Source of the DNA: an uncultured Caryophanales bacterium
Lineage (GTDB): Bacteria > Bacillota_I > Bacilli_A > RF39 > UBA660
Direction: 5' to 3'
Length of the DNA: 64,000 bases
Assembly (NCBI GenBank): GCA_947571655.1
Contig: CANOYR010000007.1
Coordinates: 1 to 64,000 of the forward strand
A program made the position numbers and the translations under genes. Under the pieces are notes generated by a model. That model worked only from the letters and a program-made list of their open reading frames with translations, had not been told where the DNA came from and searched no databases. How positions within the stretch are numbered: position 1 is the first letter of the stretch; the number at the start of each line of letters is the position of its first letter. Shown piece after piece: positions 1-64,000 of the stretch.

Positions 1-615
1 ATTTCTTCCCGAGGAAAAAACATTATTTTAGTAGGGGGAACAGGTCTTTATATTCGTGCCTTATTATACAATTATCAATTCAAAGAAGAGGAGAATAAAC
101 AAGAATTGTTTGAACAATATAGTAATCAGGAATTAATTGCGGAATTAAAAAAATATACAAATTTAGAACTTCCACATGAGAATAATCGGAAACGCTTGAT
201 TAGGTTACTCAACCGCTATAAAAATGGAGAAACCATAATGCCACAAAGTAGTGAACCAATTTATGATTTCACCATGATTGGACTAACAACCGATCGAAAA
301 ATCTTATATGAAAAAATTAATCATCGAGTAGATCAGATGATGAAAGAAGGATTATTAGAAGAAGTAGAGTACTTTTATTCGCAAAACATTCGCAGTAAAC
401 CCATGACGACTGGAATTGGATATAAAGAGCTTTATGAATATTTGGATGGAAAATGTACAAAGAAAGAGGCAATTGAAAGAATAAAACAAAACTCAAGGCA
501 TTATGCAAAAAGACAATATACCTTTTTTAAACATCAATTTGATATTCGTTGGTACGAAATCAATCATCAAAATTTTGAAGAAACGATTGAGGAGGTTATG
601 AAAAATCTTGCTTAA
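1..615 (+). CDS. miaA: tRNA dimethylallyltransferase MiaA, 3' part (5' end outside window)
   Basis: The reading frame is open from the first base of the window, so this is a 5'-truncated gene of about 204 visible codons; the TTG at 106 is internal. The fragment starts just before the MiaA motif LVGGTGLYIRALL (fragment residues 10-22). It continues with RLIRLLNRYK and a C-terminal TTGIGYKELYEYLDG / RHYAKRQYTFFK segment typical of the family. MiaA transfers a dimethylallyl group to N6 of A37 in tRNAs reading UNN codons. In Bacillus miaA lies downstream of mutS-mutL; here mutS is at 19.5 kb and mutL is not in the window. Only the missing N-terminal P-loop prevents a full check. Confidence 0.95.
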   Translation: MSSRGKNIILVGGTGLYIRALLYNYQFKEEENKQELFEQYSNQELIAELKKYTNLELPHENNRKRLIRLLNRYKNGETIMPQSSEPIYDFTMIGLTTDRKILYEKINHRVDQMMKEGLLEEVEYFYSQNIRSKPMTTGIGYKELYEYLDGKCTKKEAIERIKQNSRHYAKRQYTFFKHQFDIRWYEINHQNFEETIEEVMKNLA

Positions 616-642
616 TCAAATTTAATTTTAGGGGGAATTTCA

Positions 643-1659
643 ATGGAAAAATATGAAGATAAAGAGATAGCTATTCAAAATATAACAAGGGAAATATTTA
701 GAAACTACGTGCTTCTAGCAAAACTTGAAATTGAGAAAAAAACAAATACAGAAGAATACAAAAATATAAGAAAAGAGATAATTGATGATACTATTATCGA
801 AAGTAAACTATATCACTCACTACTTACAAATCACAATTTCTTAAAAAGATATTATAATCAGAACTTCCAAATACCCGATGATTATGAAGATACATTAAAC
901 TATATATACACAGGAAATATTGACATTTGTTATCAAGATAGAATTGCAAGACAATTACAAAGAGTCATCCATTTTAGAAAAATTCGATCAAAACTTCCAA
1001 AATGGATTGAGATACAGAATGTTTCCTCCAAAGAACAAAAAGAACAATTTACTTATTGTATATTTTTTCTTTTAATGAGCTCAGACTATAATATGAATTA
1101 TCAAAAATTATTAAATGTAGAAAACCGATTGCAAGGTAATTTAACTGAAAATCAAAAAAGCCATTTAATCTTTCTAAAATATTACTATATCTTTATAAAT
1201 CCAAAAGCAGAACAAGCCTTTTTAAGTCCAACTTTTTTAAGGAAAAGAGCGTTTGATGAAAATACAGTATTCTTAGAAAAAGACTTTTTAGATCAGACCC
1301 TTAAACAGGGAGATTTATTTCACGAAATCTATTCTGATACTTATTATATAGAACTAATCGAACAGATAGAAAAAATCATAAATCGTTGGTGTCAGTATAC
1401 AAAAGAGTCTTCTTTCATTGATTTTTTAGATGAATTCTTTAAAATAGAGATAGATTCTATTCTTATATTTCTAAATTCTGAACAACTGAATCACATAAAG
1501 AATATGGTGGAAGCAGGTAAGAATTTCATAGAAAGTGGGGAAGCACCTTTTGAAATTTCTCATGTTCTATCAAAGATAAAGGAAAGAGTTGAAAAAAGAA
1601 CAAAGGAAATTGAGAAAGAATCCAACAATAAAACAATAAAAAAAGAATATAAGCATTAA
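643..1659 (+). CDS. Hypothetical protein, helical, 338 aa
   Basis: I do not recognise the family. The start is an ATG preceded by a strong AGGGGG ribosome binding site, 27 bp after miaA, so it may be co-transcribed with it. The protein is rich in Lys, Glu, Ile and Tyr, looks mostly alpha-helical, and ends in a strongly charged helix (about residues 310-338, many Lys/Glu). No signal peptide, membrane segment or cysteine motif is evident. It is probably cytoplasmic and lineage-specific. Confidence 0.7.
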   Translation: MEKYEDKEIAIQNITREIFRNYVLLAKLEIEKKTNTEEYKNIRKEIIDDTIIESKLYHSLLTNHNFLKRYYNQNFQIPDDYEDTLNYIYTGNIDICYQDRIARQLQRVIHFRKIRSKLPKWIEIQNVSSKEQKEQFTYCIFFLLMSSDYNMNYQKLLNVENRLQGNLTENQKSHLIFLKYYYIFINPKAEQAFLSPTFLRKRAFDENTVFLEKDFLDQTLKQGDLFHEIYSDTYYIELIEQIEKIINRWCQYTKESSFIDFLDEFFKIEIDSILIFLNSEQLNHIKNMVEAGKNFIESGEAPFEISHVLSKIKERVEKRTKEIEKESNNKTIKKEYKH

Positions 1660-1685
1660 CCATTTAGGTTTTCTTCTATTCTTTT

Positions 1686-2594
1686 TTAATTTGCTTCTAA
1701 ATATACAGCTTTATTAAAGACATGTTGATCCGCTTCTAACGATAGCAATTCTTCTGTTGTAATTAAAAAATAGCTATATTCCAAGACATCCTCACCAGTA
1801 TCTGTGATAGGATCATCCCATGTTAAATCTAAATGCAACCATTGATTGTCAATTTTTACCAAATTCCAAATATGGTTTTCACTAGCGATTTTATAATTTT
1901 CAATTCCAAATCGATCTAAAAATAATTTCATTGCATCTGCATATCCTCCACAGATTGCCTGATGTTCTACTAAAGCACCATAGGCAGTATCAGAATGATA
2001 TTGTTTTACTTTATTATCACTTCGAGCTTTATCATATTGAGTTGTATTAATAATATAATCGTGAATTGCCTTAATTTTTTCCTCTACTGTCATAGCTTCT
2101 TTGATATAAGTTCGTTCTACTGTTTCTAAAACTTTATTAATTTCTTCTTTTTGAGAATCTGTATAGACAGGATGAATGGTAATAGACACCTTTCCTAAAG
2201 TATCAAACTCCGTTTCAATATTCTTAAAACTATTATATACAGGAACATAATTATTAATTGTAGAAAGAAGCCCCTGATCATCTGATAAGTCATTGACATC
2301 AGAAATGCATTCTTCATATTCCTTTGGACAGAAAAATGTAAATTTCGTCATTCCAGAATTTAAAATTGTATAGTAGAGATTAATTAAATGCTTTTTGTCT
2401 TTTGGCATAAAATCATCAGTCAATTGGATATATTGATAATTTCTAGAAGATGCATATACATTATTCTCTAAAGTTGTTGTTGTTTCTGTTTTTTGAACAT
2501 AGATATTGACAAAAAAGGCAACAATTTCTTCATTATAATAAAAAGAAATGAATAAAACTACAATTAAACTAAATAAAAAAAATATTTTCTTCAT
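1686..2594 (-). CDS. Membrane-anchored transglutaminase-like protein
   Basis: A 302-residue protein with one N-terminal hydrophobic segment (residues 4-21) and a C-terminal transglutaminase-like core. The candidate catalytic triad is visible: Cys215 in AICGGYADAM, His241 in ENHIWNLV and Asp256 in WLHLDLTWDD. Bacterial relatives are usually extracytoplasmic cysteine peptidases or of unknown substrate rather than protein cross-linkers. The region between the anchor and the core (about 45-170) is not recognised. The gene is convergent with the hypothetical gene to its left, stands downstream of rpsT on the same strand, and starts at ATG after an aggagtg-like ribosome binding site. Substrate unknown. 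Confidence 0.75.
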   Translation of the reverse strand: MKKIFFLFSLIVVLFISFYYNEEIVAFFVNIYVQKTETTTTLENNVYASSRNYQYIQLTDDFMPKDKKHLINLYYTILNSGMTKFTFFCPKEYEECISDVNDLSDDQGLLSTINNYVPVYNSFKNIETEFDTLGKVSITIHPVYTDSQKEEINKVLETVERTYIKEAMTVEEKIKAIHDYIINTTQYDKARSDNKVKQYHSDTAYGALVEHQAICGGYADAMKLFLDRFGIENYKIASENHIWNLVKIDNQWLHLDLTWDDPITDTGEDVLEYSYFLITTEELLSLEADQHVFNKAVYLEAN

Positions 2595-2648
2595 ACAAAC
2601 ACTCCTATCATAATTATAGCAAACAAGGAAAAAAAAAAGAAGTAAAAC

Positions 2649-2912
2649 TTACTCCATTTCATTTTTCTTTTTCATTAATTTTGACTTTTCTCTAGCAGCC
2701 TTATTTTTATGAATTAAACCACTAGACACTGCTTTGTCAATTCTTTTAATAGCTGTACTTAATGTAGTTTCTGTTGCTTCCTTATCATTTGCAGCGATTG
2801 CGATATTACATTTCTTGATTGCGGTTTTCATACTGGAAGTGCCAACAGTATTTCTTTCTGATTTCTTTTTACTTGTAATTACTCTCTTTTTTGCACTTTT
2901 AATATTTGGCAT
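2649..2912 (-). CDS. rpsT: 30S ribosomal protein S20
   Basis: An 87-residue very basic protein starting MPNIKSAKKRV, the usual S20 beginning, with the conserved SAKKR...K...N pattern and a C-terminal GLIHKNKAAREKSKLMKK. The ATG at 2912 was chosen because the family starts here and an AGGTG site precedes it; a longer in-frame extension upstream (to 2972) has no family support. S20 binds the 5' domain of 16S rRNA during 30S assembly. As in Bacillus subtilis, rpsT is divergent from gpr. Confidence 0.96.
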   Translation of the reverse strand: MPNIKSAKKRVITSKKKSERNTVGTSSMKTAIKKCNIAIAANDKEATETTLSTAIKRIDKAVSSGLIHKNKAAREKSKLMKKKNEME

Positions 2913-3015
2913 GATTTTCACCTCACTTTTTAATAACAGTTTAATTCTAACAAATTTTTCTATAAAATGCAAATAAAACTTCTATTTTTTGGGAAAATAA
3001 TAATAGGTGAAAAGT

Positions 3016-4044
3016 ATGAAACATGAAATTGACTTAAAAAAATATACCATTCGAACAGATTTGGTAGTAGATTTACTAGCATCAAAAGAACTAGATGGAA
3101 TTACTGTCCGAGAAGAGGAAAAAGGACAAATCCATGTGACAGATGTTTTGGTAAAAGAAGAGAAAAATTCTCTTGAAAAAAAGAAGGGAAGATATGTAAC
3201 CATCGATTTTAAAGATGTTACAGACAAAAAAAATGCAAAAGAGGTAGAAAGTGTTTTTGTAAAATATTTAAAAGATTTTTTAGAGGAGGAGAATCTTTCC
3301 TTCGATGCCAAAGTCTTGGTTGTTGGACTTGGAAATGATGATTCTACTCCAGATTCTTTAGGACCAAAAACAGTAAAGCAAGTATTAGTTACTAAATACT
3401 TATTTGACATGGAAGAGGTAAATCCATCAAAAGAATATCGGAATGTAGCATCCTTCATTCCCGGAGTCATGGCAACAACAGGGTATGAAAGCAGTGATAT
3501 TATCCATAGCTTAATTACAACCAGCAAACCAGATTTTATTTTAGTAATTGATGCTTTGGCATCTAGTGCCATCTCCAGAGTTAATAAAACCATTCAAATT
3601 AGTAATACAGGTATTCTTCCTGGAAGTGGAATTGGAAATAAGAGAAAAGAAATCTCAAAAGAAACCTTGGGGATTCCTGTAATTTCGATTGGAGTTCCAA
3701 CAGTAATTGATGCAATAGTTCTAGTAAGTGATACCATTCAATACTTACTTCGACATTTTAGTTATCATAAGAAATACTTCAATAAGAATAAACTAGCCCC
3801 CATTACTTCTATTGATCCTTCTAACTTTAATGAAAATCTTTCTTTAGAGGAAAAAGAAACCTTCCTTGGAGAAGTTGGACAATTATCTGAAGAAGAACTT
3901 CAAGAATTAATCTTTGAAGTATTAACTCCTATTGGGTATCATATGGTAGTAACACCGAAAGAAGTAGACTTTGTAGTTTCTAAACTAGCAACCATTCTTG
4001 CAAATGGAATAAATCGAACTCTCCACAAAAATTTCGACAATTGA
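3016..4044 (+). CDS. gpr: Germination protease GPR (spore endopeptidase)
   Basis: A 342-residue member of the GPR family (MEROPS A25), which degrades small acid-soluble spore proteins during germination after being made as a zymogen in the forespore. Recognisable segments are YTIRTDLVVD near the N-terminus, VVGLGNDDSTPDSLGP, PGVMATTGYESSDI, KPDFILVIDALAS, TGILPGSGIGNKRKE and ETLGIPVISIGVPTV. The ATG at 3016 is chosen over the GTG at 3007 because AGGTG sits just before it. It heads the order gpr-spoIIP-yqxA-lepA known from Bacillus. Its presence implies SASP-type spores somewhere in the life cycle. Confidence 0.96.
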   Translation: MKHEIDLKKYTIRTDLVVDLLASKELDGITVREEEKGQIHVTDVLVKEEKNSLEKKKGRYVTIDFKDVTDKKNAKEVESVFVKYLKDFLEEENLSFDAKVLVVGLGNDDSTPDSLGPKTVKQVLVTKYLFDMEEVNPSKEYRNVASFIPGVMATTGYESSDIIHSLITTSKPDFILVIDALASSAISRVNKTIQISNTGILPGSGIGNKRKEISKETLGIPVISIGVPTVIDAIVLVSDTIQYLLRHFSYHKKYFNKNKLAPITSIDPSNFNENLSLEEKETFLGEVGQLSEEELQELIFEVLTPIGYHMVVTPKEVDFVVSKLATILANGINRTLHKNFDN

Positions 4045-4088
4045 TGATAGGTGAACTTGCTATACTTTGAGTAAAGTAGGTGATACTG

Positions 4089-5066
4089 ATGAAAAAGGTA
4101 GTGAAAACAAAATCAAAGAAAAAAAAGAAGCTAAAATATGGGGTTCTTCTTTTTCTATTTCTTGCATCTTTTTTCTATACTTGTATTACCCTCTCCTTAA
4201 AAATGTCAAATGAAGAATTTGTACGTTACTTATTTATGAAAGATGGAAATCAGACATTCCCCTTTTATTTTTCTAAATTTTATGATACCTTCATCAAAAA
4301 AGGCTTTTCTCTAAACTTCAAAAACCCATTCCAAATTTTTAAGGGAAATTACTCTTACCAAGATTATTCTGACAATGATAGTGATAATTCCACACAACCA
4401 GCAATTAGTACTTATGTACCAGATCCCTATCCAGAAAAAGAAATTGAAAAACCTAAAGTTTACTTATATAATACCCATCAACTAGAAGAATATTCTAGTA
4501 AAAATGTCGCCCAGTATAATGTTACTCCCAATGTAATGATGCTCAGCTATATTCTAAGGGAAAAATTAAATGATAGAGAAATTCCTACGATTGTGGAAGA
4601 AAATAATGTGTCAGAGTTTTTAAAAGCTAATAATTGGAATTATGCCTCCAGTTATAAAGTAACAAAATTATTATTAGAAGATGCAAAGACAAAAAATCCA
4701 ACATTAGAATACTACATTGACCTTCATCGAGATTCTGTAAAGAAATCAATTTCGACAACTACGATTGGTGGCAAAAGCTACGCTAGAATTCTATTTATCG
4801 CTGGATTAGAACATGAAAACTATCAATCCAACTTAGCCTTTATAGAAAAATTAAATACTCTTTTTAATACCTACTATCCAGGATTAAGTAGAGGAATCTA
4901 CAAAAAAGAGGGAACAGGTGTTAATGGAATTTATAATCAAGACTTTTCTCCACAAACCATTTTAATTGAAGTAGGGGGTGTCGATAATACGATAGATGAA
5001 GTTTTTTTAACAGCAGAAGCAATCGCCGATGTGTTAGAAAAATATATAAAGGAGGTCGTATCATGA
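4089..5066 (+). CDS. spoIIP: Stage II sporulation protein P (cell-wall hydrolase)
   Basis: A 325-residue protein with a Lys-rich N-terminus, one membrane segment (about residues 17-38), a linker and a SpoIIP catalytic domain starting at VYLYNTHQLEEY. Family hallmarks include the NTHQLEEY histidine/glutamate motif, YYIDLHRDSVKK and ILIEVGGVDNTIDEV. SpoIIP is an amidase and endopeptidase that works with SpoIID and SpoIIM at the engulfing septum; spoIIM is at 55.0 kb here. The ATG at 4089 follows an AGGTG site; the upstream GTG at 4080 overlaps that site and is unlikely. It follows gpr by 44 bp and overlaps the next gene by 4 bp (ATGA). Confidence 0.95.
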   Translation: MKKVVKTKSKKKKKLKYGVLLFLFLASFFYTCITLSLKMSNEEFVRYLFMKDGNQTFPFYFSKFYDTFIKKGFSLNFKNPFQIFKGNYSYQDYSDNDSDNSTQPAISTYVPDPYPEKEIEKPKVYLYNTHQLEEYSSKNVAQYNVTPNVMMLSYILREKLNDREIPTIVEENNVSEFLKANNWNYASSYKVTKLLLEDAKTKNPTLEYYIDLHRDSVKKSISTTTIGGKSYARILFIAGLEHENYQSNLAFIEKLNTLFNTYYPGLSRGIYKKEGTGVNGIYNQDFSPQTILIEVGGVDNTIDEVFLTAEAIADVLEKYIKEVVS

Positions 5067-5383
5067 AAAGGGATTGGGTTCGAATCATTGGAATGACATT
5101 ACTTTTTCTATTCCTAGGACTTTACTTGGCATCAAGAAATGGATATATTGACTATCAAGCAAGAAATCAAATGATACTAACACAAGAACAAATTAAAAAA
5201 TTTGAAGAAGATGTAAAAAATCAAAGACCAATCGATATTGACAATTATATTGTTCGAGAAGAAGACCTTTATGACAACCAGCTATCAAAAACTTCCTTAA
5301 AAATATCCAATACGATTGGTCGCACCATACAAAATATTTTAAATTTTATTTTTGGAAAATTAGAAGGATTGATGGAATCTTAA
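5063..5383 (+). CDS. Small membrane protein in the YqxA position
   Basis: A 106-residue protein with one N-terminal membrane segment (about residues 8-24) followed by a charged soluble part. It overlaps spoIIP by 4 bp with an AGGAGG-type site inside spoIIP, so the two are translationally coupled. Bacillus subtilis has yqxA, a small sporulation-associated membrane protein, at exactly this position between spoIIP and lepA. The assignment here rests on position and topology; I cannot show sequence homology by eye. Likely part of the sporulation operon. Confidence 0.75.
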   Translation: MKRDWVRIIGMTLLFLFLGLYLASRNGYIDYQARNQMILTQEQIKKFEEDVKNQRPIDIDNYIVREEDLYDNQLSKTSLKISNTIGRTIQNILNFIFGKLEGLMES

Positions 5384-5600
5384 TTCTCTTCTGTTTTCGT
5401 TTGAAAACGCCATCATCACTTTCTGAAAAATAAGTTTTTTCTAATTGTTTGAATTCTGAATACTCTTTATATTGAAATAAGAACTTATCAAAATCTAAAA
5501 AAGGATTGATAAAATAACAAACAAAGTAGTTCCTCCCTTTAAGAAAAAAGCTAATCTGCAAAATTAAATCTTTTTCATAAATAAATGATAAATTTAATAA
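5384..5600 (-). other. Possible gene remnant or startless open frame
   Basis: An antisense frame is open from a stop near 5609 to about 5349 with protein-like composition (for example FVCYFINPFLDFDKF, YSEFKQLEKTYFSE), but no ATG or GTG start with a ribosome site is present; only a TTG at 5561. It overlaps the end of the upstream gene. It could be the degraded end of an old gene or chance. The rest of this 280-bp interval holds the lepA promoter region. Confidence 0.25.
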
Positions 5601-5641
5601 TTAACCAGTAGCAAGGACTATTAAATTCTATTTATTTTTGA

Positions 5642-5647
5642 TATAAT
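5642..5647 (+). promoter_or_regulatory. -10 element of the probable lepA promoter
   Basis: A consensus TATAAT lies 18 bp upstream of the lepA ATG at 5665, giving a very short leader with the AGGTG ribosome site. No convincing -35 is visible at 16-18 bp upstream, so this is a partial match. Confidence 0.5.
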
Positions 5648-5664
5648 AAGCGCAGGTGATAGCA

Positions 5665-7461
5665 ATGAAAAAGAAAAATATTCGTAATTTTTCAATTATA
5701 GCACACATTGATCATGGAAAAAGCACATTAGCAGATCGACTGTTAGAAGAAACAGGAGCACTTTCTAAACGAGAATTGAAAGAACAAATGTTAGATTCGA
5801 TGGATATTGAAAGAGAACGCGGAATTACAATTAAATTAAACGCAGTAGAATTAAATTATCAATATCAGGAAGAAAACTATCTTCTTCATTTAATTGATAC
5901 TCCAGGTCATGTTGATTTTTCTTACGAAGTAAGTCGGAGCCTAGCAGCTTGCGAAGGAGCTCTTTTAGTAGTAGATGCAGCTCAAGGAATTGAAGCCCAA
6001 ACTTTAGCAAATCTATACTTGGCATTAGAACATGATTTAGTAATTATTCCAGTGATTAATAAAATTGATCTTCCCAATGCAAACCCTAAGAGAGTAGAAA
6101 AAGAATTGATGGATACTATAGGATTCTCTGAGGAAGAATTTATATTAACCAGTGCGAAAACAGGAGAGGGAATCAAAGAACTTTTGCAAGCAATTATTGA
6201 AAGAATCCCTCCTCCTAAAGGTTGTGAAAAAGATCCTCTACAAGCTCTAATTTTTGATAGCTTTTTTGAATCCTATCGTGGGGTTATTATATCGACACGA
6301 ATCGTAAATGGTTCAGTTCATGTAGGAGATAAAATTCAAATGATGGAAACGAATGCTGTTTATGACGTAACAGAATTAGGAGTAACTACACCAAAAGAAG
6401 AGAAAAGAGAATGTCTAACAGCAGGAGATGTTGGCTATATTGCAGCCTCTATTAAAGATATTAGAGATGTCTCTGTTGGAGATACCATTACTCATTTTAA
6501 AAATCCCTGTAAAACACCATTACCTGGATATCAACCAATGAAATCTATGGTATTCTGTGGACTTTTCCCGATTGAATCTTCTAAATTTGAAGATTTACGG
6601 GAAGCCTTAGAAAAACTAAAATTAAATGATGCCTCTTTAGTATTTGAACCAGAAACATCAGAAGCCTTAGGGTTTGGTTTTCGTACTGGATTCTTAGGAC
6701 TTCTCCATATGGAAATTATCGAAGAAAGAATTGAGCGAGAATTTGGAATAGAAATTATCGCAACCAGTCCCAGTGTCGTATATGAAATAGAATTAACTGA
6801 CCATTCTGTCATTTTAGTTGATTCTCCTAGTAAACTTCCTGAAAAACAAAAAATTTATGAAATTAGAGAACCTTATATTAAAACCAGCATTTTTACTCCT
6901 AGTGAATACATTGGCCCAATTATGGAACTCTGTCAAAATAAAAGAGGAAGTTACATTGGAATGGAATATATCGATGAAAAAAGAGTCAATATTCATTATC
7001 AAATCCCACTTTCAGAAATTGTGTATGACTTTTTTGATAAACTAAAATCTTATACCAAAGGATATGCTTCCTTTGACTATGAAGTAATCGGGTATCAACC
7101 AAGTGAACTCGTTAAAATGGATATTCTACTCAATGGAGAAGTTGTCGATGCATTAAGTACAATTGTTCATAAAGACTTTGCTTATAACCGTGGAAAAGCA
7201 GTCGTCGAAAACCTAAAAAATTTAATTCCAAGACAAATGTTTGAAGTACCAATTCAAGCATCCATTGGTTCCAAAATCATTGCTCGTACAGATATTAAAG
7301 CATTACGAAAAAATGTATTAGCAAAATGCTATGGTGGAGATATTACAAGAAAACGAAAACTATTAGAAAAACAAAAAGAAGGAAAAAAACGAATGAAACA
7401 GATTGGAAGTGTGGAAGTTCCTCAAGAAGCATTCCTAGCCGTTTTAAAAATGGAGGAATAA
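5665..7461 (+). CDS. lepA: Elongation factor 4 (LepA)
   Basis: A 598-residue translational GTPase. The G1 motif AHIDHGKST, switch region [15 protein letters not shown]3 DTPGHVDF and G4 NKIDLP are all visible in the first 140 residues. The LepA-specific C-terminal domain includes [23 protein letters not shown]4 binds stalled ribosomes and can back-translocate tRNAs. The ATG at 5665 follows AGGTG; the GTG at 5656 is inside that site. It follows the sporulation block exactly as in Bacillus and is followed by a small gene and hemW. Confidence 0.98.
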
Positions 7462-7462
7462 G

Positions 7463-7894
7463 ATGAAATTAGAACATATAGATTTTTATTTAATGGACTA
7501 TGATACTTATCATCAAACCATTGGAAATTCTTATCAAGAATATTCCTCTTGGATTCAGCAAATAAATCTGAAAAGGCTTGAAGATTTTACTCTTCGAAAA
7601 AAAGAAAAAAATCAACATGAAAAATCAACAGAAAAAAAATCCTTAGAAAATACAAAAAAAGAAGATTCAAACTCATCTTTAGAAATTTTTCTCTTTTTAT
7701 TAGAATTTTTAAGTAATCGATATGGCTCTTTTTGTCCTTCGCCTAATTTTAAAAATTTATCTACTCAAGAAAAAATATGGGAATTATTTTCTTTTTATGA
7801 ATCCATTGGTCTTAGTAGGGAAAGTACCATTGATATGGTTTTTAGATACTATCATTATCCTAAAAAGATTCGAGTAAAAAAATATGGTTCGTAG
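7463..7894 (+). CDS. Hypothetical protein between lepA and hemW
   Basis: A 143-residue protein of no family I recognise, starting 1 bp after the lepA stop codon and overlapping hemW by 11 bp, so it is part of that operon. Its centre (about residues 45-75) is Lys/Glu/Asn/Ser-rich and probably disordered; the ends look helical, with GLSRESTIDMVFRYYHYPKK near the C-terminus. No transmembrane segment or metal site is evident. Tight coupling suggests expression with lepA, but a function cannot be read. Confidence 0.65.
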   Translation: MKLEHIDFYLMDYDTYHQTIGNSYQEYSSWIQQINLKRLEDFTLRKKEKNQHEKSTEKKSLENTKKEDSNSSLEIFLFLLEFLSNRYGSFCPSPNFKNLSTQEKIWELFSFYESIGLSRESTIDMVFRYYHYPKKIRVKKYGS

Positions 7895-8984
7895 TTGTTA
7901 TATCCATATTCCCTTTTGTAGTCATATCTGTAGTTATTGCGATTTCTCTAAAATGTATTATCATCCTGATTGGTGCAATCGTTATTTAACAGCTCTTGAA
8001 AAAGAAATTGAACAAAATTATCAAAAAGAAGTTTTAGAAACAATTTATATTGGAGGAGGAACGCCTTCTTCTTTGTCAGTAGAGGAATTAAACCGTTTAT
8101 TTCAAATTTTAGAAAAATTAAAGCGGAGTAGGAATTGTGAGTTTACAGTAGAATGTAATGTTGAAAATATCACAAAAGAAAAATTAGAACTGTTCTTAAA
8201 AAAGGGAGTGAACCGAATTAGTATTGGAGTTCAGTCTGCAAACCCTAAAATTCTAGATTTTTTAGAAAGACCATATCGAAAAGAAGAAATAAAAAGAATT
8301 ATTTCATTAGTCAAAGAAGTTGGTTTTTCTAATATTAATGTTGACTTAATGTATGCGATTCCAGGACAAACTTTAAATGATTTAGAAAACGACCTAGATT
8401 TTTTTCTTAATTTAAATGTCCCTCATATTTCTACATATTCTTTAATGATTGAAAATCATACAAAACTAGGAAACCAGAAAGTAGAAGCCATCAAAGAGGA
8501 ATTAGATTACGAAATGTATCAAAAAATCCATAAGAAATTAGAAGAATTTTCCTATGAACATTATGAGATTAGTAACTTTGGAAAGATAGGATATTTTTCC
8601 AAACATAATCTTACCTATTGGAAAAACTTAAAATATTATGGATTCGGACTTGGAGCCTCTGGATTTCTTTCCAATATTCGATATACTAATACCAAACAAT
8701 TTCAAAATTATGAACAAGGAAACTTTCGAAATTTTGAGGAAAAAATATCAAAGAAAGTTGACATGGAAAATGAAATCATGTTAGGATTAAGGACGATGGA
8801 AGGTATTTCCAAAATAGAATTCATTCATAAATTTGGACAGAAGTTAGAAGATGTTTTTCCGATGATTCAAAAACTTGTGAAAGAGAAGAAACTATTAGAA
8901 ACAAAAGAAAATTATCGAATTCCCTTTTCTTATTGGTATCTTTCCAACGAAATTATTATTTATTTTATAGGAGAAGTAGAGTAG
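7884..8984 (+). CDS. hemW: Radical SAM protein HemW (oxygen-independent coproporphyrinogen oxidase-like)
   Basis: A 366-residue radical SAM enzyme. The 4Fe-4S cluster motif CSHICSYC sits at residues 12-19 after CYIHIPF; IYIGGGTPSSL and RISIGVQSANPKIL are family signatures. HemW proteins are often annotated as HemN, but HemW is regarded as a heme chaperone rather than the oxidase, and position next to lepA is classic for hemW in Firmicutes. No other heme biosynthesis gene is in the window. The start overlaps the upstream gene by 11 bp. Confidence 0.92.
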   Translation: MVRSCYIHIPFCSHICSYCDFSKMYYHPDWCNRYLTALEKEIEQNYQKEVLETIYIGGGTPSSLSVEELNRLFQILEKLKRSRNCEFTVECNVENITKEKLELFLKKGVNRISIGVQSANPKILDFLERPYRKEEIKRIISLVKEVGFSNINVDLMYAIPGQTLNDLENDLDFFLNLNVPHISTYSLMIENHTKLGNQKVEAIKEELDYEMYQKIHKKLEEFSYEHYEISNFGKIGYFSKHNLTYWKNLKYYGFGLGASGFLSNIRYTNTKQFQNYEQGNFRNFEEKISKKVDMENEIMLGLRTMEGISKIEFIHKFGQKLEDVFPMIQKLVKEKKLLETKENYRIPFSYWYLSNEIIIYFIGEVE

Positions 8985-8985
8985 T

Positions 8986-9567
8986 ATGAATAAAATTCAA
9001 TGTTTTGAAAAAGAAATTAGTTATATCAAAGAAAAAACTTACCAAGAAGAATTAAAAAAATTAATTGAAGGACTTCCAGATTACTTTTTTGAGATTGAAG
9101 CTTCTTCCACTGGAAAATATCATCCTAAATATACCTTAGGAACAGGAGGACTTCTCCGACATACTAAATCTGCAGTAAGAATTGCCTTAGAATTATTAAA
9201 TGATCCAGCAATTGGAGATAAATATACATCTCGTGAAAAAGATTTAATGCTAATTGCTTTGATATTACATGATGGATTAAAATGTGGAGTACCAAAAGAA
9301 CAATATACAAGGGCAGACCACCCATTACTTGCAGCAAACTATGTGAAAGAATGTAAGAATCTTAATCTATCAGAATCTGATATCAATTTTCTTTATGATG
9401 TAATTTCTTCTCATATGGGACCTTGGAATACCAACCCATATACCAAAGAGGAAATCTTACCAAAACCAAAAACACGTTATCAAAACTTTGTTCATATGTG
9501 TGATTACTTGGCAAGTAGAAAATTTCTACTAGTAGAATTTGATGAAAAAAATAATATTATTGATTAA
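8986..9567 (+). CDS. HD-domain phosphohydrolase-like protein
   Basis: A 193-residue protein with the HD superfamily metal ligands in order: His59 (LLRHTKSA), His95-Asp96 (LILHDGLK), His112 (DHPLLAA) and His143 (SSHMGPW). Such proteins hydrolyse phosphomonoesters or nucleotides; the specific substrate cannot be deduced. It starts 1 bp after the hemW stop codon and is followed by a terminator, so it is probably the last gene of the lepA-hemW operon. Confidence 0.8.
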   Translation: MNKIQCFEKEISYIKEKTYQEELKKLIEGLPDYFFEIEASSTGKYHPKYTLGTGGLLRHTKSAVRIALELLNDPAIGDKYTSREKDLMLIALILHDGLKCGVPKEQYTRADHPLLAANYVKECKNLNLSESDINFLYDVISSHMGPWNTNPYTKEEILPKPKTRYQNFVHMCDYLASRKFLLVEFDEKNNIID

Positions 9568-9582
9568 CCGTTTTATGAGGAT

Positions 9583-9613
9583 AAAAAAAGTACATACAAA
9601 TTGTACTTTTTTT
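9583..9613 (+). terminator. Rho-independent terminator after the HD-domain gene
   Basis: A-rich arm plus GTAC at 9583-9593 pairs with GTAC plus T-tract at 9603-9613. It lies 16 bp after the stop codon. Confidence 0.8.
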
Positions 9614-9807
9614 ATTATAAAATGAATGCATATTATGATTTTAAGACTTGTCAAAAAAGAGAATATAATAGATAAAGAATACATTTCAATTCTTATAAAA
9701 AAGTTTTATTTTAAAATAAGTACCAAAATAGTGTTCGTCTACAGGCTTAAAAAAGATGAAAAATCTCCAAAATATCTAAAAAAATAGATTTTAAATCATA
9801 AATTTGA

Positions 9808-9813
9808 TATAAT
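9808..9813 (+). promoter_or_regulatory. -10 element before the 9.8-kb hypothetical gene
   Basis: TATAAT at 9808-9813 is followed by a very strong purine-rich ribosome site (GGGGGAGGAGG, 9822-9832). The -35 is not clear. Confidence 0.5.
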
Positions 9814-9841
9814 ACAAGCACGGGGGAGGAGGAATTAAAAA

Positions 9842-10375
9842 TTGAAAGAAGTGAATAGTAATACAAATGATATTGCCAAAGTACTAAAAAAAGTAAACAT
9901 TACTGCAGAAATGGAAAAAAGAATTGCTTATGAAAAAATTGATTGTGAGAGAGAACTATGGATTGAAAAAGGGAAAGAATACATATATCCAGAAAAATAT
10001 AATGAATGGGAAAATTTTATTAGGACTTTCACTGATAAATCAATCTGTACTCCGGAAACAATAGTTACTTTTGTTTCTGTAATTGATGTAACATTGAAAA
10101 TAATAGAAGAATTGGAACATGAAACAGCATCTAATGTTTCTATTAGAGTAAATAATGCACTTTATCCAATTACAGTACTTGAATTTATTCGTAATATTGT
10201 ATTACGTTTTGCAAACAATGGCCCTTCATTCTTTGAACTCACGGATTATAAAGGAATAACATTAGATGAAAGACAAGCTATTTTACGTCATAAAAATCGA
10301 AATGAAGAGTTAAAACGATTAAATTCATCTAGTTTATCAGGACACAAATCTATAATAAAAAAATGGAAGCATTAA
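9842..10375 (+). CDS. Hypothetical protein, 177 aa, TTG start
   Basis: No family recognised. The start is the TTG at 9842, chosen because it follows an exceptionally strong GGGGGAGGAGG site by about 9 bases; no ATG is in frame until residue 21. The protein is soluble, helical and acidic at its N-terminus with a basic tail (ending SIIKKWKH). It stands alone between a terminator on each side, so it is a single-gene unit. Its C-terminal KKWKH/KEYKH-like ending resembles that of the hypothetical protein at 643-1659 only superficially. Confidence 0.65.
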   Translation: MKEVNSNTNDIAKVLKKVNITAEMEKRIAYEKIDCERELWIEKGKEYIYPEKYNEWENFIRTFTDKSICTPETIVTFVSVIDVTLKIIEELEHETASNVSIRVNNALYPITVLEFIRNIVLRFANNGPSFFELTDYKGITLDERQAILRHKNRNEELKRLNSSSLSGHKSIIKKWKH

Positions 10376-10398
10376 AAAATTTTATAACCTAATATTAG

Positions 10399-10418
10399 TC
10401 GCAGAAATGCGATTTTTA
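10399..10418 (+). terminator. Short hairpin terminator
   Basis: TCGCA (10399-10403) pairs with TGCGA (10408-10412), followed by a T-rich stretch, 23 bp after the preceding stop codon. Confidence 0.65.
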
Positions 10419-10550
10419 TTTGTTCTTTTTAAATCTACATAAGGATTTCTTACATACTGTAAATGATACCAAGAACTACAAAACACTATCTTTAAATATT
10501 ATCATTGCAGTAGAATCTTCTTACTTCTCGAATAGATGTATGATAAAAAG

Positions 10551-10579
10551 TTGTAAAAAGAAAAGAGTTATAGTATAAT
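10551..10579 (+). promoter_or_regulatory. Sigma-A promoter of the thymidylate kinase gene
   Basis: TTGTAA (10551-10556) and TATAAT (10574-10579) are separated by 17 bp; the gene starts 23 bp downstream of the -10. Confidence 0.8.
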
Positions 10580-10602
10580 GAGCTTATAAAGAGGGAGATA
10601 AT

Positions 10603-11268
10603 ATGAAAGGGAAATTAATCGCTATGGAAGGAACTGATTGTTCGGGAAAAGAAACACAAGCGAATTTACTAGTCAAAAAATTACAAGCAATGGGATTAAA
10701 AGCAATTCGAGTTGGATTTCCGATGTATGATACTCCAACTGGAAAAATTGTTGGTGGTCCATTTCAAGGCACCTTTAATATTTGTAAAAGTTGGTTTCCT
10801 GAAGGACCAACCAAAGTAGATCCCAAAATCTCATGTTTATTTTATGCAACAGATCGGAAATACAACTTTCCAAAAATCCAAAAATATCTAGAGGAGGGCT
10901 ATTATGTAATTCTTGATCGTTATGTGAGTTCTAATATGGCACATCAAGGATCTAAAATTGAAGACAAAGAAGAAAGATTTTATTTCTATCGTTGGATTGA
11001 TAAACTAGAATACTGGCTATTAGAACTTCCAAAGGCTGATTTTACTTTCTACTTACATATGCCATATCATTTTACGAAAGAACTTATGAAAAAAAGAATA
11101 GAAAGCGACGAATTAGAAAAAGATGATAACTATTTGATACGATCAGAAGAAACTTATATTGAATTATCAGAGCTTTATCATTGGAACACAATTCACTGTG
11201 TAGAAAACAACCAAATTCGCTCCATTGAAGAAATCAATACAGACATTTTAAAAATTATCATTCATTAA
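10603..11268 (+). CDS. tmk: Thymidylate kinase
   Basis: A 221-residue P-loop kinase of the thymidylate kinase family, which phosphorylates dTMP to dTDP. The P-loop is MEGTDCSGKETQ (residues 8-19), where the usual GKTT is GKET; the DR-motif is LDRYVSSNMAHQG. The Cys-Ser in the P-loop and the insert around GPFQGTFNICKSWFPEGP depart from the commonest Tmk sequence, so a related deoxynucleoside kinase is possible. It is a single gene with its own promoter and terminator. Confidence 0.85.
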   Translation: MKGKLIAMEGTDCSGKETQANLLVKKLQAMGLKAIRVGFPMYDTPTGKIVGGPFQGTFNICKSWFPEGPTKVDPKISCLFYATDRKYNFPKIQKYLEEGYYVILDRYVSSNMAHQGSKIEDKEERFYFYRWIDKLEYWLLELPKADFTFYLHMPYHFTKELMKKRIESDELEKDDNYLIRSEETYIELSELYHWNTIHCVENNQIRSIEEINTDILKIIIH

Positions 11269-11270
11269 TA

Positions 11271-11296
11271 AAACCTCACCTTTTAGTGTGAGGTTT
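11271..11296 (+). terminator. Terminator hairpin after the kinase gene
   Basis: AAACCTCAC (11271-11279) pairs with GTGAGGTTT (11288-11296), 2 bp after the stop codon; there is only a weak T-tract. Confidence 0.6.
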
Positions 11297-11305
11297 ATGG
11301 ATACT

Positions 11306-11335
11306 AAAACCTATTCCTAGGAATAGGTTTTATTT
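11306..11335. terminator. Bidirectional terminator between convergent genes
   Basis: A perfect 26-bp palindrome (11306-11331, half-site AAAACCTATTCCT) is followed by TATTTTTATA and ends 5 bp from the end of the pilB-like gene on the other strand. It can serve both genes. Confidence 0.8.
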
Positions 11336-13447
11336 TTATATGAGGGAAGAATCGGCTTCTTTTGTTTCATCAATAATAGAATGAAGATCTTTAAGCATTT
11401 CACTTGTATCTTTTAATGGTTGAGGTTGAACTTTAACAGTCATCTCCTGTGGAGGTGTACTTTGCAAAGGAACTGGATTAGTAGTTGTTTGTTCGATGAT
11501 TGGATTTTGTCCATCTTTAATGATTGACTGCATATCCATTAGCATTTCACTGGTATTTTTTGGAGTGATAGTTGGCTGACTAGGAACAACTGGAGTTAAT
11601 GTTTTTTCATTTTGTGGTTGAGAAGCACCTAAGGTTACTCCAGTTTTAAGATTTTGCATTTGAGGTTCTATATTTTTCTCTGATTCAATTAAACTTTGTT
11701 CTTGAGGATTCATAGTAGCAGGAAGAGTTAAATTAACACTCTGATTTTGCGTTGTAATTGGAGGTTGTCCATCAATGGCTACAGAAGGAGATGGAGCTAT
11801 TTCATTAGGAGATGGTGTAGAATTTAAAGTTACAGTAGGGGGAGTAAATTGTATCTGAGGTGAAGATTCTTCTTTGATTTCCTGAGATGGTTGCTCCTGA
11901 GCAATTATAGTAGTTGGAGAAGATAAAGAATTCTCCTGATTTTGAACTACATTTGTCATAATCTTTGGTTGCTCTAAAGCAGATGATTGTTCATTTGGTA
12001 TGAAAGTGGAAGGAGATAAAGAATCATTGTTAGAGGATAAAGAATTCGAAATCATAGTAGGGGCACTAAATTGTATCTGAGGGGAAGATTGTTCCTTTGC
12101 CTCCTGGACAGTTTGTTCCTGAGGATTGATAGTATTTAAAGATACTGTAGATTCTTGGCTTTCTAAATCATTATGATTTTTATCAGAATCTGTCTGTTCA
12201 AGATTCTTTTGTTTTTCTAATTCTTCTTGTTCTTCCTGAATTCGCCTTTTAGAAGAGACAATATCCTCAATCTCAATTAGTTTATAAATTTCTTCAAATG
12301 TAGTAAAACCTTTAATTACTTTATCTAGTCCATCTTCTAATAAAGTAATCGTATCATTTTTCTCATACACCATTCTTCGTAGTTCATCTTTATCTGCAGC
12401 TGACTTATTGATAATATCACGAATTCCATCATTGACACTTAACACCTCTTGAATTGCAATTCTTCCTAAAAACCCATTACTACAATACTCACACTTACCA
12501 GTTTCCCACATTTCAGTAATATTAATATCAAAAATATCCTTAAAAACTTTCTTTTCATAAGGAGTCGTAGGACGTAGTTTTTTACAATGTGGACAAAGTC
12601 TTCTTGCTAATTTTTGAGAAATAATTCCCTCCAAAGCAGTTGCTAATAAATATCGCTCTACATCCATATCTAAAAGTCGCTCAATGGTAGACAAAGAATC
12701 ATTCGTATGAACCGTTGAAAAGACAATGTGTCCAGTAATCGATGCACGAACAGCAATACGAGCAGTTTCAGAATCACGAATTTCTCCAATTAATATTACA
12801 TTAGGATCTTGACGTAAAATAGAACGAAGCGCAGCAGCAAAAGTCATCCCAATTTCACTATTTACTTGTACTTGATTAATTCCTTCGATATTCATTTCAA
12901 TCGGATCTTCTACAGTGATAATATTGGTTTGTTCATTATTTAAAGTCTGTAACATCGCATAAGTAGTCGTCGATTTACCAGAACCTGTGGCACCAGTTAC
13001 TAAGATAATACCATTAGGAATTTGTGTCATGCGCAGTACCTTTTGATAATTGATAGGAGAAAAGTCTAACTTGCTTAATCCTTCCAAACTCATACTATAA
13101 TCTAAAATACGAATAACTACTTTTTCCCCTTCATTAGTAGGAAGTGCAGATACACGCATATCCAAATCTAAATTATCAATTCGTCCCTTAATCGCACCAT
13201 CTTGAGGAAGTCGATTTTCTGTAATATTCATACCAGAAATTAGCTTAATTCTAGTAATAATATTTCTTTCACTCTCTTTAGGAAGAATTGTATGATCTTG
13301 CAAATTTCCATCAATACGCATTCTAATTTTTAAACCATCTTCTAAGGGATCAAAATGAATATCGGATGCACGCGATTTTACTGCGACTAAAATAATATTG
13401 TTGACCAAATCAACAATTGGTGTATTTTCTACATCATACTTTACCAT
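11336..13447 (-). CDS. PilB/GspE-type secretion or pilus ATPase with long disordered C-terminal tail
   Basis: A 703-residue protein. Residues 10-400 are a GspE/PilB-type ATPase: N2-like domain with SRASDIHFDP, Walker A GATGSGKST at 152-160, Asp box and Walker B (NVILIGEIRDSETA, 216-229), His box ITGHIVFSTVHTND, and a tetracysteine zinc site C285/C288 and C319/C322. The N1 (MshEN) domain found in many family members is absent. Residues 411-703 are a Gln/Ser/Pro/Thr-rich tail with repeated blocks (SPQIQF twice) and a duplicated motif, NTSEMLMDMQSII at 631 and DTSEMLKDLHSII at 680. Relatives power type IV pilus or competence pseudopilus assembly. Divergent prepilin-like genes support that role. 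No PilC or prepilin peptidase is in the window. Confidence 0.88.
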   Translation of the reverse strand: MVKYDVENTPIVDLVNNIILVAVKSRASDIHFDPLEDGLKIRMRIDGNLQDHTILPKESERNIITRIKLISGMNITENRLPQDGAIKGRIDNLDLDMRVSALPTNEGEKVVIRILDYSMSLEGLSKLDFSPINYQKVLRMTQIPNGIILVTGATGSGKSTTTYAMLQTLNNEQTNIITVEDPIEMNIEGINQVQVNSEIGMTFAAALRSILRQDPNVILIGEIRDSETARIAVRASITGHIVFSTVHTNDSLSTIERLLDMDVERYLLATALEGIISQKLARRLCPHCKKLRPTTPYEKKVFKDIFDINITEMWETGKCEYCSNGFLGRIAIQEVLSVNDGIRDIINKSAADKDELRRMVYEKNDTITLLEDGLDKVIKGFTTFEEIYKLIEIEDIVSSKRRIQEEQEELEKQKNLEQTDSDKNHNDLESQESTVSLNTINPQEQTVQEAKEQSSPQIQFSAPTMISNSLSSNNDSLSPSTFIPNEQSSALEQPKIMTNVVQNQENSLSSPTTIIAQEQPSQEIKEESSPQIQFTPPTVTLNSTPSPNEIAPSPSVAIDGQPPITTQNQSVNLTLPATMNPQEQSLIESEKNIEPQMQNLKTGVTLGASQPQNEKTLTPVVPSQPTITPKNTSEMLMDMQSIIKDGQNPIIEQTTTNPVPLQSTPPQEMTVKVQPQPLKDTSEMLKDLHSIIDETKEADSSLI

Positions 13448-13479
13448 TCTATCACCCTTATTATTCTTTTAAATTCCCT

Positions 13480-13496
13480 ATAGTATTTTATACTAT
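13480..13496. promoter_or_regulatory. Inverted repeat between divergent pilB-like and prepilin genes
   Basis: ATAGTAT-TTT-ATACTAT forms a perfect 7-3-7 inverted repeat next to a TATAAT (13504-13509) for the plus-strand gene. It may be an operator; it is AT-rich and could be a coincidence. Confidence 0.35.
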
Positions 13497-13545
13497 TTTA
13501 TTATATAATACTTTTGGAAGATAATCAATAAAGGAAAGTGATTTT

Positions 13546-14583
13546 GTGAAAAGAGTTAAAAATCATGGGTTCATTTTAATAGAAACACTCGTTGTTGCCG
13601 TTTTCATCATGACCATCTTTATTTTTATTTACAGAAACTCAATTCCTATGATTGGAAAATATGAAGAATTGGCTAGATTTGATGATTTGGATAGTGTTTA
13701 TGCTGCCAATATGATAAGAAAAATGGTAACGAATTATCTTTCCTTTGAGCAGATTGACAACCTACTTAGTAATGTTACCTATGTAGATATTTCAAATTGT
13801 AGTGATAATGAACTGTATACAGATGTCGCCTACTGTACAAAATTAAAAGCCAATTTACAAATTGAAGATGAAGATATAGTTTTCATCACTCGCTACAATA
13901 TTTCAGAAATTGTCCCTTCATTAAATAAAAGTTTTCGAGATACCGTAAAAGAAGATGTGCGTTTTGATTCAGGGAATTTAAGTGATTTTAGAAGCTACTT
14001 AAAAACAGTTCCTGACAATGAGAGTTTTTATAATCCTGCTAATATTTCAAATAAAGCGATGGGAGTTTATCGTCTTTTTATTACAAGAAGTGTTCGTCTT
14101 GCTGATGGAACAATTGAGACAAAATACTCCAATATCGGAATTTATAAAACCACTTATGCAATTTCTAGTGTTGGTACCAGTGCATCCCTAAGAGCCAATG
14201 GCAATTCCTTAGTATTAGATGTTGGAGAAAATTATCCATTTACCTCCTTCTTAAAAATTCAATATTCTACCTCTGGAGGAAACACTGTATGTAATCCACC
14301 CAACAATGCAACTTTAGGAACAAAAGATCAAGTAATTACTTGTGTTTTAACCGAAAAAAACGGAAATCAATTATTTACCCATTTTACAGTAAAACATGGA
14401 TATACTCCAGCAATGGAAGGATATGAGTATCAATGTGGTACAGAGGAATGTGGTTGTGTATCTAACCCAATGAATCCAACAGAATGTATTCCTAATCAAT
14501 GTTCTTTAACCTGTAGTGGAATGATGCCTAACTGTTATAAAGGGGGAACCTATGACGAGGAATCCAACAAGTGTTTATACTAA
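13546..14583 (+). CDS. Prepilin-like protein with Cys-rich C-terminus
   Basis: A 345-residue protein with a class-3/type IV prepilin N-terminus: short basic leader MKRVKNHG, then FILIETLVVAVFIMTIFIFIY with Glu at +5, so cleavage after Gly8 is expected. The ectodomain is large and not recognised. The last 55 residues hold ten cysteines (for example CGTEECGCV, CIPNQCSLTCSG), suggesting disulphides outside the membrane. The start is GTG at 13546 behind an AAAGGAAAGTG site. It is followed 21 bp later by a second prepilin-like gene, and the PilB-like ATPase is divergent. Confidence 0.85.
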   Translation: MKRVKNHGFILIETLVVAVFIMTIFIFIYRNSIPMIGKYEELARFDDLDSVYAANMIRKMVTNYLSFEQIDNLLSNVTYVDISNCSDNELYTDVAYCTKLKANLQIEDEDIVFITRYNISEIVPSLNKSFRDTVKEDVRFDSGNLSDFRSYLKTVPDNESFYNPANISNKAMGVYRLFITRSVRLADGTIETKYSNIGIYKTTYAISSVGTSASLRANGNSLVLDVGENYPFTSFLKIQYSTSGGNTVCNPPNNATLGTKDQVITCVLTEKNGNQLFTHFTVKHGYTPAMEGYEYQCGTEECGCVSNPMNPTECIPNQCSLTCSGMMPNCYKGGTYDEESNKCLY

Positions 14584-14604
14584 AAAGGGAAAGGAGAAAG
14601 ATGA

Positions 14605-16167
14605 ATGAAAAGACTGAATAATCATGGAATTAGTCTTGTAGAAATTGTTGTTACCTTCGCAATTGTAATGGCAATTATTAGTGGATTATTAGCAATTATT
14701 ATGAATTATCGATTACAAGCTCAAAATTCTTTCTCAAAACTAGAACTTCAAACTTATAAAAATAATCTAACAAAAACAATTCAAGATGATATTTTAAACT
14801 TTGGAATTGGAGAAATTAATACTGCTGGTGGATGTAACAGTGAAAGTAATAAAGAACGCTTTTCTGCTTGTGCAAATTTAATATTTAAAAATGGTTCAGA
14901 AAAAATTTTAGCCATTTCTAAAATAGAAAAAGACAATCGTGAATCTTTAGAAAACAAATATATCTATTACGACAACGAAAAATATCCTTTAAAAGACAAT
15001 CTACCTAAAAATATTCCTACGGGAAGATCTGCCTATGATTTTCAAAGCATTTTTATCTCTTCTGACAATTTTTTATCTGTCGATAATGCTTTATTATCTG
15101 ATGGAAAAGAAATTAAAATTTATGCAATTGATGTTTCAATTGAACATATCGAATATGAAGAAGATTTTGGTCTTCATATCGTAACTTCTGATGCAGATTT
15201 TTTAACAACCAATGCCTTAATTACTGAATTTTCTTACACAGGAGATGTTCAAGAATTCATTGCTTCTGCCGATGGAACTTATCGAATTGAATTGTGGGGT
15301 GCCTCTGGTGGAAACATAGATCCTTACATTGGAGGAAAGGGAGCTTATACTGGCGGATATATTACTTTAAAGAAAAATCAAGTACTCTACATCTATGTTG
15401 GTGGCGAAGGAAAAGCAGAATTGGAAGGTGGCTATAATGGGGGAAGTTCAATTTCTGAAACACAAACACTTTATGGAGCTCCTGGAGGAGGTGCGACTGA
15501 TGTTAGATTGGTTGGAGGAAACTGGAACTCATTTGAAGGTCTTAAAAGTCGCATTATGGTTGCTGCTGGTGGCGGAGGTGCCAATTATCGAAATATAACT
15601 GCAGAAAAAGATAAGAAACTCTATGGCTCTGGAAATGGCGGATCTGGAGGAGGCTTATGGGGATATGATGGAATCAGTGAATTCTATACGACAACAGATA
15701 TTGGATATACAAGTGCCGATTTTCATGCTATTGGTGGTGGTGCCACTCAAGTATTAGGCGGTACAAAAAAAGGATATGATAATGAGCAAGAGCTTATTTC
15801 TTCTGCCATTACAGGAGGCTTCGGACAAGCAAACGTTACTGAACAATCTGGTGGAGGAGGAGGATGGTACACAGGATCACAGGGAAGTAATGGTGGTGCT
15901 GGAGGAGGTTCTTCTTATATCTCTGGACACCTTGGATGCCAAGCCATAAATCCTAATTCTTCCATCAATAGTATTAATCATCGAGCAGATTCTGAATATC
16001 CCTCTTACGTTTTTACCAACACAACAATGATTGATGGAGAAGGATATCTTTGGAATTCTAATACACAACCAACAAAAAAACAAACAATGCCAAGTAACGG
16101 AGTTACTAAAATTGATGGTGGAAATATTGGGAATGGACATGCAAGAATTACCTATTTGGGTTTATAA
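14605..16167 (+). CDS. Prepilin-like protein fused to a glycine-rich (ALK/LTK-like) domain
   Basis: A 520-residue protein. Residues 1-30 are a type IV prepilin leader and helix (MKRLNNHG then ISLVEIVVTFAIVMAIISGLL). Residues about 35-205 form an unrecognised pilin body. From residue 210 to the end lies a glycine-rich domain with YRIELWGASGG, KGAYTGGYI, YIYVGGEG, GAPGGGATDVRL and AAGGGGANYR, strongly resembling the glycine-rich fold of ALK/LTK receptors and bacterial Gly_rich proteins (Pfam PF12810). The ectodomain is probably exposed on the cell surface or pilus tip. It sits 21 bp after another prepilin gene and is followed by a terminator 100 bp downstream. Confidence 0.85.
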   Translation: MKRLNNHGISLVEIVVTFAIVMAIISGLLAIIMNYRLQAQNSFSKLELQTYKNNLTKTIQDDILNFGIGEINTAGGCNSESNKERFSACANLIFKNGSEKILAISKIEKDNRESLENKYIYYDNEKYPLKDNLPKNIPTGRSAYDFQSIFISSDNFLSVDNALLSDGKEIKIYAIDVSIEHIEYEEDFGLHIVTSDADFLTTNALITEFSYTGDVQEFIASADGTYRIELWGASGGNIDPYIGGKGAYTGGYITLKKNQVLYIYVGGEGKAELEGGYNGGSSISETQTLYGAPGGGATDVRLVGGNWNSFEGLKSRIMVAAGGGGANYRNITAEKDKKLYGSGNGGSGGGLWGYDGISEFYTTTDIGYTSADFHAIGGGATQVLGGTKKGYDNEQELISSAITGGFGQANVTEQSGGGGGWYTGSQGSNGGAGGGSSYISGHLGCQAINPNSSINSINHRADSEYPSYVFTNTTMIDGEGYLWNSNTQPTKKQTMPSNGVTKIDGGNIGNGHARITYLGL

Positions 16168-16265
16168 AATTAAAAAACAAATATCGTTTAAATAATTTCG
16201 ATTTAAATTTTTAGAATGAATAAAGTGATTAATCATAGGAACCTGTAAATAAAATAGTGTAAAAT

Positions 16266-16308
16266 AAAAATCTTTCCATGATGAAATAAAAAAATGGAGA
16301 GATTTTTT
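16266..16308 (+). terminator. Terminator after the glycine-rich prepilin gene
   Basis: AAAAATCTTTCCAT (16266-16279) pairs with ATGGAGAGATTTTT (16294-16307) with one wobble, ending in a T-tract. Confidence 0.8.
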
Positions 16309-16404
16309 AAATGGAAAAAAATACTAGATCATTCTAAATATTCAAGTGAATGAATCTTTTTATTTAGCGAGTACTTAAAAGATATTAATATCAAGTTTTG
16401 CTTT

Positions 16405-17355
16405 TTAATGAAATAGCAAAGGAAAGAATAAGAAATAAAGAATACTTGCCAAAATCACTTGAAGGATTCGACTCCAAAAATAAGGAAAGTATCTTAAATT
16501 TTGCTCAGATAAAAAAGACAGTACCTGCATATGAATACTAAATCCACCAAAAGAAAGAAATACTAAAATCAAAAGACCTTTAAAAAATAAAGAAAAAGAA
16601 GATGTCCCAACAAGCTTAATTCCCTGTGTCATTTCAAGTAGTCCAGATAAAAAGATTTTAACAAAATCTTCCATAGGAATCATACTTTGTAATATCGTAG
16701 TAAGTACCAAAAAACAAGTAACTACACCTAACAAAAGAAAGGTAGTATTTAAAGAATCTATGATGCTTTTTGTAAAAATTTTTCCAAAATTATACGATTT
16801 TTTTTCTTTAAAAAAATCTCTTTTTTCCTCTTTTTCAAAATCTTTCATCGATTCTTTTCTTTCTAAAATACCAAGAATAATATTACTAGAAATATGACAA
16901 AACAAAAGGAAGAGGGCAAGTGTTTGATTATGAAGCAGTGTTGTTCCAATAAATCCTAAAATAAATAAAGGATTTGCAAAATGAGTAAATGTTAATAATT
17001 GTTCTCCTTCTTCCTTGGTTAGAATCTTTTCCCCAACGAGTCTAGAAGTATATTTCGCACTACTCGGAAATCCTGAAATCATACTAATAAAAAGAATAAA
17101 ACTAGATTCTTTAGGTAGACCAAAAAGTTGAGGCATCCATCTTCCAAAATATTTTCCTAGAAAATGAATAAAATCATATTCAATTAATAAATTGGATAAT
17201 ACAAAAAAAGGAAATAAAGAAGGAAATAAATTCTCTTTCCAAATAGAAATAGAAAAACCTACACTTTCAATCACCTCTTTAGAATAAGTAATTAAAAGAA
17301 TTGTAAGAATCGCAAAAAAGGCGACAATGAATGAGGATGTATTTATTTTTTTCAT
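16405..17355 (-). CDS. ylbJ: YlbJ-type sporulation integral membrane protein
   Basis: A 316-residue polytopic membrane protein with about eight hydrophobic segments. The pattern NLFPSLFPFFVLSNLLI, PQLFGLPKESSF and ISGFPSSAKYTSRLV fits the YlbJ family, needed for spore cortex formation in Bacillus. The region of residues 160-190 is a charged cytoplasmic or external loop. It is divergent from a YlbL-type protease gene; ylbJ and ylbL are also neighbours in Bacillus, which supports the call. The transport substrate is unknown. Confidence 0.85.
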   Translation of the reverse strand: MKKINTSSFIVAFFAILTILLITYSKEVIESVGFSISIWKENLFPSLFPFFVLSNLLIEYDFIHFLGKYFGRWMPQLFGLPKESSFILFISMISGFPSSAKYTSRLVGEKILTKEEGEQLLTFTHFANPLFILGFIGTTLLHNQTLALFLLFCHISSNIILGILERKESMKDFEKEEKRDFFKEKKSYNFGKIFTKSIIDSLNTTFLLLGVVTCFLVLTTILQSMIPMEDFVKIFLSGLLEMTQGIKLVGTSSFSLFFKGLLILVFLSFGGFSIHMQVLSFLSEQNLRYFPYFWSRILQVILASILYFLFFPLLFH

Positions 17356-17371
17356 AAAAAATCTCCATTTG

Positions 17372-17380
17372 TGTTATAAT
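17372..17380 (+). promoter_or_regulatory. Extended -10 promoter of the YlbL-like gene
   Basis: TGTTATAAT (TG-n-TATAAT) lies 20 bp before the start codon and partly covers the ylbJ upstream region. The -35 is weak. Confidence 0.6.
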
Positions 17381-17400
17381 TTAGTAGAGGGAATGATTCG

Positions 17401-18438
17401 ATGTTTAGTAAACTATATGAAAAAATAAAAAAAATTATTAAAGAACAGTATCTATTTTTTAGCTTTTGCCTCGTATCGCTAGTAGTTCTTGTATATCCAC
17501 TTCCTTACTATATTTATAGTGGTGGGGGTTTAATTTCTGCTGATCAAAGAGTCGAAATTAAAGATGGATATCAGGCAGAAGGAAGCTTTCATTTCTGCTA
17601 CGTGTCTGAACTAAAAGCAACACTGCCCACCTATCTTTTAGCTCATATTTTGCCAGATTGGGATCTCGTTAAAATTTCTGATATCGCACTTTCCAAAACA
17701 GAAACAGACGAAGATATCTTCCTAAGGGATCGTCTATTTTTAAATGCTGGAAATACCAATGCGGTTTCTTTAGCCTACCAAAAAGCAGGACAATCCTTTG
17801 AAATTAAAGACACACAAAACTATGTAATTTATATCGACCAACAAGCCAATACAACCCTAAAAATTGGAGATGATATCAGAAAAATAAACGGAAAAGAAGT
17901 AAAAAATTTAGAAGAAATTCGTTCGATAATTTCTTCGAGTTCTGATGGGGAAAAGATATCATTCTCAGTCATTCGAGAGAAAAAAGAAATTGAAGCAACA
18001 GCTATAATTTACAAAGAGCAAGAAGAGTCTCGAATTGGAGTAGTGATTCAACCTGATTTTCAATATGAAACAAATCCAGAAATCCTAATAAAATTTTCAA
18101 ATAATGAAGCAGGTAGTTCAGGAGGTCTTCTTTTAACACTTTCCATTTACAATCAATTAGTACCAGAAGATATTACACATGGTCTAAAAATCGCAGGAAC
18201 TGGCACCATCGAAAGTGATGGTACTGTTGGGGAAATTAGTGGAGTAAAGTATAAACTAAAAGGAGCAGTAAAAGAAAAGGCAGATCTTTTCTTAGTACCA
18301 AACGGAAAAAACTATGAAGAAGCTATAAAAGAGAAGAAAAAACATAAATATAAAATTGAAATAATTGGAATTTCTACTTTTGAGGAAGCTCTTAAGTATT
18401 TAGAATCCATCCACCAGGAAACAGAGAAAGGGAAATAG
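17401..18438 (+). CDS. PDZ/Lon-type membrane protease (YlbL/SepM family)
   Basis: A 345-residue protein with one N-terminal membrane segment (residues 18-39), a PDZ-like domain (about 140-205, including LKIGDDIRKINGKEV) and a Lon-type serine protease domain. The Ser-Lys dyad is visible: Ser240 in AGSSGGLLL and Lys285 in GVKYKLKGA. Family members cleave extracytoplasmic substrates, such as competence peptide processing by SepM in streptococci; the substrate here is unknown. The start ATG follows AGAGGGA. Its neighbour ylbJ matches Bacillus ylbJ-ylbK-ylbL, with ylbK missing. Confidence 0.88.
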   Translation: MFSKLYEKIKKIIKEQYLFFSFCLVSLVVLVYPLPYYIYSGGGLISADQRVEIKDGYQAEGSFHFCYVSELKATLPTYLLAHILPDWDLVKISDIALSKTETDEDIFLRDRLFLNAGNTNAVSLAYQKAGQSFEIKDTQNYVIYIDQQANTTLKIGDDIRKINGKEVKNLEEIRSIISSSSDGEKISFSVIREKKEIEATAIIYKEQEESRIGVVIQPDFQYETNPEILIKFSNNEAGSSGGLLLTLSIYNQLVPEDITHGLKIAGTGTIESDGTVGEISGVKYKLKGAVKEKADLFLVPNGKNYEEAIKEKKKHKYKIEIIGISTFEEALKYLESIHQETEKGK

Positions 18439-18443
18439 TAAGT

Positions 18444-18472
18444 TTGCAAATTACCTTTCTTTTTGTTATAAT
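18444..18472 (+). promoter_or_regulatory. Sigma-A promoter upstream of the hypothetical-mutS unit
   Basis: TTGCAA (18444-18449), a 17-bp spacer and TATAAT (18467-18472), beginning 6 bp after the ylbL-like stop codon. Confidence 0.8.
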
Positions 18473-18496
18473 AAACTTGATTTGGAGGACTTAAAA

Positions 18497-19459
18497 ATGA
18501 ATCAAGTATTATTAAAAGAAAATCGAATGCTACTAGAACAATCAAAAATGACACCTCAAGGAAAAGGAATTCTTCCATTTAATTTTTATGATAAGAATTT
18601 AGGTCATTTAAATGCCTATGTGATTAGGTCCAATGAAGTAGCCCCAAATTTATTTGTTGTACTAGCAAAACCAGAAGCTGAGAATTTGAGTGATGAAAGA
18701 AACTATAACATGATAAAAATGTCATTTCCCTATCAGGCACTTATTACATTAGATGGAACCTTACTTTGTGATTTTAATGAAATGTGCTTAGAAGAATATT
18801 TTCATACAAAAGACAAAAAACAATACTGCTTTACCTTTAAAATGACAGATAGTAAAGATAAACAAAGCTATCTGATAAAAAATGAAGAAGGAGAATATTC
18901 TAGAATCATTCCTGCGCAAAATGAAGACCAAAATTACTGGTTTGAGCCATTAATGTTTTTAAAAGAAGACGAATACTGGATGTGTACCCATGTAAATTTC
19001 TTCGAAATGGAAGAATTTCAAGTGTATTCTCCACAAAAACAGCGATTCGTTTCCAATACATTTAATGAGATAAATTTTGATATGTCAGATACTCCCTATT
19101 TCGCACAATTTCACAAAATCATCTATGAAAAGGATCCTGACGATTCTAAGAATCTTATTACCTTTACGGATATTATAGGTTATCTAGATCGTAATTTCTT
19201 ACCAGCTTCTCAAATTTATGATACGACATCAGAAGAATTTTACTCGACTGAATCATGGGAAACACTTTCTTGTTTCAATCAATTAATAGAACAATTAAAA
19301 GAAAAATACTATCTTCAATATCTCGATAAAACAATAAAAACGATGGATGCCTTATCTTACATGATGAATCATCCAAATCCAAACAAACGCAAAAAAACGA
19401 CACTTAAAAAACAAAAAGCTAAAATCTTAAAATTTCCAACTTTAAAAGAAGAGGAATAA
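18497..19459 (+). CDS. Hypothetical protein upstream of mutS, 320 aa
   Basis: No family recognised. The start is the ATG at 18497 behind TTTGGAGGAC; a TTG at 18482 lies inside the ribosome site. The protein is soluble and acidic in its body, with aromatic-rich stretches (YWFEPLMFLKEDEYW), and a very basic C-terminal tail (NPNKRKKTTLKKQKAKIL), which could bind nucleic acid. It is 3 bp upstream of mutS and shares its promoter, so a link to mutS expression is likely, but a repair role is only a guess. Confidence 0.7.
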   Translation: MNQVLLKENRMLLEQSKMTPQGKGILPFNFYDKNLGHLNAYVIRSNEVAPNLFVVLAKPEAENLSDERNYNMIKMSFPYQALITLDGTLLCDFNEMCLEEYFHTKDKKQYCFTFKMTDSKDKQSYLIKNEEGEYSRIIPAQNEDQNYWFEPLMFLKEDEYWMCTHVNFFEMEEFQVYSPQKQRFVSNTFNEINFDMSDTPYFAQFHKIIYEKDPDDSKNLITFTDIIGYLDRNFLPASQIYDTTSEEFYSTESWETLSCFNQLIEQLKEKYYLQYLDKTIKTMDALSYMMNHPNPNKRKKTTLKKQKAKILKFPTLKEEE

Positions 19460-19462
19460 TCA

Positions 19463-22015
19463 ATGAAACGTAGTGAAATCAATATCGAAAAAATTTCTCC
19501 AATGATGAGGCAATATCTAGAAATTAAATCTCAATATGAAGATACCATTATATTCTTCCGTTTAGGAGATTTTTACGAAATGTTTTTTGAAGATGCTGTA
19601 ACAGCAAGCCATGAGTTAGAACTAACGCTAACAGGGAAGAGTTGTGGTCTAGAAGAGCGTGTTCCAATGTGTGGAATTCCATATCATGCCTATAAAACAT
19701 ATCTAGATAAATTAATTGAACGTGGGTATAAGGTGGCAATTTGTGAACAAATAACAGATCCAAAATTAGCAAAGGGAATGGTCGAAAGAGAAGTAATTCA
19801 AGTCGTTACCAAAGGAACAAGGCTAGATGATGCTATGGATTCTAAAGACTTCAACTATATTGGAAGTATTTATGACTTTGAATACTGTTATGCTATTAGT
19901 TATATTGATATTTCTACAGGATATTCTTATGCTCTAGTAATGGAACATGAAAACGATCAATTGATAAAAGAAATTATCAATCGTAACTTAAAAGAAATGA
20001 TTGTCAATGATAAAATTGATCGAAGTATTATCAATCAATTAAGAGAACAGCATCATATTCTAATTACCTTTAAAGAAAAGTTATATGAAGGAGAAAAATA
20101 TCAATATATTTATCAAGAAGTCAAAGATATTCGAATAATAACGGCAGTAAAACTCTTACTAAAGTATTTATTAGATACCAAAAAAGGAGATTTATCACAT
20201 CTTCAAAAATTAGAATTAATTGATGAACAGAAACATTTATTATTTGACATTCATACTAAAAAGAATTTAGAATTGATTGAAACCATAAGAAATCATGAAC
20301 GACAATATTCTCTTCTATGGCTACTTGATAAAACAAAAACAGCAATGGGTAGCAGATATTTAAAATCAAATATTGAGAGCCCTCTTACAGAAAAAAAGGA
20401 AATTTTAAGACGATATGATATTATCGAAAAATTTTTGACAGAATTTATAAAAAAAGAAGAATTAAAAGAAGAACTTACAAAAGTTTATGATTTAGAGCGA
20501 TTGTCTGGTCGTATTAGTTATGGAAATGTAAATGCAAGAGATTTACTACAACTAAAAAATTCTTTAAGTGCTCTTCCTAAAATCCATGAAATTCTAAAAG
20601 AAATTGGCTATGATAAAAATATTGAAGTATTAGATGAACTTTATCAATTATTGGAGCAAGCAATTTACGAAGAAGCTCCAATCACAGTGAAAGAAGGATC
20701 TTTAATTAAAGAAGGCTATCATCAAGAACTAGATGAATTAAAAAACATTCGAAAGAATAGTAAAGACTTTATTTTACAAATTGAAAATGATGAAAAAAAA
20801 CGAACAGGAATCAAAAATCTAAAAGTTGGATTCAATAAAGTATTTGGCTATTATATTGAAGTTAGTAAAGGAAATATTCCACTCATTAAAGAAGAGTTTG
20901 GATATGATAGAAAACAGACCCTAGCAAATTGTGAAAGATTTATTACCCCATTATTAAAAGAAAAAGAGGAGATTATCCTAGGGGCAGAAGAAAAAATTAT
21001 TCAATTAGAATATCAATTATTTATGCAAATCCGAGAAGTTTGTAAAAGATATATTGAAAAACTACAACAAATTTCTAAAGTATTGGCAGAAATAGATATG
21101 ATGTTATCCCTTGCAATCGTTGCTGAAGAAAACAATTATGTACGTCCATCAATTACAGAAGAGAGAATAATAAATATCAAAGATGGTAGACATCCAGTCG
21201 TTGAAAAGGTAAGCAAAAAAGATTATGTTCCTAATGATATCTTCATGGGAAAGGATACTAATATTTTACTAATTACAGGACCTAATATGGCAGGAAAAAG
21301 TACTTATATGAGGCAACTTGCTATTATTGCAATTATGGCACAAATCGGATCATTTGTTCCGTGTAAAAGTTGTATAATTCCAATTTTTGACAAAATTTTT
21401 ACAAGAATTGGAGCAAGTGATGACTTAGTGAGTGGAGAAAGTACATTTATGGTCGAGATGAAAGAAGCAAATATAGCAGTGAGTGAGGCAACAGAAAATA
21501 GCTTAATTTTATTTGATGAATTAGGAAGAGGAACGGCTACCTATGATGGAATGAGTTTGGCCCAAGCCATCTTAGAATATATTCATGATAAAATTAAAGC
21601 CAAAACACTATTTTCTACCCATTATCACGAATTAACTTCACTTGCTTCTGAACTAACCAATCTTAGAAATATTCATGTTAGTGCCATTGAAGAGAAGGGA
21701 AGTATTACCTTTTTACATAAAATTAAAAATGGCGCTGTAGACAAAAGTTATGGAATTCATGTTGCTTCTCTCGCACAATTACCACAAAGTTTAATCGAAA
21801 GAGCAAACGAAATTTTATCTCTTTATGAACACAAAGAAAAAAAACAACAAACATTTACTCAGACTAGTTTATTTTTAGATTTCAATCAAGTAGAACCTTC
21901 TACAGATTATGAAATTCTAAAAAAAATAGAAGAAATCAATCCATTAGAGATGACACCGATGGAAGCACTCAACTTCCTCTACAAGATTACAAAAGAAAAA
22001 AAAGAGAAAAAATAA
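19463..22015 (+). CDS. mutS: DNA mismatch repair protein MutS
   Basis: An 850-residue MutS1. The mismatch-binding Phe-X-Glu motif is in FFRLGDFYEMFF (residues 31-42). The ATPase has Walker A GPNMAGKSTYMRQ, the FTRIGASDDLVSGESTFMVEM signature and Walker B LILFDELGRGTATYDG; a C-terminal helix has the conserved MTPMEALNFLYKI. MutS recognises mismatches as a dimer and recruits MutL. In Bacillus mutL follows mutS; here nusB follows, so mutL is elsewhere or upstream of miaA outside the window. A terminator follows the stop codon. Confidence 0.98.
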   Translation: MKRSEINIEKISPMMRQYLEIKSQYEDTIIFFRLGDFYEMFFEDAVTASHELELTLTGKSCGLEERVPMCGIPYHAYKTYLDKLIERGYKVAICEQITDPKLAKGMVEREVIQVVTKGTRLDDAMDSKDFNYIGSIYDFEYCYAISYIDISTGYSYALVMEHENDQLIKEIINRNLKEMIVNDKIDRSIINQLREQHHILITFKEKLYEGEKYQYIYQEVKDIRIITAVKLLLKYLLDTKKGDLSHLQKLELIDEQKHLLFDIHTKKNLELIETIRNHERQYSLLWLLDKTKTAMGSRYLKSNIESPLTEKKEILRRYDIIEKFLTEFIKKEELKEELTKVYDLERLSGRISYGNVNARDLLQLKNSLSALPKIHEILKEIGYDKNIEVLDELYQLLEQAIYEEAPITVKEGSLIKEGYHQELDELKNIRKNSKDFILQIENDEKKRTGIKNLKVGFNKVFGYYIEVSKGNIPLIKEEFGYDRKQTLANCERFITPLLKEKEEIILGAEEKIIQLEYQLFMQIREVCKRYIEKLQQISKVLAEIDMMLSLAIVAEENNYVRPSITEERIINIKDGRHPVVEKVSKKDYVPNDIFMGKDTNILLITGPNMAGKSTYMRQLAIIAIMAQIGSFVPCKSCIIPIFDKIFTRIGASDDLVSGESTFMVEMKEANIAVSEATENSLILFDELGRGTATYDGMSLAQAILEYIHDKIKAKTLFSTHYHELTSLASELTNLRNIHVSAIEEKGSITFLHKIKNGAVDKSYGIHVASLAQLPQSLIERANEILSLYEHKEKKQQTFTQTSLFLDFNQVEPSTDYEILKKIEEINPLEMTPMEALNFLYKITKEKKEKK

Positions 22016-22037
22016 TACTTAAAAAATTTAATTCTAC

Positions 22038-22080
22038 AAAAAAGTCGAAGGAAAATATATTTTCAGTGACTTTTTTTTTT
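22038..22080 (+). terminator. Terminator after mutS
   Basis: AAAAAAGTC (22038-22046) pairs with GACTTTTTT (22068-22076) around an inner GAAAATATATTTTC palindrome; the T-tract runs to 22080. Confidence 0.85.
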
Positions 22081-22112
22081 AATTATGATAAACTAAAACT
22101 AGGTGAAGTGAT

Positions 22113-22514
22113 ATGAAAAGTCGTAGTGAATTGCGAGAAATCATGATGAAGGTTCTTTATCAAGTTTTTTTATTAGAAGAGTCAAAGATTGAGTTTAATT
22201 TAAATACTTTAATCAAAGAACAACTAGAAGTAGAAAATGAATTTGTCGATAGTATCGTTTATGGCGTAATAGAAAAAAAAGAAGAGCTCTTTGAAAAAGC
22301 AAATCGTTATTTATCAAGTTGGCCAATGAACCGTTTAAATAAAGTAGATCAGGCCATTATTTGTATTGGAATTTATGAACTTCAATACACTAAAACTCCA
22401 AGTGCTGTTGCAATTAATGAAGCAATTGAATTATCAAAAAAATATTCTGATGAGAAAGTAACAAAAATAATTAACGCTGTTTTAGACGAAATCTATCATG
22501 AGGAAGAAAAATAA
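22113..22514 (+). CDS. nusB: Transcription antitermination protein NusB
   Basis: A 133-residue Nus[18 protein letters not shown] at the N-terminus, [23 protein letters not shown] in the middle and [28 protein letters not shown] near the end are diagnostic. NusB with NusE (S10) binds boxA in rRNA leader transcripts. It heads the nusB-xseA-xseB order common in Firmicutes, with 11 bp to xseA. Confidence 0.95.
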
Positions 22515-22525
22515 AAGAGGTTCTG

Positions 22526-23803
22526 ATGCAAGAAAAATATATTTGTGTTTCTCAGTTAACAAGATATATCAAGTTTAAAATTGATACAGATGAACATTTA
22601 AAACAAGTTTTTTTAAAGGGTGAAATTTCCAATTTTAAAGCACATACGAGGGGACATTATTACTTTACATTAAAAGATGAAACTTCTAGAATTAACGCTG
22701 TGATGTTTCAATCTTCTGTAACTAAGTTGAAATTTTTACCAGAAGATGGAATGAAAGTCTTAGTAACAGGAAGAATCAGCGTTTATGAAGCAACAGGAGG
22801 ATATCAAATTTATGTCGATGAAATGATTGAGGATGGAATTGGAAATCTTTATATTCAATTTGAACAATTAAAAAAGAAATTAGAATTAGAAGGATTATTT
22901 GCCAAGGAACATAAGCGTCCTATTCCAAGAATTCCTTCTAAAATTGGAATCATAACAGCCTCTACTGGTGCAGCCATTCGTGATATTTTATCAACCATTC
23001 AAAGAAGATGGCCATTTACAGAAACAATCTTATTTCCAAGCTTAGTTCAAGGAGCTTCTGCTGCTCCTAATATCGTTCGTCAAATCGAAAACGCACAACA
23101 ATATGATTTGGATGTCTTAATCGTTGGACGTGGAGGAGGAAGCATCGAGGATATGTGGTGTTTTAATGAAGAAATAGTAGCTCGTGCCATCTATCACTCC
23201 AAAATACCAATCATCTCTGCTGTAGGACACGAAATTGATTTTACCATTGCCGACTTTGTTGCCGATTTAAGAGCCCCAACACCAACTGGAGCAGCAGAAA
23301 TGGCAGTTCCTAACAAAAAAGAAGTTTTAGAGTATTTTAGACAACTAAGTCTACGACTTCAAAAAGAAATGGAAAATAAAATCCTAAGTGGAAGAGAAAA
23401 ATTAAAATCTTTAAAAAGTAGTTATGCACTAGAAAATCCAATATCTATTTATCAAATGAAAGAACAACAATTAGATACTATTCTTGAAAAAATACAATTA
23501 ATAATGAAAGCAACTACCTATAATCAAAGAGTAAGATTTGATACTTTACTACAAACTGCCTTTTATGGTGTTCAAAATAACCAAAAAAATCAAAAACATC
23601 GCTTTGAAAAGATGCTCAATAAATTAGAAGTACTAAATCCAATTCTTACCATTGGAAGAGGTTATAGTATTACAAGAAAAGATTCAAAAGTTGTAGAAAG
23701 TATTTCCGATCTTAAAAAAGGAGATACCCTAGAAATAGAACTTAGAGATGGAAAAATAGATACTGAGATTACTAGTATTGAGAAGAGTAGGAGGAAAAAA
23801 TAA
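22526..23803 (+). CDS. xseA: Exodeoxyribonuclease VII large subunit
   Basis: A 425-residue XseA with an N-terminal OB-fold (VFLKGEISNFKAHTRGHYYFTLKDE), the catalytic core (IGIITASTGAAIRDIL, VLIVGRGGGSIEDMWCFNEE, SAVGHEIDFTIADFVAD, RAPTPTGAAEMAVP) and a long C-terminal coiled-coil. Exonuclease VII degrades single-stranded DNA into short oligonucleotides. It overlaps xseB by one base (TAATG), indicating translational coupling of the two subunits. Confidence 0.97.
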   Translation: MQEKYICVSQLTRYIKFKIDTDEHLKQVFLKGEISNFKAHTRGHYYFTLKDETSRINAVMFQSSVTKLKFLPEDGMKVLVTGRISVYEATGGYQIYVDEMIEDGIGNLYIQFEQLKKKLELEGLFAKEHKRPIPRIPSKIGIITASTGAAIRDILSTIQRRWPFTETILFPSLVQGASAAPNIVRQIENAQQYDLDVLIVGRGGGSIEDMWCFNEEIVARAIYHSKIPIISAVGHEIDFTIADFVADLRAPTPTGAAEMAVPNKKEVLEYFRQLSLRLQKEMENKILSGREKLKSLKSSYALENPISIYQMKEQQLDTILEKIQLIMKATTYNQRVRFDTLLQTAFYGVQNNQKNQKHRFEKMLNKLEVLNPILTIGRGYSITRKDSKVVESISDLKKGDTLEIELRDGKIDTEITSIEKSRRKK

Positions 23804-24030
23804 TGGCAAAAGAAAAAAGTTTTGAAGAAAATATTCAAGAATTAGAAGCAATCGTAAAAAAATTAGAAAGTGGAGAAGTTCCGTTAGATGAGGCGATTGA
23901 ATCGTTTACGAACGCTATGAAACTTGCAAAAATCTGCGATGAACGTTTAAAAAGTGCAGAAGAACAAATCAATAAGATTTTATCAGAAGATGGAAAATTA
24001 AAAGATTTTACAGTAGATTTAGAAAATTAA
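23803..24030 (+). CDS. xseB: Exodeoxyribonuclease VII small subunit
   Basis: A 75-residue acidic helical protein matching XseB: FEENIQELEAIVKKLESGEVPLDEAIESFTNAMKL. It wraps the coiled-coil of XseA. Coupled to xseA by a TAATG overlap. In many Firmicutes ispA follows; here an unrelated zinc-ribbon gene follows after 66 bp. Confidence 0.96.
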   Translation: MAKEKSFEENIQELEAIVKKLESGEVPLDEAIESFTNAMKLAKICDERLKSAEEQINKILSEDGKLKDFTVDLEN

Positions 24031-24096
24031 AAAAATCTACTTCTTTTTTGTTTAAAACATTCGTAAACTAGAATCAGAAAGTTAGGAGTTATTGAT

Positions 24097-25140
24097 ATGG
24101 ATAATCACATAATAGATCAAAAATGCCCAAGTTGTCGTGCACCATTAAAATATTCCCCAAAAACAAAAGGTTGGGATTGTGAATATTGTAATAGTCATTT
24201 TACATTGAAAGATTTGCAGAAAGTACGAGAAAAAAAGAAAAAGAAACAAAACCAATCTTTTTCCACTTCGGGATACACTTGTAAAAACTGTGGTGCTAAT
24301 ATTTTAGCAGAAGAAAATACCACTGCCACTACCTGTATTTATTGTCGCAGTACCGCAATTTTAGAAAATCGATTAGAAAATGAACTAACTCCTAATGCAA
24401 TCATTCCCTTTGAAAAGACAAAAGAAGAGGCAATTGCTGCTTTTCAAAAAACAGGAATTCGTAAATGGTTTCTACCAAAAGAATTCACAGATAAGAAAAA
24501 TATCAATGAAATTCAAGGAATTTATATTCCCTTTTGGTTATTTGATCTTTGTCTAAACGCAAAAATTTCAGGAAAAGGAATCCGTATTCATTCATTTATT
24601 TCTGGAGAATACCAATATACAAAAAAAGAAACCTATCATTTTGAAAGAGAAGGCATTTTTCCTTTTTATGATATTCCAGTCGATGGATCGAAACACTTCG
24701 ATGATGCCTTAATGAATTCTATTGAACCCTTTGATTACAAAAATCTTGTAGCATTTGACTTTTCCTATCTATCTGGTTTTTTAGCGGAAAAATATGATTT
24801 AAAAAAAGAAGAAGTAAAAAAAATTGCCCTCAATCGCGCAGAGAATACAGCATCTTCTGAACTCGAAAAGAATCTATCCTATTCTTCAAAAACGATTGAA
24901 AATAAAACGATGATTCCAGAAAACTTAGAAGGAGAGTATGTATTACTACCAGTTTGGCTTTTAAATATCAAATACCAAGAAAAAATCTATCCTTTTGCGA
25001 TGAATGGTCAAACAGGAAAAATGATTGGAAACTTTCCATTACAAAAGTCAAAAGTACTCCTGTTTTTTCTTCTAATTGGAATTCTTCTTTCGTTTCTAAT
25101 CATTTTAATATTCCTTAGTACAGGAGGATACGTCCTATGA
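24097..25140 (+). CDS. Membrane-anchored double zinc-ribbon protein (TFIIB-type)
   Basis: A 347-residue protein with two zinc ribbons near the N-terminus (CPSC-x18-CEYC at about 10-34 and CKNC-x18-CIYC at about 62-86), a central soluble domain and one C-terminal membrane helix (about 322-342). Similar proteins are often annotated as TFIIB-type zinc ribbon proteins; their function is unknown. The gene overlaps the next one by 4 bp (ATGA), and the partner is a TPM-domain membrane protein, suggesting a joint envelope-associated function. Confidence 0.75.
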   Translation: MDNHIIDQKCPSCRAPLKYSPKTKGWDCEYCNSHFTLKDLQKVREKKKKKQNQSFSTSGYTCKNCGANILAEENTTATTCIYCRSTAILENRLENELTPNAIIPFEKTKEEAIAAFQKTGIRKWFLPKEFTDKKNINEIQGIYIPFWLFDLCLNAKISGKGIRIHSFISGEYQYTKKETYHFEREGIFPFYDIPVDGSKHFDDALMNSIEPFDYKNLVAFDFSYLSGFLAEKYDLKKEEVKKIALNRAENTASSELEKNLSYSSKTIENKTMIPENLEGEYVLLPVWLLNIKYQEKIYPFAMNGQTGKMIGNFPLQKSKVLLFFLLIGILLSFLIILIFLSTGGYVL

Positions 25141-26033
25141 AAAAATTACTCTTTTTTTTATTAATATTTTGTATTTTTTCTACAGAAAATATTTATGCGA
25201 AAGAAATAGAAACCTTCGATAGAAGAGAAGAGAATCGTTATGGGATACCAGATCGATATGAGCTTACAGAAAATAGAATCAAAAGAGCATTGGATATTCC
25301 CTATATTAATTCCTCTTCAAAAGTTTATGACTTCTCTAAATTGTTAGAAGAGGAAGAAGAGGAACAATTAAAAAAATACGCTCAAAAGCTTTCTTCTTCC
25401 CAAAATAATAGTATCGTTGTTGTTACAATTTCTGATTTAAATTCCAACTCTCCTAGAGAATATGCTGATGATTTTTTTGACTATAATGAATTTGGAACTG
25501 ATGGAATTATTCTCCTGATTTGTCTGAATTCCAGAGATGTATATATTTCCACTTCTGGATATGGTCAAATCATATTTGACGAAAAAAGAATCGATTCTAT
25601 TCTCGAAAACATCACACCAAAACTATCCAATCAAAAATATTTTGAAGCGATAGAATACTTTCTTCAAGAAGTAGAAAACAATTTAAAACAAGGCCCTTCT
25701 CACTCTATGAAACACTGTAATATCATCAACGCCTATGGAGATTATCGTTGTAAAAAAGAAATTCCTTATCTATGGATTCTTCCAACCTGTTTTATAATCT
25801 CTCTTTTTATAACCTGGCTATGTACTCGAAAATATCAAAAAATTCGCCTTGCAACAGATGCCAAAATCTACTTAAAAAAAGAAGAAATAACACTTGGCAA
25901 AAAAATAGATAAATTTCTTCATACATCGACTTCTAGAATTCCTCTTCCTACGAATACTTCCTCTAATCATGGAAGTAAAACACATCATGGAAGTAGTGGT
26001 TCCTCACATGGTGGAAGTGGAAGAAAATTTTAA
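25137..26033 (+). CDS. TPM-domain membrane protein
   Basis: A 298-residue protein with a signal peptide (residues 1-21, ending IYAKE), a TPM domain (about 60-185: VYDFSKLLEEEEEEQLKKYAQKL, NSIVVVTISDLNS, DGIILLICLNSRDVYISTSGYG), a membrane helix (about 216-234) and a Gly/Ser/His-rich C-terminus ending GSSHGGSGRKF. TPM domains occur in YgcG-like proteins and photosystem repair factors and are of uncertain activity. It is coupled to the upstream zinc-ribbon gene, and a strong terminator follows. Confidence 0.85.
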   Translation: MKKLLFFLLIFCIFSTENIYAKEIETFDRREENRYGIPDRYELTENRIKRALDIPYINSSSKVYDFSKLLEEEEEEQLKKYAQKLSSSQNNSIVVVTISDLNSNSPREYADDFFDYNEFGTDGIILLICLNSRDVYISTSGYGQIIFDEKRIDSILENITPKLSNQKYFEAIEYFLQEVENNLKQGPSHSMKHCNIINAYGDYRCKKEIPYLWILPTCFIISLFITWLCTRKYQKIRLATDAKIYLKKEEITLGKKIDKFLHTSTSRIPLPTNTSSNHGSKTHHGSSGSSHGGSGRKF

Positions 26034-26058
26034 AAATGGCTTTTTTTGCCATTTTTTT
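26032..26058 (+). terminator. Terminator after the TPM-domain gene
   Basis: AAAAATGGC (26032-26040) pairs with GCCATTTTT (26048-26056), overlapping the stop codon, then a T-tract. Confidence 0.9.
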
Positions 26059-26147
26059 AATTGGTATTTTTTTCTTGCTATAAAGATTTTGTTTTCGTCG
26101 ATATTATTAATGTAGCGATTTTTTAAAAAAAGAAAGAGGTGATACTT

Positions 26148-27143
26148 TTGAATTTTAAAAAAAGACTACAACTCTATTCCCTCATTCTTCTAACTTTAGT
26201 TCCATCCTTAGTATTTGCATATTCTTCTTATGTTATACCTGGAGGAGAAAACGTTGGAATTCAATTAAATACTAAATATGTTAGTATTGTTGGATTCTAT
26301 AAAGTAAATAATCGATACATTGGAGAAGAAAGTGGATTTAAAATTGGAGATGCCATTACAAAGATTAACGATGAAAACGTTACAAATATCGAGCAGATGA
26401 TTTCCTTAATTGATCAAGTAAAAGACGAGAAAAATATTGAAGTTACGGTTCTTAGAAATGGAAAAAATGAAAAAATATCTTTAACTTTAGAAAAAGATAA
26501 CTCTGGAGTATATAAAACCGGCCTTTATGTAAAGGATCAAATTAATGGAATCGGAACACTTTCTTATATCGATCCTAATACATCTATTTATGGAGCATTA
26601 GGACATGAAATTGCTGATAAAAACACTTTACAAATGGTAGAGTTAAAAGATGGAAAAATCTTTGAATCCAATGTAACCGAAGTAACTCCAAGTAAAGATG
26701 GAACCCCTGGAGAGAAACAAGCCAAATTAATTATGGATAATGTATACGGGGATATTCTAAAAAATAAAGAAAGTGGAATCTTTGGAACCTTTACTGGTGA
26801 GATTTCCGAAAAATACGCTATCGAAGTTGGCAAACCAGAAGATGTAAAAAAAGGAAAGGCCAGTATCCGAACTGTTATTAAGGATCATCAGGTAGAAGAC
26901 TTTGAAATTGAAATTTTAGAAATTGATTTATCAAGTGATACTAAGAATATATTATTTCAGGTAACAGACCAACGATTGTTGGAACAGACGGGCGGTATTG
27001 TAGCAGGAATGAGCGGAAGCCCAATCATTCAGGATGGAAAACTTATTGGGGCGGTAACCCATGTAGTAGTAAATGATACCGATAAGGGATATGGAATTTT
27101 TATTACGACAATGTTAGAAGAAGGAGAAAAAAGAAGCGAATAA
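26148..27143 (+). CDS. spoIVB: SpoIVB sporulation signalling serine peptidase
   Basis: A 331-residue protein with an N-terminal signal/anchor, a PDZ domain (about 38-115, including SGFKIGDAITKINDENV) and an SpoIVB (S55) peptidase domain with His153 in LGHEI and the catalytic Ser289 in IVAGMSGSPIIQDG. SpoIVB is secreted from the forespore and triggers sigma-K activation in Bacillus. The start is set at the TTG at 26148 because AGAAAGAGGTG precedes it at good spacing; the GTG at 26139 lies inside that site. The family usually has about 420 residues, so this one is short. sigK and spoIVFB are not in the window. Confidence 0.93.
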   Translation: MNFKKRLQLYSLILLTLVPSLVFAYSSYVIPGGENVGIQLNTKYVSIVGFYKVNNRYIGEESGFKIGDAITKINDENVTNIEQMISLIDQVKDEKNIEVTVLRNGKNEKISLTLEKDNSGVYKTGLYVKDQINGIGTLSYIDPNTSIYGALGHEIADKNTLQMVELKDGKIFESNVTEVTPSKDGTPGEKQAKLIMDNVYGDILKNKESGIFGTFTGEISEKYAIEVGKPEDVKKGKASIRTVIKDHQVEDFEIEILEIDLSSDTKNILFQVTDQRLLEQTGGIVAGMSGSPIIQDGKLIGAVTHVVVNDTDKGYGIFITTMLEEGEKRSE

Positions 27144-27157
27144 TTGCTTCTTTTTCT
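27129..27157 (+). terminator. Terminator overlapping the spoIVB stop codon
   Basis: AAAAAGAAGC (27129-27138) pairs with GCTTCTTTTT (27147-27156). Confidence 0.8.
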
Positions 27158-27220
27158 ATTAGCGTTGCTTTCAAAAAATTTTTATGTTATTTTATATTTA
27201 AAAATAAAGGAGGTAAAAGT

Positions 27221-27628
27221 ATGATTCAAGAATTTAAAACTTTTATAAAGCGAGGAAACGTCCTAGACTTAGCAGTTGGTGTGATTATGGGAAGTGCTTT
27301 TGGAAAAATTGTTTCTTCTATGGTTGACGATATTTTAATGCCCATTATTGGAATGCTGATTGGAGGAATCGATTTTAAAAGTCTGAAGTTTAGTGTTGGA
27401 AATGCAACAATATCTTATGGAAACTTCCTACAAAATGGAATCGATTTTTTAATCGTTGCAGCTTGCATTTTTTTCATTATAAAAATCATAAACCGATTCT
27501 CTTCCATAAACAAAAAGAATGAGAAAATAGAAAGTAAAATACAGGAAACAAAGAAAGAAGAAATTTTACTATTAGAAGAAATTCGAGATCTTCTAAAAAA
27601 GGAAAGTTCAAAAGGTTTTAAAAAATAA
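27221..27628 (+). CDS. mscL: Large-conductance mechanosensitive channel MscL
   Basis: A 135-residue MscL: N-terminal amphipathic helix and first membrane helix with FKTFIKRGNVLDLAVGVIMG and SAFGKIVSSMVDDILMP, a second helix (NGIDFLIVAACIFFIIKII), and a charged C-terminal bundle (KEEILLLEEIRDLL). It opens under membrane tension and protects against hypo-osmotic shock. It has a strong AAAGGAGG site and is a single gene. Confidence 0.97.
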   Translation: MIQEFKTFIKRGNVLDLAVGVIMGSAFGKIVSSMVDDILMPIIGMLIGGIDFKSLKFSVGNATISYGNFLQNGIDFLIVAACIFFIIKIINRFSSINKKNEKIESKIQETKKEEILLLEEIRDLLKKESSKGFKK

Positions 27629-27667
27629 TATTTGAAATCCTATGAATATTAACAAAAGCCGATACCT

Positions 27668-27700
27668 AAATAAAGGGAAATTAAACTCCTTTTATTTTTT
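27668..27700 (+). terminator. Terminator after mscL
   Basis: AAATAAAGG (27668-27676) pairs with CCTTTTATTT with one bulged T, followed by more T residues. Confidence 0.6.
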
Positions 27701-27730
27701 GATATTTTACTTAGAAACCTCATTGTTTTC

Positions 27731-27759
27731 TTGAAAATAAAAATGACAAATGATATACT
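27731..27759 (+). promoter_or_regulatory. Sigma-A promoter of the second prepilin pair
   Basis: TTGAAA (27731-27736), 17-bp spacer, TATACT (27754-27759); the gene starts at 27787 behind AGGGGATAAGGA. Confidence 0.75.
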
Positions 27760-27786
27760 AATTAATAGAATAGGGGATAAGGAACA

Positions 27787-28269
27787 ATGAGAAATCAAAA
27801 AAATCATGGATTTACATTAATTGAAGTACTTGCAGTACTAGTACTTCTTTCCATCGTACTTGGAATTGGAATTCCTGCTTACTATAGTTATATCAGCAAA
27901 ACAGAAAAAGAATCATATCAAACGGCAGAAAAAAGTATGATTGATTCAGCAATGACGGCAATGCTCGAATGTGTAAATGACCGAGAAAACAGCTTTTGTA
28001 AAAATAAGCATTTGCCAGAAAATGATTATGAATACACTAAAATCACATTAAAAGAATTAATCGAACAAGCTCATATGGGGCGTATTCATGATCCTAAAAA
28101 AAGAAACCGATATTGTGATGAAGAAAATTCCTATGCTTATATTTTAAAAAATCCAGAATCAGATGCAGGGGGATATGCCTATTTTGCTTGTTTAATTTGT
28201 GGAAACTATCATAGTACAGCTTGTGACAACGAAGCATTAAATCGTGCAAAAAGCAATCAAGACGATTAA
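27787..28269 (+). CDS. Type IV prepilin-like protein, small
   Basis: A 160-residue protein with a canonical prepilin N-terminus: MRNQKNHG, then FTLIEVLAVLVLLSIVLGIGIPAYYSY with Glu at +5 and Pro at +22. The body has six cysteines (for example CVNDRENSFC, CLICGNYHSTAC) that could form disulphides. It is the most classic major-pilin-like gene here, comparable to ComGC or GspG. It shares a promoter with the 940-residue prepilin-like gene 24 bp downstream. Confidence 0.9.
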   Translation: MRNQKNHGFTLIEVLAVLVLLSIVLGIGIPAYYSYISKTEKESYQTAEKSMIDSAMTAMLECVNDRENSFCKNKHLPENDYEYTKITLKELIEQAHMGRIHDPKKRNRYCDEENSYAYILKNPESDAGGYAYFACLICGNYHSTACDNEALNRAKSNQDD

Positions 28270-28293
28270 AAATATTTCAAATGGAGGAAAAGT

Positions 28294-31116
28294 GTGAAAA
28301 ATAAAAATGCCTTTACTTTGGTCGAATTATTAGCTACTTTAGTCATCTTAGGAGTCTTATTAGCAATCGCAGTTCCAACGGTTGGTAGGTATTTAAAACA
28401 AGGAAAAAACACCTATTATCACGGACTAGAAACTGACACACTTGCTGCAGGTAGAGATTATTTATTAGATTACAAAAGTTTACTTCCAAGAGAAATTGAA
28501 GGTGTCACTGTAGTAACCTTAAAAGAATTAATTGATAATCATTATATAGATCCACTAAAAGATGAAGATGGAAATGAATGTGATGGAGAAATTTCAGTTG
28601 TAAAAGTAGGAAAGAATGACTATGAATATCACGCATGTTTGTCCTGTGGAAAAAAATATCAATCAGATTCTAAAGAATGTGAAGTGAGCGGAAATAATAA
28701 TACGGATAAAGACTATACAATCAATTTAAATGAAGAATTGGCAACAGTTGTCAAACAAGGAGATTTCCTTAGCCTACCAACTGCAACAGTAATAGAAAAA
28801 GTAGGGGGAGTAGAAACTATCGCAGATGCTTCCTTAGAACCAGTTCCCAGAATGATTGATACTAATGCCCTTGGAAATACAACAGTTACCTGGACTTATC
28901 GTTCTAAAAAAATTACCCGATCTGTTCAAGTAGTCGATTCTGTTGCACCAGTAATTGAATCTTTACGTCTATCTTATTCTAGTGCCTCAGATTACGATGG
29001 GTCGATTACTAATCGAGACTTAGTACTTAAAATTACAGCGAAAGATTATGCTTGTCCTTTAGGTAGTGACTGTAGAAAAAGATATCCAAACTTAGAGGGA
29101 AGTGGAATTTCAGGAATTTATTACAAACAAAAAAATGCTACAGAATGGAACGTTTATGCTACTCAAAAAAATCGTACGACAGTTCCTTTAAAGAATACAC
29201 TATGGGGAGAAATTGAAGTCAAAGTGGTTGATATGAGTGGTAATTCAAGTGAAATTCAAATTCTTCAAATTCAAGTAGATAAATATGCTCCTTTAAAACC
29301 TGAAATCAAATATTTAAAAGGAGAAAATTCTAAGGAGTGGCAAAAAGAAATTCAAATTGAATTAAATGCTATTGATGATGTTGGAATTCGTTATTATGAG
29401 ATTTACAAAGATGATATATTTTATGGAACAACGGGATCTATTTGGATACCACCAAACAATTTTAGTAGTGATAATATCACTTTTCGAGCAATTGATATTT
29501 CTGGAAACAAAGGATCATTTTCTGCTCCTCAAAAAATTCATGTAGATAACGAAGAGCCAAGTGTCCCATTTGTTAATTTAAATGGATATACCTCTGGAGT
29601 TTGGACAAGTCAGGATATTAAACTCAGTTTTAGTGCCAGAGATAATGGAAAAATTGATTACTATGAATATGCTGATTCTGATTATGCAACGACAGGGACT
29701 AAAATCAGCAATCCATGGATATTTACGGAAGATGGAATTTGGACAGTTTATATTCGTGCAATCGACACAGCAGGAAATATAGGTCCATGGTCAAACCAAT
29801 ACATCATCATACTCGACAAAAAAATCCCATCCATCCCAGAAGTTTCTTATTTAAGTGGAGAAAGTTCATCTGCTTGGCAAAATAATATTAGAATTAAACT
29901 AAGTGCTAATGACAATCGTGGAATTCGCTATTACGAAATCTATAAAGATGGCTTATATTATGGAACAACTGGAGAAGTATGGGTTCCACCTAACAACTTC
30001 AGTAGTGAAAATGTAACGTTTCGAGCAGTCGATATTGTAGGAAATAAAGGAGATTTTTCCGTTCCACAAAAAATTCATATGAATACAGAACAACCAACAC
30101 TTTCTGAATCATACTGGGGAAGTGTAACAAATAAACTTGCTCCTTTGTATATTAAAGTTACAGATTGTCCATCTGGAATCAATCGAATTCAATGTCAAAC
30201 CTCAACAAGTGATGGAGGATTCAATAACTGGGAATGGGTAAACGCCGTTTGGGATTCTAGTGAAAATGCATATCGATGTGATATTACTCCAGAAACCTTT
30301 GGGCACTATAATCAAACATATTTAACAAATATATATATATATGATAATATTGGCCATGGTGGCTACTATACACAACACAGTATAACAATTCCAGGGCTCA
30401 CTTACAAATTATCACAAGCAGCCAAAACTGGAGATTATGTAATGTATAAGCCTCCTTCTACTAATTATCAAAGTCCAAAATCATTAAACGGTAATTCCAA
30501 TCAAACCATCAATCCTAGCAATTATACTGGTCTTTGGCAAGTACTATATAACAATAGCAACTATGGATTACAAATTGTAAGCTCTGAAGTAACTGCACAA
30601 TTATCCATTTATGGATATACAGGAATGAATAATATTTACAGTACTCTAAATAATGCCGCAAGTGCTTATATGGACGGAATCTATGCAATTTCTGCACGTC
30701 ATATCGGAACCAATCCTTCCAACCCAAATGACCCATCTGATTGGTGTTACCTGGAAGGAGAACCCGTAAAATGCTCAGAGAAAACAGTATATCTTACCGA
30801 TTTAAATGCACTGAAAAATGCAAGAAGTCAGAATGCAAATGGAATTGCAGCAACAAACAAAGATTATTTTTTAGTTAGTCGCCAGAATTTTACCTGTAAT
30901 CCAACCACAGAAGAAGAAGATAAAACATCAACAACCAATTGCTATTGTATTACGGATTCAAGAACTCAAAATGGATTATTAAAAGCACAATGCCCTGTTA
31001 CCTATCCAAATGAAAAAAGAATCACAAATGGAATCCGTCCTGTAATTACCTTAAGCAATGAAACATTGGTAATTGGAAACGGAACTTTCAGTAATCCTTA
31101 TGTGATTCAATATTAA
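28294..31116 (+). CDS. Giant prepilin-like surface protein with Ig-like repeats
   Basis: A 940-residue protein. The N-terminus MKNKNAFTLVELLATLVILGVLLAIAVPTVGRY is prepilin-like, with Ala instead of Gly at the cleavage site. Residues about 40-130 repeat the small pilin's body pattern. Residues about 225-600 contain several bacterial Ig-like units; two are close copies (IRYYEIYKDDIFYGTTGSIW and IRYYEIYKDGLYYGTTGEVW). The C-terminal third (about 690-940) ends GIRPVITLSNETLVIGNGTF, a pattern seen in uncharacterised Firmicutes surface domains. It is probably an adhesin carried on the pilus or envelope. The start is GTG behind GGAGG. A terminator follows. Confidence 0.85.
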   Translation: MKNKNAFTLVELLATLVILGVLLAIAVPTVGRYLKQGKNTYYHGLETDTLAAGRDYLLDYKSLLPREIEGVTVVTLKELIDNHYIDPLKDEDGNECDGEISVVKVGKNDYEYHACLSCGKKYQSDSKECEVSGNNNTDKDYTINLNEELATVVKQGDFLSLPTATVIEKVGGVETIADASLEPVPRMIDTNALGNTTVTWTYRSKKITRSVQVVDSVAPVIESLRLSYSSASDYDGSITNRDLVLKITAKDYACPLGSDCRKRYPNLEGSGISGIYYKQKNATEWNVYATQKNRTTVPLKNTLWGEIEVKVVDMSGNSSEIQILQIQVDKYAPLKPEIKYLKGENSKEWQKEIQIELNAIDDVGIRYYEIYKDDIFYGTTGSIWIPPNNFSSDNITFRAIDISGNKGSFSAPQKIHVDNEEPSVPFVNLNGYTSGVWTSQDIKLSFSARDNGKIDYYEYADSDYATTGTKISNPWIFTEDGIWTVYIRAIDTAGNIGPWSNQYIIILDKKIPSIPEVSYLSGESSSAWQNNIRIKLSANDNRGIRYYEIYKDGLYYGTTGEVWVPPNNFSSENVTFRAVDIVGNKGDFSVPQKIHMNTEQPTLSESYWGSVTNKLAPLYIKVTDCPSGINRIQCQTSTSDGGFNNWEWVNAVWDSSENAYRCDITPETFGHYNQTYLTNIYIYDNIGHGGYYTQHSITIPGLTYKLSQAAKTGDYVMYKPPSTNYQSPKSLNGNSNQTINPSNYTGLWQVLYNNSNYGLQIVSSEVTAQLSIYGYTGMNNIYSTLNNAASAYMDGIYAISARHIGTNPSNPNDPSDWCYLEGEPVKCSEKTVYLTDLNALKNARSQNANGIAATNKDYFLVSRQNFTCNPTTEEEDKTSTTNCYCITDSRTQNGLLKAQCPVTYPNEKRITNGIRPVITLSNETLVIGNGTFSNPYVIQY

Positions 31117-31122
31117 AGAGTT

Positions 31123-31146
31123 GTGATAAAAATCACGGCTTTTTTA
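31123..31146 (+). terminator. Terminator after the giant prepilin gene
   Basis: GTGAT (31123-31127) pairs with ATCAC (31132-31136), followed by GGC and six T residues. Confidence 0.7.
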
Positions 31147-31181
31147 ATTCAAATAAGAAAAAAATAAAAACTTTCAAAAAA

Positions 31182-31209
31182 TTAGCACTCATATATTGAC
31201 AATTGCTAA
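31182..31209. promoter_or_regulatory. CIRCE-like operator 1 (HrcA site)
   Basis: Left half TTAGCACTC (31182-31190) matches the CIRCE half-site exactly; the right half AATTGCTAA (31201-31209) has two mismatches and the spacer is 10 instead of 9. It covers the -35 box of the hrcA promoter. Confidence 0.7.
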
Positions 31210-31224
31210 CCATAATAATATAAT
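31196..31224 (+). promoter_or_regulatory. Consensus sigma-A promoter of the hrcA-grpE-dnaK operon
   Basis: A perfect TTGACA (31196-31201), 17-bp spacer and perfect TATAAT (31219-31224). The expected transcription start, near 31231, falls in the second operator. Confidence 0.92.
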
Positions 31225-31228
31225 GATA

Positions 31229-31255
31229 TTGGCACTTGAAAAAAGATAGTGCTAG
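31229..31255. promoter_or_regulatory. CIRCE-like operator 2 (HrcA site)
   Basis: TTGGCACTT-N9-TAGTGCTAG: the spacing matches CIRCE exactly and 14 of 18 half-site bases match the consensus TTAGCACTC-N9-GAGTGCTAA. It ends in the hrcA ribosome site. Confidence 0.8.
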
Positions 31256-31264
31256 GAGGTGTTT

Positions 31265-32258
31265 ATGCTTACAGAAAGACAAAAAGAAATTCTAAAATTA
31301 ATTGTACTAAATTATATTCAACTAGCAAAACCCGTAGGATCAAAACTACTATGTAAGCGTCTAAACTGTTCTAGTGCTACAGTTCGAAGTGAGATGGCAA
31401 TATTAGAAGATTGGGAACTTTTAGAAAAAACACATACTTCATCTGGAAGAATTCCAAGTGAAAAAGGATACCGGTATTATGTTGATTATTTAATGAATCC
31501 CAAAGAAATCAATGGCGAAGATATGCTAAAGCTTCAGATTATTTTTAAAAATAACGAATTAGAGCTGAGTGATTGCTTAAATCAAAGTTTAAAATTAATT
31601 GCGGAAATGACTTCTTACACTTCCATTGTTTTGGGAAAAACAAGTCATGATAACCATTTAAAAGAAGTCAATGTCGTTCCTTTCAATGATTCCGATATGA
31701 TAGCAATCGTCATTACAGATAAAGGCCATGTCGAACATAAAAAAATATCATTTAAAAATGTATCTTTAGAAGAAATAAAAAGGACAGTTACTTTAATTAA
31801 CGATTTAATTGTAGGAACTCCCATTGATGAAGTTAGTAGTAAACTAGAATTTGAAATCAAACCAATCATTGGCCGTTATGTAAAGGAGCATGAATTAGTC
31901 TACAATACATTTTATCAAGTGTTTCAAGATTTTTCTAATAAAAATATCAATGTAGTAGGGAAAAATAATATTTTAAAACAACCTGAGTTTAATAGCATTG
32001 ATAAAATTAAAAACATCTTTGGAAAACTAGAAGATACCAACCTATTAACAAATATTGAAACTGATAACAACGATATTAAAGTTTATATTGGAAAAGAAAA
32101 CAAGTTAGATGAAGATGTTACCATCGTTCAGACAAAGTATCGTACCCCTTCTCAAGAAGGAACAATCGCTATTGTTGGTCCAAAAAGAATGGACTATGAA
32201 CGAGTAGTATCACTTCTTGAATTCATCAAGAAGAATATAGAAGATAAGGAAGATGATT

Positions 32259-32266
<8 letters not shown>
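31265..32266 (+). CDS. hrcA: Heat-inducible transcription repressor HrcA
   Basis: A 333-residue HrcA. The winged-helix DNA-binding domain is at the N-terminus (MLTERQKEILKLIVLNYIQLAKPVGSKLLC...SSATVRSEMAILE), followed by HTSSGRIPSEKGYRYYVDYLM, the family signature. The C-terminal GTIAIVGPKRMDYERVVSLLEFI is also typical. HrcA represses chaperone genes through CIRCE and is kept active by GroEL. The ATG at 31265 is chosen because AGGAGG (31254-31259) ends 5 bases before it; a GTG at 31259 lies in the site. The two CIRCE-like sites upstream imply autoregulation. Confidence 0.97.
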
Positions 32267-34714
<2,448 letters not shown>

Positions 34715-34731
34715 AAGAGTAGTGAAGTAAA

Positions 34732-34765
34732 CTAAGTTCTAGAATTCCTAGGACTTAGTTGTTTA
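34732..34765 (+). terminator. Weak terminator or attenuator between dnaK and pepF
   Basis: CTAAGTTCTAG (34732-34742) pairs with CTAGGACTTAG (34748-34758) with one wobble; the following sequence is T-rich but short. Confidence 0.5.
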
Positions 34766-34781
34766 TTATAAGGAGAATACG

Positions 34782-36575
34782 ATGAAAAAAGAAATATTGC
34801 GCAGTGAACAAAAAAAAGAAACTACCTGGGATCTTGAGAAAGTATACAAAAATACAAATGACTATGAGAAAGACTATGAAAGAGTAAAAATACTAATAGA
34901 AGAGTTATCATCCTATAAAGGACATTTACTAGACTGTGGGAAAAATCTATTAGATTTTCTTCAAAAAAGTGAAGAAGCAGAAAGATTAATTTGCAAACTA
35001 GGTACTTATGCACTTCGGAAATATGATGAAGATATTTCCAATATAGAGAGCCAAACACTAGCTGGGAAATTTGAACAATTAGAAGCTAATTATCAAGAAA
35101 ACACTGCTTTTTTTACACCAGAACTTTTAAAAGAAGATTTTAGTGTGATTGAAAAAGAAATCAAAGAAGAACCTAAACTATTAGAACATAAACTATTATT
35201 AGAACGTATTTTTAGAAATAAACCTTATACACTATCAGAAAAAGAAGAAAAAATATTATCTTCTTTACAAGTAGCCCTTACTACTAATAAAAAAGTAGCT
35301 GGTATCATTCGAAATTCAGAATTACAATTTGGTACGATTTGTGATGAAGATGGAGAAGAAGTACATTTAAGTAATGAAAATTTCTTAATTTATAATAAAA
35401 GTCAAAATCGTAGAGTTCGAAAAGATGCCTTTATGACAATGTACAAATCCTATGAAAAATATAAAGAAACATTAACTGAAACCCTACAAGGATATGTAGC
35501 ATCAGTATCTACAATTAATCGAATCCGAGGATTTCAGAATAGTAAAGAAGCAAGTCTTTTTTATAACCGAGTTTCTTCTAAAATTTATGATAATTTAATT
35601 AAAACAGTTCATAAGAAAATGGATGTCATGCATCATTATATTTCATTAAAGAAAAAAGTATTAGGATTTCAAGATTTTTCACTATATGATACATATGTAA
35701 ACTTAGAACCACAGGCAAATAAAAAATATACATTTGAGGAAGCAAAAAAGATTGTATTAGACGTTGTAAGTGTCTTTGGAGAAGATTATACCTCTACCAT
35801 TCAACGTGCTTTTTCTGAGCGCTGGATTGATGTTTATCCCAACAAGGGAAAACGAGGAGGTGCATATTCCGCAGGTAGTTACGATACTGTTCCCTATGTA
35901 CTCTTAAATTTTCAGGGAGATTATCACGATGTATCTACTTTAGCGCATGAACTTGGACATTCTATGCATACCTATTATTCCACTCAAAATAATTTATACA
36001 ATTATAGTAATTATAAAATATTTGTTGCCGAAGTTGCGTCAACAGTAAATGAGATGTTATTAAATTACTATATGTTAGATCATTTAGAAGATAAAGGTGA
36101 AAAAAGAGTCATTTTAAGTGAAATGATGGATTTATTTAAATCGACAATATATCGTCAAACGATGTTTAGTGAGTTTGAAGACTTTGTATTTACAACTTAT
36201 GAAAAAACAGGGGTATTAACAAATCAAATTCTTTGTGATAAGTATTACGAACTAAATAAAGAATACTTTGGAAATCAAGTAGATGTGAGTGAAGAAATTC
36301 GTTATGAATGGGAAAGAGTCCCTCATTTCTATTATAATTTCTACGTATATCAATATGCAACAGGACTATCTGCTGCTTGTTACATCGTAAATCGAATTCG
36401 AAATAAAGAAAAAAATGCAGTCGAAGATTACCTAAAATTTTTAAGTACTGGAGACTCCTTAGATCCTGTAGAAGAACTAAAGGTTGCAGGAGTCGATATG
36501 GAAAGCAGTGAGGTAATTGAGCAAGCTTTAGATATGTTTGATGATCTCATTAAACAATATGAAAACTTATTATAA
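34782..36575 (+). CDS. pepF: Oligoendopeptidase F
   Basis: A 597-residue M3 family zinc metallopeptidase. The active site [12 protein letters not shown] sits around residue 390, with the third ligand Glu in [14 protein letters not shown] downstream. The family cleaves short peptides in the cytosol. It lies between dnaK and dnaJ, a position not used for pepF in Bacillus, and is separated from dnaK by a hairpin and from dnaJ by 16 bp. It may be read with dnaJ from the heat-shock operon. Confidence 0.95.
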
Positions 36576-36591
36576 TAGAGAAGGTGGTAAA

Positions 36592-37704
36592 ATGGAAAAA
36601 AGAGATTATTATGAAGTGTTAGGAATCGAAAAATCAGCTTCTCAGGATGAAATAAAATCGGCATTTCGAAAACTTGCCAAAAAATATCATCCCGATGTAA
36701 ATAAAGAAGCAGATGCAGAAGAAAAATTTAAAGAAATTCAAGAAGCCTATGCGATTCTGTCAGATGAAGAGAAAAGGAAACAATATGATCAATTTGGTCA
36801 TGCTGCCTTCCAAGGAGGAGGAGGTGCTGGTGGCTTCGGAGGCTTTGATTTTTCTGGATTTGATTATGAAGATATTTTTGATAATATCTTCGGTGGTTTT
36901 GGAGACTTTGGAGGTCGCAGCAAAGGAAATCGAGCATCCAAAGGAAACGATTCTTTAATTCGGATGAAACTCTCCTTCGAAGAAGCTGTCTATGGTACTA
37001 AAAAAGACATTGAACTTGATATAATTGATCAATGCAACGAATGTAAAGGAAAAGGAGGATTTCAGGAAACAACTTGTGATAAATGCCATGGGAGTGGAAC
37101 AATTACAAGTGAACAAAGAACCATTTTTGGAAGTTTTCTTTCCAAAACTACCTGTAATAATTGTGGTGGAACAGGAAAAACATATAAAAAGAAATGTACA
37201 AAATGTAATGGAAATGGTCGCATTAAAGTCAAAAAAACATTAGAGGTAAAAGTTCCTGCTGGTGTTGATAATGGAAATCGACTTCGTCTATCTGGAAAAG
37301 GTTCTGCAGGCACTAATGGAGGTCCTAATGGAGATTTGTATATCGAATTTAGTGTATCAGAACATAATTTCTATGTTCGAGATGGAGATGATATTTACTT
37401 AGAAACTCCAATTACAATTGTAGAAGCCATCCTAGGAACAAAAAAAGAAATTCCCACACTCTATGGAAATGTTGTTTTAACGATTCCAGAAGGAAGCGAA
37501 TCAGGAGATAAACATCGAATTAAAGGAAAGGGAATTCATAATGACTCTTCTAGAAGAAAAGGAGATATGTACATTGTACTAAAGGTAGTTACACCAAAAA
37601 AACTAAGCAAAGAACAGAAAAAAATAATTGAACAACTTAAAACAACAGATTTAATAGATGGAGAAATAAAAAAATTCAATCAGTTTGTGAAAGCAAATGA
37701 TTAA
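36592..37704 (+). CDS. dnaJ: Chaperone DnaJ (Hsp40)
   Basis: A 370-residue type I Hsp40: J domain with the HPD motif ([12 protein letters not shown]), a Gly/Phe-rich linker, four zinc-finger repeats ([32 protein letters not shown]) and the C-terminal client-binding domains. The ATG at 36592 is used because the J domain starts there ([11 protein letters not shown]) and GAAGGTGG precedes it; the frame is open upstream but not conserved. A terminator follows. Confidence 0.98.
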
Positions 37705-37711
37705 AAAAAAG

Positions 37712-37745
37712 AAAAGATTTTGTTGCATTACAAAAATCTTTTTTA
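37712..37745 (+). terminator. Terminator after dnaJ
   Basis: AAAAGATTTTGT (37712-37723) pairs with ACAAAAATCTTTT (37730-37742) with one bulge, then a T-tract. Confidence 0.75.
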
Positions 37746-37771
37746 TTATCTCAAAAACAAAAAAATTTTCC

Positions 37772-37800
37772 TTGCTTTTATTAGTGTTTTGTAGTATAAT
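37772..37800 (+). promoter_or_regulatory. Sigma-A promoter of LRR gene 1
   Basis: TTGCTT (37772-37777), 17-bp spacer, TATAAT (37795-37800); the gene starts at 37830 behind AAAGGGGGA. Confidence 0.8.
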
Positions 37801-37829
37801 AAGCCTTAATTTTTAAAGGGGGATTTTAT

Positions 37830-39365
37830 ATGAAACTTAAAAATTTTAAAAGTTCAACAGCTTTAATTGGACTCGCTTTGAGTTTAACACTAACTGGTTA
37901 TAATACTGACAATCAAAATAATGAAACAAAAATATCAATAGAAACTGAAGATAATTTTAACGAAATTGAATTTTCTTCTGACTTAGAAGTAGAGAAAGAG
38001 AATCAAAAGTTATCGAAAAAAAACAGAAATATCAAATTAAAAAATTCAAATAACTCGAAGAAGGAAACTATCACTGCTGCTGATATCTTAGGAGATATGG
38101 TAAATATCAAAAAAGTAACAATTTCTAGGGAAAAAACAAATAATCGATATTATATAGAGTTTACCAGTGATAAAGATATTTATTATAGTGTATTAGAAAA
38201 TGATATAGAAGCACTTAAAAACCTACTTTTTGTTTTACCATATACAAAATGTAAATCGTTAACATTACAAAGCTGTGATGATTTAGAGATTCTAAACAGT
38301 ATTTCTAATAAAGAACAATTTACAACATTAACCATTATAGATTCTGATTCAAAAGAAATGAATGGGCTTGAATCCTTTTCTAATCTAGAAGAATTAAATG
38401 TTTTATTTTGTAGTAATCTTTCAGATATAAAAGCAATCGGTCAACTGGAAAAATTAAAAAAATTACAAATTAGGGGAACTCACATTTCAGATATTACAGC
38501 ACTTTCTAATTTATCAAATTTAGAAAATGCAGACTTAATAAATAATGAAATTTCAGATATTACATCACTAAAAAAACTAGAATCTCTAAACTCTGTTTCT
38601 TTATTCTATAATAATTTTACGAATACTAATCAACTTCAATTTCTTGTTGAAAAAAAGATTATTACAGAAAATGAATTGAATAATATATTAAATGCATCTT
38701 TAAAAAGTGATAAAATGTTGGTATCAGAAAATGCAAAAGAAAATTCAAAAAACAAATGTTTAGCCATCTATGAATTAGATAAGAATCAATATTTTCTAGA
38801 AGTAACCTCAAATGATGGAGAAGTTCTTTCTTTCACACAAATAGAAAAAGAAAAATTAACAGAACCTCTAATCTTTTTCGAAGATACCTATCAAGAAATA
38901 TCGTTATATTTTTGTAAAGACTCAAATATTTTAAATAGATTACTACATCCAGAAGAAATATCTGAACTTCACTGTCAGAATTGCGATTTTAATGAATTAA
39001 AAAATATGGATTACTTTTCTAATTTAAAAACTTTACGTATTAGTAATTGTGAAAATTTTTCTGATATTTCTTCTTTAGAATCTTTAAAAAACTTAGAATC
39101 TGTATCAATTTTTAACAGTCAAATTACAAACCTTGAATCACTTGCCAATTTACAAAAAATATCTAACTTAAGCTTAGTAGAAAATAAAATTAATGATATT
39201 AGTCCATTAATTGAATTACCGAATTTAAAATACTTAAATGTAGATTACAATTATATTTCTACAGATTCTTCTATTTTATCAGAATTCTTAGACAAGGGAA
39301 TAGTAATTTGTATTAATCATCAAAAAGAAAAAGAAACTGTCAAACAATTATTACCAAATAACTAA
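37830..39365 (+). CDS. Leucine-rich-repeat surface protein 1, lipobox lacking Cys
   Basis: A 511-residue exported LRR protein. The N-terminus MKLKNFKSSTALIGLALSLTLTGYNTDN looks like a lipoprotein signal peptide, but the lipobox Cys is Tyr (LTGY, codon TAT). Two internalin-like LRR blocks follow, about residues 170-270 (LEELNVLFCSNLSDI, LKKLQIRGTHISDI) and about 370-490 (LKTLRISNCENFSDI, LSLVENKINDI). Each block opens with a similar ISREKTNNRYYIEFTSDK-type lead. It may mediate surface interactions. It has a paralogue immediately downstream and its own promoter. Confidence 0.85.
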   Translation: MKLKNFKSSTALIGLALSLTLTGYNTDNQNNETKISIETEDNFNEIEFSSDLEVEKENQKLSKKNRNIKLKNSNNSKKETITAADILGDMVNIKKVTISREKTNNRYYIEFTSDKDIYYSVLENDIEALKNLLFVLPYTKCKSLTLQSCDDLEILNSISNKEQFTTLTIIDSDSKEMNGLESFSNLEELNVLFCSNLSDIKAIGQLEKLKKLQIRGTHISDITALSNLSNLENADLINNEISDITSLKKLESLNSVSLFYNNFTNTNQLQFLVEKKIITENELNNILNASLKSDKMLVSENAKENSKNKCLAIYELDKNQYFLEVTSNDGEVLSFTQIEKEKLTEPLIFFEDTYQEISLYFCKDSNILNRLLHPEEISELHCQNCDFNELKNMDYFSNLKTLRISNCENFSDISSLESLKNLESVSIFNSQITNLESLANLQKISNLSLVENKINDISPLIELPNLKYLNVDYNYISTDSSILSEFLDKGIVICINHQKEKETVKQLLPNN

Positions 39366-39454
39366 GTACAACTTCCTAACTTGTAATTACAAATGATTAT
39401 ATTTGCATAATATAACATGACATTATCGTAAAATACTAATATTTATATAATTGC

Positions 39455-39483
39455 TTGCACATTTTCTAAAAATATGATATAAT
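39455..39483 (+). promoter_or_regulatory. Sigma-A promoter of LRR gene 2
   Basis: TTGCAC (39455-39460), 17-bp spacer, TATAAT (39478-39483). The predicted transcript starts after the ATG at 39484, so that upstream codon cannot be the start. Confidence 0.85.
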
Positions 39484-39516
39484 ATGAACCGTTTAAAGAA
39501 AGAAGGGGGATTTTTA

Positions 39517-40437
39517 ATGAAAATTAAAAATTTAAAAATTGTTGCAGCAACAGCAATTATTGGCAGTTGTGTACTAAGTACGAGACATGCACTAAATACT
39601 ATTACAGAATTAAACCAAGAAATGATGACTATTTCAAAAGAAGTAGAACAGCTTTCAGAAAAAAATGCAATTATCGATCAAAAAATTGAAAAACTCGAAA
39701 AAGATTTTAAAGAGATTAAAAAAAGACAAGAAGAAAATATCAATCAGGCAAATATGTTACAGGAAAAAGGAGATCAACAAATGATATCAGTAAACTCAGA
39801 AAATAATAAAATTACAAGTATTGTTATTGCACAACAAGAAAATGAAGTTTATAAAATTCATTTTTATAAAGGAGGAAATAATCCTTCCCATGTAATTATT
39901 ACAGAAAATCTTCCCATCACATTAACATCATTAAGTGAGGAAGAAAAAAATTATATAAACACTGTATTTGTTGACAGTTGTAATAATGCAAGTGTTTTAG
40001 AATATTTATCAGCTTTTGAAAACATACATCGTTTAAGTATTGAAAATTGTAGTTTTTCAAATACTGATGCAGTCGGTCAAATGAAAAATTTAGAATACTT
40101 AAGAATCGTAGATTGTGAAAATATTTCTGATATTAGTTCCTTTAAAAATTTAAACAATCTAAATGCACTTATTCTAAATAATACAACTGTAGATAATATT
40201 AATGTATTAGGAAGATTACAAAGTTTAGAAGAATTAGATTTAAGATCTAACCTTATTACCAATCCAAGTGTACTAGAAAAACTACCACATTTATACAGTC
40301 TATGTTTAGAAAATAATAACATTTCTAATCGTGAAAATTTAAAAGGATTACTAGAAAGAGGAATTATTAATCAAACAGACTTAGAGTACATTCTAAACAC
40401 TTCAAAAATTTATCGTAAAGAAATGATTAATGTGTAA
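39517..40437 (+). CDS. Leucine-rich-repeat surface protein 2
   Basis: A 306-residue exported protein: signal peptide MKIKNLKIVAATAIIGSC with a plausible lipobox Cys18 (IIGSC), a coiled-coil (about residues 35-85, Glu/Lys/Gln-rich heptads) and a C-terminal LRR block (LEYLRIVDCENISDI, LNALILNNTTVDNI, LEELDLRSNLITNP). The start at 39517 is set by AAGGGGGA just upstream and by the promoter position. The start region resembles that of LRR gene 1 (MK[LI]KN[FL]K), pointing to a duplicated pair. Confidence 0.85.
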   Translation: MKIKNLKIVAATAIIGSCVLSTRHALNTITELNQEMMTISKEVEQLSEKNAIIDQKIEKLEKDFKEIKKRQEENINQANMLQEKGDQQMISVNSENNKITSIVIAQQENEVYKIHFYKGGNNPSHVIITENLPITLTSLSEEEKNYINTVFVDSCNNASVLEYLSAFENIHRLSIENCSFSNTDAVGQMKNLEYLRIVDCENISDISSFKNLNNLNALILNNTTVDNINVLGRLQSLEELDLRSNLITNPSVLEKLPHLYSLCLENNNISNRENLKGLLERGIINQTDLEYILNTSKIYRKEMINV

Positions 40438-40460
40438 AAAGAGCTATGTAGCTCTTTTTT
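40436..40460. terminator. Bidirectional terminator between LRR gene 2 and rarA
   Basis: AAAAAGAGCT (40436-40445) pairs with AGCTCTTTTT (40450-40459) around ATGT; it overlaps both stop codons. Confidence 0.9.
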
Positions 40461-41679
40461 CTATTTCTTCCTTTTTCTTATCCAATTTTTCTTTAATTTG
40501 CTTTAATATCCTCTCATTAGGAGAAGTATCTTTTGGAATATAATAACTTCTATTTCTTAAATTATCAGGAAGATACTGTTGTACTACATAATTATTTGGG
40601 TAATCATGAGGATACTTGTAAATAGTAGAATGAATTTTAATCGTATCAGGAATATCATCACAACGTCCAGTTCGTACATCCTCTAAGGCCTTATCTAATG
40701 CAATATGTGCTGTATTAGATTTTGGAGATAAAGCCATTTCTACAACAATCTCTCCTAAAGGAATTCTAGCTTCTGGAAGACCTACCAATTCACTTGCTTG
40801 AATCGCAGCCATCACCCTTGGTCCAATATCAGGATTAGCAAGCCCAATATCTTCATAGGCAATTACACTCATACGCCGATAAATGCTATCCAAATCCTCA
40901 ATTTCTATAAGCCTTGCAAGATAATGAAGAGAAGCATCTACATCACTTCCCCGAATGGATTTTTGGAAAGCACTTAACAAATCATAATGCCCAGATTCAT
41001 CTTTATCAGAAATAATAACAGGTTTATTATTAATATTCTTTAATAACTCTAATGTTACCTTTTTATCACTGCTAGAATAAAATGCCATTTCTAACAAATT
41101 ATATGCATATCGAAGATCACCACCAGCAAGAGTTGCAATATGTTGAATAGCATCCTCACTAATTTCTATCCCAACTAAATCCGGATGCTTAATCGCACGA
41201 CTAAGTCCTTCCATAATATCTTCCTTATTCAAATCTTTTAATTCAAAAATTTGACATCTACTACGAATCGCAGGATTTATCTTATGATAAGGATTACTGG
41301 TCGTCATTCCAATTAAAGTAATCAAACCACTTTCTAACTGTGGCAGTAACAAATCCTGCTTATCTTTATTTAAACGATGAATTTCATCCATAATTAAAAC
41401 AATACCATCATACAACTTCGCTTCTTCTACAACAGTATCAAAATCTTTCTTATTATTCATTGTTGCATTTAAAAACCGATATCTAACACCTAAATCCTTT
41501 ACAATCGTAGTCGCAATTGTTGTTTTTCCAATTCCTGGCTTTCCATACAAAATCATAGAAAAAATTCGCTGATTGGTTATTAAGTTCCTCAAAATTTTAT
41601 TGTTCCCAAGCAAATGTTTCTGCCCAATAACCTCATCTATAGTATTAGGGATTAATTTCAGCGCTAAGGGCTTATTCAT
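40444..41679 (-). CDS. rarA: Replication-associated recombination protein RarA (MgsA/WRNIP1 family)
   Basis: A 411-residue AAA+ ATPase: Walker A YGKPGIGKTT, Walker B IVLIMDEIHRLNKDKQD, sensor MTTSNP and a C-terminal tetramerisation region with YEDIGLANPDIG and ALEDVRTGRCDDIP, all typical of RarA. It acts at stalled or gapped replication forks. The ATG at 41679 begins MNKPLALKLIP, the family start, with a GGTGAT site before it; the TTG at 41691 is upstream of that site. It is divergent from xerD. Confidence 0.94.
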   Translation of the reverse strand: MNKPLALKLIPNTIDEVIGQKHLLGNNKILRNLITNQRIFSMILYGKPGIGKTTIATTIVKDLGVRYRFLNATMNNKKDFDTVVEEAKLYDGIVLIMDEIHRLNKDKQDLLLPQLESGLITLIGMTTSNPYHKINPAIRSRCQIFELKDLNKEDIMEGLSRAIKHPDLVGIEISEDAIQHIATLAGGDLRYAYNLLEMAFYSSSDKKVTLELLKNINNKPVIISDKDESGHYDLLSAFQKSIRGSDVDASLHYLARLIEIEDLDSIYRRMSVIAYEDIGLANPDIGPRVMAAIQASELVGLPEARIPLGEIVVEMALSPKSNTAHIALDKALEDVRTGRCDDIPDTIKIHSTIYKYPHDYPNNYVVQQYLPDNLRNRSYYIPKDTSPNERILKQIKEKLDKKKEEIEKRAT

Positions 41680-41730
41680 AGTTATCACCAACTATATTTT
41701 ATCAAAAATCGATACTTTTTAAAAGAAATA

Positions 41731-41739
41731 TGCTATAAT
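41731..41739 (+). promoter_or_regulatory. Extended -10 promoter of xerD
   Basis: TGCTATAAT at 41731-41739, 24 bp before the ATG at 41764; the -35 is weak. Confidence 0.6.
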
Positions 41740-41763
41740 AAATAAGAATTGCAGGGAAGAAAT

Positions 41764-42660
41764 ATGAAATTAGGAAGACAAATTGAAGAATATTTAGATT
41801 ATGTAATAATAGAACAAAATTTAACCATAAATACAAAAAATTCTTATCAAAATGAATTAACCAAATATATGGCTTTTTTAGTTCGAAGAGGTATATGGAA
41901 TATTGAAGATATTCAATATGAGGATATTACTGAATATTTAAAAACATTAAGTAATGAAAATTTAAAACCACAGTCAATTGCACACTCAATAACAGTAATT
42001 CGTAATTTTCATAAATACTTTATTAAAACTGGAGACTTAAAACAAGATGTTTCAAAAAATATTGATCATCCTAAACTAAGGAAACATTTACCAACAGCAC
42101 TCTCTCATCAAGAAGTAGATCAATTATTAGATATTAAAACAGAAAGCCCATTTGACTATCGTAATAAGGCTATGTTAGAATTATTATATGGTACTGGACT
42201 AAGAATTAGCGAACTACTTAGTTTAACACTTAATGATATTGATTTAATCAACTGTACTGTACGCTGTATGGGGAAGGGGAGAAAAGAAAGAATCATTCCC
42301 ATTAATGATTTTATTATTGAATCCCTATCTAATTATTTAAAAATACGAAAAGAATTAGAAAAGAAAGAACATTACGATCAACTATTTTTAAATAACCATG
42401 GAAAGCCTATTACAAGACAAGGATTTTTTAAAATGCTTAAAAAACTTCTCTTAGAAAAGGGCCTAAATACAAATATTTCACCCCATACATTACGTCATAG
42501 TTTTGCAACCCATTTATTAGAAAATGGAGCAGATCTTAGAGTCATTCAAGAAATGCTAGGACATAGTGATATCGCAACCACACGAATTTATACACAAATT
42601 TCGAATCAACAAGTAAAAAAAGATTATGACGAGTTCCATCCAAGAAAGGACGAGGATTAA
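41764..42660 (+). CDS. xerD: Tyrosine recombinase XerD
   Basis: A 298-residue site-specific tyrosine recombinase with a SAM-like N-terminal core-binding domain and all catalytic residues visible: Arg147 (GLRISE), Lys171 (GKGRKE), His241 and Arg244 (HTLRHSFATH), His267 (LGHSDI) and Tyr276 (TRIYTQI). XerD with XerC resolves chromosome dimers at dif. XerD is preferred over XerC because deoB follows directly, as in Bacillus. The ATG at 41764 follows AGGGAAG. Confidence 0.9.
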   Translation: MKLGRQIEEYLDYVIIEQNLTINTKNSYQNELTKYMAFLVRRGIWNIEDIQYEDITEYLKTLSNENLKPQSIAHSITVIRNFHKYFIKTGDLKQDVSKNIDHPKLRKHLPTALSHQEVDQLLDIKTESPFDYRNKAMLELLYGTGLRISELLSLTLNDIDLINCTVRCMGKGRKERIIPINDFIIESLSNYLKIRKELEKKEHYDQLFLNNHGKPITRQGFFKMLKKLLLEKGLNTNISPHTLRHSFATHLLENGADLRVIQEMLGHSDIATTRIYTQISNQQVKKDYDEFHPRKDED

Positions 42661-42663
42661 AAT

Positions 42664-43830
42664 ATGAAGTTTAAAAGAATATTTTTAATAGTTTTAGATT
42701 CTTTAGGAGTAGGGGAAGCGATAGATGCTTCTAATTATAATGATGTAGGTTCTAATACATTAGGACATATTAATCAGAATTATGAATTATTTATTCCAAA
42801 TCTAAAAAAACTAGGTTTTTTAGATACCCTAACTATGGCTGATAATGAGGATGTAGAAGCCTATTATACCATCGCAAGACCAACCAATCCTGGAAAAGAT
42901 ACTTTAACAGGACATTATGAATTATTAGGAGTTAAAAATCTAGTACCATTTAAATCGTTTATTGAAAATGGTTTTCCCAGAGAGTTGTTAGATCAAATTG
43001 AACAATTAACAAAACGTCGTGTCATTGGAAATAAAAATGTACAAGGAATCGACATCATTAACGAACTCGGAGAAAGACATATGCAATATGGATTTTTAAT
43101 TCTTTATACTTCAAATGGTTCCAATTTATATATCGCAGCTCACGAAGATATTATTCCAACTGCTAAACTTTATGAATATGCTGAAAAAATTAGAAAAATA
43201 ACAACAACAGAAGAATTAAAAATTGGTCGTATTATCGCTCGAGTATTTACAGGAAAACCTGGAAACTTTAAATTTACGAATGATCGATACGATTTAGCAG
43301 TAAAACCTCCGACCAAAAGTGTTTTTAATCTACTACAAGAAAATAATTATGCTACAATTTCTATCGGAAAAATTGCTGACATTTTCGATGAAGACGGAAT
43401 ATCTAAGAAAATGAAAGCCAAAAATAACACAGAAGCATTAAATAAATTAAGCGACACAATGGATAAGAATTTTACAGGACTATGTGTTTGTAATTTAAAT
43501 GACTTTGATCAAGAATATGGACATAAACGGGATTTAGAAGGTTATGCAAAAGCAATCGAAGAATTTGATGTTCAAATCCCAATGATTATTAATAAATTAG
43601 ATACTGAAGACTTATTAATACTAACTGCAGATCATGGATGTGATCCTACTTTTGCAGGTAATGGACATACTAGAGAAAATGTACCCGTTATTATTTTTGG
43701 AAGAAATCTAAGAGAACCAAAACGTTTAGAAATTCTAGAATCTATGGGTGATATTGGAGCAACGATTGCAGAAAATTTTGGAGCTACACAACTACTAATC
43801 GGAAAAAGTTTCTTAGAAAAATTAAAATAA
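42664..43830 (+). CDS. deoB: Phosphopentomutase
   Basis: A 388-residue alkaline-phosphatase-superfamily mutase: metal-binding LDSLGVGEAIDA, GSNTLGHI, the phosphate-accepting Thr in GKDTLTGHYE, KIADIF and LTADHGCDPTF. It interconverts ribose/deoxyribose 1- and 5-phosphates in nucleoside catabolism. The gene is 3 bp after xerD and directly abuts the next gene. Confidence 0.97.
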   Translation: MKFKRIFLIVLDSLGVGEAIDASNYNDVGSNTLGHINQNYELFIPNLKKLGFLDTLTMADNEDVEAYYTIARPTNPGKDTLTGHYELLGVKNLVPFKSFIENGFPRELLDQIEQLTKRRVIGNKNVQGIDIINELGERHMQYGFLILYTSNGSNLYIAAHEDIIPTAKLYEYAEKIRKITTTEELKIGRIIARVFTGKPGNFKFTNDRYDLAVKPPTKSVFNLLQENNYATISIGKIADIFDEDGISKKMKAKNNTEALNKLSDTMDKNFTGLCVCNLNDFDQEYGHKRDLEGYAKAIEEFDVQIPMIINKLDTEDLLILTADHGCDPTFAGNGHTRENVPVIIFGRNLREPKRLEILESMGDIGATIAENFGATQLLIGKSFLEKLK

Positions 43831-44283
43831 ATGAAAAAAATTGTTTTCGTTTGTTTAGGTAATATCTGTCGTAGTCCAATGGCAGAAGCAATTATGAATC
43901 AATTACTTGAAGAATCTGGATTAAAATCAAAATTTATAATAGAATCTAGGGCAACAAGTAAAGAAGAAGAGGGAAATCCCATTTATCCTCTTGCAAAAGA
44001 AAAATTAATAGAGAAGGGGATTTCTAATTTTTCTCATTATTCCCAAGTCTTTACAAAAGAGAAATATGAATATTATGATTATATTATAGGTATGGATGAT
44101 AAAAATATTCATAGCTTACTGCAAATCGTTGAAAATGATTGGAACAAAAAAATTAAGAAACTTCATCCAAATCACAATATTCTAGACCCATGGTATACCA
44201 GAGATTTTGAAACAACTTACCAGGAAATTGAAAAGGGATGTAGATTACTCTTAGAAGATTTAATTAAAAGAGAAGGGGAGTAG
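43831..44283 (+). CDS. Low-molecular-weight protein tyrosine phosphatase
   Basis: A 150-residue phosphatase with the P-loop CLGNICRSP (Cys8 nucleophile, Arg14) and the general acid Asp119 in ILDPWYT. Family members dephosphorylate tyrosine kinases of the envelope or arginine-phosphorylated proteins; the arginine phosphatase subfamily cannot be excluded. It starts on the base after the deoB stop codon, so it is co-transcribed. A strong terminator overlaps its end. Confidence 0.92.
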   Translation: MKKIVFVCLGNICRSPMAEAIMNQLLEESGLKSKFIIESRATSKEEEGNPIYPLAKEKLIEKGISNFSHYSQVFTKEKYEYYDYIIGMDDKNIHSLLQIVENDWNKKIKKLHPNHNILDPWYTRDFETTYQEIEKGCRLLLEDLIKREGE

Positions 44284-44304
44284 TTATTCTGCTCCCCTTT
44301 TTTT
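44273..44304. terminator. Terminator after the phosphatase gene
   Basis: AAGGGGAG (44273-44280) pairs with CTCCCCTT (44292-44299), followed by seven or more T residues. The convergent DUF1540 gene ends here too. Confidence 0.85.
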
Positions 44305-44491
44305 ATTTATCACACTTAAAATTTTTGCATATAGTTTCTTTTTTATCTACAGCCTCATCACAACCGCAAGTACAACCAACTTCAATCTCATTTAATGTAC
44401 AACAATGACTTCCACAATCTTGATATTCACAAGATTCTACATTACATTTAATATTTTGATTATTTTCTTTACTTGATTGTTTTTTACTCAT
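44303..44491 (-). CDS. DUF1540 Cys-rich small protein
   Basis: A 62-residue protein with ten cysteines (IKCNVESCEYQDCGSHCC, VGCTCGCDEA, ICKNFKCDK). The spacing and the central CNVxxCxY...I-V...C pattern match DUF1540, small metal-binding-like proteins common in spore-forming Firmicutes. The Ser/Lys/Asn-rich N-terminus is probably disordered. It stands at the left border of the accessory island, with a good AGGGATATAATT leader. Confidence 0.85.
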   Translation of the reverse strand: MSKKQSSKENNQNIKCNVESCEYQDCGSHCCTLNEIEVGCTCGCDEAVDKKETICKNFKCDK

Positions 44492-45427
44492 AATTATATC
44501 CCTCCCATTATAGTATTCTCCCCTATACTATTCATTTTTATACTATAAAAATTTTAACAATAAAATGTTCTAATTGGAATCGAGAAACAATTTAAATAGA
44601 CAATTATCTATCCAAGGAAAATATTGTAGAAATAAAACAGAAAGATTATTAATTAAAAATAATTATCAAAATTGATATAAAAAATCAATAATTAAATAAT
44701 TGTATAATTACTAATTAAAATCATTCTTATTACTTATATAAATATTTCCCAGGTAATAAATCCATATAAAAATAGATTTTTCTGAGATATTCTGTTATAA
44801 TTAGTTTAAGAAAGTAGAGAATTAATATTCAAAGAAATATAATTAATTCAATCTATAAGTTAACATAATATCAATTATACGAAATAAGAAAAATTAAGAA
44901 TGCTGGAATTGTGCTACTTCCACAATACAACTAGACTTCTCAATTTTATTATAATAACTAATATCTACAATCTATAATTGATTATTACTATTTCTTAAAT
45001 AAGAGTATTTTAATCTAGTTTTTTCTAAATTTCTAGATACTAATGAGTAATCAATTCCTTGTGGCATACTCTTATTAATATAATTATATACTTTCTCCTG
45101 AGATAGTTGTAAAACCTAACTTATAATTATCTAAATTATAAATATGAACTCCATAAGAAACTTCAAGATTCACTAAACTTTCACTTTAATACGTTTGCAA
45201 TTAAATCATGAAAATGGAATCCTCCGTTCTTTTGAAATACAAAATTAATAAATACATTATACTCTTATTTTGGTATTTTTAATTATTGATCCATTTTTTT
45301 TATTTTTTAATTGCTTTCCCACATGCATAACTCCCCTTCTCTTCTAAAATCAAAGATTAAAATTATAAAATATTCCCATTTATCAAAGATGAGTTTAAAA
45401 CAAATGAAATAGAAAGGAAAATAAGAA
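44492..45427. other. 936-bp AT-rich interval with no intact gene
   Basis: No intact ORF or RNA gene was found here. 44500-44890 looks featureless and very AT-rich. 44894-45264 holds a decayed minus-strand gene (listed separately). 45270-45427 has nothing recognisable. It looks like eroded accessory DNA at the edge of the CRISPR island. Confidence 0.6.
44894..45264 (-). pseudogene. Decayed gene with stops and frameshifts
   Basis: Reading the minus strand and switching frames gives continuous protein-like text: a segment with FQKNGGFHFHDLIANVLK (45264-45184), then LVNLEVSYGVHIYNLDNYKL, FTTISGE, then after a frameshift near 45090 NKSMPQGIDYSLVSRNLEK and, after a stop codon near 44973, VDISYYNKIEKSSCIVEVAQ. 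At least two frameshifts and two stops interrupt about 120 codons. No family is recognised. Confidence 0.55.
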
Positions 45428-45889
45428 ATGATTAAAATAATAATAGAATTTATTAAAAAAATATTAGGAATAAAAGGAATAACCGAAGAAAGCAAGGAAG
45501 AGATAAAAATATATGAAAAGAAAGAATTTATGACACAATACGAACTAGAATTCTACAATAAAATAAAAGAACTAGAATCAAAATATAAAATAGTTCCACA
45601 AATAAATTTAGCAACAATAATTAAAAAAGCAAATAAAGGATATATTAATGAATTATTCAAAAATATTGACTTTGCAATATTTAGCAATGATTATAAAAAA
45701 ATACTATTATTAATAGAAGTAAATGATAATACACATAATCAAAATAAAAGAAAAGATAGAGATTTAAAAGTTAAAAAAATTTGTGGTGATGCAAAAATAA
45801 AATTAATAACATTCTATACAAAATATCCAAATGAAAAAAACTATGTAATTAAAAGAATCGAAGAAGAAATAGAAAAAACGTCATTTTAA
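45428..45889 (+). CDS. DUF2726-type nuclease-like protein
   Basis: A 153-residue protein with a hydrophobic N-terminus (residues 2-14) and a DUF2726-like core: NIDFAIFSNDYKKILLLIEVNDNTHNQ-like, with Asp81, Glu97 and Asp100 forming a plausible PD-(D/E)xK-type site, then RKDRDLKVKKICGDAKIKLI. DUF2726 domains are thought to be nuclease folds often attached to helicases or topoisomerase zinc fingers; this one is stand-alone. It lies 280 bp from the terminal CRISPR repeat on the opposite strand. No shared regulation is visible, so a link to CRISPR is only positional. Confidence 0.75.
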   Translation: MIKIIIEFIKKILGIKGITEESKEEIKIYEKKEFMTQYELEFYNKIKELESKYKIVPQINLATIIKKANKGYINELFKNIDFAIFSNDYKKILLLIEVNDNTHNQNKRKDRDLKVKKICGDAKIKLITFYTKYPNEKNYVIKRIEEEIEKTSF

Positions 45890-45900
45890 GACGTTTTTAA
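45874..45900 (+). terminator. Terminator after the DUF2726 gene
   Basis: AAAAACGTC (45874-45882) pairs with GACGTTTTT (45890-45898), overlapping the stop codon. Confidence 0.85.
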
Positions 45901-46173
45901 ATTTATAATAGGAAATTATTATCAATCCATAAAACAAGCAAAAAAGGGGTTATTATTAGTTATCAGATTATCAATTATACAAAATAGAAATTACATTAAT
46001 TAAAAAGAATATGTAATGTCCATAAAAAAAACATAATAGTAGCAAAGGATATAAAATAAACTACTACACTCACCTTTTTAATTTCGATTTAATTGATAAA
46101 TTCTAGTTGATTATAAAAATAGAGAAAATTAAAAAATTTTTATTATATTTTCCAATTAAATAAGGGAGATTAT

Positions 46174-46737
46174 TTTTTAATACCATTCAAGATGACATAG
46201 ATCTAAAACCTGCTTACTTGCTAAGTATAATTGATATATGTTTTAATACCATTCAAGATGACATAGATCTAAAACTATCACGAAGCGTAGCTGTTGCACT
46301 AAATGGTTTTAATACCATTCAAGATGACATAGATCTAAAACCTGCTTACTTGCTAAGTATAATTGATATATGTTTTAATACCATTCAAGATGACATAGAT
46401 CTAAAACTATCACGAAGCGTAGCTGTTGCACTAAATGGTTTTAATACCATTCAAGATGACATAGATCTAAAACCTGTGATTTCTATAAAAATAATCACTA
46501 CAAGTTTTAATACCATTCAAGATGACATAGATCTAAAACGTGTTATCATAATAACTATTCTTTTCTTTTGTTTTAATACCATTCAAGATGACATAGATCT
46601 AAAACCATTTGTCATTTCTAGCGCAACACAAATTTGTTTTAATACCATTCAAGATGACATAGATCTAAAACAAAATGAAATAGATAATGCAAACAAAAAC
46701 CGTTTTAATACCATTCAAGATGACATAGATCTAAAAC
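46174..46737 (-). CRISPR. Type II-A CRISPR array: nine 36-bp repeats, eight 30-bp spacers
   Basis: Repeats start at 46174, 46240, 46306, 46372, 46438, 46504, 46570, 46636 and 46702; all are 36 bp and every spacer is 30 bp. Repeats are identical except for the first base at 46174 (T for G). Read on the minus strand the repeat begins GTTTTAGATCTATG and contains TTGAATGG, as in streptococcal type II-A repeats, so the array is transcribed leftward with cas genes. The leader-proximal end is therefore 46737 and the altered repeat is the leader-distal terminal one. Spacers at 46210-46239 and 46276-46305 recur exactly at 46342-46371 and 46408-46437, so there are six different spacers. Confidence 0.98.
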
Positions 46738-46812
46738 CTCAAATGGAATCAATCTATTATCGTTCATAGAGTAAACTTATCATCTTAAATGATAGAATCA
46801 TTGTCATCATAT
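46738..46812 (-). promoter_or_regulatory. CRISPR leader with ATTTGAG anchor
   Basis: 75 bp separate csn2 from the first repeat. On the minus strand the leader ends ATTTGAG directly at the repeat (46744-46738), identical to the leader-anchoring sequence described for one group of type II-A systems. It also carries CATTTAAGATGA (rc of 46780-46791), shared with the tracrRNA anti-repeat. No strong promoter is seen; a GATAAT-like box lies near 46757-46762. Confidence 0.75.
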
Positions 46813-47493
46813 CTATTTTAACATAAATTCATCTAAATTATTATCGATAATTAATTTTTTTTCATATTCATTAGTAACACCATAACACTGCGAATCAATT
46901 AAGACTATTTTTACTTGGCTATATAATGAGTACTTATATAACTCCTTTAACTCTTCTTCTAATAAGTATTGCTTTAAATTAACAAAGAATAAAATCTTAT
47001 TAATTTTTAGTTCTCTTTCCAAATCAATTATCAATAAAAGGTTCTCTAACAAACTTTCCCTACTAGAAATCCCTATCTTCATTATTTTATTAATAGAATC
47101 AATATTACTATCTACATTTAGTACCACTGGAATATCAATACCATTCAATATCTTCTTATATACCTGCTTCAACTTATTAAAATTCTTAACTATATTTTCC
47201 CTATCTGCATCTGTTAATTCATTTACAATATATTGTAATAATCCATTAATATATTTTTTTGAATCAAATTCAAAATCAAAAAAATTCAAAAACACTTGGA
47301 TTTTTCCACCATATAGAATTTCTTTAGATGATTCATCAAAAAACTTAATACTACTAATTCTCTCATTATTCATTAATGAATATAAATCATTTACTATTCT
47401 ATAAAAATAAGCCTTATTTTCTATCTCTATAATAGGAATAATCTCATCATCTAATAGAATAGCATTATCCAAAAACTCTATATCCATTTTCAT
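46813..47493 (-). CDS. csn2: CRISPR-associated protein Csn2
   Basis: A 226-residue protein matching Csn2 in length, position and style: an N-terminal beta-rich part (MDIEFLDNAILLDDEIIPIIEIEN) and a long helical middle with TDADRENIVKNFNKLKQVYKKI. Csn2 forms a tetrameric ring that slides on double-stranded DNA ends and is needed for spacer acquisition in type II-A systems. Sequence similarity in this family is low; the call depends strongly on the cas9-cas1-cas2-X-array order. It overlaps cas2 by 4 bp (ATGA). Confidence 0.88.
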   Translation of the reverse strand: MKMDIEFLDNAILLDDEIIPIIEIENKAYFYRIVNDLYSLMNNERISSIKFFDESSKEILYGGKIQVFLNFFDFEFDSKKYINGLLQYIVNELTDADRENIVKNFNKLKQVYKKILNGIDIPVVLNVDSNIDSINKIMKIGISSRESLLENLLLIIDLERELKINKILFFVNLKQYLLEEELKELYKYSLYSQVKIVLIDSQCYGVTNEYEKKLIIDNNLDEFMLK

Positions 47494-47810
47494 AAAACCA
47501 CTAACCTATCTTCACTATTTATAATTTTACTATCATGATGACCAATGATATATTCAATTTGTGAATATTGTTTTTCTGTAATTGTCAAGACTTGTATCAA
47601 TCCTTTTTTTGGAGATTTTTTTCTAAGTCTATCAATTAACAAACTTGCTTGCTGAGAATTGAGCACAATTTTAGAATATACTGACTCCTGCATCATAATA
47701 AATCCCTCATTTAAAAGAAATCTTCTGAATAATACATAGTTTCTTTTATCTACTGCATAAATATTTGGTAAATCAAAAAATACAATTGTTCTCATAACTC
47801 TATCCCTCAT
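47490..47810 (-). CDS. cas2: CRISPR-associated endonuclease Cas2
   Basis: A 106-residue Cas2: MRTIVFFDLPNIYAVDKRNYV with the conserved Asp at the end of strand 1, then YVLFRRFLLNEGFIMMQESVYSKIVLN, as in streptococcal type II-A Cas2. The ATG at 47810 (MRDRVMRTIVFF) is selected as the family start; a longer frame exists upstream inside cas1. It overlaps cas1 by 11 bp and csn2 by 4 bp. With Cas1 it forms the spacer integration complex. Confidence 0.95.
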   Translation of the reverse strand: MRDRVMRTIVFFDLPNIYAVDKRNYVLFRRFLLNEGFIMMQESVYSKIVLNSQQASLLIDRLRKKSPKKGLIQVLTITEKQYSQIEYIIGHHDSKIINSEDRLVVL

Positions 47811-48672
47811 AATAAAAGAACCCCTTATAGTTTTCAATATCATTCATAGATTCTAAAGTATTTTTAACATACAACTTTATAATATCCTTTAAAGTATACT
47901 TCTTATTTTGATACTTAAATGTATTATTAAAAATATTTATCAAATCCAATTTATACTCTGTATTTAATTCTCTTTTTTGATTATAATAAACAAAATTATC
48001 TATGATTACTCGAAATGGTTCCATTAAATCACAAGTTAGATTAAATTGATTAAATTCATTCTTATGATGAATTCCAAGTTGTGTTAAAAAACCACTAGCG
48101 ATTACTTCCTTATTAAAAGTAGATAATAATATTGCATAACCATAATTAAGAGCTGAATTAATAGAATCACCACAATTTCTAACAAAATTCTTACCAAACA
48201 ATGCTTTAAAGTAGACTTTAGCTGCATGCCCTTCCCTATTAGTCTGATCACCAATAGTTACATCATCTACATAACTAAGAAGTAAATCATATTGTTTCGA
48301 AGAAATTTTATTTAATAAAATAGTTTGATTCATAATTTTATTTTTCACTATCTTAGTCCATAACTCATCCTTTTTCTCTTGTTCCCACGCTATTTGAATG
48401 TTAATTTTCTTGGTTGTATTATGCCTTGAATAATAAGAGGACAATTCACCAAACGGATGATGCTTTTCATCACAAAAAATAATATTTATTTTATAATTAG
48501 ATAATTCCTTTAATAAATAGGAAGAAATAGATACCGAAATAGAATCTACTATAACAGTATCTATTTCCGACAAATGAATATATTTCTCCCCATTTTCTTG
48601 TTTAACTACTAAAAATCTATTTTTATAACTTATTTTTGACTGTTTTGTAATTACAACGGTTCTAAAACTCAT
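47800..48672 (-). CDS. cas1: CRISPR integrase Cas1 (type II-A)
   Basis: A 290-residue Cas1 beginning MSFRTVVITKQSKISYKNRFLVV, typical of type II Cas1. Expected metal ligands are visible: Glu in REGHAAKVYFKALFG, His in LTQLGIHHKNEFNQF and Asp in LTCDLMEPFR. It catalyses spacer integration at the leader end. The ATG at 48672 follows a GGGAAAG site in the end of cas9, with which it overlaps by 11 bp. Confidence 0.97.
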   Translation of the reverse strand: MSFRTVVITKQSKISYKNRFLVVKQENGEKYIHLSEIDTVIVDSISVSISSYLLKELSNYKINIIFCDEKHHPFGELSSYYSRHNTTKKINIQIAWEQEKKDELWTKIVKNKIMNQTILLNKISSKQYDLLLSYVDDVTIGDQTNREGHAAKVYFKALFGKNFVRNCGDSINSALNYGYAILLSTFNKEVIASGFLTQLGIHHKNEFNQFNLTCDLMEPFRVIIDNFVYYNQKRELNTEYKLDLINIFNNTFKYQNKKYTLKDIIKLYVKNTLESMNDIENYKGFFYYEG

Positions 48673-51600
48673 ATACACTTTCCCTAATTCCTGTGATTGA
48701 TTTATTAAAAACTTTAGCATGATTAATCACTCTTTGATTTTTTCTTCCGAAAGCAGTAGAATATTTACTATTTAAGAATTTAAAATTTGCTGTAGTACTT
48801 CTACAATTTAATAACTTAAAGAGCTCTTTTATAGACTGTTCTTTTTCTTCTATCGATAACATTTCTGGATAATCATAGCAAACTATATTCTTCAAATTTA
48901 GGATTAGATTTTGATATAACGAATACTCCTTTTCCATCTTATCTACTATATATCTAATCAGTTCTCCAAGATTTTTTTCATATTCCTCTTCATTTAGAGT
49001 GTCCATTCTATTTTTTACATTAAATACTTGATTTAATGTATATTTGAATCTTTTCATACTATTTTTATCAAATTTAAATTGTTTAGCATTACATACCTCA
49101 ATAGTATCTGCTGCACCTACCAAATAACAAATTTGACCATCCCAATCTATCAAACTTAAGAAAGGAATTTTTCTATCATCGAACTCTAAAACATCATTTT
49201 CATTCAGTTTCAATAAATCACGTATATAATTCGATTGAATAGATAAATCACTCTTTGAACTTTCTATAATATAAATTGGCATTCCAATGAAACGTTGTTC
49301 TTTCTTTCCCCTTTTAGTATATTTCACAAATACCGCATATGCTGGATTCAGACTTGTATAAGAACCATATAATTTTGTTGGTAAGTTTTTCTTTAAGCAA
49401 ACTCCTGGTAAATTCTTTTTATTCTTCGTTTGATTATAAAATTCTCCTGTTCTAATCTCTGTTTTTCTACTAATTAAAATATCATTTCTATATAAAGTAT
49501 CTTCTACTCGCTTATTAAAACCCTCTGCGTCAAATGATAATTCCCCTACTTCCTTATTAGATTCACTTAAAATCATAGATTTTAAAACCTTATTCATAGA
49601 ATAATCCAAACTATTAATTACATATCCATATTTTAATTTATTATAATCCTTTTGCTCAAGTAATTTTTTATTTAATTCCTTTAGCATTTCAAAATTTACT
49701 TTTTTTCTTAAATATTTTTCTTTATATTCACCTAAAACCGCAGCTAAATAAGCATCATGTGCATGATGATAATCGTTAATCTCTCTAAATTTAAATAAAT
49801 CAAATCGTTTACGATAATTATGAGATAAATTAACAGGCAAATATAAAATCTTTGACTTATTATAATAATTGCCTAAAATACTAGCAACATGCTTCGTAAT
49901 TTGCCTAGTTTCTACTAATTGTCGATTAATAAAACCATCAATATCTTCTGTCTTATATTGCTTCCGTATTAAATTATAATATTTTTTTTGCGACATCAAA
50001 TTAATACTTTTTAAATGCTGCCACCATTTAATATTTATTTCTGTTCGATACTTACTAGGAAGAATGTAACTTGCAGCTTTGATTTGATTTTCCTCACGGT
50101 AAACCAAAGCTTTATTATCTATAGAGTCATCTTTAATTAAAGTTCTTGGAATAATATGATCAATCTCATAAGAATCTAAATCTTCAATATTCAATGGTCT
50201 TCCAGAATACAAACTTTTTCCTTCTTGAATAAAATATAAAAACAACTTTTGACTATCAATTTTTTCGAATTCACCTAATTCTTTCATCAACTGATAATAA
50301 TCATGAATACTATCTTTTTCCTTTTCATATAACTTAGTTAAATACTTCTTTTTATCATCTCTTCTTTCCTTTTTGGCACCCCCTCTTGCCATCTCTATCA
50401 TGATTGCCTGTGGTTGCATTCCCATAAATTTTACAATCTCTTCAACTACTTTTAAAGCCTGATAAATTCCCCTTTTTATAGAAGGTGATGTTACTAAATT
50501 TTCAACAAAACTATAATCAATTTTCTTTGTAGTGTCCACTTTATTATAATCACTAATCATTTTTTGAAAATGATAATCTTCATTGTTTATAATTTGCATG
50601 AAATTATCCTTCGTTTCTGTCATTAAGTCCATAATTGATTTAGGAATCCCACTTTCCTTCTCCACATAATACTTTGTCATCAATAACCTTTTAGATAAAT
50701 TTCCCCAACCATGATACTTCTTAGCAATAATCTTTTTTATTTGTATTTCATTTAATTTTGAATATTTCTTTCTAATTTTAGTTTCTAAAATATCTTTATC
50801 CTCAAATATTGTTATCCATTCAATAATTTCTTCTGCATTTTCTTCATTGTAAATTGTACCATCAAAAATTCCATTTTCTCCAAAGAAGTCTACATAAGAT
50901 TGCATCGTATTCGCAAACTTTCCATCTGCAGAATATCCAGTAACACTAATATCTCCCTGATACATCGTTACTTCTTTTGAAGCATACAGATATTCTTTAA
51001 ATTTTTTATCAGTAATACCTCCACTGACTTTCATAAACAATTCTTTTAAAATTTTCTGCTGAAAATTATTAGTTAATCTCTCACCATTCACTTTAATCTG
51101 CTTTAATTCATTCATAACTTTATATTTTGAATATAAAATAGAATGGTTAGGCATTGCAGATTCCTCCAATAAATAGGTACAATGAGAAATCATTCTTTTA
51201 ATGAATTTTTCTGCAGTTGCTTCTTTATCTACAATTTTATCAAAGTTATATGGAGTAATTCTTTCTATATTATTTTTTCTTATCATCCAAGCAAAATTAC
51301 TATGAGTTTCATCAGTAAGTGGTCCAACATAATAGGGAACCTTAAACTCCAATAACTTCACAAGTTTATAAGTTCCATCCTCCAATTTATCTAATAGAAA
51401 TGGATAATACTTACCTTGATTCTCAATAATTTTAATTAATTCATCTTTATTCAATTGGTAAGGATACTTTCCATTTTCTGTATCAGTAATTCTTGGAAGA
51501 AATTCTCCATTTTCCATACGATTCTTTACTTCTAATTCATAAGTATCTAAGAGTTCTCTATCTCCACTCTTATCAAAAATTTCAGGTAAGTACTTTTGAA

Positions 51601-52717
51601 TTTCTTTGATAAATTCATCATTACTAATCTTATTTTTGATATATTTTTCATAAATGCAAGAGTCTTTTTTACTTCTGAAAATCTTATTATAAATTTTTCG
51701 ATTAATCTGAAATAAATCTTTTAAGAACCTTAAATCTTGTTCATGAGTAACATACTTTTCTACCATCAATGAAGAAAGGCTTATACTTTTGCTCCCATGA
51801 AAGAGTTTTTTTAAAAAAATCATATCATAAAGCTGTTTCATTGCAGTAAGAATTTCCATATGCTCCCCCAAAATAGATTCAAAAACCACATATTTTTCTT
51901 CATAGTCTGTCCCATCAAAGCTTAGTTCAATTTTGCTCTCTTCCACTTCTAAATTTAACATCTTTATGAAATTAAATTTATTTCCATTCACTAATTTTAT
52001 AAATTCATTGATAAAACTTTTTGGAAATAAATTCTTAAGAATCTTTTGGAGTTCTTCTTTTCTCTTAGCTTTAGAAGATTCTAGCAATAGTTCTGTAAAT
52101 TTCTTAATATCCAAATAATTATCATAATCTTCTGAACATCCTAAAAAAGAACAAAGATTAGTAATTGAATTCAAAACGATTTTGACCTGCTCATTTAAAT
52201 CTAAGTTTTCAATATTAAATCCATCAACATGATAAAGAAAATTACCACGATATTTAATCATATGATGAAGTGCTAAATATACAAGTCTAATATCTTGCTT
52301 ATTAGAACTCGTTATTAATTCTTTTCTAAGATGATAAATTGTCTTATACCTTTTATGATACGCTTTTATTTCCTCTTTTTCCCTTTTTGTTAATAAAACA
52401 GTTTTATTATTTTTATCACTTTCGTGATAAAAAGATTCTTTCAATTTAATAAAAAAAGTAGAGTCAGTCTTATCAATTTCTGTCATAAATTCTTCTTGTA
52501 ATAGTCTAATTCGTCCTCTTCTTCTATCATAGCGTCTTCGTATACTTCTAAAAGCTCTTCTTTCTTCTGCAGTATTTGCTTCCTCAAACAGACGAACACC
52601 CCATAATGCTTGATTTCCTTTTCTAAAAATCTTTTGACTCTCACTCTCTACCACCGCCCAACCGACAGAGGTAGTTCCTATATCAAGACCAATATTATAT
52701 TTTTTATTATTTTTCAT
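48662..52717 (-). CDS. cas9: CRISPR-associated endonuclease Cas9 (type II-A)
   Basis: A 1351-residue Cas9. RuvC-I is YNIGLDIGTTSVGWAVVES with Asp12; an Arg-rich bridge helix follows (RRAFRSIRRRYDRRRGRIRL). RuvC-II has Glu775 in IMIEMARGG; the HNH domain has His854 in YEIDHIIPRTLIKDDSIDN; RuvC-III has His985 and Asp988 in DYHHAHDAYLAAVLG. All catalytic residues are intact. The C-terminus ends NKSITGIRESVYEF, matching the end of streptococcal Cas9, but the DRKRYTS stretch before it is FGRKNQR. The ATG at 52717 follows AGGAGG (52725-52730 region); the open frame upstream to 52765 is not conserved and runs into the tracrRNA gene. Confidence 0.98.
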   Translation of the reverse strand: MKNNKKYNIGLDIGTTSVGWAVVESESQKIFRKGNQALWGVRLFEEANTAEERRAFRSIRRRYDRRRGRIRLLQEEFMTEIDKTDSTFFIKLKESFYHESDKNNKTVLLTKREKEEIKAYHKRYKTIYHLRKELITSSNKQDIRLVYLALHHMIKYRGNFLYHVDGFNIENLDLNEQVKIVLNSITNLCSFLGCSEDYDNYLDIKKFTELLLESSKAKRKEELQKILKNLFPKSFINEFIKLVNGNKFNFIKMLNLEVEESKIELSFDGTDYEEKYVVFESILGEHMEILTAMKQLYDMIFLKKLFHGSKSISLSSLMVEKYVTHEQDLRFLKDLFQINRKIYNKIFRSKKDSCIYEKYIKNKISNDEFIKEIQKYLPEIFDKSGDRELLDTYELEVKNRMENGEFLPRITDTENGKYPYQLNKDELIKIIENQGKYYPFLLDKLEDGTYKLVKLLEFKVPYYVGPLTDETHSNFAWMIRKNNIERITPYNFDKIVDKEATAEKFIKRMISHCTYLLEESAMPNHSILYSKYKVMNELKQIKVNGERLTNNFQQKILKELFMKVSGGITDKKFKEYLYASKEVTMYQGDISVTGYSADGKFANTMQSYVDFFGENGIFDGTIYNEENAEEIIEWITIFEDKDILETKIRKKYSKLNEIQIKKIIAKKYHGWGNLSKRLLMTKYYVEKESGIPKSIMDLMTETKDNFMQIINNEDYHFQKMISDYNKVDTTKKIDYSFVENLVTSPSIKRGIYQALKVVEEIVKFMGMQPQAIMIEMARGGAKKERRDDKKKYLTKLYEKEKDSIHDYYQLMKELGEFEKIDSQKLFLYFIQEGKSLYSGRPLNIEDLDSYEIDHIIPRTLIKDDSIDNKALVYREENQIKAASYILPSKYRTEINIKWWQHLKSINLMSQKKYYNLIRKQYKTEDIDGFINRQLVETRQITKHVASILGNYYNKSKILYLPVNLSHNYRKRFDLFKFREINDYHHAHDAYLAAVLGEYKEKYLRKKVNFEMLKELNKKLLEQKDYNKLKYGYVINSLDYSMNKVLKSMILSESNKEVGELSFDAEGFNKRVEDTLYRNDILISRKTEIRTGEFYNQTKNKKNLPGVCLKKNLPTKLYGSYTSLNPAYAVFVKYTKRGKKEQRFIGMPIYIIESSKSDLSIQSNYIRDLLKLNENDVLEFDDRKIPFLSLIDWDGQICYLVGAADTIEVCNAKQFKFDKNSMKRFKYTLNQVFNVKNRMDTLNEEEYEKNLGELIRYIVDKMEKEYSLYQNLILNLKNIVCYDYPEMLSIEEKEQSIKELFKLLNCRSTTANFKFLNSKYSTAFGRKNQRVINHAKVFNKSITGIRESVYEF

Positions 52718-52746
52718 TGACACACCTCCTACTACTATGTTACTAT
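52717..52746 (+). promoter_or_regulatory. tracrRNA promoter overlapping the cas9 start codon
   Basis: TTGACA at 52717-52722 and an extended -10 TGTTACTAT (52738-52746), spacer 18 bp. The -35 shares its first base with the cas9 ATG, and the cas9 ribosome site lies in the spacer. Transcription is predicted to start near 52753, right at the anti-repeat. Confidence 0.75.
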
Positions 52747-52752
52747 GAAATT

Positions 52753-52842
52753 GTCTTAATACCATTTAAGATGACATAGAGAGTTAAAATAAAGGTTTTA
52801 CCCTAAATACTCTTCTGAGTTGCTGCTTAGGCAGCTTTTTTT
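52753..52842 (+). ncRNA. tracrRNA
   Basis: The segment 52756-52781 is complementary to the crRNA repeat over about 25 bp with one G-U wobble (T instead of C at 52767). A GAGT bulge opposite GA and a lower TAAAAT stem (52784-52790) follow, the same repeat:anti-repeat architecture as in Streptococcus pyogenes. Then come a nexus hairpin (GG-TTTTA-CC region, 52794-52802), a hairpin ACTC-TTCT-GAGT (52809-52820) and a terminator GCTGC-TTAG-GCAGC plus seven T (52822-52842). The 5' end is inferred from the promoter. tracrRNA pairs with pre-crRNA for RNase III processing and is needed for Cas9 activity. Confidence 0.93.
52822..52842 (+). terminator. tracrRNA terminator
   Basis: GCTGC (52822-52826), TTAG loop, GCAGC (52831-52835), T7 (52836-52842). 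Confidence 0.95.
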
Positions 52843-52868
52843 ATGCCAACCATGGAACTTATAAGGTG

Positions 52869-52898
52869 AGTGTACCATAATTGTTAAATAATAGGCAA
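52869..52898 (-). promoter_or_regulatory. Candidate cas9 operon promoter
   Basis: On the minus strand TTGCCT (52898-52893), 18-bp spacer, TGG-TACACT (-10 at 52874-52869). If used, the cas9 mRNA leader would run antisense through the whole tracrRNA gene. Moderate match only. Confidence 0.4.
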
Positions 52899-52934
52899 CA
52901 AAATATTGGAAAATTTTGGTAATATTTAAAAAAG

Positions 52935-52967
52935 AAAAAGGACTTCATATAATCCTGAAGTCCTTTT
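52935..52967 (-). terminator. Terminator of the HTH gene
   Basis: AAAAAGGACTTC (52935-52946) pairs perfectly with GAAGTCCTTTTT (52957-52968 region); on the minus strand it is followed by T residues and lies directly after the stop codon. Confidence 0.88.
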
Positions 52968-52968
52968 T

Positions 52969-53736
52969 CTATACCTTTCTAGATTGAATTTCTGCAATTT
53001 TATCCAATACTTCTTTTGCATTCTCATTATTGATTTCAGTATATCCTAATTCTTTCAACGCCTGTACCTTAGCAGTATTTAATTCTTGAGTACGAGATAA
53101 TCTTTCTTCTTTTTTATGTTCAATTTCCTGAACAAAACGCTTATGCGTATCTGCAATTTTTGATCGAGAAGCTCCCCCATTCGTATATAAAGTCATTGCC
53201 GAAAATAAAATGCTTTCAAATATAAATTGTTGATTTTCATTAAACACATACTCTGTATGATCAATAAATCCCATAGATTTTGACATATAACCTAAGATAT
53301 ATTTCAATTCTTTATTTGTTTCCATTGACTGAAGAAAATGATAAAGATAACGGTAACTATGATAGGTATCCTTTGTTTTATCATCTGCAAGCTTTTCTTT
53401 TAACAAATTAATAATATCTGTTAATAATTCTTGTTCTTTTTTATTAAATCCTTTTAAATCAGCAAGAATTTCCTTTCCTGAAGATTCTTTAACCCCATCA
53501 TTCAAACGATTTTCTACCTGAATAATATATTCTCCATCTACCTTAATTGCTGAAATATCCTCTACCTGCTGAACCCCAAGAAGACATAATATTTTCATTG
53601 CCTTTTCTTTTGGCCACTCTTTTAAATTCTCCTGTGCTAAATAATTATATAGCATCTGCCTTGAAACGCCAAGATATTTTGCCAATCTTACTTTAGAGAT
53701 TCCTAACTCCCCTAACAAGTCATTCAAATTCTTCAT
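52969..53736 (-). CDS. Helix-turn-helix regulator-like protein next to cas9
   Basis: A 255-residue protein with an N-terminal HTH (LNDLLGELGISKVRLAKYLGVSRQMLYNYLAQ, residues 4-35) of Cro/CI-like type and a long helical C-terminal part without a known ligand domain. It starts at ATG behind AGGAGG, with its own promoter (53758-53785). It ends 127 bp from the tracrRNA terminator. It could regulate the CRISPR locus or be a housekeeping neighbour; the sequence does not tell. It is too large for a typical Aca protein. Confidence 0.75.
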   Translation of the reverse strand: MKNLNDLLGELGISKVRLAKYLGVSRQMLYNYLAQENLKEWPKEKAMKILCLLGVQQVEDISAIKVDGEYIIQVENRLNDGVKESSGKEILADLKGFNKKEQELLTDIINLLKEKLADDKTKDTYHSYRYLYHFLQSMETNKELKYILGYMSKSMGFIDHTEYVFNENQQFIFESILFSAMTLYTNGGASRSKIADTHKRFVQEIEHKKEERLSRTQELNTAKVQALKELGYTEINNENAKEVLDKIAEIQSRKV

Positions 53737-53757
53737 ATTGTCAAACCTCCTAATTTA

Positions 53758-53785
53758 ATTTTATCACGTTTGTATAAAAAATCAA
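53758..53785 (-). promoter_or_regulatory. Promoter of the HTH gene
   Basis: Minus strand TTGATT (53785-53780), 16-bp spacer, TAAAAT (53763-53758), 22 bp before the ATG. Confidence 0.6.
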
Positions 53786-53806
53786 GTAGTAAAGTTTACA
53801 AATTAT

Positions 53807-54913
53807 TTACAATATATACCAAATTTTCTTTGCATCTTTACATACTGTTTTAATAATTCCTCCTCCGATACATTTTTCTCCATCATAAAAAACACAAGCT
53901 TGTCCAGGTGTTACAGATTTAACATTATGATACCTTACCTCCATCTCACCATTTTCTAAATACTTTAATTCTACTGGATAATCTTCTGCTCGATATCTAA
54001 ACTTTGCTGTACAATGAATTGGACGATAATCAGTATTAAAATTGACAGTATCTAAAACACAACTATCTGACAATAAATATTCTGTTTTATTTCCAACAGC
54101 AATATAAAGAATATTCTTTTCCATATTCTTTCCAACAACAAACATTCTTTCTTTGGTACCACCAATCTCTAAACCTCTTCTCTGACCAATCGTATAATAC
54201 ATTAATCCAATATGTTTTCCAACAATCTCATTCGTTTCAATATTAACAATATCACCTGGCAGATTGGGAAGATAATTCTTTAAAAATTTTCGAAAATTTC
54301 TCTCTCCAATAAAGCAAATCCCTGTTGAATCCTTCTTTTCTGCAGTAATCAAATCATATTTTAAGGCAATTTCTCTCACCTCTTGTTTTGTTAAATCACC
54401 AATTGGAAATAAAACATTGTTTAATTGTTCCTTCGAAAGTTGAGATAAAAAATATGTTTGATCTTTATTTTGATCAACTGCTCTTAACAATTGCCCATCT
54501 TTGATTCTTGCATAATGTCCTGTTGCAATAAAATCTGCCCCCAGTCGTTCAGCTTCTCTAATAAAATAATCAAATTTAATATATTTATTACACATAATAT
54601 CAGGATTGGGTGTCCTTCCCTTTTTTAATTCGTCTAAAAAATATTCAAAGACATAATCCCAATATTCTTTTACAAAATCAATTCGATGAAGAGGAATTCC
54701 TATTCTATTACAAACTTCTAAAGCATCATTATAATCTTGTTCTTGAGGACAAATTTCATTCTCTAAATTAGGATTTCCCAAAATATCTCCATTAACAGAA
54801 GTATCCCAATTTCTCATAAAAAGACCAATCACTTCATACCCTTGCTCTTTTAGTAAAATCGCGGCAACACTACTATCGACTCCACCACTCATCCCGATTA
54901 CAACCTTCTTCAT
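53807..54913 (-). CDS. mnmA: tRNA-specific 2-thiouridylase MnmA
   Basis: A 368-residue enzyme that thiolates U34 of Lys, Glu and Gln tRNAs. The PP-loop is GMSGGVDSSVAA (residues 7-18); catalytic cysteines are in NPDIMCNKYIKF and STGICFIGE; TYFLSQL and GQACVFYDGEKCIGGG are further signatures. It marks the return to core genes after the CRISPR island. The usual partner, a cysteine desulfurase gene, is not adjacent. Confidence 0.97.
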   Translation of the reverse strand: MKKVVIGMSGGVDSSVAAILLKEQGYEVIGLFMRNWDTSVNGDILGNPNLENEICPQEQDYNDALEVCNRIGIPLHRIDFVKEYWDYVFEYFLDELKKGRTPNPDIMCNKYIKFDYFIREAERLGADFIATGHYARIKDGQLLRAVDQNKDQTYFLSQLSKEQLNNVLFPIGDLTKQEVREIALKYDLITAEKKDSTGICFIGERNFRKFLKNYLPNLPGDIVNIETNEIVGKHIGLMYYTIGQRRGLEIGGTKERMFVVGKNMEKNILYIAVGNKTEYLLSDSCVLDTVNFNTDYRPIHCTAKFRYRAEDYPVELKYLENGEMEVRYHNVKSVTPGQACVFYDGEKCIGGGIIKTVCKDAKKIWYIL

Positions 54914-54978
54914 CTAAATCACCGCTCTTATTATAGCACAAATCTAAAAATCTAGAAAGTAGAGATTCTTGATTATTC

Positions 54979-55590
54979 TTATATCAAGAAAAATTTTAAT
55001 AACCAAGGACAAAGATAAGTTTCAAACAAGGAAGAAAGAATCAACCCAATCGTACAAATAAATAAAACTTTCGTATACTTTTTAAAATGTTCTTTTAAAT
55101 TCAGATTCTTTTTAAAGAAAAGAACTTTAATTAATTTAATAGAAAAACCGATTGCATAAAAACTCATCAAAAGCCATACAATCAGATTTAAAACTTGATG
55201 TGGAAAAATATAAGTAATTGCTAAAAAAATTCCCTTTAAATGATAATTAGCAATAATAGATATAAAAGAGAAACTAAAAACAAACGCTTTAAAAAATAAA
55301 TGAATCAAGATAAATGGAATTCCAATAATAGAAATCCCCAATATCCAAACCATAAATAAAGAAAGCCCGTTCGAAGAAATACTATTAGTAAGGGTAGTTT
55401 CAAAATTTAAAGTTTGATCTTTAATCGATGTAAAAAAATGATTCATTTGATCAGTGATTTCTGCTTTTAATCCTTTTTCTATAAATAATTGATAGAAAAG
55501 CCCTGTCCCTATTCCTAGAAGAATTACAAGTCCCAAGATTCCATAAAGTATTTTTTGGTTTAACAGCTTGTCTTTTTTTAATTTCAACAT
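54979..55590 (-). CDS. spoIIM: Stage II sporulation protein M
   Basis: A 203-residue membrane protein with about five hydrophobic segments. Length, topology and the segments VWILGISIIGIPFILIHLFFKAFVFSFSF and FPHQVLNLIVWLLMSFYAIGFS match SpoIIM. SpoIIM anchors the SpoIID-SpoIIP hydrolases at the septum; spoIIP is at 4.1 kb. It is 65 bp upstream of mnmA on the same strand. Confidence 0.85.
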   Translation of the reverse strand: MLKLKKDKLLNQKILYGILGLVILLGIGTGLFYQLFIEKGLKAEITDQMNHFFTSIKDQTLNFETTLTNSISSNGLSLFMVWILGISIIGIPFILIHLFFKAFVFSFSFISIIANYHLKGIFLAITYIFPHQVLNLIVWLLMSFYAIGFSIKLIKVLFFKKNLNLKEHFKKYTKVLFICTIGLILSSLFETYLCPWLLKFFLI

Positions 55591-55641
55591 ATTCTATCAC
55601 CTATCCTACTCTATGATTTGATCTTCAATTTTATGAAAGAT

Positions 55642-55670
55642 TTTACTTTTTTTCGATTTTCTATTATAAT
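55642..55670 (+). promoter_or_regulatory. Promoter of the microprotein gene
   Basis: TTTACT (55642-55647), 17-bp spacer, TATAAT (55665-55670). Confidence 0.7.
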
Positions 55671-55689
55671 AGTTGTTGAGGTGGACACA

Positions 55690-55782
55690 ATGAATAAAAA
55701 AATGATTAAATTTTTTGCGATTCTTTTTTGTTTAATTATGATTGGTTCTTTTATTGCTAGTATTGTAATATATTTAGTGTAA
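55690..55782 (+). CDS. Prli42-like single-span membrane microprotein, 30 aa
   Basis: A 30-residue ORF: basic MNKKMIKF, then a hydrophobic helix FAILFCLIMIGSFIASIVIY. It has a good AGGTGG ribosome site (55679-55684), its own promoter and a strong terminator 6 bp after the stop codon, so it is very likely translated. Length, topology and the LIMIGSFIAS pattern resemble Prli42, the Listeria membrane miniprotein that anchors the stressosome. The similarity is short and by eye. It is the only plus-strand gene in the right-hand 18 kb of the window. Confidence 0.7.
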   Translation: MNKKMIKFFAILFCLIMIGSFIASIVIYLV

Positions 55783-55788
55783 AAGACT

Positions 55789-55816
55789 AAAAAGGAGAAC
55801 TATTGTTCTCCTTTTT
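55789..55816. terminator. Bidirectional terminator
   Basis: AAAAAGGAGAAC (55789-55800), TATT loop, GTTCTCCTTTTT (55805-55816); serves the microprotein gene and the convergent histidine phosphatase gene. Confidence 0.92.
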
Positions 55817-56357
55817 ATTTCACTTCATACTCTTTAAAAAACATATTATCAATGGTTAATGCTGTTAAATTCTTCGCTTTTTTTAAATCTGTACCTTTTA
55901 ATAAATGATCTAAAACACGAATAATCGTAGCATGAGAAACAATTAAAACATTTTTTTCTGGATATCTTTTTTTTAAATCTTCTAGAAAATCTGTATTTCT
56001 AGATATCACATCTTGGATTCTTTCCACATTTCCCTCACTACTATTTTTTTGGTAATCCCAATATTTCTTTATATCATATTCTCTTCGATTTTTCCCTTCA
56101 AAGTTCCCTAAATCTCGCTCTATTAATCTAGCATCTTCTTCAATATAGACACGATCTCCTACTAGAATCATAGCTGTTTCCCAAGTCCTTTTCATAGGAG
56201 AGGTAATACAGATATCGATTGATTTATCTTTTAATTGTTCCCTTAACCTTTTTGCTTGTCTAATTCCATTTTCATTTAATGAGGTATTGATTCTTCCTTG
56301 TAATTTTCCCTTATCATTTTCATCTGTTTGTCCATGGCGAACTAGATATATTTTCAT
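55815..56357 (-). CDS. Histidine phosphatase family protein (phosphoglycerate mutase-like)
   Basis: A 180-residue protein with the catalytic RHG motif YLVRHGQTDEND (His8), the Glu in RLIERDLGNFEG and the second His in VLIVSHATIIRV. Members include cofactor-dependent phosphoglycerate mutases, alpha-ribazole phosphatase and broad phosphatases; the short length points to a phosphatase. It overlaps rsmD by 4 bp (ATGA). Confidence 0.9.
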   Translation of the reverse strand: MKIYLVRHGQTDENDKGKLQGRINTSLNENGIRQAKRLREQLKDKSIDICITSPMKRTWETAMILVGDRVYIEEDARLIERDLGNFEGKNRREYDIKKYWDYQKNSSEGNVERIQDVISRNTDFLEDLKKRYPEKNVLIVSHATIIRVLDHLLKGTDLKKAKNLTALTIDNMFFKEYEVK

Positions 56358-56911
56358 TTCATCACCCCTTTATATCGATATAAGGATATATTTTTGTTAC
56401 CATAATTTCTTGACTTCACTCTTTCAAAAGCAGGATATTCTTCCTTTAAATTTTCCTCCTCATATTCACATATAACAAGTCCACCAATATTTACTAAGTT
56501 TTTCCTTTTTAATTCTTCTAGTATTTCTTCGATATTATGATATTTATATGGAGGATCGAGAAAAATTAAATCAAATTTTCTTTTTTCTTTCGCAAAAAGT
56601 GTTAGCGCCTTCTGATAATCCATTGTATAAATTTCTGCATTCGTAACTCCAAAAGAATCAACTGTCTTCTTGATATTTTCTGTACATTTTGGATTAGAAT
56701 CTACAAAGATACATGCCATACTCCCATTACTCAAGGCTTCCAAACCTAAACTACCTGTTCCTGCAAAAAGATCTAAAACAATTTGATTTCTTAGTTCTGT
56801 TTGAATCATTCCAAAAAGACTTTCCTTTACCCGATCCTGTGTAGGTCTAGTTCCTTCAATTTGATACCCAGAAATTTTTCTACCTTTATATAATCCACTG
56901 ATAACTTTCAT
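56354..56911 (-). CDS. rsmD: 16S rRNA (guanine-966-N2)-methyltransferase RsmD
   Basis: A 185-residue SAM-dependent methyltransferase: MKVISGLYKGRKI, RPTQDRVKESLFGMI, VLDLFAGTGSLGLEALS (SAM-binding) and the catalytic LIFLDPPYKYHN. It methylates G966 of 16S rRNA (Bacillus ylbH). The ATG at 56911 overlaps the upstream ylbF-like stop codon (ATGA) and follows AAGGA; the TTG at 56920 is too close to that site. coaD, usual after rsmD, is missing. Confidence 0.94.
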   Translation of the reverse strand: MKVISGLYKGRKISGYQIEGTRPTQDRVKESLFGMIQTELRNQIVLDLFAGTGSLGLEALSNGSMACIFVDSNPKCTENIKKTVDSFGVTNAEIYTMDYQKALTLFAKEKRKFDLIFLDPPYKYHNIEEILEELKRKNLVNIGGLVICEYEEENLKEEYPAFERVKSRNYGNKNISLYRYKGVMK

Positions 56912-57210
56912 TTTTGACAATCCTTCTTTCCTATCAATTGATCCAAAATTCGACTAATTTCTAAAGTCATAAAATAAAGTTCATTTTCTAATTCTTGATA
57001 TCTCTTATAATCCTGATTTTGATAAAGTTTTTCCTTATTTTCAAGATAAGAAGAAGAATATCTATCTTCTTCTTGCAACTGTTTAATCTGCTTTAAAGTT
57101 ACTTCATCTTTTAATAATCTCTCACGGATTTCTGCTGCCTCTTGATAAATTTCATTTTTTCGAATCAATTCCTTCATTTCATCAATCTTCTTTTTCAAAT
57201 CGTCTTTCAT
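56908..57210 (-). CDS. YlbF/YmcA family protein
   Basis: A 100-residue helical, charged protein (IRKNEIYQEAAEIRERLLKDE, MTLEISRILDQLIG) of the Com_YlbF type by length and composition, and directly upstream of rsmD as ylbF is in Bacillus. YlbF, YmcA and YaaT act together on RNase Y and on competence, sporulation and biofilm control. Sequence similarity is modest, so position is an important argument. Confidence 0.72.
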   Translation of the reverse strand: MKDDLKKKIDEMKELIRKNEIYQEAAEIRERLLKDEVTLKQIKQLQEEDRYSSSYLENKEKLYQNQDYKRYQELENELYFMTLEISRILDQLIGKKDCQK

Positions 57211-57336
57211 ACTTTTCCCTCATATTTATTTTACTATAATTTTTTATATTTTGGCTTACAAAAGCAGTAAAATTTATCTAAATTTTTATAAATTTACTGA
57301 TAAATAAAGTTTTTTTGATAAAAACATAGTTTTGTC

Positions 57337-57363
57337 AAAAAAAAAAAGAGAATCACTCTTTTA
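57337..57363 (-). terminator. Terminator after the ylbE-like gene
   Basis: Minus strand AAAAGAG (57362-57356) pairs with CTCTTTT (57350-57344), followed by a T-tract (57347-57337); overlaps the stop codon. Confidence 0.75.
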
Positions 57364-57582
57364 ATTTAACATATCCATAAATGTACGAACCATTTCAACT
57401 TTTTTACTAATTGCATCAATTTTATCACTTGGATTTAGATGATAATAATCTTTTACTTCTTGTTCTAAATTTCGAATTGCCTCTGGATAACGATTCAAAA
57501 TCTTATACCAAGAAGTATTTTCTCTCAAATAGTAATAAAGATACGGATTCTTTCTAATTTGAATTTGCGTTTCAATATTCAT
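57361..57582 (-). CDS. YlbE-like protein
   Basis: A 73-residue protein (IRKNPYLYYYLRENTSWYKILNR, VEMVRTFMDML) that fits the YlbE-like family, small proteins of spore formers with a conserved P-x-L-h-x-F-h-R-x-x-P-x-W-Y-x-x-L-x-R pattern. It overlaps the ylbD-like gene by one base and precedes ylbF and rsmD as in Bacillus. Function unknown. Confidence 0.75.
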   Translation of the reverse strand: MNIETQIQIRKNPYLYYYLRENTSWYKILNRYPEAIRNLEQEVKDYYHLNPSDKIDAISKKVEMVRTFMDMLN

Positions 57583-57968
57583 TAATCTTCTAGATGCTTA
57601 TAAAGTGGTCGTGCTTGATACTGATCTTGTTTTTTTGATGTTGTAAAATCCTGTAGTAGCAAGACTGCTTTTTGTAAGCCATCTACTCCTTTTTTTACAG
57701 TATCTAAATCCATCGATTTAATCATATTAAAGATTTCCTTTAAGGAAGTATCTCCAATCGTCGTTTGCCCCACTCTTGAACTAGAAGAACTGATTCTCTC
57801 TTCTACTAAAGTATTTTCTCTTTGAAAATAAGGATTCCAAATCGAATTATTTTCTCCGTATAGATCATACATTTCATATAATTTCTGCCAGTTAGTCTCT
57901 CCAGAATTTACGTGTGCTACTAAACTTGGATGACTTCTAACAAAGCGTTTAAAAGTTTCCTTCGACAT
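57582..57968 (-). CDS. YlbD-like putative spore coat protein
   Basis: A 128-residue protein: FKRFVRSHPSLVAHVNSGETNWQKLYEMYDLYGENNSIW matches the YlbD coat-protein-like family, in which a K-x-F-V-x-x-H-P-x-L and a W-Q-x-L-h-E-x-Y motif are conserved. A Ser/Arg-rich stretch (EERISSSSSRVG) follows. It begins the ylbD-ylbE-ylbF-rsmD run, conserved from Bacillus. Confidence 0.78.
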   Translation of the reverse strand: MSKETFKRFVRSHPSLVAHVNSGETNWQKLYEMYDLYGENNSIWNPYFQRENTLVEERISSSSSRVGQTTIGDTSLKEIFNMIKSMDLDTVKKGVDGLQKAVLLLQDFTTSKKQDQYQARPLYKHLED

Positions 57969-58062
57969 AAAATCACCTATTTTATCTTATGAGTAAAACT
58001 GATAAAAAATCTCTTTTTTTCTGATGTTTTCTTAATTTTCTATTACTTTAAAACTTATTTCT

Positions 58063-58092
58063 AAAAAAAAGAAGGATTTCCCTCTAATCCTT
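58063..58092 (-). terminator. Terminator after parC
   Basis: Minus strand AAGGATT (58092-58086) pairs with AATCCTT (58078-58072), then C and a T-tract (58070-58063). Confidence 0.75.
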
Positions 58093-60645
58093 TAAAAAAT
58101 CATCAATAGTTAATAATCGATCATCAATCTCTTTTAAAGAAATCCTTTTCTTTTCTATTTCCATTTCTTTTACTTCCTCCTTCTTTTCCATTGAAGTATC
58201 TACCTCATTCTTTTGAAGTTCTTCTTTTTTTATTAAATTAACTACAACAAAGCAATCAAAAATATCTTCTTTTGAAATGTTAGAGCCAGTAGAATAACGA
58301 TCCATAATTGGAAACTCTGTATTTTTTAATAAATGAATTTGAGAAGACTTGAGTCCAATATAATCTTTAGCTGTTACTGGATATGTTTTAATAATTTGAT
58401 ATGGATTACTCTTTACTTCTCTTAGTAGTAATAATCCTCGACGTGCACGATTACTTCGTTCAAACTCTGTAATTTTAATTCTTTTTCCAGTTCCCTTATC
58501 AGTAATGACTAACAAATACTCATGAATACTAGCGTCAAAATTAGAACCACTGATTACTGTATCTCCCTTTAAACTAATTGCCTTCACACCACTTGCCTTT
58601 AGCCCTACAATAGGAACATCATTTTTAGAAAACCACAGTCCATAACTATCTGTAGTAGACAAGAAAATATCCTCATATAAAGTTTCAAATACACTAATTA
58701 CTTGGTCCCCTTCCTTTAATTTCATACAAGAAATTGGTTTTGAATATCGAGATACTTGAAATTCCTTTAATAATGTTCTCTTTATCATTCCTTTTTTAGT
58801 AATCATTGTAATATCTATCTTTTTATTGAAATCTATAACTGGAATCACCGAAATAATTTCTTCTTTTTCCTCTAATTTAATTAAATTACTGATATGTTTC
58901 CCTAAATCTTTCCATTTCATATCTGGAACTGTATGAACTGGAACATAAAGATAATTTCCTAAAGAAGTAAACAAAAGAATCGTATCTAATGTATTCAATT
59001 CATAAAGACCAATAATATAATCTGTTTCCTTTAAAGTAATATCATCATTATTAGAAGCTTGATAACTACGAAAACTTGTTCTCTTAACATAACCATCCTT
59101 CGTAACTGAAACAATTACATCTTCTTTTGGAATCATTACTGTAGAATCAATCTTAATCTCTGTGATTTCATCCTTAATTTCTGTTTTTCTTGGCACTGCA
59201 TATTCATTTCTTACCTTGCGAAGTTCCTCTTTCATTACACTTTTCAATTTTTCTTCATCTGCTAAAATCGCTTCTAATCCTTTTACAATCGTATTTAAAT
59301 TTCTAAGTTCCCCTTCTAATTGAACCACATCAGTATTAGTTAAGCGATAAAGTTGTAAGGTTATAATCGCTTCTGCCTGTTCGAAAGTAAAATCAAACTC
59401 ATGAATTAAATTTTCTCTTGCATCACTCTTATTTTTACTAGAACGAATCACTCGAATTACTTCATCTAAAATAGATAAACATTTAATTAATCCTTCAACA
59501 ATATGAAGTCGTGCCTTGGCATGAGCCAAATCAAAATTTGTTCTTTTTAAAATAACCTCACGTTGGTGTTTAATATATGAATCTAAGACATCTAATATCC
59601 CAAGTAACTTCGGTCTTCTATGATCGATTGCAATCATATTAAAGCTGTAACTTACTTGTAAATCTGTATTTTTTAATAAATAATTTAAAACAAGTTCACG
59701 ATTGACATCTTTTTTTAAATCAATAGCAATTCTAAGCCCCTCTCGATCAGATTCATCTCGAACTTCTAAAATTCCTTCAATCTTTTTATCAATTCGAATT
59801 TCATCAATTTTACGAACCAGCATCGCTTTATTTACTTCAAACGGAATCTCTGTAACAATTAAAGAAAGTCTCCCTTTTTCTTCCTCAAATTCTGTTTTTG
59901 ACTTAATTACAATTTTTCCTTTTCCTGTTTCATAAGCTTTCTCAATTTCTTTAATTCCTTCAACAATTCCACCAGTTGGAAAATCTGGACCCTTAACAAT
60001 TGCCATAATCGTTTCCAATCGACAATTTGGACTATCAATTCGCCGAATGGTAGCATCAATAATTTCTCCCAAATTATGTGGTGGAATATTGGTTGCATAT
60101 CCTGCTGAAATTCCAGAAGTACCATTGACTAAAAGATTAGGAAATCTAGCAGGAAGAACTGTTGGTTCTAATTCTGTATCATCAAAATTAGGAGCCCAGG
60201 TTACAGTATCCTTATCTAAATCACGAAGAAGTTCATTACTAATCTTAGAAAGGCGTGCTTCTGTATAACGCATCGCTGCAGGACTATCACCATCCATACT
60301 TCCATTATTTCCATGCATATCAATATATGGTGTATTCTGTTTCCACCATTGACTCATACGAATCATTGCATCATAAATAGAAGAATCACCATGAGGATGA
60401 TAATTTCCCATAACATTTCCAACCGTTTTTGCACTCTTTCGGTATGGTTTATCATAAGTATTTTTATCCCGATACATTCCATATAAAATTCTTCGTTGCA
60501 CTGGCTTTAATCCATCCCGAACATCAGGAATCGCACGATCTTGAATGATATATTTCGAATACCTTCCAAATCTTTGCCCCATAATTTCTTCTAATGTATA
60601 ATCAAAAATTTTTTCTACGATTTCTGGCGTCTTTTCCCTTTTCAT
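58084..60645 (-). CDS. parC: DNA topoisomerase IV subunit A
   Basis: An 853-residue type IIA topoisomerase A subunit. The breakage-reunion domain has [31 protein letters not shown] and the catalytic Tyr in [24 protein letters not shown] is also typical. The C-terminal pinwheel lacks the GyrA box (QRRGGKG) and has [20 protein letters not shown] instead, as in ParC/GrlA. ParE is upstream in the same operon. A Glu/Lys-rich tail of about 50 residues ends the protein. Confidence 0.95.
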
Positions 60646-60656
60646 GCCTTCACTTC

Positions 60657-61127
60657 CTAACTCGTAATTTTTTTAATGTAATAATCATCAATTTGATGGA
60701 TGATTTTTTGATAATTCTTTTCTTTTTGACTCATCAAATATTCAAAACATTTGTCTTTAGAATCAAATTCTAACAATAATAGCAATTTTTCAAAATAATA
60801 TAGTTCCATTGCTCGATTGTATTCTCTATTTTCAATAATTTCATTTGCCATCGTTTCAAAATGAACAACATTTCTAATTTCTCGCAAGTGTTGATATTTA
60901 TCAATCGTATAATCTAAAATAGCATCCACACAATCAATCTTTTGAAATCTTGGTGGAACTTGATACTTTTCTGGTGCCTTGTTCACATAATTTTCTAAAA
61001 TATCGAGGCGTTCTTGTTGAATGGCTAATTTTATATTTTTCCTAGAAGTACTCCTACTAAGAGCAATATGATATAGTAAAAGACTATTTTTGCGAACAAA
61101 TTTAACTACAATATTCTTCTTGGCCAT
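60657..61127 (-). CDS. Hypothetical protein between parE and parC
   Basis: A 156-residue basic helical protein I do not recognise, 14 bp after parE and 11 bp before parC, on the same strand. The N-terminus is very basic (MAKKNIVVKFVRKNSLLLYHIALSRSTSRKNIKL), the rest mixed. In Bacillus parE and parC are adjacent; this gene is an insertion in the operon. The coupling suggests co-expression with topoisomerase IV, but no function can be read. Confidence 0.7.
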   Translation of the reverse strand: MAKKNIVVKFVRKNSLLLYHIALSRSTSRKNIKLAIQQERLDILENYVNKAPEKYQVPPRFQKIDCVDAILDYTIDKYQHLREIRNVVHFETMANEIIENREYNRAMELYYFEKLLLLLEFDSKDKCFEYLMSQKEKNYQKIIHQIDDYYIKKITS

Positions 61128-61141
61128 ACTTTGCCTTCTTT

Positions 61142-63049
61142 CTATTTTATAATTGTGTAATCATCCTCTAAAGAAAATTCCACATTTTCTTCAATCCATG
61201 CTTTTCGTGGCTCTACACTATCTCCCATTAAAACACTAACTCTTTTTTCTGCAAGAAGAGCATCTTCAATAGTTACACGAATTAAACTCCGTGTTCCTGG
61301 ATTCATCGTAGTTTCTGCTAATTGATCTGCATTCATTTCTCCAAGTCCCTTGTAACGTTGTACATCATATTTTTTCCCTGCTGTAATTTGTTTCATTTCT
61401 TCTACTGTATAAGCATAAATTTGTTCTTTTCCATTTTTAATTAAAAATAGTGGTGGGAGTGCAATATAAAGTCTTCCATCTTCAATTAAAGGACGCATAT
61501 AGCGATAAAAAAAGGTAAGAAGTAAGCATTGAATATGTGCACCATCATCATCAGCGTCAGTCATGATAATTACCTTAGCATATTCAGCCTCTTCAATTGC
61601 AAAATTAGGTCCTACTCCCGCTCCAATTGTATAAATCATTGTATTAATTTCTTCATTTTTTAAAATATCTTCCATCCGCGCTTTTTCTGTATTAATAACT
61701 TTTCCACGAAGAGGTAAAATTGCCTGAAATTTACGATCTCTTCCCTGTTTTGCAGATCCACCTGCAGAATCTCCTTCTACTAAAAATAATTCATTTCGAT
61801 CTTTATTTTTTGATTGAGCAGGAGTTAATTTTCCAGAAAGTGCTCTCTCTTTTGGATTTTTTGTCTTTCCTTTTCGCGCCTCTTCTCTTGCCTTTCTTGC
61901 AGCCTCTCGAGCAATTTTACTTTTTAAAGATTTTTCAATAATCTCTGTCGCAATCTTTTTATTTTCCTCTAAATAAAATTGTAATTTTTCAAAAACTAAA
62001 GTTTCTACAGCTGTCCTTGCTTGAGGAGTTCCAAGTTTTCCTTTAGTTTGCCCCTCAAATTGTAAAAGTGCTTCTGGAATCTTTAAACTAATAATCGCTG
62101 TTAATCCTTCCCGAACGTCGCTTCCCTCAAAAGCCTTTTCCTTTCCTTTAATATAGCCATTATTTTTTGCATAATCATTAAAAGCCCTTGTAAGCGCTGT
62201 TTTAAATCCAACCTCATGACTTCCCCCATCAACCGTTTTTACATTATTGACAAATGATACAATATTTTCATTATAAGTATCCGTATATTGCATTGCAATT
62301 TCAATTTCAATCTTATCTTTAGTTCCTTCAAAGGAAATTCCATCATGAAGTTTTGATTTTCCTTCATTTAAATATTTTACAAACTCGATAATTCCATTTT
62401 GATAACAGTATTTTTCACATCTACCATCACTTTCATTTTCTATCTCTATGGTAAGACCCTTTATTAAAAAAGCAGATTCCTGCATTCGCTCACAAATGGT
62501 TGTATAAGAAAAATTTGTAGTAGAAAAAATTTCTTCATCTGGTAAAAAACGAACTGTAGTTCCAGTCTTTCCACTAGTCCCAATTTCTTTTAATGGAATT
62601 GCAACTTTACCACCATTTTCAAAACGAATATAATACTCTTTTTTATTTTGACGAATGGTAACTTCCATCCATTTAGAAAGTGCATTTACAACACTTCCTC
62701 CAACTCCATGAAGACCACCAGAAACCTTATATCCAGCATTTTCAAATTTTCCACCAGCATGCAAAACAGTATAAATCACTTCTGGTGCAGGTCTCCCAGA
62801 GGCATGCATTCCCGTAGGAACACCTCTACCACGATCCTCAATACTAATACTTCCATCTGAATGTAGTATAACTTTAATCAAATCCCCATAACCGTTGATT
62901 GCCTCATCAATCGCATTATCGACAATTTCCCATACTAAGTGGTGAAGTCCTCGTTTGTCAGTGGATCCAATATACATTCCAGGACGTTTACGTACGGCCT
63001 CTAGACCCTCTAATATCTTAATTGAACTCGCATCATATTTTGCTGACAT
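61142..63049 (-). CDS. parE: DNA topoisomerase IV subunit B
   Basis: A 635-residue GHKL ATPase/TOPRIM subunit: GLEAVRKRPGMYIGSTDKRG, EIVDNAIDEA, DRGRGVP, GGLHGVGGSVVNALS, the TOPRIM motif LVEGDSAGGSAKQGRDRKFQ and ADDDGAHIQ. GSAKQGRDRKFQAILPLRGK with ParC-type neighbour indicates ParE rather than GyrB. The ATG at 63049 follows GGAGAGTGAAGG; the frame is open to 63121 but that part (MSKNVVFLFFVFYLW) is not conserved. Confidence 0.95.
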   Translation of the reverse strand: MSAKYDASSIKILEGLEAVRKRPGMYIGSTDKRGLHHLVWEIVDNAIDEAINGYGDLIKVILHSDGSISIEDRGRGVPTGMHASGRPAPEVIYTVLHAGGKFENAGYKVSGGLHGVGGSVVNALSKWMEVTIRQNKKEYYIRFENGGKVAIPLKEIGTSGKTGTTVRFLPDEEIFSTTNFSYTTICERMQESAFLIKGLTIEIENESDGRCEKYCYQNGIIEFVKYLNEGKSKLHDGISFEGTKDKIEIEIAMQYTDTYNENIVSFVNNVKTVDGGSHEVGFKTALTRAFNDYAKNNGYIKGKEKAFEGSDVREGLTAIISLKIPEALLQFEGQTKGKLGTPQARTAVETLVFEKLQFYLEENKKIATEIIEKSLKSKIAREAARKAREEARKGKTKNPKERALSGKLTPAQSKNKDRNELFLVEGDSAGGSAKQGRDRKFQAILPLRGKVINTEKARMEDILKNEEINTMIYTIGAGVGPNFAIEEAEYAKVIIMTDADDDGAHIQCLLLTFFYRYMRPLIEDGRLYIALPPLFLIKNGKEQIYAYTVEEMKQITAGKKYDVQRYKGLGEMNADQLAETTMNPGTRSLIRVTIEDALLAEKRVSVLMGDSVEPRKAWIEENVEFSLEDDYTIIK

Positions 63050-63070
63050 AACCTTCACTCTCCATTTATA

Positions 63071-63076
63071 ATTATA
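63071..63076 (-). promoter_or_regulatory. -10 element of the probable parE promoter
   Basis: Minus-strand TATAAT at 63076-63071, 21 bp upstream of the ATG; the -35 is not convincing. Confidence 0.45.
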
Positions 63077-63179
63077 CCAAAGATAAAAGACAAAAAAAAG
63101 AAAGACGACGTTTTTTGACACATCAGTTTACTTATATTTTTACATAAACTCATCAACTTACAAATATCACATATCTAAT

Positions 63180-63221
63180 AAAAAAAACTAGTTATCTATT
63201 TCTTATTTAGACGAACTAGTT
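63180..63221 (-). terminator. Terminator of the phosphohexomutase gene
   Basis: Two AACTAGTT copies (63186-63193 and 63214-63221) can pair; on the minus strand the stem is followed by a T-tract (63187-63181). Confidence 0.65.
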
Positions 63222-63227
63222 AAATAT

Positions 63228-64000
63228 TTATACATTAAAATTATCAATGAGTGTTAAGAAAAATTCTTTCAAATGATCCCTCACTTCTTCCGTCATTCCT
63301 TCAAACCGAGCAGTGATATGAGGACCTGTATTGCTACAACGAATCAAAGCCCATCCATCTTCCAAATCAATTCGAATTCCATCGATAGTAACCATCGGAT
63401 AACCAGCATCTTGACAATACTGTTTAATCTCTCCAACAACTTTTTCTTTTTTATGATCTGGACAAGGGATTTTTATTTCTTCTGTCGAATAATACTTAGG
63501 AATCCCATCTAATAATTCACTCAATTTTTTATCGGTTTTACTAAGAATTTCAATCATTCTAAGCCCTACATACATCCCAGAATCAAATCCTAAAAATTTA
63601 TCACGTAGAAAAATATGTCCTGAATATTCTCCTCCTAAAATACAATCATGATCCCTAGTAGCCGCTTTCGTATAAGAATTTCCCGTACGACTAATAATCG
63701 CTTCTCCCCCTAATCTTTCAATCTCTTCTGGAAGAGCCTTCGTACACTTCACATCATACAATACTCGTTTATTGGAAGAGGTTGGAAGAATATCACGTGC
63801 TAACAAAATCATCACCTGATCTGCTGGAATATGCTCTCCTTTTTCATTAATAATTCCAACACGATCCCCATCTCCATCAAAAGCAATTCCAATATCCGCA
63901 TGTAACTCTACTACTGCATCCTTTAAAACCTTTAAATTCTTTTCAACACAAGGATCTGGATGATGATTAGGAAAACTAGGATCACTTTTTCCATAAAGTA
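63228..64000 (-). CDS. Phosphomannomutase/phosphoglucomutase, C-terminal part (5' end outside window)
   Basis: The frame is open to the right edge of the window, giving about 257 residues of an alpha-D-phosphohexomutase. Visible signatures are FPNHHPDPCVEKNL, the metal-binding loop DGDGDRVGI, the sugar-specificity loop GGEYSGHI and the phosphate-binding RCSNTGPHITARFEG. The N-terminal catalytic serine loop lies outside. Whether mannose, glucose or glucosamine phosphates are the main substrate cannot be decided; GEYSGH is typical of the PMM/PGM subgroup and makes GlmM less likely. Confidence 0.92.
   Translation of the reverse strand, partial: LYGKSDPSFPNHHPDPCVEKNLKVLKDAVVELHADIGIAFDGDGDRVGIINEKGEHIPADQVMILLARDILPTSSNKRVLYDVKCTKALPEEIERLGGEAIISRTGNSYTKAATRDHDCILGGEYSGHIFLRDKFLGFDSGMYVGLRMIEILSKTDKKLSELLDGIPKYYSTEEIKIPCPDHKKEKVVGEIKQYCQDAGYPMVTIDGIRIDLEDGWALIRCSNTGPHITARFEGMTEEVRDHLKEFFLTLIDNFNV

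What the first reader, a model, noticed from the sequence alone, without database searches (positions are those of the whole stretch)
52717..52898. tracrRNA promoter overlaps the cas9 start; cas9 mRNA may be antisense to tracrRNA
The tracrRNA -35 begins on the cas9 ATG and its spacer holds the cas9 ribosome site, leaving only 36 bp between the cas9 start and the tracrRNA start. No good cas9 promoter fits in that gap. The best candidate lies beyond the tracrRNA terminator (52869-52898), so the cas9 leader would be fully complementary to tracrRNA. This could couple cas9 and tracrRNA levels by promoter interference, antisense pairing or RNase III cleavage of the cas9 leader, a built-in feedback different from the long tracrRNA repression known in Streptococcus pyogenes.
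Basis: partly seen in the sequence, partly recalled or inferred. Interest (0 to 1): 0.7.

Follow-up and report, generated by a model that had tools for sequence, protein, structure and literature searches.

The report
tracrRNA promoter nested in cas9 ribosome site
In this gut bacterium and dozens of relatives, the switch that makes Cas9's partner RNA (tracrRNA) is folded into the DNA just in front of the cas9 gene, so the cas9 message almost certainly starts on the far side of tracrRNA and carries its full mirror image, which could tie the levels of the two together.

Summary
[quoted passage not shown] The tracrRNA -35 (TTGACA, 52717-52722, +) starts on the cas9 ATG, and its 18-nt spacer contains the cas9 Shine-Dalgarno (52725-52730). 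In the window alone the promoter matches are no better than chance (6 found, 5.4 expected). Comparison decides it. In 72 of 99 non-redundant loci from Bacilli and Clostridia, the tracrRNA -35 lies within -2..+8 of the cas9 start, with conservation concentrated in the -35, the TG and the -10. An extended -10 on the cas9 strand lies just beyond the tracrRNA terminator in 57 of 71 such loci (16.6+-3.5 expected), and there is no enrichment inside the tracrRNA gene in the window's family. In about 16 loci the beyond-terminator element is a promoter-plus-hairpin that elsewhere sits directly in front of other, often defence-like, genes. The cas9 leader is therefore very probably antisense to all of tracrRNA. 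Regulatory coupling is plausible but untested: the cas9 ribosome site lies outside the duplex. The antisense layout has an experimental precedent, the S. agalactiae P2cas promoter. New here is the nested, deeply conserved arrangement without a proximal cas9 promoter.

The parts
48662..52717 (-). cas9 (1351 aa); ATG at 52717-52715
   Evidence: TIGR01865, 795 bits; translation
52725..52730 (-). cas9 Shine-Dalgarno AGGAGG, lying inside the tracrRNA promoter spacer
   Evidence: sequence
52717..52722 (+). tracrRNA -35 TTGACA, overlapping the A of the cas9 ATG
   Evidence: conserved in 72 of 99 loci
52738..52746 (+). tracrRNA extended -10, TG-T-TACTAT
   Evidence: conserved
52753..52841 (+). tracrRNA (predicted start about 52753); anti-repeat 52753-52788
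   Evidence: Rfam RF02348 35.2 bits, sub-threshold; repeat copy; pairing with the repeat -38.5 kcal/mol
52817..52841 (+). tracrRNA intrinsic terminator (stem plus T-run)
52869..52898 (-). predicted cas9 promoter Pcas: TTGCCT (52898-52893), spacer 18, TGG-TACACT (52877-52869)
   Evidence: score 11.4, z 2.7; coordinates; same position in the sister locus L011 and class-wide enrichment
52718..52862 (-). predicted cas9 leader, about 145 nt, complementary to the whole tracrRNA
   Evidence: inferred from Pcas; predicted duplex of 90 pairs, -154.6 kcal/mol
52933..52970 (-). terminator of the upstream gene, which brackets Pcas between 52717 and 52933
52969..53736 (-). upstream gene, weak HTH-type protein
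   Evidence: ORF; sub-threshold Pfam HTH hits
47800..48720 (-). cas1
   Evidence: TIGR03639, 310 bits
47490..47843 (-). cas2
   Evidence: TIGR01573, 66 bits
46813..47493 (-). csn2 (type II-A marker)
   Evidence: TIGR01866, 108 bits
46175..46737 (-). CRISPR array, nine 36-nt repeats (crRNA strand GTTTTAGATCTATGTCATCTTGAATGGTATTAAAAC)

Best explanation
[quoted passage not shown] The cas9 mRNA leader therefore contains the exact antisense of tracrRNA. Shown by sequence and comparison: the nesting, its deep conservation, and a conserved cas9-strand promoter beyond the terminator with none detectable in the gap. Inferred, most likely mechanism: polymerase from Pcas runs head-on through the tracrRNA gene and over its promoter, and the two RNAs form an approximately 90-bp duplex that RNase III can cut about 35 nt or more upstream of the cas9 start. 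cas9 transcription would then lower free tracrRNA, and tracrRNA transcription would impede or trim the cas9 leader, while the cas9 ribosome site stays free. My estimates: about 0.9 for the promoter layout, about 0.5 for a measurable effect of one unit on the other, about 0.3 that coupling is what selection maintains.
For: In 72 of 99 non-redundant loci the tracrRNA -35 lies within -2..+8 of the cas9 start (84 TTGAC exact, 68 extended TG). Anchored on the -35 (54 loci), information is 1.61 bits per base in the -35 and 1.39 in the TG, against 0.29 in the flank and 0.44 in the SD-complement part. The overlap layout occurs in all main branches of the sampled Cas9 tree with 8 changes (shuffled mean 17.3). 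Extended -10 on the cas9 strand within 130 nt beyond the terminator: 57 of 71 loci against 16.6+-3.5 in shuffles and 17 on the other strand; window family 38 of 46 against 11.1+-2.8; inside the tracrRNA gene or gap in that family 5 against 5.9. Full promoter score z beyond +1.31 (se 0.16), inside -0.01 (se 0.10). In loci with a clearly spaced tracrRNA, 0 of 5 have the element beyond the terminator. Independent support: in about 16 loci the element is a promoter plus hairpin that elsewhere lies 50-93 nt before the next ORF, but 170-212 nt before cas9, a difference about the size of the tracrRNA unit. The upstream gene in the window has its own terminator.
Against: There is no RNA data; all start sites are predictions. 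Most loci are metagenome assemblies. In taxa outside the window's family an extended -10 also occurs inside the tracrRNA gene (17 of 25 against 3.8), though by my reading that stretch is the anti-repeat, whose sequence is fixed by the repeat. The ribosome site lies outside the duplex, so antisense pairing has no obvious direct effect on translation. The window's own Pcas is moderate (TTGCCT/TACACT).
Confidence: 0.6

Rival explanations
1. Same layout, but only compaction: tracrRNA promoter, cas9 ribosome site and Pcas are packed together and the antisense overlap has little regulatory effect.
For: Window-family genomes are small and AT-rich (G000 about 1.3 Mb). The Shine-Dalgarno lies outside the duplex. 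Several loci have lost the exact overlap and sit 17-30 nt further upstream without other obvious change.
Against: The overlap is also kept in Clostridia and in genomes of 2-3 Mb, and it fixes a -35 between SD and start that neither gene needs there. It is conserved over Cas9 proteins that share under 40% identity with the window's family.
Confidence: 0.35
2. cas9 is transcribed from a promoter inside the tracrRNA gene or the 36-bp gap, for example a divergent start at a symmetrical -10 of the tracrRNA promoter, so the leader is short.
For: In taxa outside the window family an extended -10 occurs inside in 17 of 25 loci against 3.8 expected. An in-frame ATG at 52765 exists.
Against: In the window family there is no enrichment inside (5 against 5.9), z -0.01 over 71 loci, and 4.2 bits in the window. 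The internal matches appear to coincide with the anti-repeat, and the 52765 ATG also derives from it and has no Shine-Dalgarno.
Confidence: 0.08
3. cas9 is co-transcribed with the upstream gene rather than having its own promoter.
For: The nearest upstream ORF is on the cas9 strand in 44 of 55 loci checked.
Against: In the window that gene ends in a strong terminator. 11 of 55 upstream ORFs are divergent, and the beyond-terminator promoter is strongly enriched. Even if true, the leader would still be antisense to tracrRNA.
Confidence: 0.05
4. Feedback by a long tracrRNA acting as a natural single guide on Pcas, as in S. pyogenes.
For: It is the known autoregulation of type II-A systems (PMC11417352).
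Against: No repeat-like stretch 5' of the anti-repeat (score 14, shuffled mean 16). The promoter places the tracrRNA start at the anti-repeat itself, and no array spacer matches the region at the threshold used.
Confidence: 0.03

Closest known systems
S. agalactiae P2cas distal cas promoter at the 3' end of tracrRNA (PMC12216829) with the short antisense RNA there (PMC4448216)
   Same: A cas promoter at the tracrRNA 3' end gives cas mRNA antisense to tracrRNA and suffices for immunity where P1cas is deleted.
   Different: There the tracrRNA-cas9 region is 280-389 bp, a proximal P1cas is usual and P2cas is under CovR. Here there is no room for a proximal promoter and the tracrRNA -35 lies between the cas9 SD and start.
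S. pyogenes type II-A tracr-L autorepression of Pcas (Workman 2021, as described in PMC11417352 and PMC12216829)
   Same: tracrRNA lies antisense upstream of cas9; both link tracrRNA and cas9 expression.
   Different: No tracr-L-like 5' extension here; Pcas lies on the other side of tracrRNA.
Listeria monocytogenes type II-A locus (NZ_LR134400.1, locus L213)
   Same: tracrRNA antisense, its promoter-like elements only about 25-30 nt from the cas9 start (read by eye).
   Different: There the -35 lies upstream of the SD instead of between SD and start.
Overlapping convergent transcription and antisense leaders in bacteria in general (own knowledge)
   Same: Promoter occlusion, polymerase collision and RNase III processing are established outcomes of this geometry.
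   Different: Not established, to my knowledge, as the default organisation of Cas9 systems.

Membership tests
Type II-A CRISPR-Cas | cas9, cas1, cas2 and csn2 in one operon | tested here: met
   TIGR01865, TIGR03639, TIGR01573, TIGR01866
Type II-A CRISPR-Cas | 36-nt repeat array and tracrRNA with matching anti-repeat | tested here: met
   array; pairing -38.5 kcal/mol
S. pyogenes-type tracr-L autoregulation | 5' extension of tracrRNA with a repeat-like stretch and guide matching Pcas | tested here: not met
   best repeat-like stretch below shuffled mean
S. agalactiae P2cas-type distal promoter | cas-strand promoter at the tracrRNA 3' end | tested here: met
   predicted from sequence, window and class-wide
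S. agalactiae P2cas-type distal promoter | measured cas transcription from it | not testable with these tools
   no RNA data
S. agalactiae P2cas-type distal promoter | repression by CovR | not tested
   regulator binding was not examined
Antisense/convergent control of cas9 by tracrRNA | reciprocal effect of the two transcription units | not testable with these tools
   requires promoter mutants and RNA measurements

The most novel reading that the evidence does not exclude
The nested tracrRNA promoter and cas9 ribosome site, with Pcas beyond tracrRNA, is an ancient, selected reciprocal control circuit of type II-A systems. It sets cas9:tracrRNA stoichiometry by collision and antisense processing without any guide-directed repression. 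In part of the family the cas9 promoter is a shared promoter-plus-terminator leader used by several defence genes.
Probability: 0.25. Interest if true: 0.75.

Novelty: new variant of a known kind. Interest (0 to 1): 0.55.

Why it matters
How bacteria keep Cas9 in check is an open question, answered so far mainly by tracr-L repression in streptococci. If most type II-A loci in these Bacilli and many in Clostridia transcribe cas9 through tracrRNA in antisense, then cas9 and tracrRNA cannot be expressed independently. That is directly testable, for example in a Bacillus subtilis reporter, and it would affect how such loci are cloned: moving or deleting tracrRNA, or swapping the cas9 promoter, changes both units at once.

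Tried and rejected
Window-only promoter statistics are not significant (6 sites, 5.4 expected), so comparison was used instead. The first genome-contig scan with one protein found nothing; the alignment query worked. A viral scan for the repeat found nothing. tracr-L/natural sgRNA: rejected. Spacer self-targeting of the promoter region: no match at the threshold used. The leader hairpin was at first taken to be CRISPR-specific because its core motif occurred only near cas9 in the genomes first searched; the covariance model then hit 111 of 386 family genomes at many places, so that reading was dropped. A GACATAGAGA stretch before the hairpin in a few loci looked like an anti-repeat fragment, but it is not conserved. 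Literature searches for the cas9/tracrRNA overlap found only the S. agalactiae precedent; the library lacks most subscription papers.

Full report
What is there. [quoted passage not shown] tracrRNA lies on the plus strand directly upstream of cas9 (52753-52841). Rfam's tracrRNA model matches below its cut-off (35.2 of 70 bits), but the anti-repeat pairs with the array repeat (-38.5 kcal/mol) and a terminator follows.

The overlap. The tracrRNA -35, TTGACA 52717-52722, begins on the A of the cas9 ATG. The cas9 Shine-Dalgarno AGGAGG (52725-52730) lies in the 18-nt spacer, and the -10 is TG-T-TACTAT (52738-52746). Only 36 bp separate the cas9 start from the predicted tracrRNA start. In the window alone such promoter matches are no more frequent than in shuffled sequence (6 against 5.4+-2.5), so I turned to relatives.

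Conservation. Searches of the genus, family, order, class and phylum of the window genome and of named genomes gave 99 non-redundant loci with an antisense tracrRNA upstream of cas9. In 72 the tracrRNA -35 lies within -2..+8 of the cas9 start, in most of them between SD and start; 84 of the 99 have TTGAC exactly and 68 an extended TG. Anchored on the -35, information is concentrated in the -35 (1.61 bits per base), TG (1.39) and -10 (0.87), against 0.29-0.51 elsewhere. The layout occurs in Mycoplasmatota-like Bacilli, in larger-genome Bacilli families and in Clostridia. On a Cas9 tree it needs 8 changes (shuffled mean 17.3). Where the -35 is elsewhere (17-30 nt upstream, or 44-190 nt in some Lachnospiraceae and others) the GTCAA between SD and start is missing in the loci I read, a built-in contrast.

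Where cas9 is transcribed from. In the window the best cas9-strand promoter between the cas9 start and the tracrRNA terminator scores 4.2 bits (z -0.1). The sister locus L011 has one at the same distance. Over 71 overlap-layout loci an extended -10 on the cas9 strand lies within 130 nt beyond the terminator in 57, against 16.6+-3.5 in shuffles and 17 on the other strand. In the window's family it is 38 of 46 against 11.1+-2.8, with no enrichment inside the tracrRNA gene (5 against 5.9). Full promoter scores agree (z +1.31 beyond, -0.01 inside). Outside the family there is an internal enrichment (17 of 25 against 3.8), but by my reading it falls on the anti-repeat, whose letters are set by the repeat. 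The upstream gene in the window has its own terminator (52933-52970), which brackets Pcas.

An independent argument. In about 16 family loci, though not in the window, the beyond-terminator element is an extended -10 followed by a conserved hairpin with a T-run. Its covariance model finds the same element in 111 of 386 family genomes. In a sample of 28 loci it is usually preceded by a TGnTATAAT-like element and lies 50-93 nt before the next non-cas9 ORF, among them PD-T4-6-type kinases and PDC-S06-type ATPases, and also a class of secreted cysteine-rich proteins. In front of cas9 the distance is 170-212 nt, longer by about the length of the tracrRNA unit. This is what one expects if the promoter beyond tracrRNA is the real cas9 promoter and tracrRNA sits inside the cas9 leader. 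Terminator-like hairpins on the cas9 strand there occur in 26 of 84 loci against 3 in shuffles and 10 on the other strand, so in part of the family cas9 transcription may also be attenuated.

How it most likely works. The cas9 mRNA leader (about 145 nt in the window) is complementary to all of tracrRNA (90 pairs, -154.6 kcal/mol). From established knowledge of convergent transcription and RNase III, the likely consequences are occlusion of the tracrRNA promoter by polymerase from Pcas, head-on collision, and RNase III cutting of the duplex, leaving a cas9 mRNA with an intact ribosome site, since the duplex stops about 23 nt upstream of the SD. Net effect: cas9 transcription costs tracrRNA, and tracrRNA transcription hinders cas9 transcription. 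None of this is shown; a purely passive, compact layout is the main rival.

Comparison with the known. S. pyogenes tracr-L feedback needs a 5'-extended tracrRNA that mimics a guide; nothing like it is found here. The closest known case is S. agalactiae. [quoted passage not shown] So antisense cas9 transcription through tracrRNA is documented; the nested promoter/ribosome site, its breadth and the lack of any proximal promoter are not described in the papers I could search.

Verdict. Observation confirmed and much extended; interpretation partly supported. A new variant of a known kind, of moderate to good interest, whose regulatory meaning awaits RNA data.

Noticed in passing
L053, L056, L060, L069, L075, L084, L097, L101 and others upstream of cas9; L217-L246 elsewhere: A conserved promoter-plus-hairpin-terminator leader element (5' arm AAAGGGCTAGTACAGACTTTAT, covarying stem, T-run; model R1) occurs in 111 of 386 family genomes, up to 7 copies per genome, shortly before genes that include cas9, PD-T4-6-like kinases, PDC-S06-like ATPases, PHP/AAA proteins and secreted cysteine-rich proteins. 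Possibly a shared attenuator of a defence regulon; no hit in the window genome.
   Followed up: partly
window 46205-46437: Two spacers in the array are present twice in the order A-B-A-B, a tandem duplication of two repeat-spacer units.
   Followed up: no
G000:C13:19501-19734 (L006, L007): A second, short array with the same repeat lies on another contig of the same genome.
   Followed up: no
window 52765: The cas9 reading frame is open for 16 more codons to an ATG inside the anti-repeat complement; it has no Shine-Dalgarno, is probably not used, and could mislead automatic gene calls.
   Followed up: partly
G275 (Candidatus Pelethosoma merdigallinarum, L075 and L098): This genome carries two different type II-A cas9 loci, each with the nested tracrRNA promoter and the leader hairpin.
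   Followed up: partly
window 52969-53736: The gene upstream of cas9 encodes a weakly HTH-like protein; the same 3' end appears to lie upstream of cas9 in the relative L011, so it may be a conserved neighbour.
   Followed up: partly
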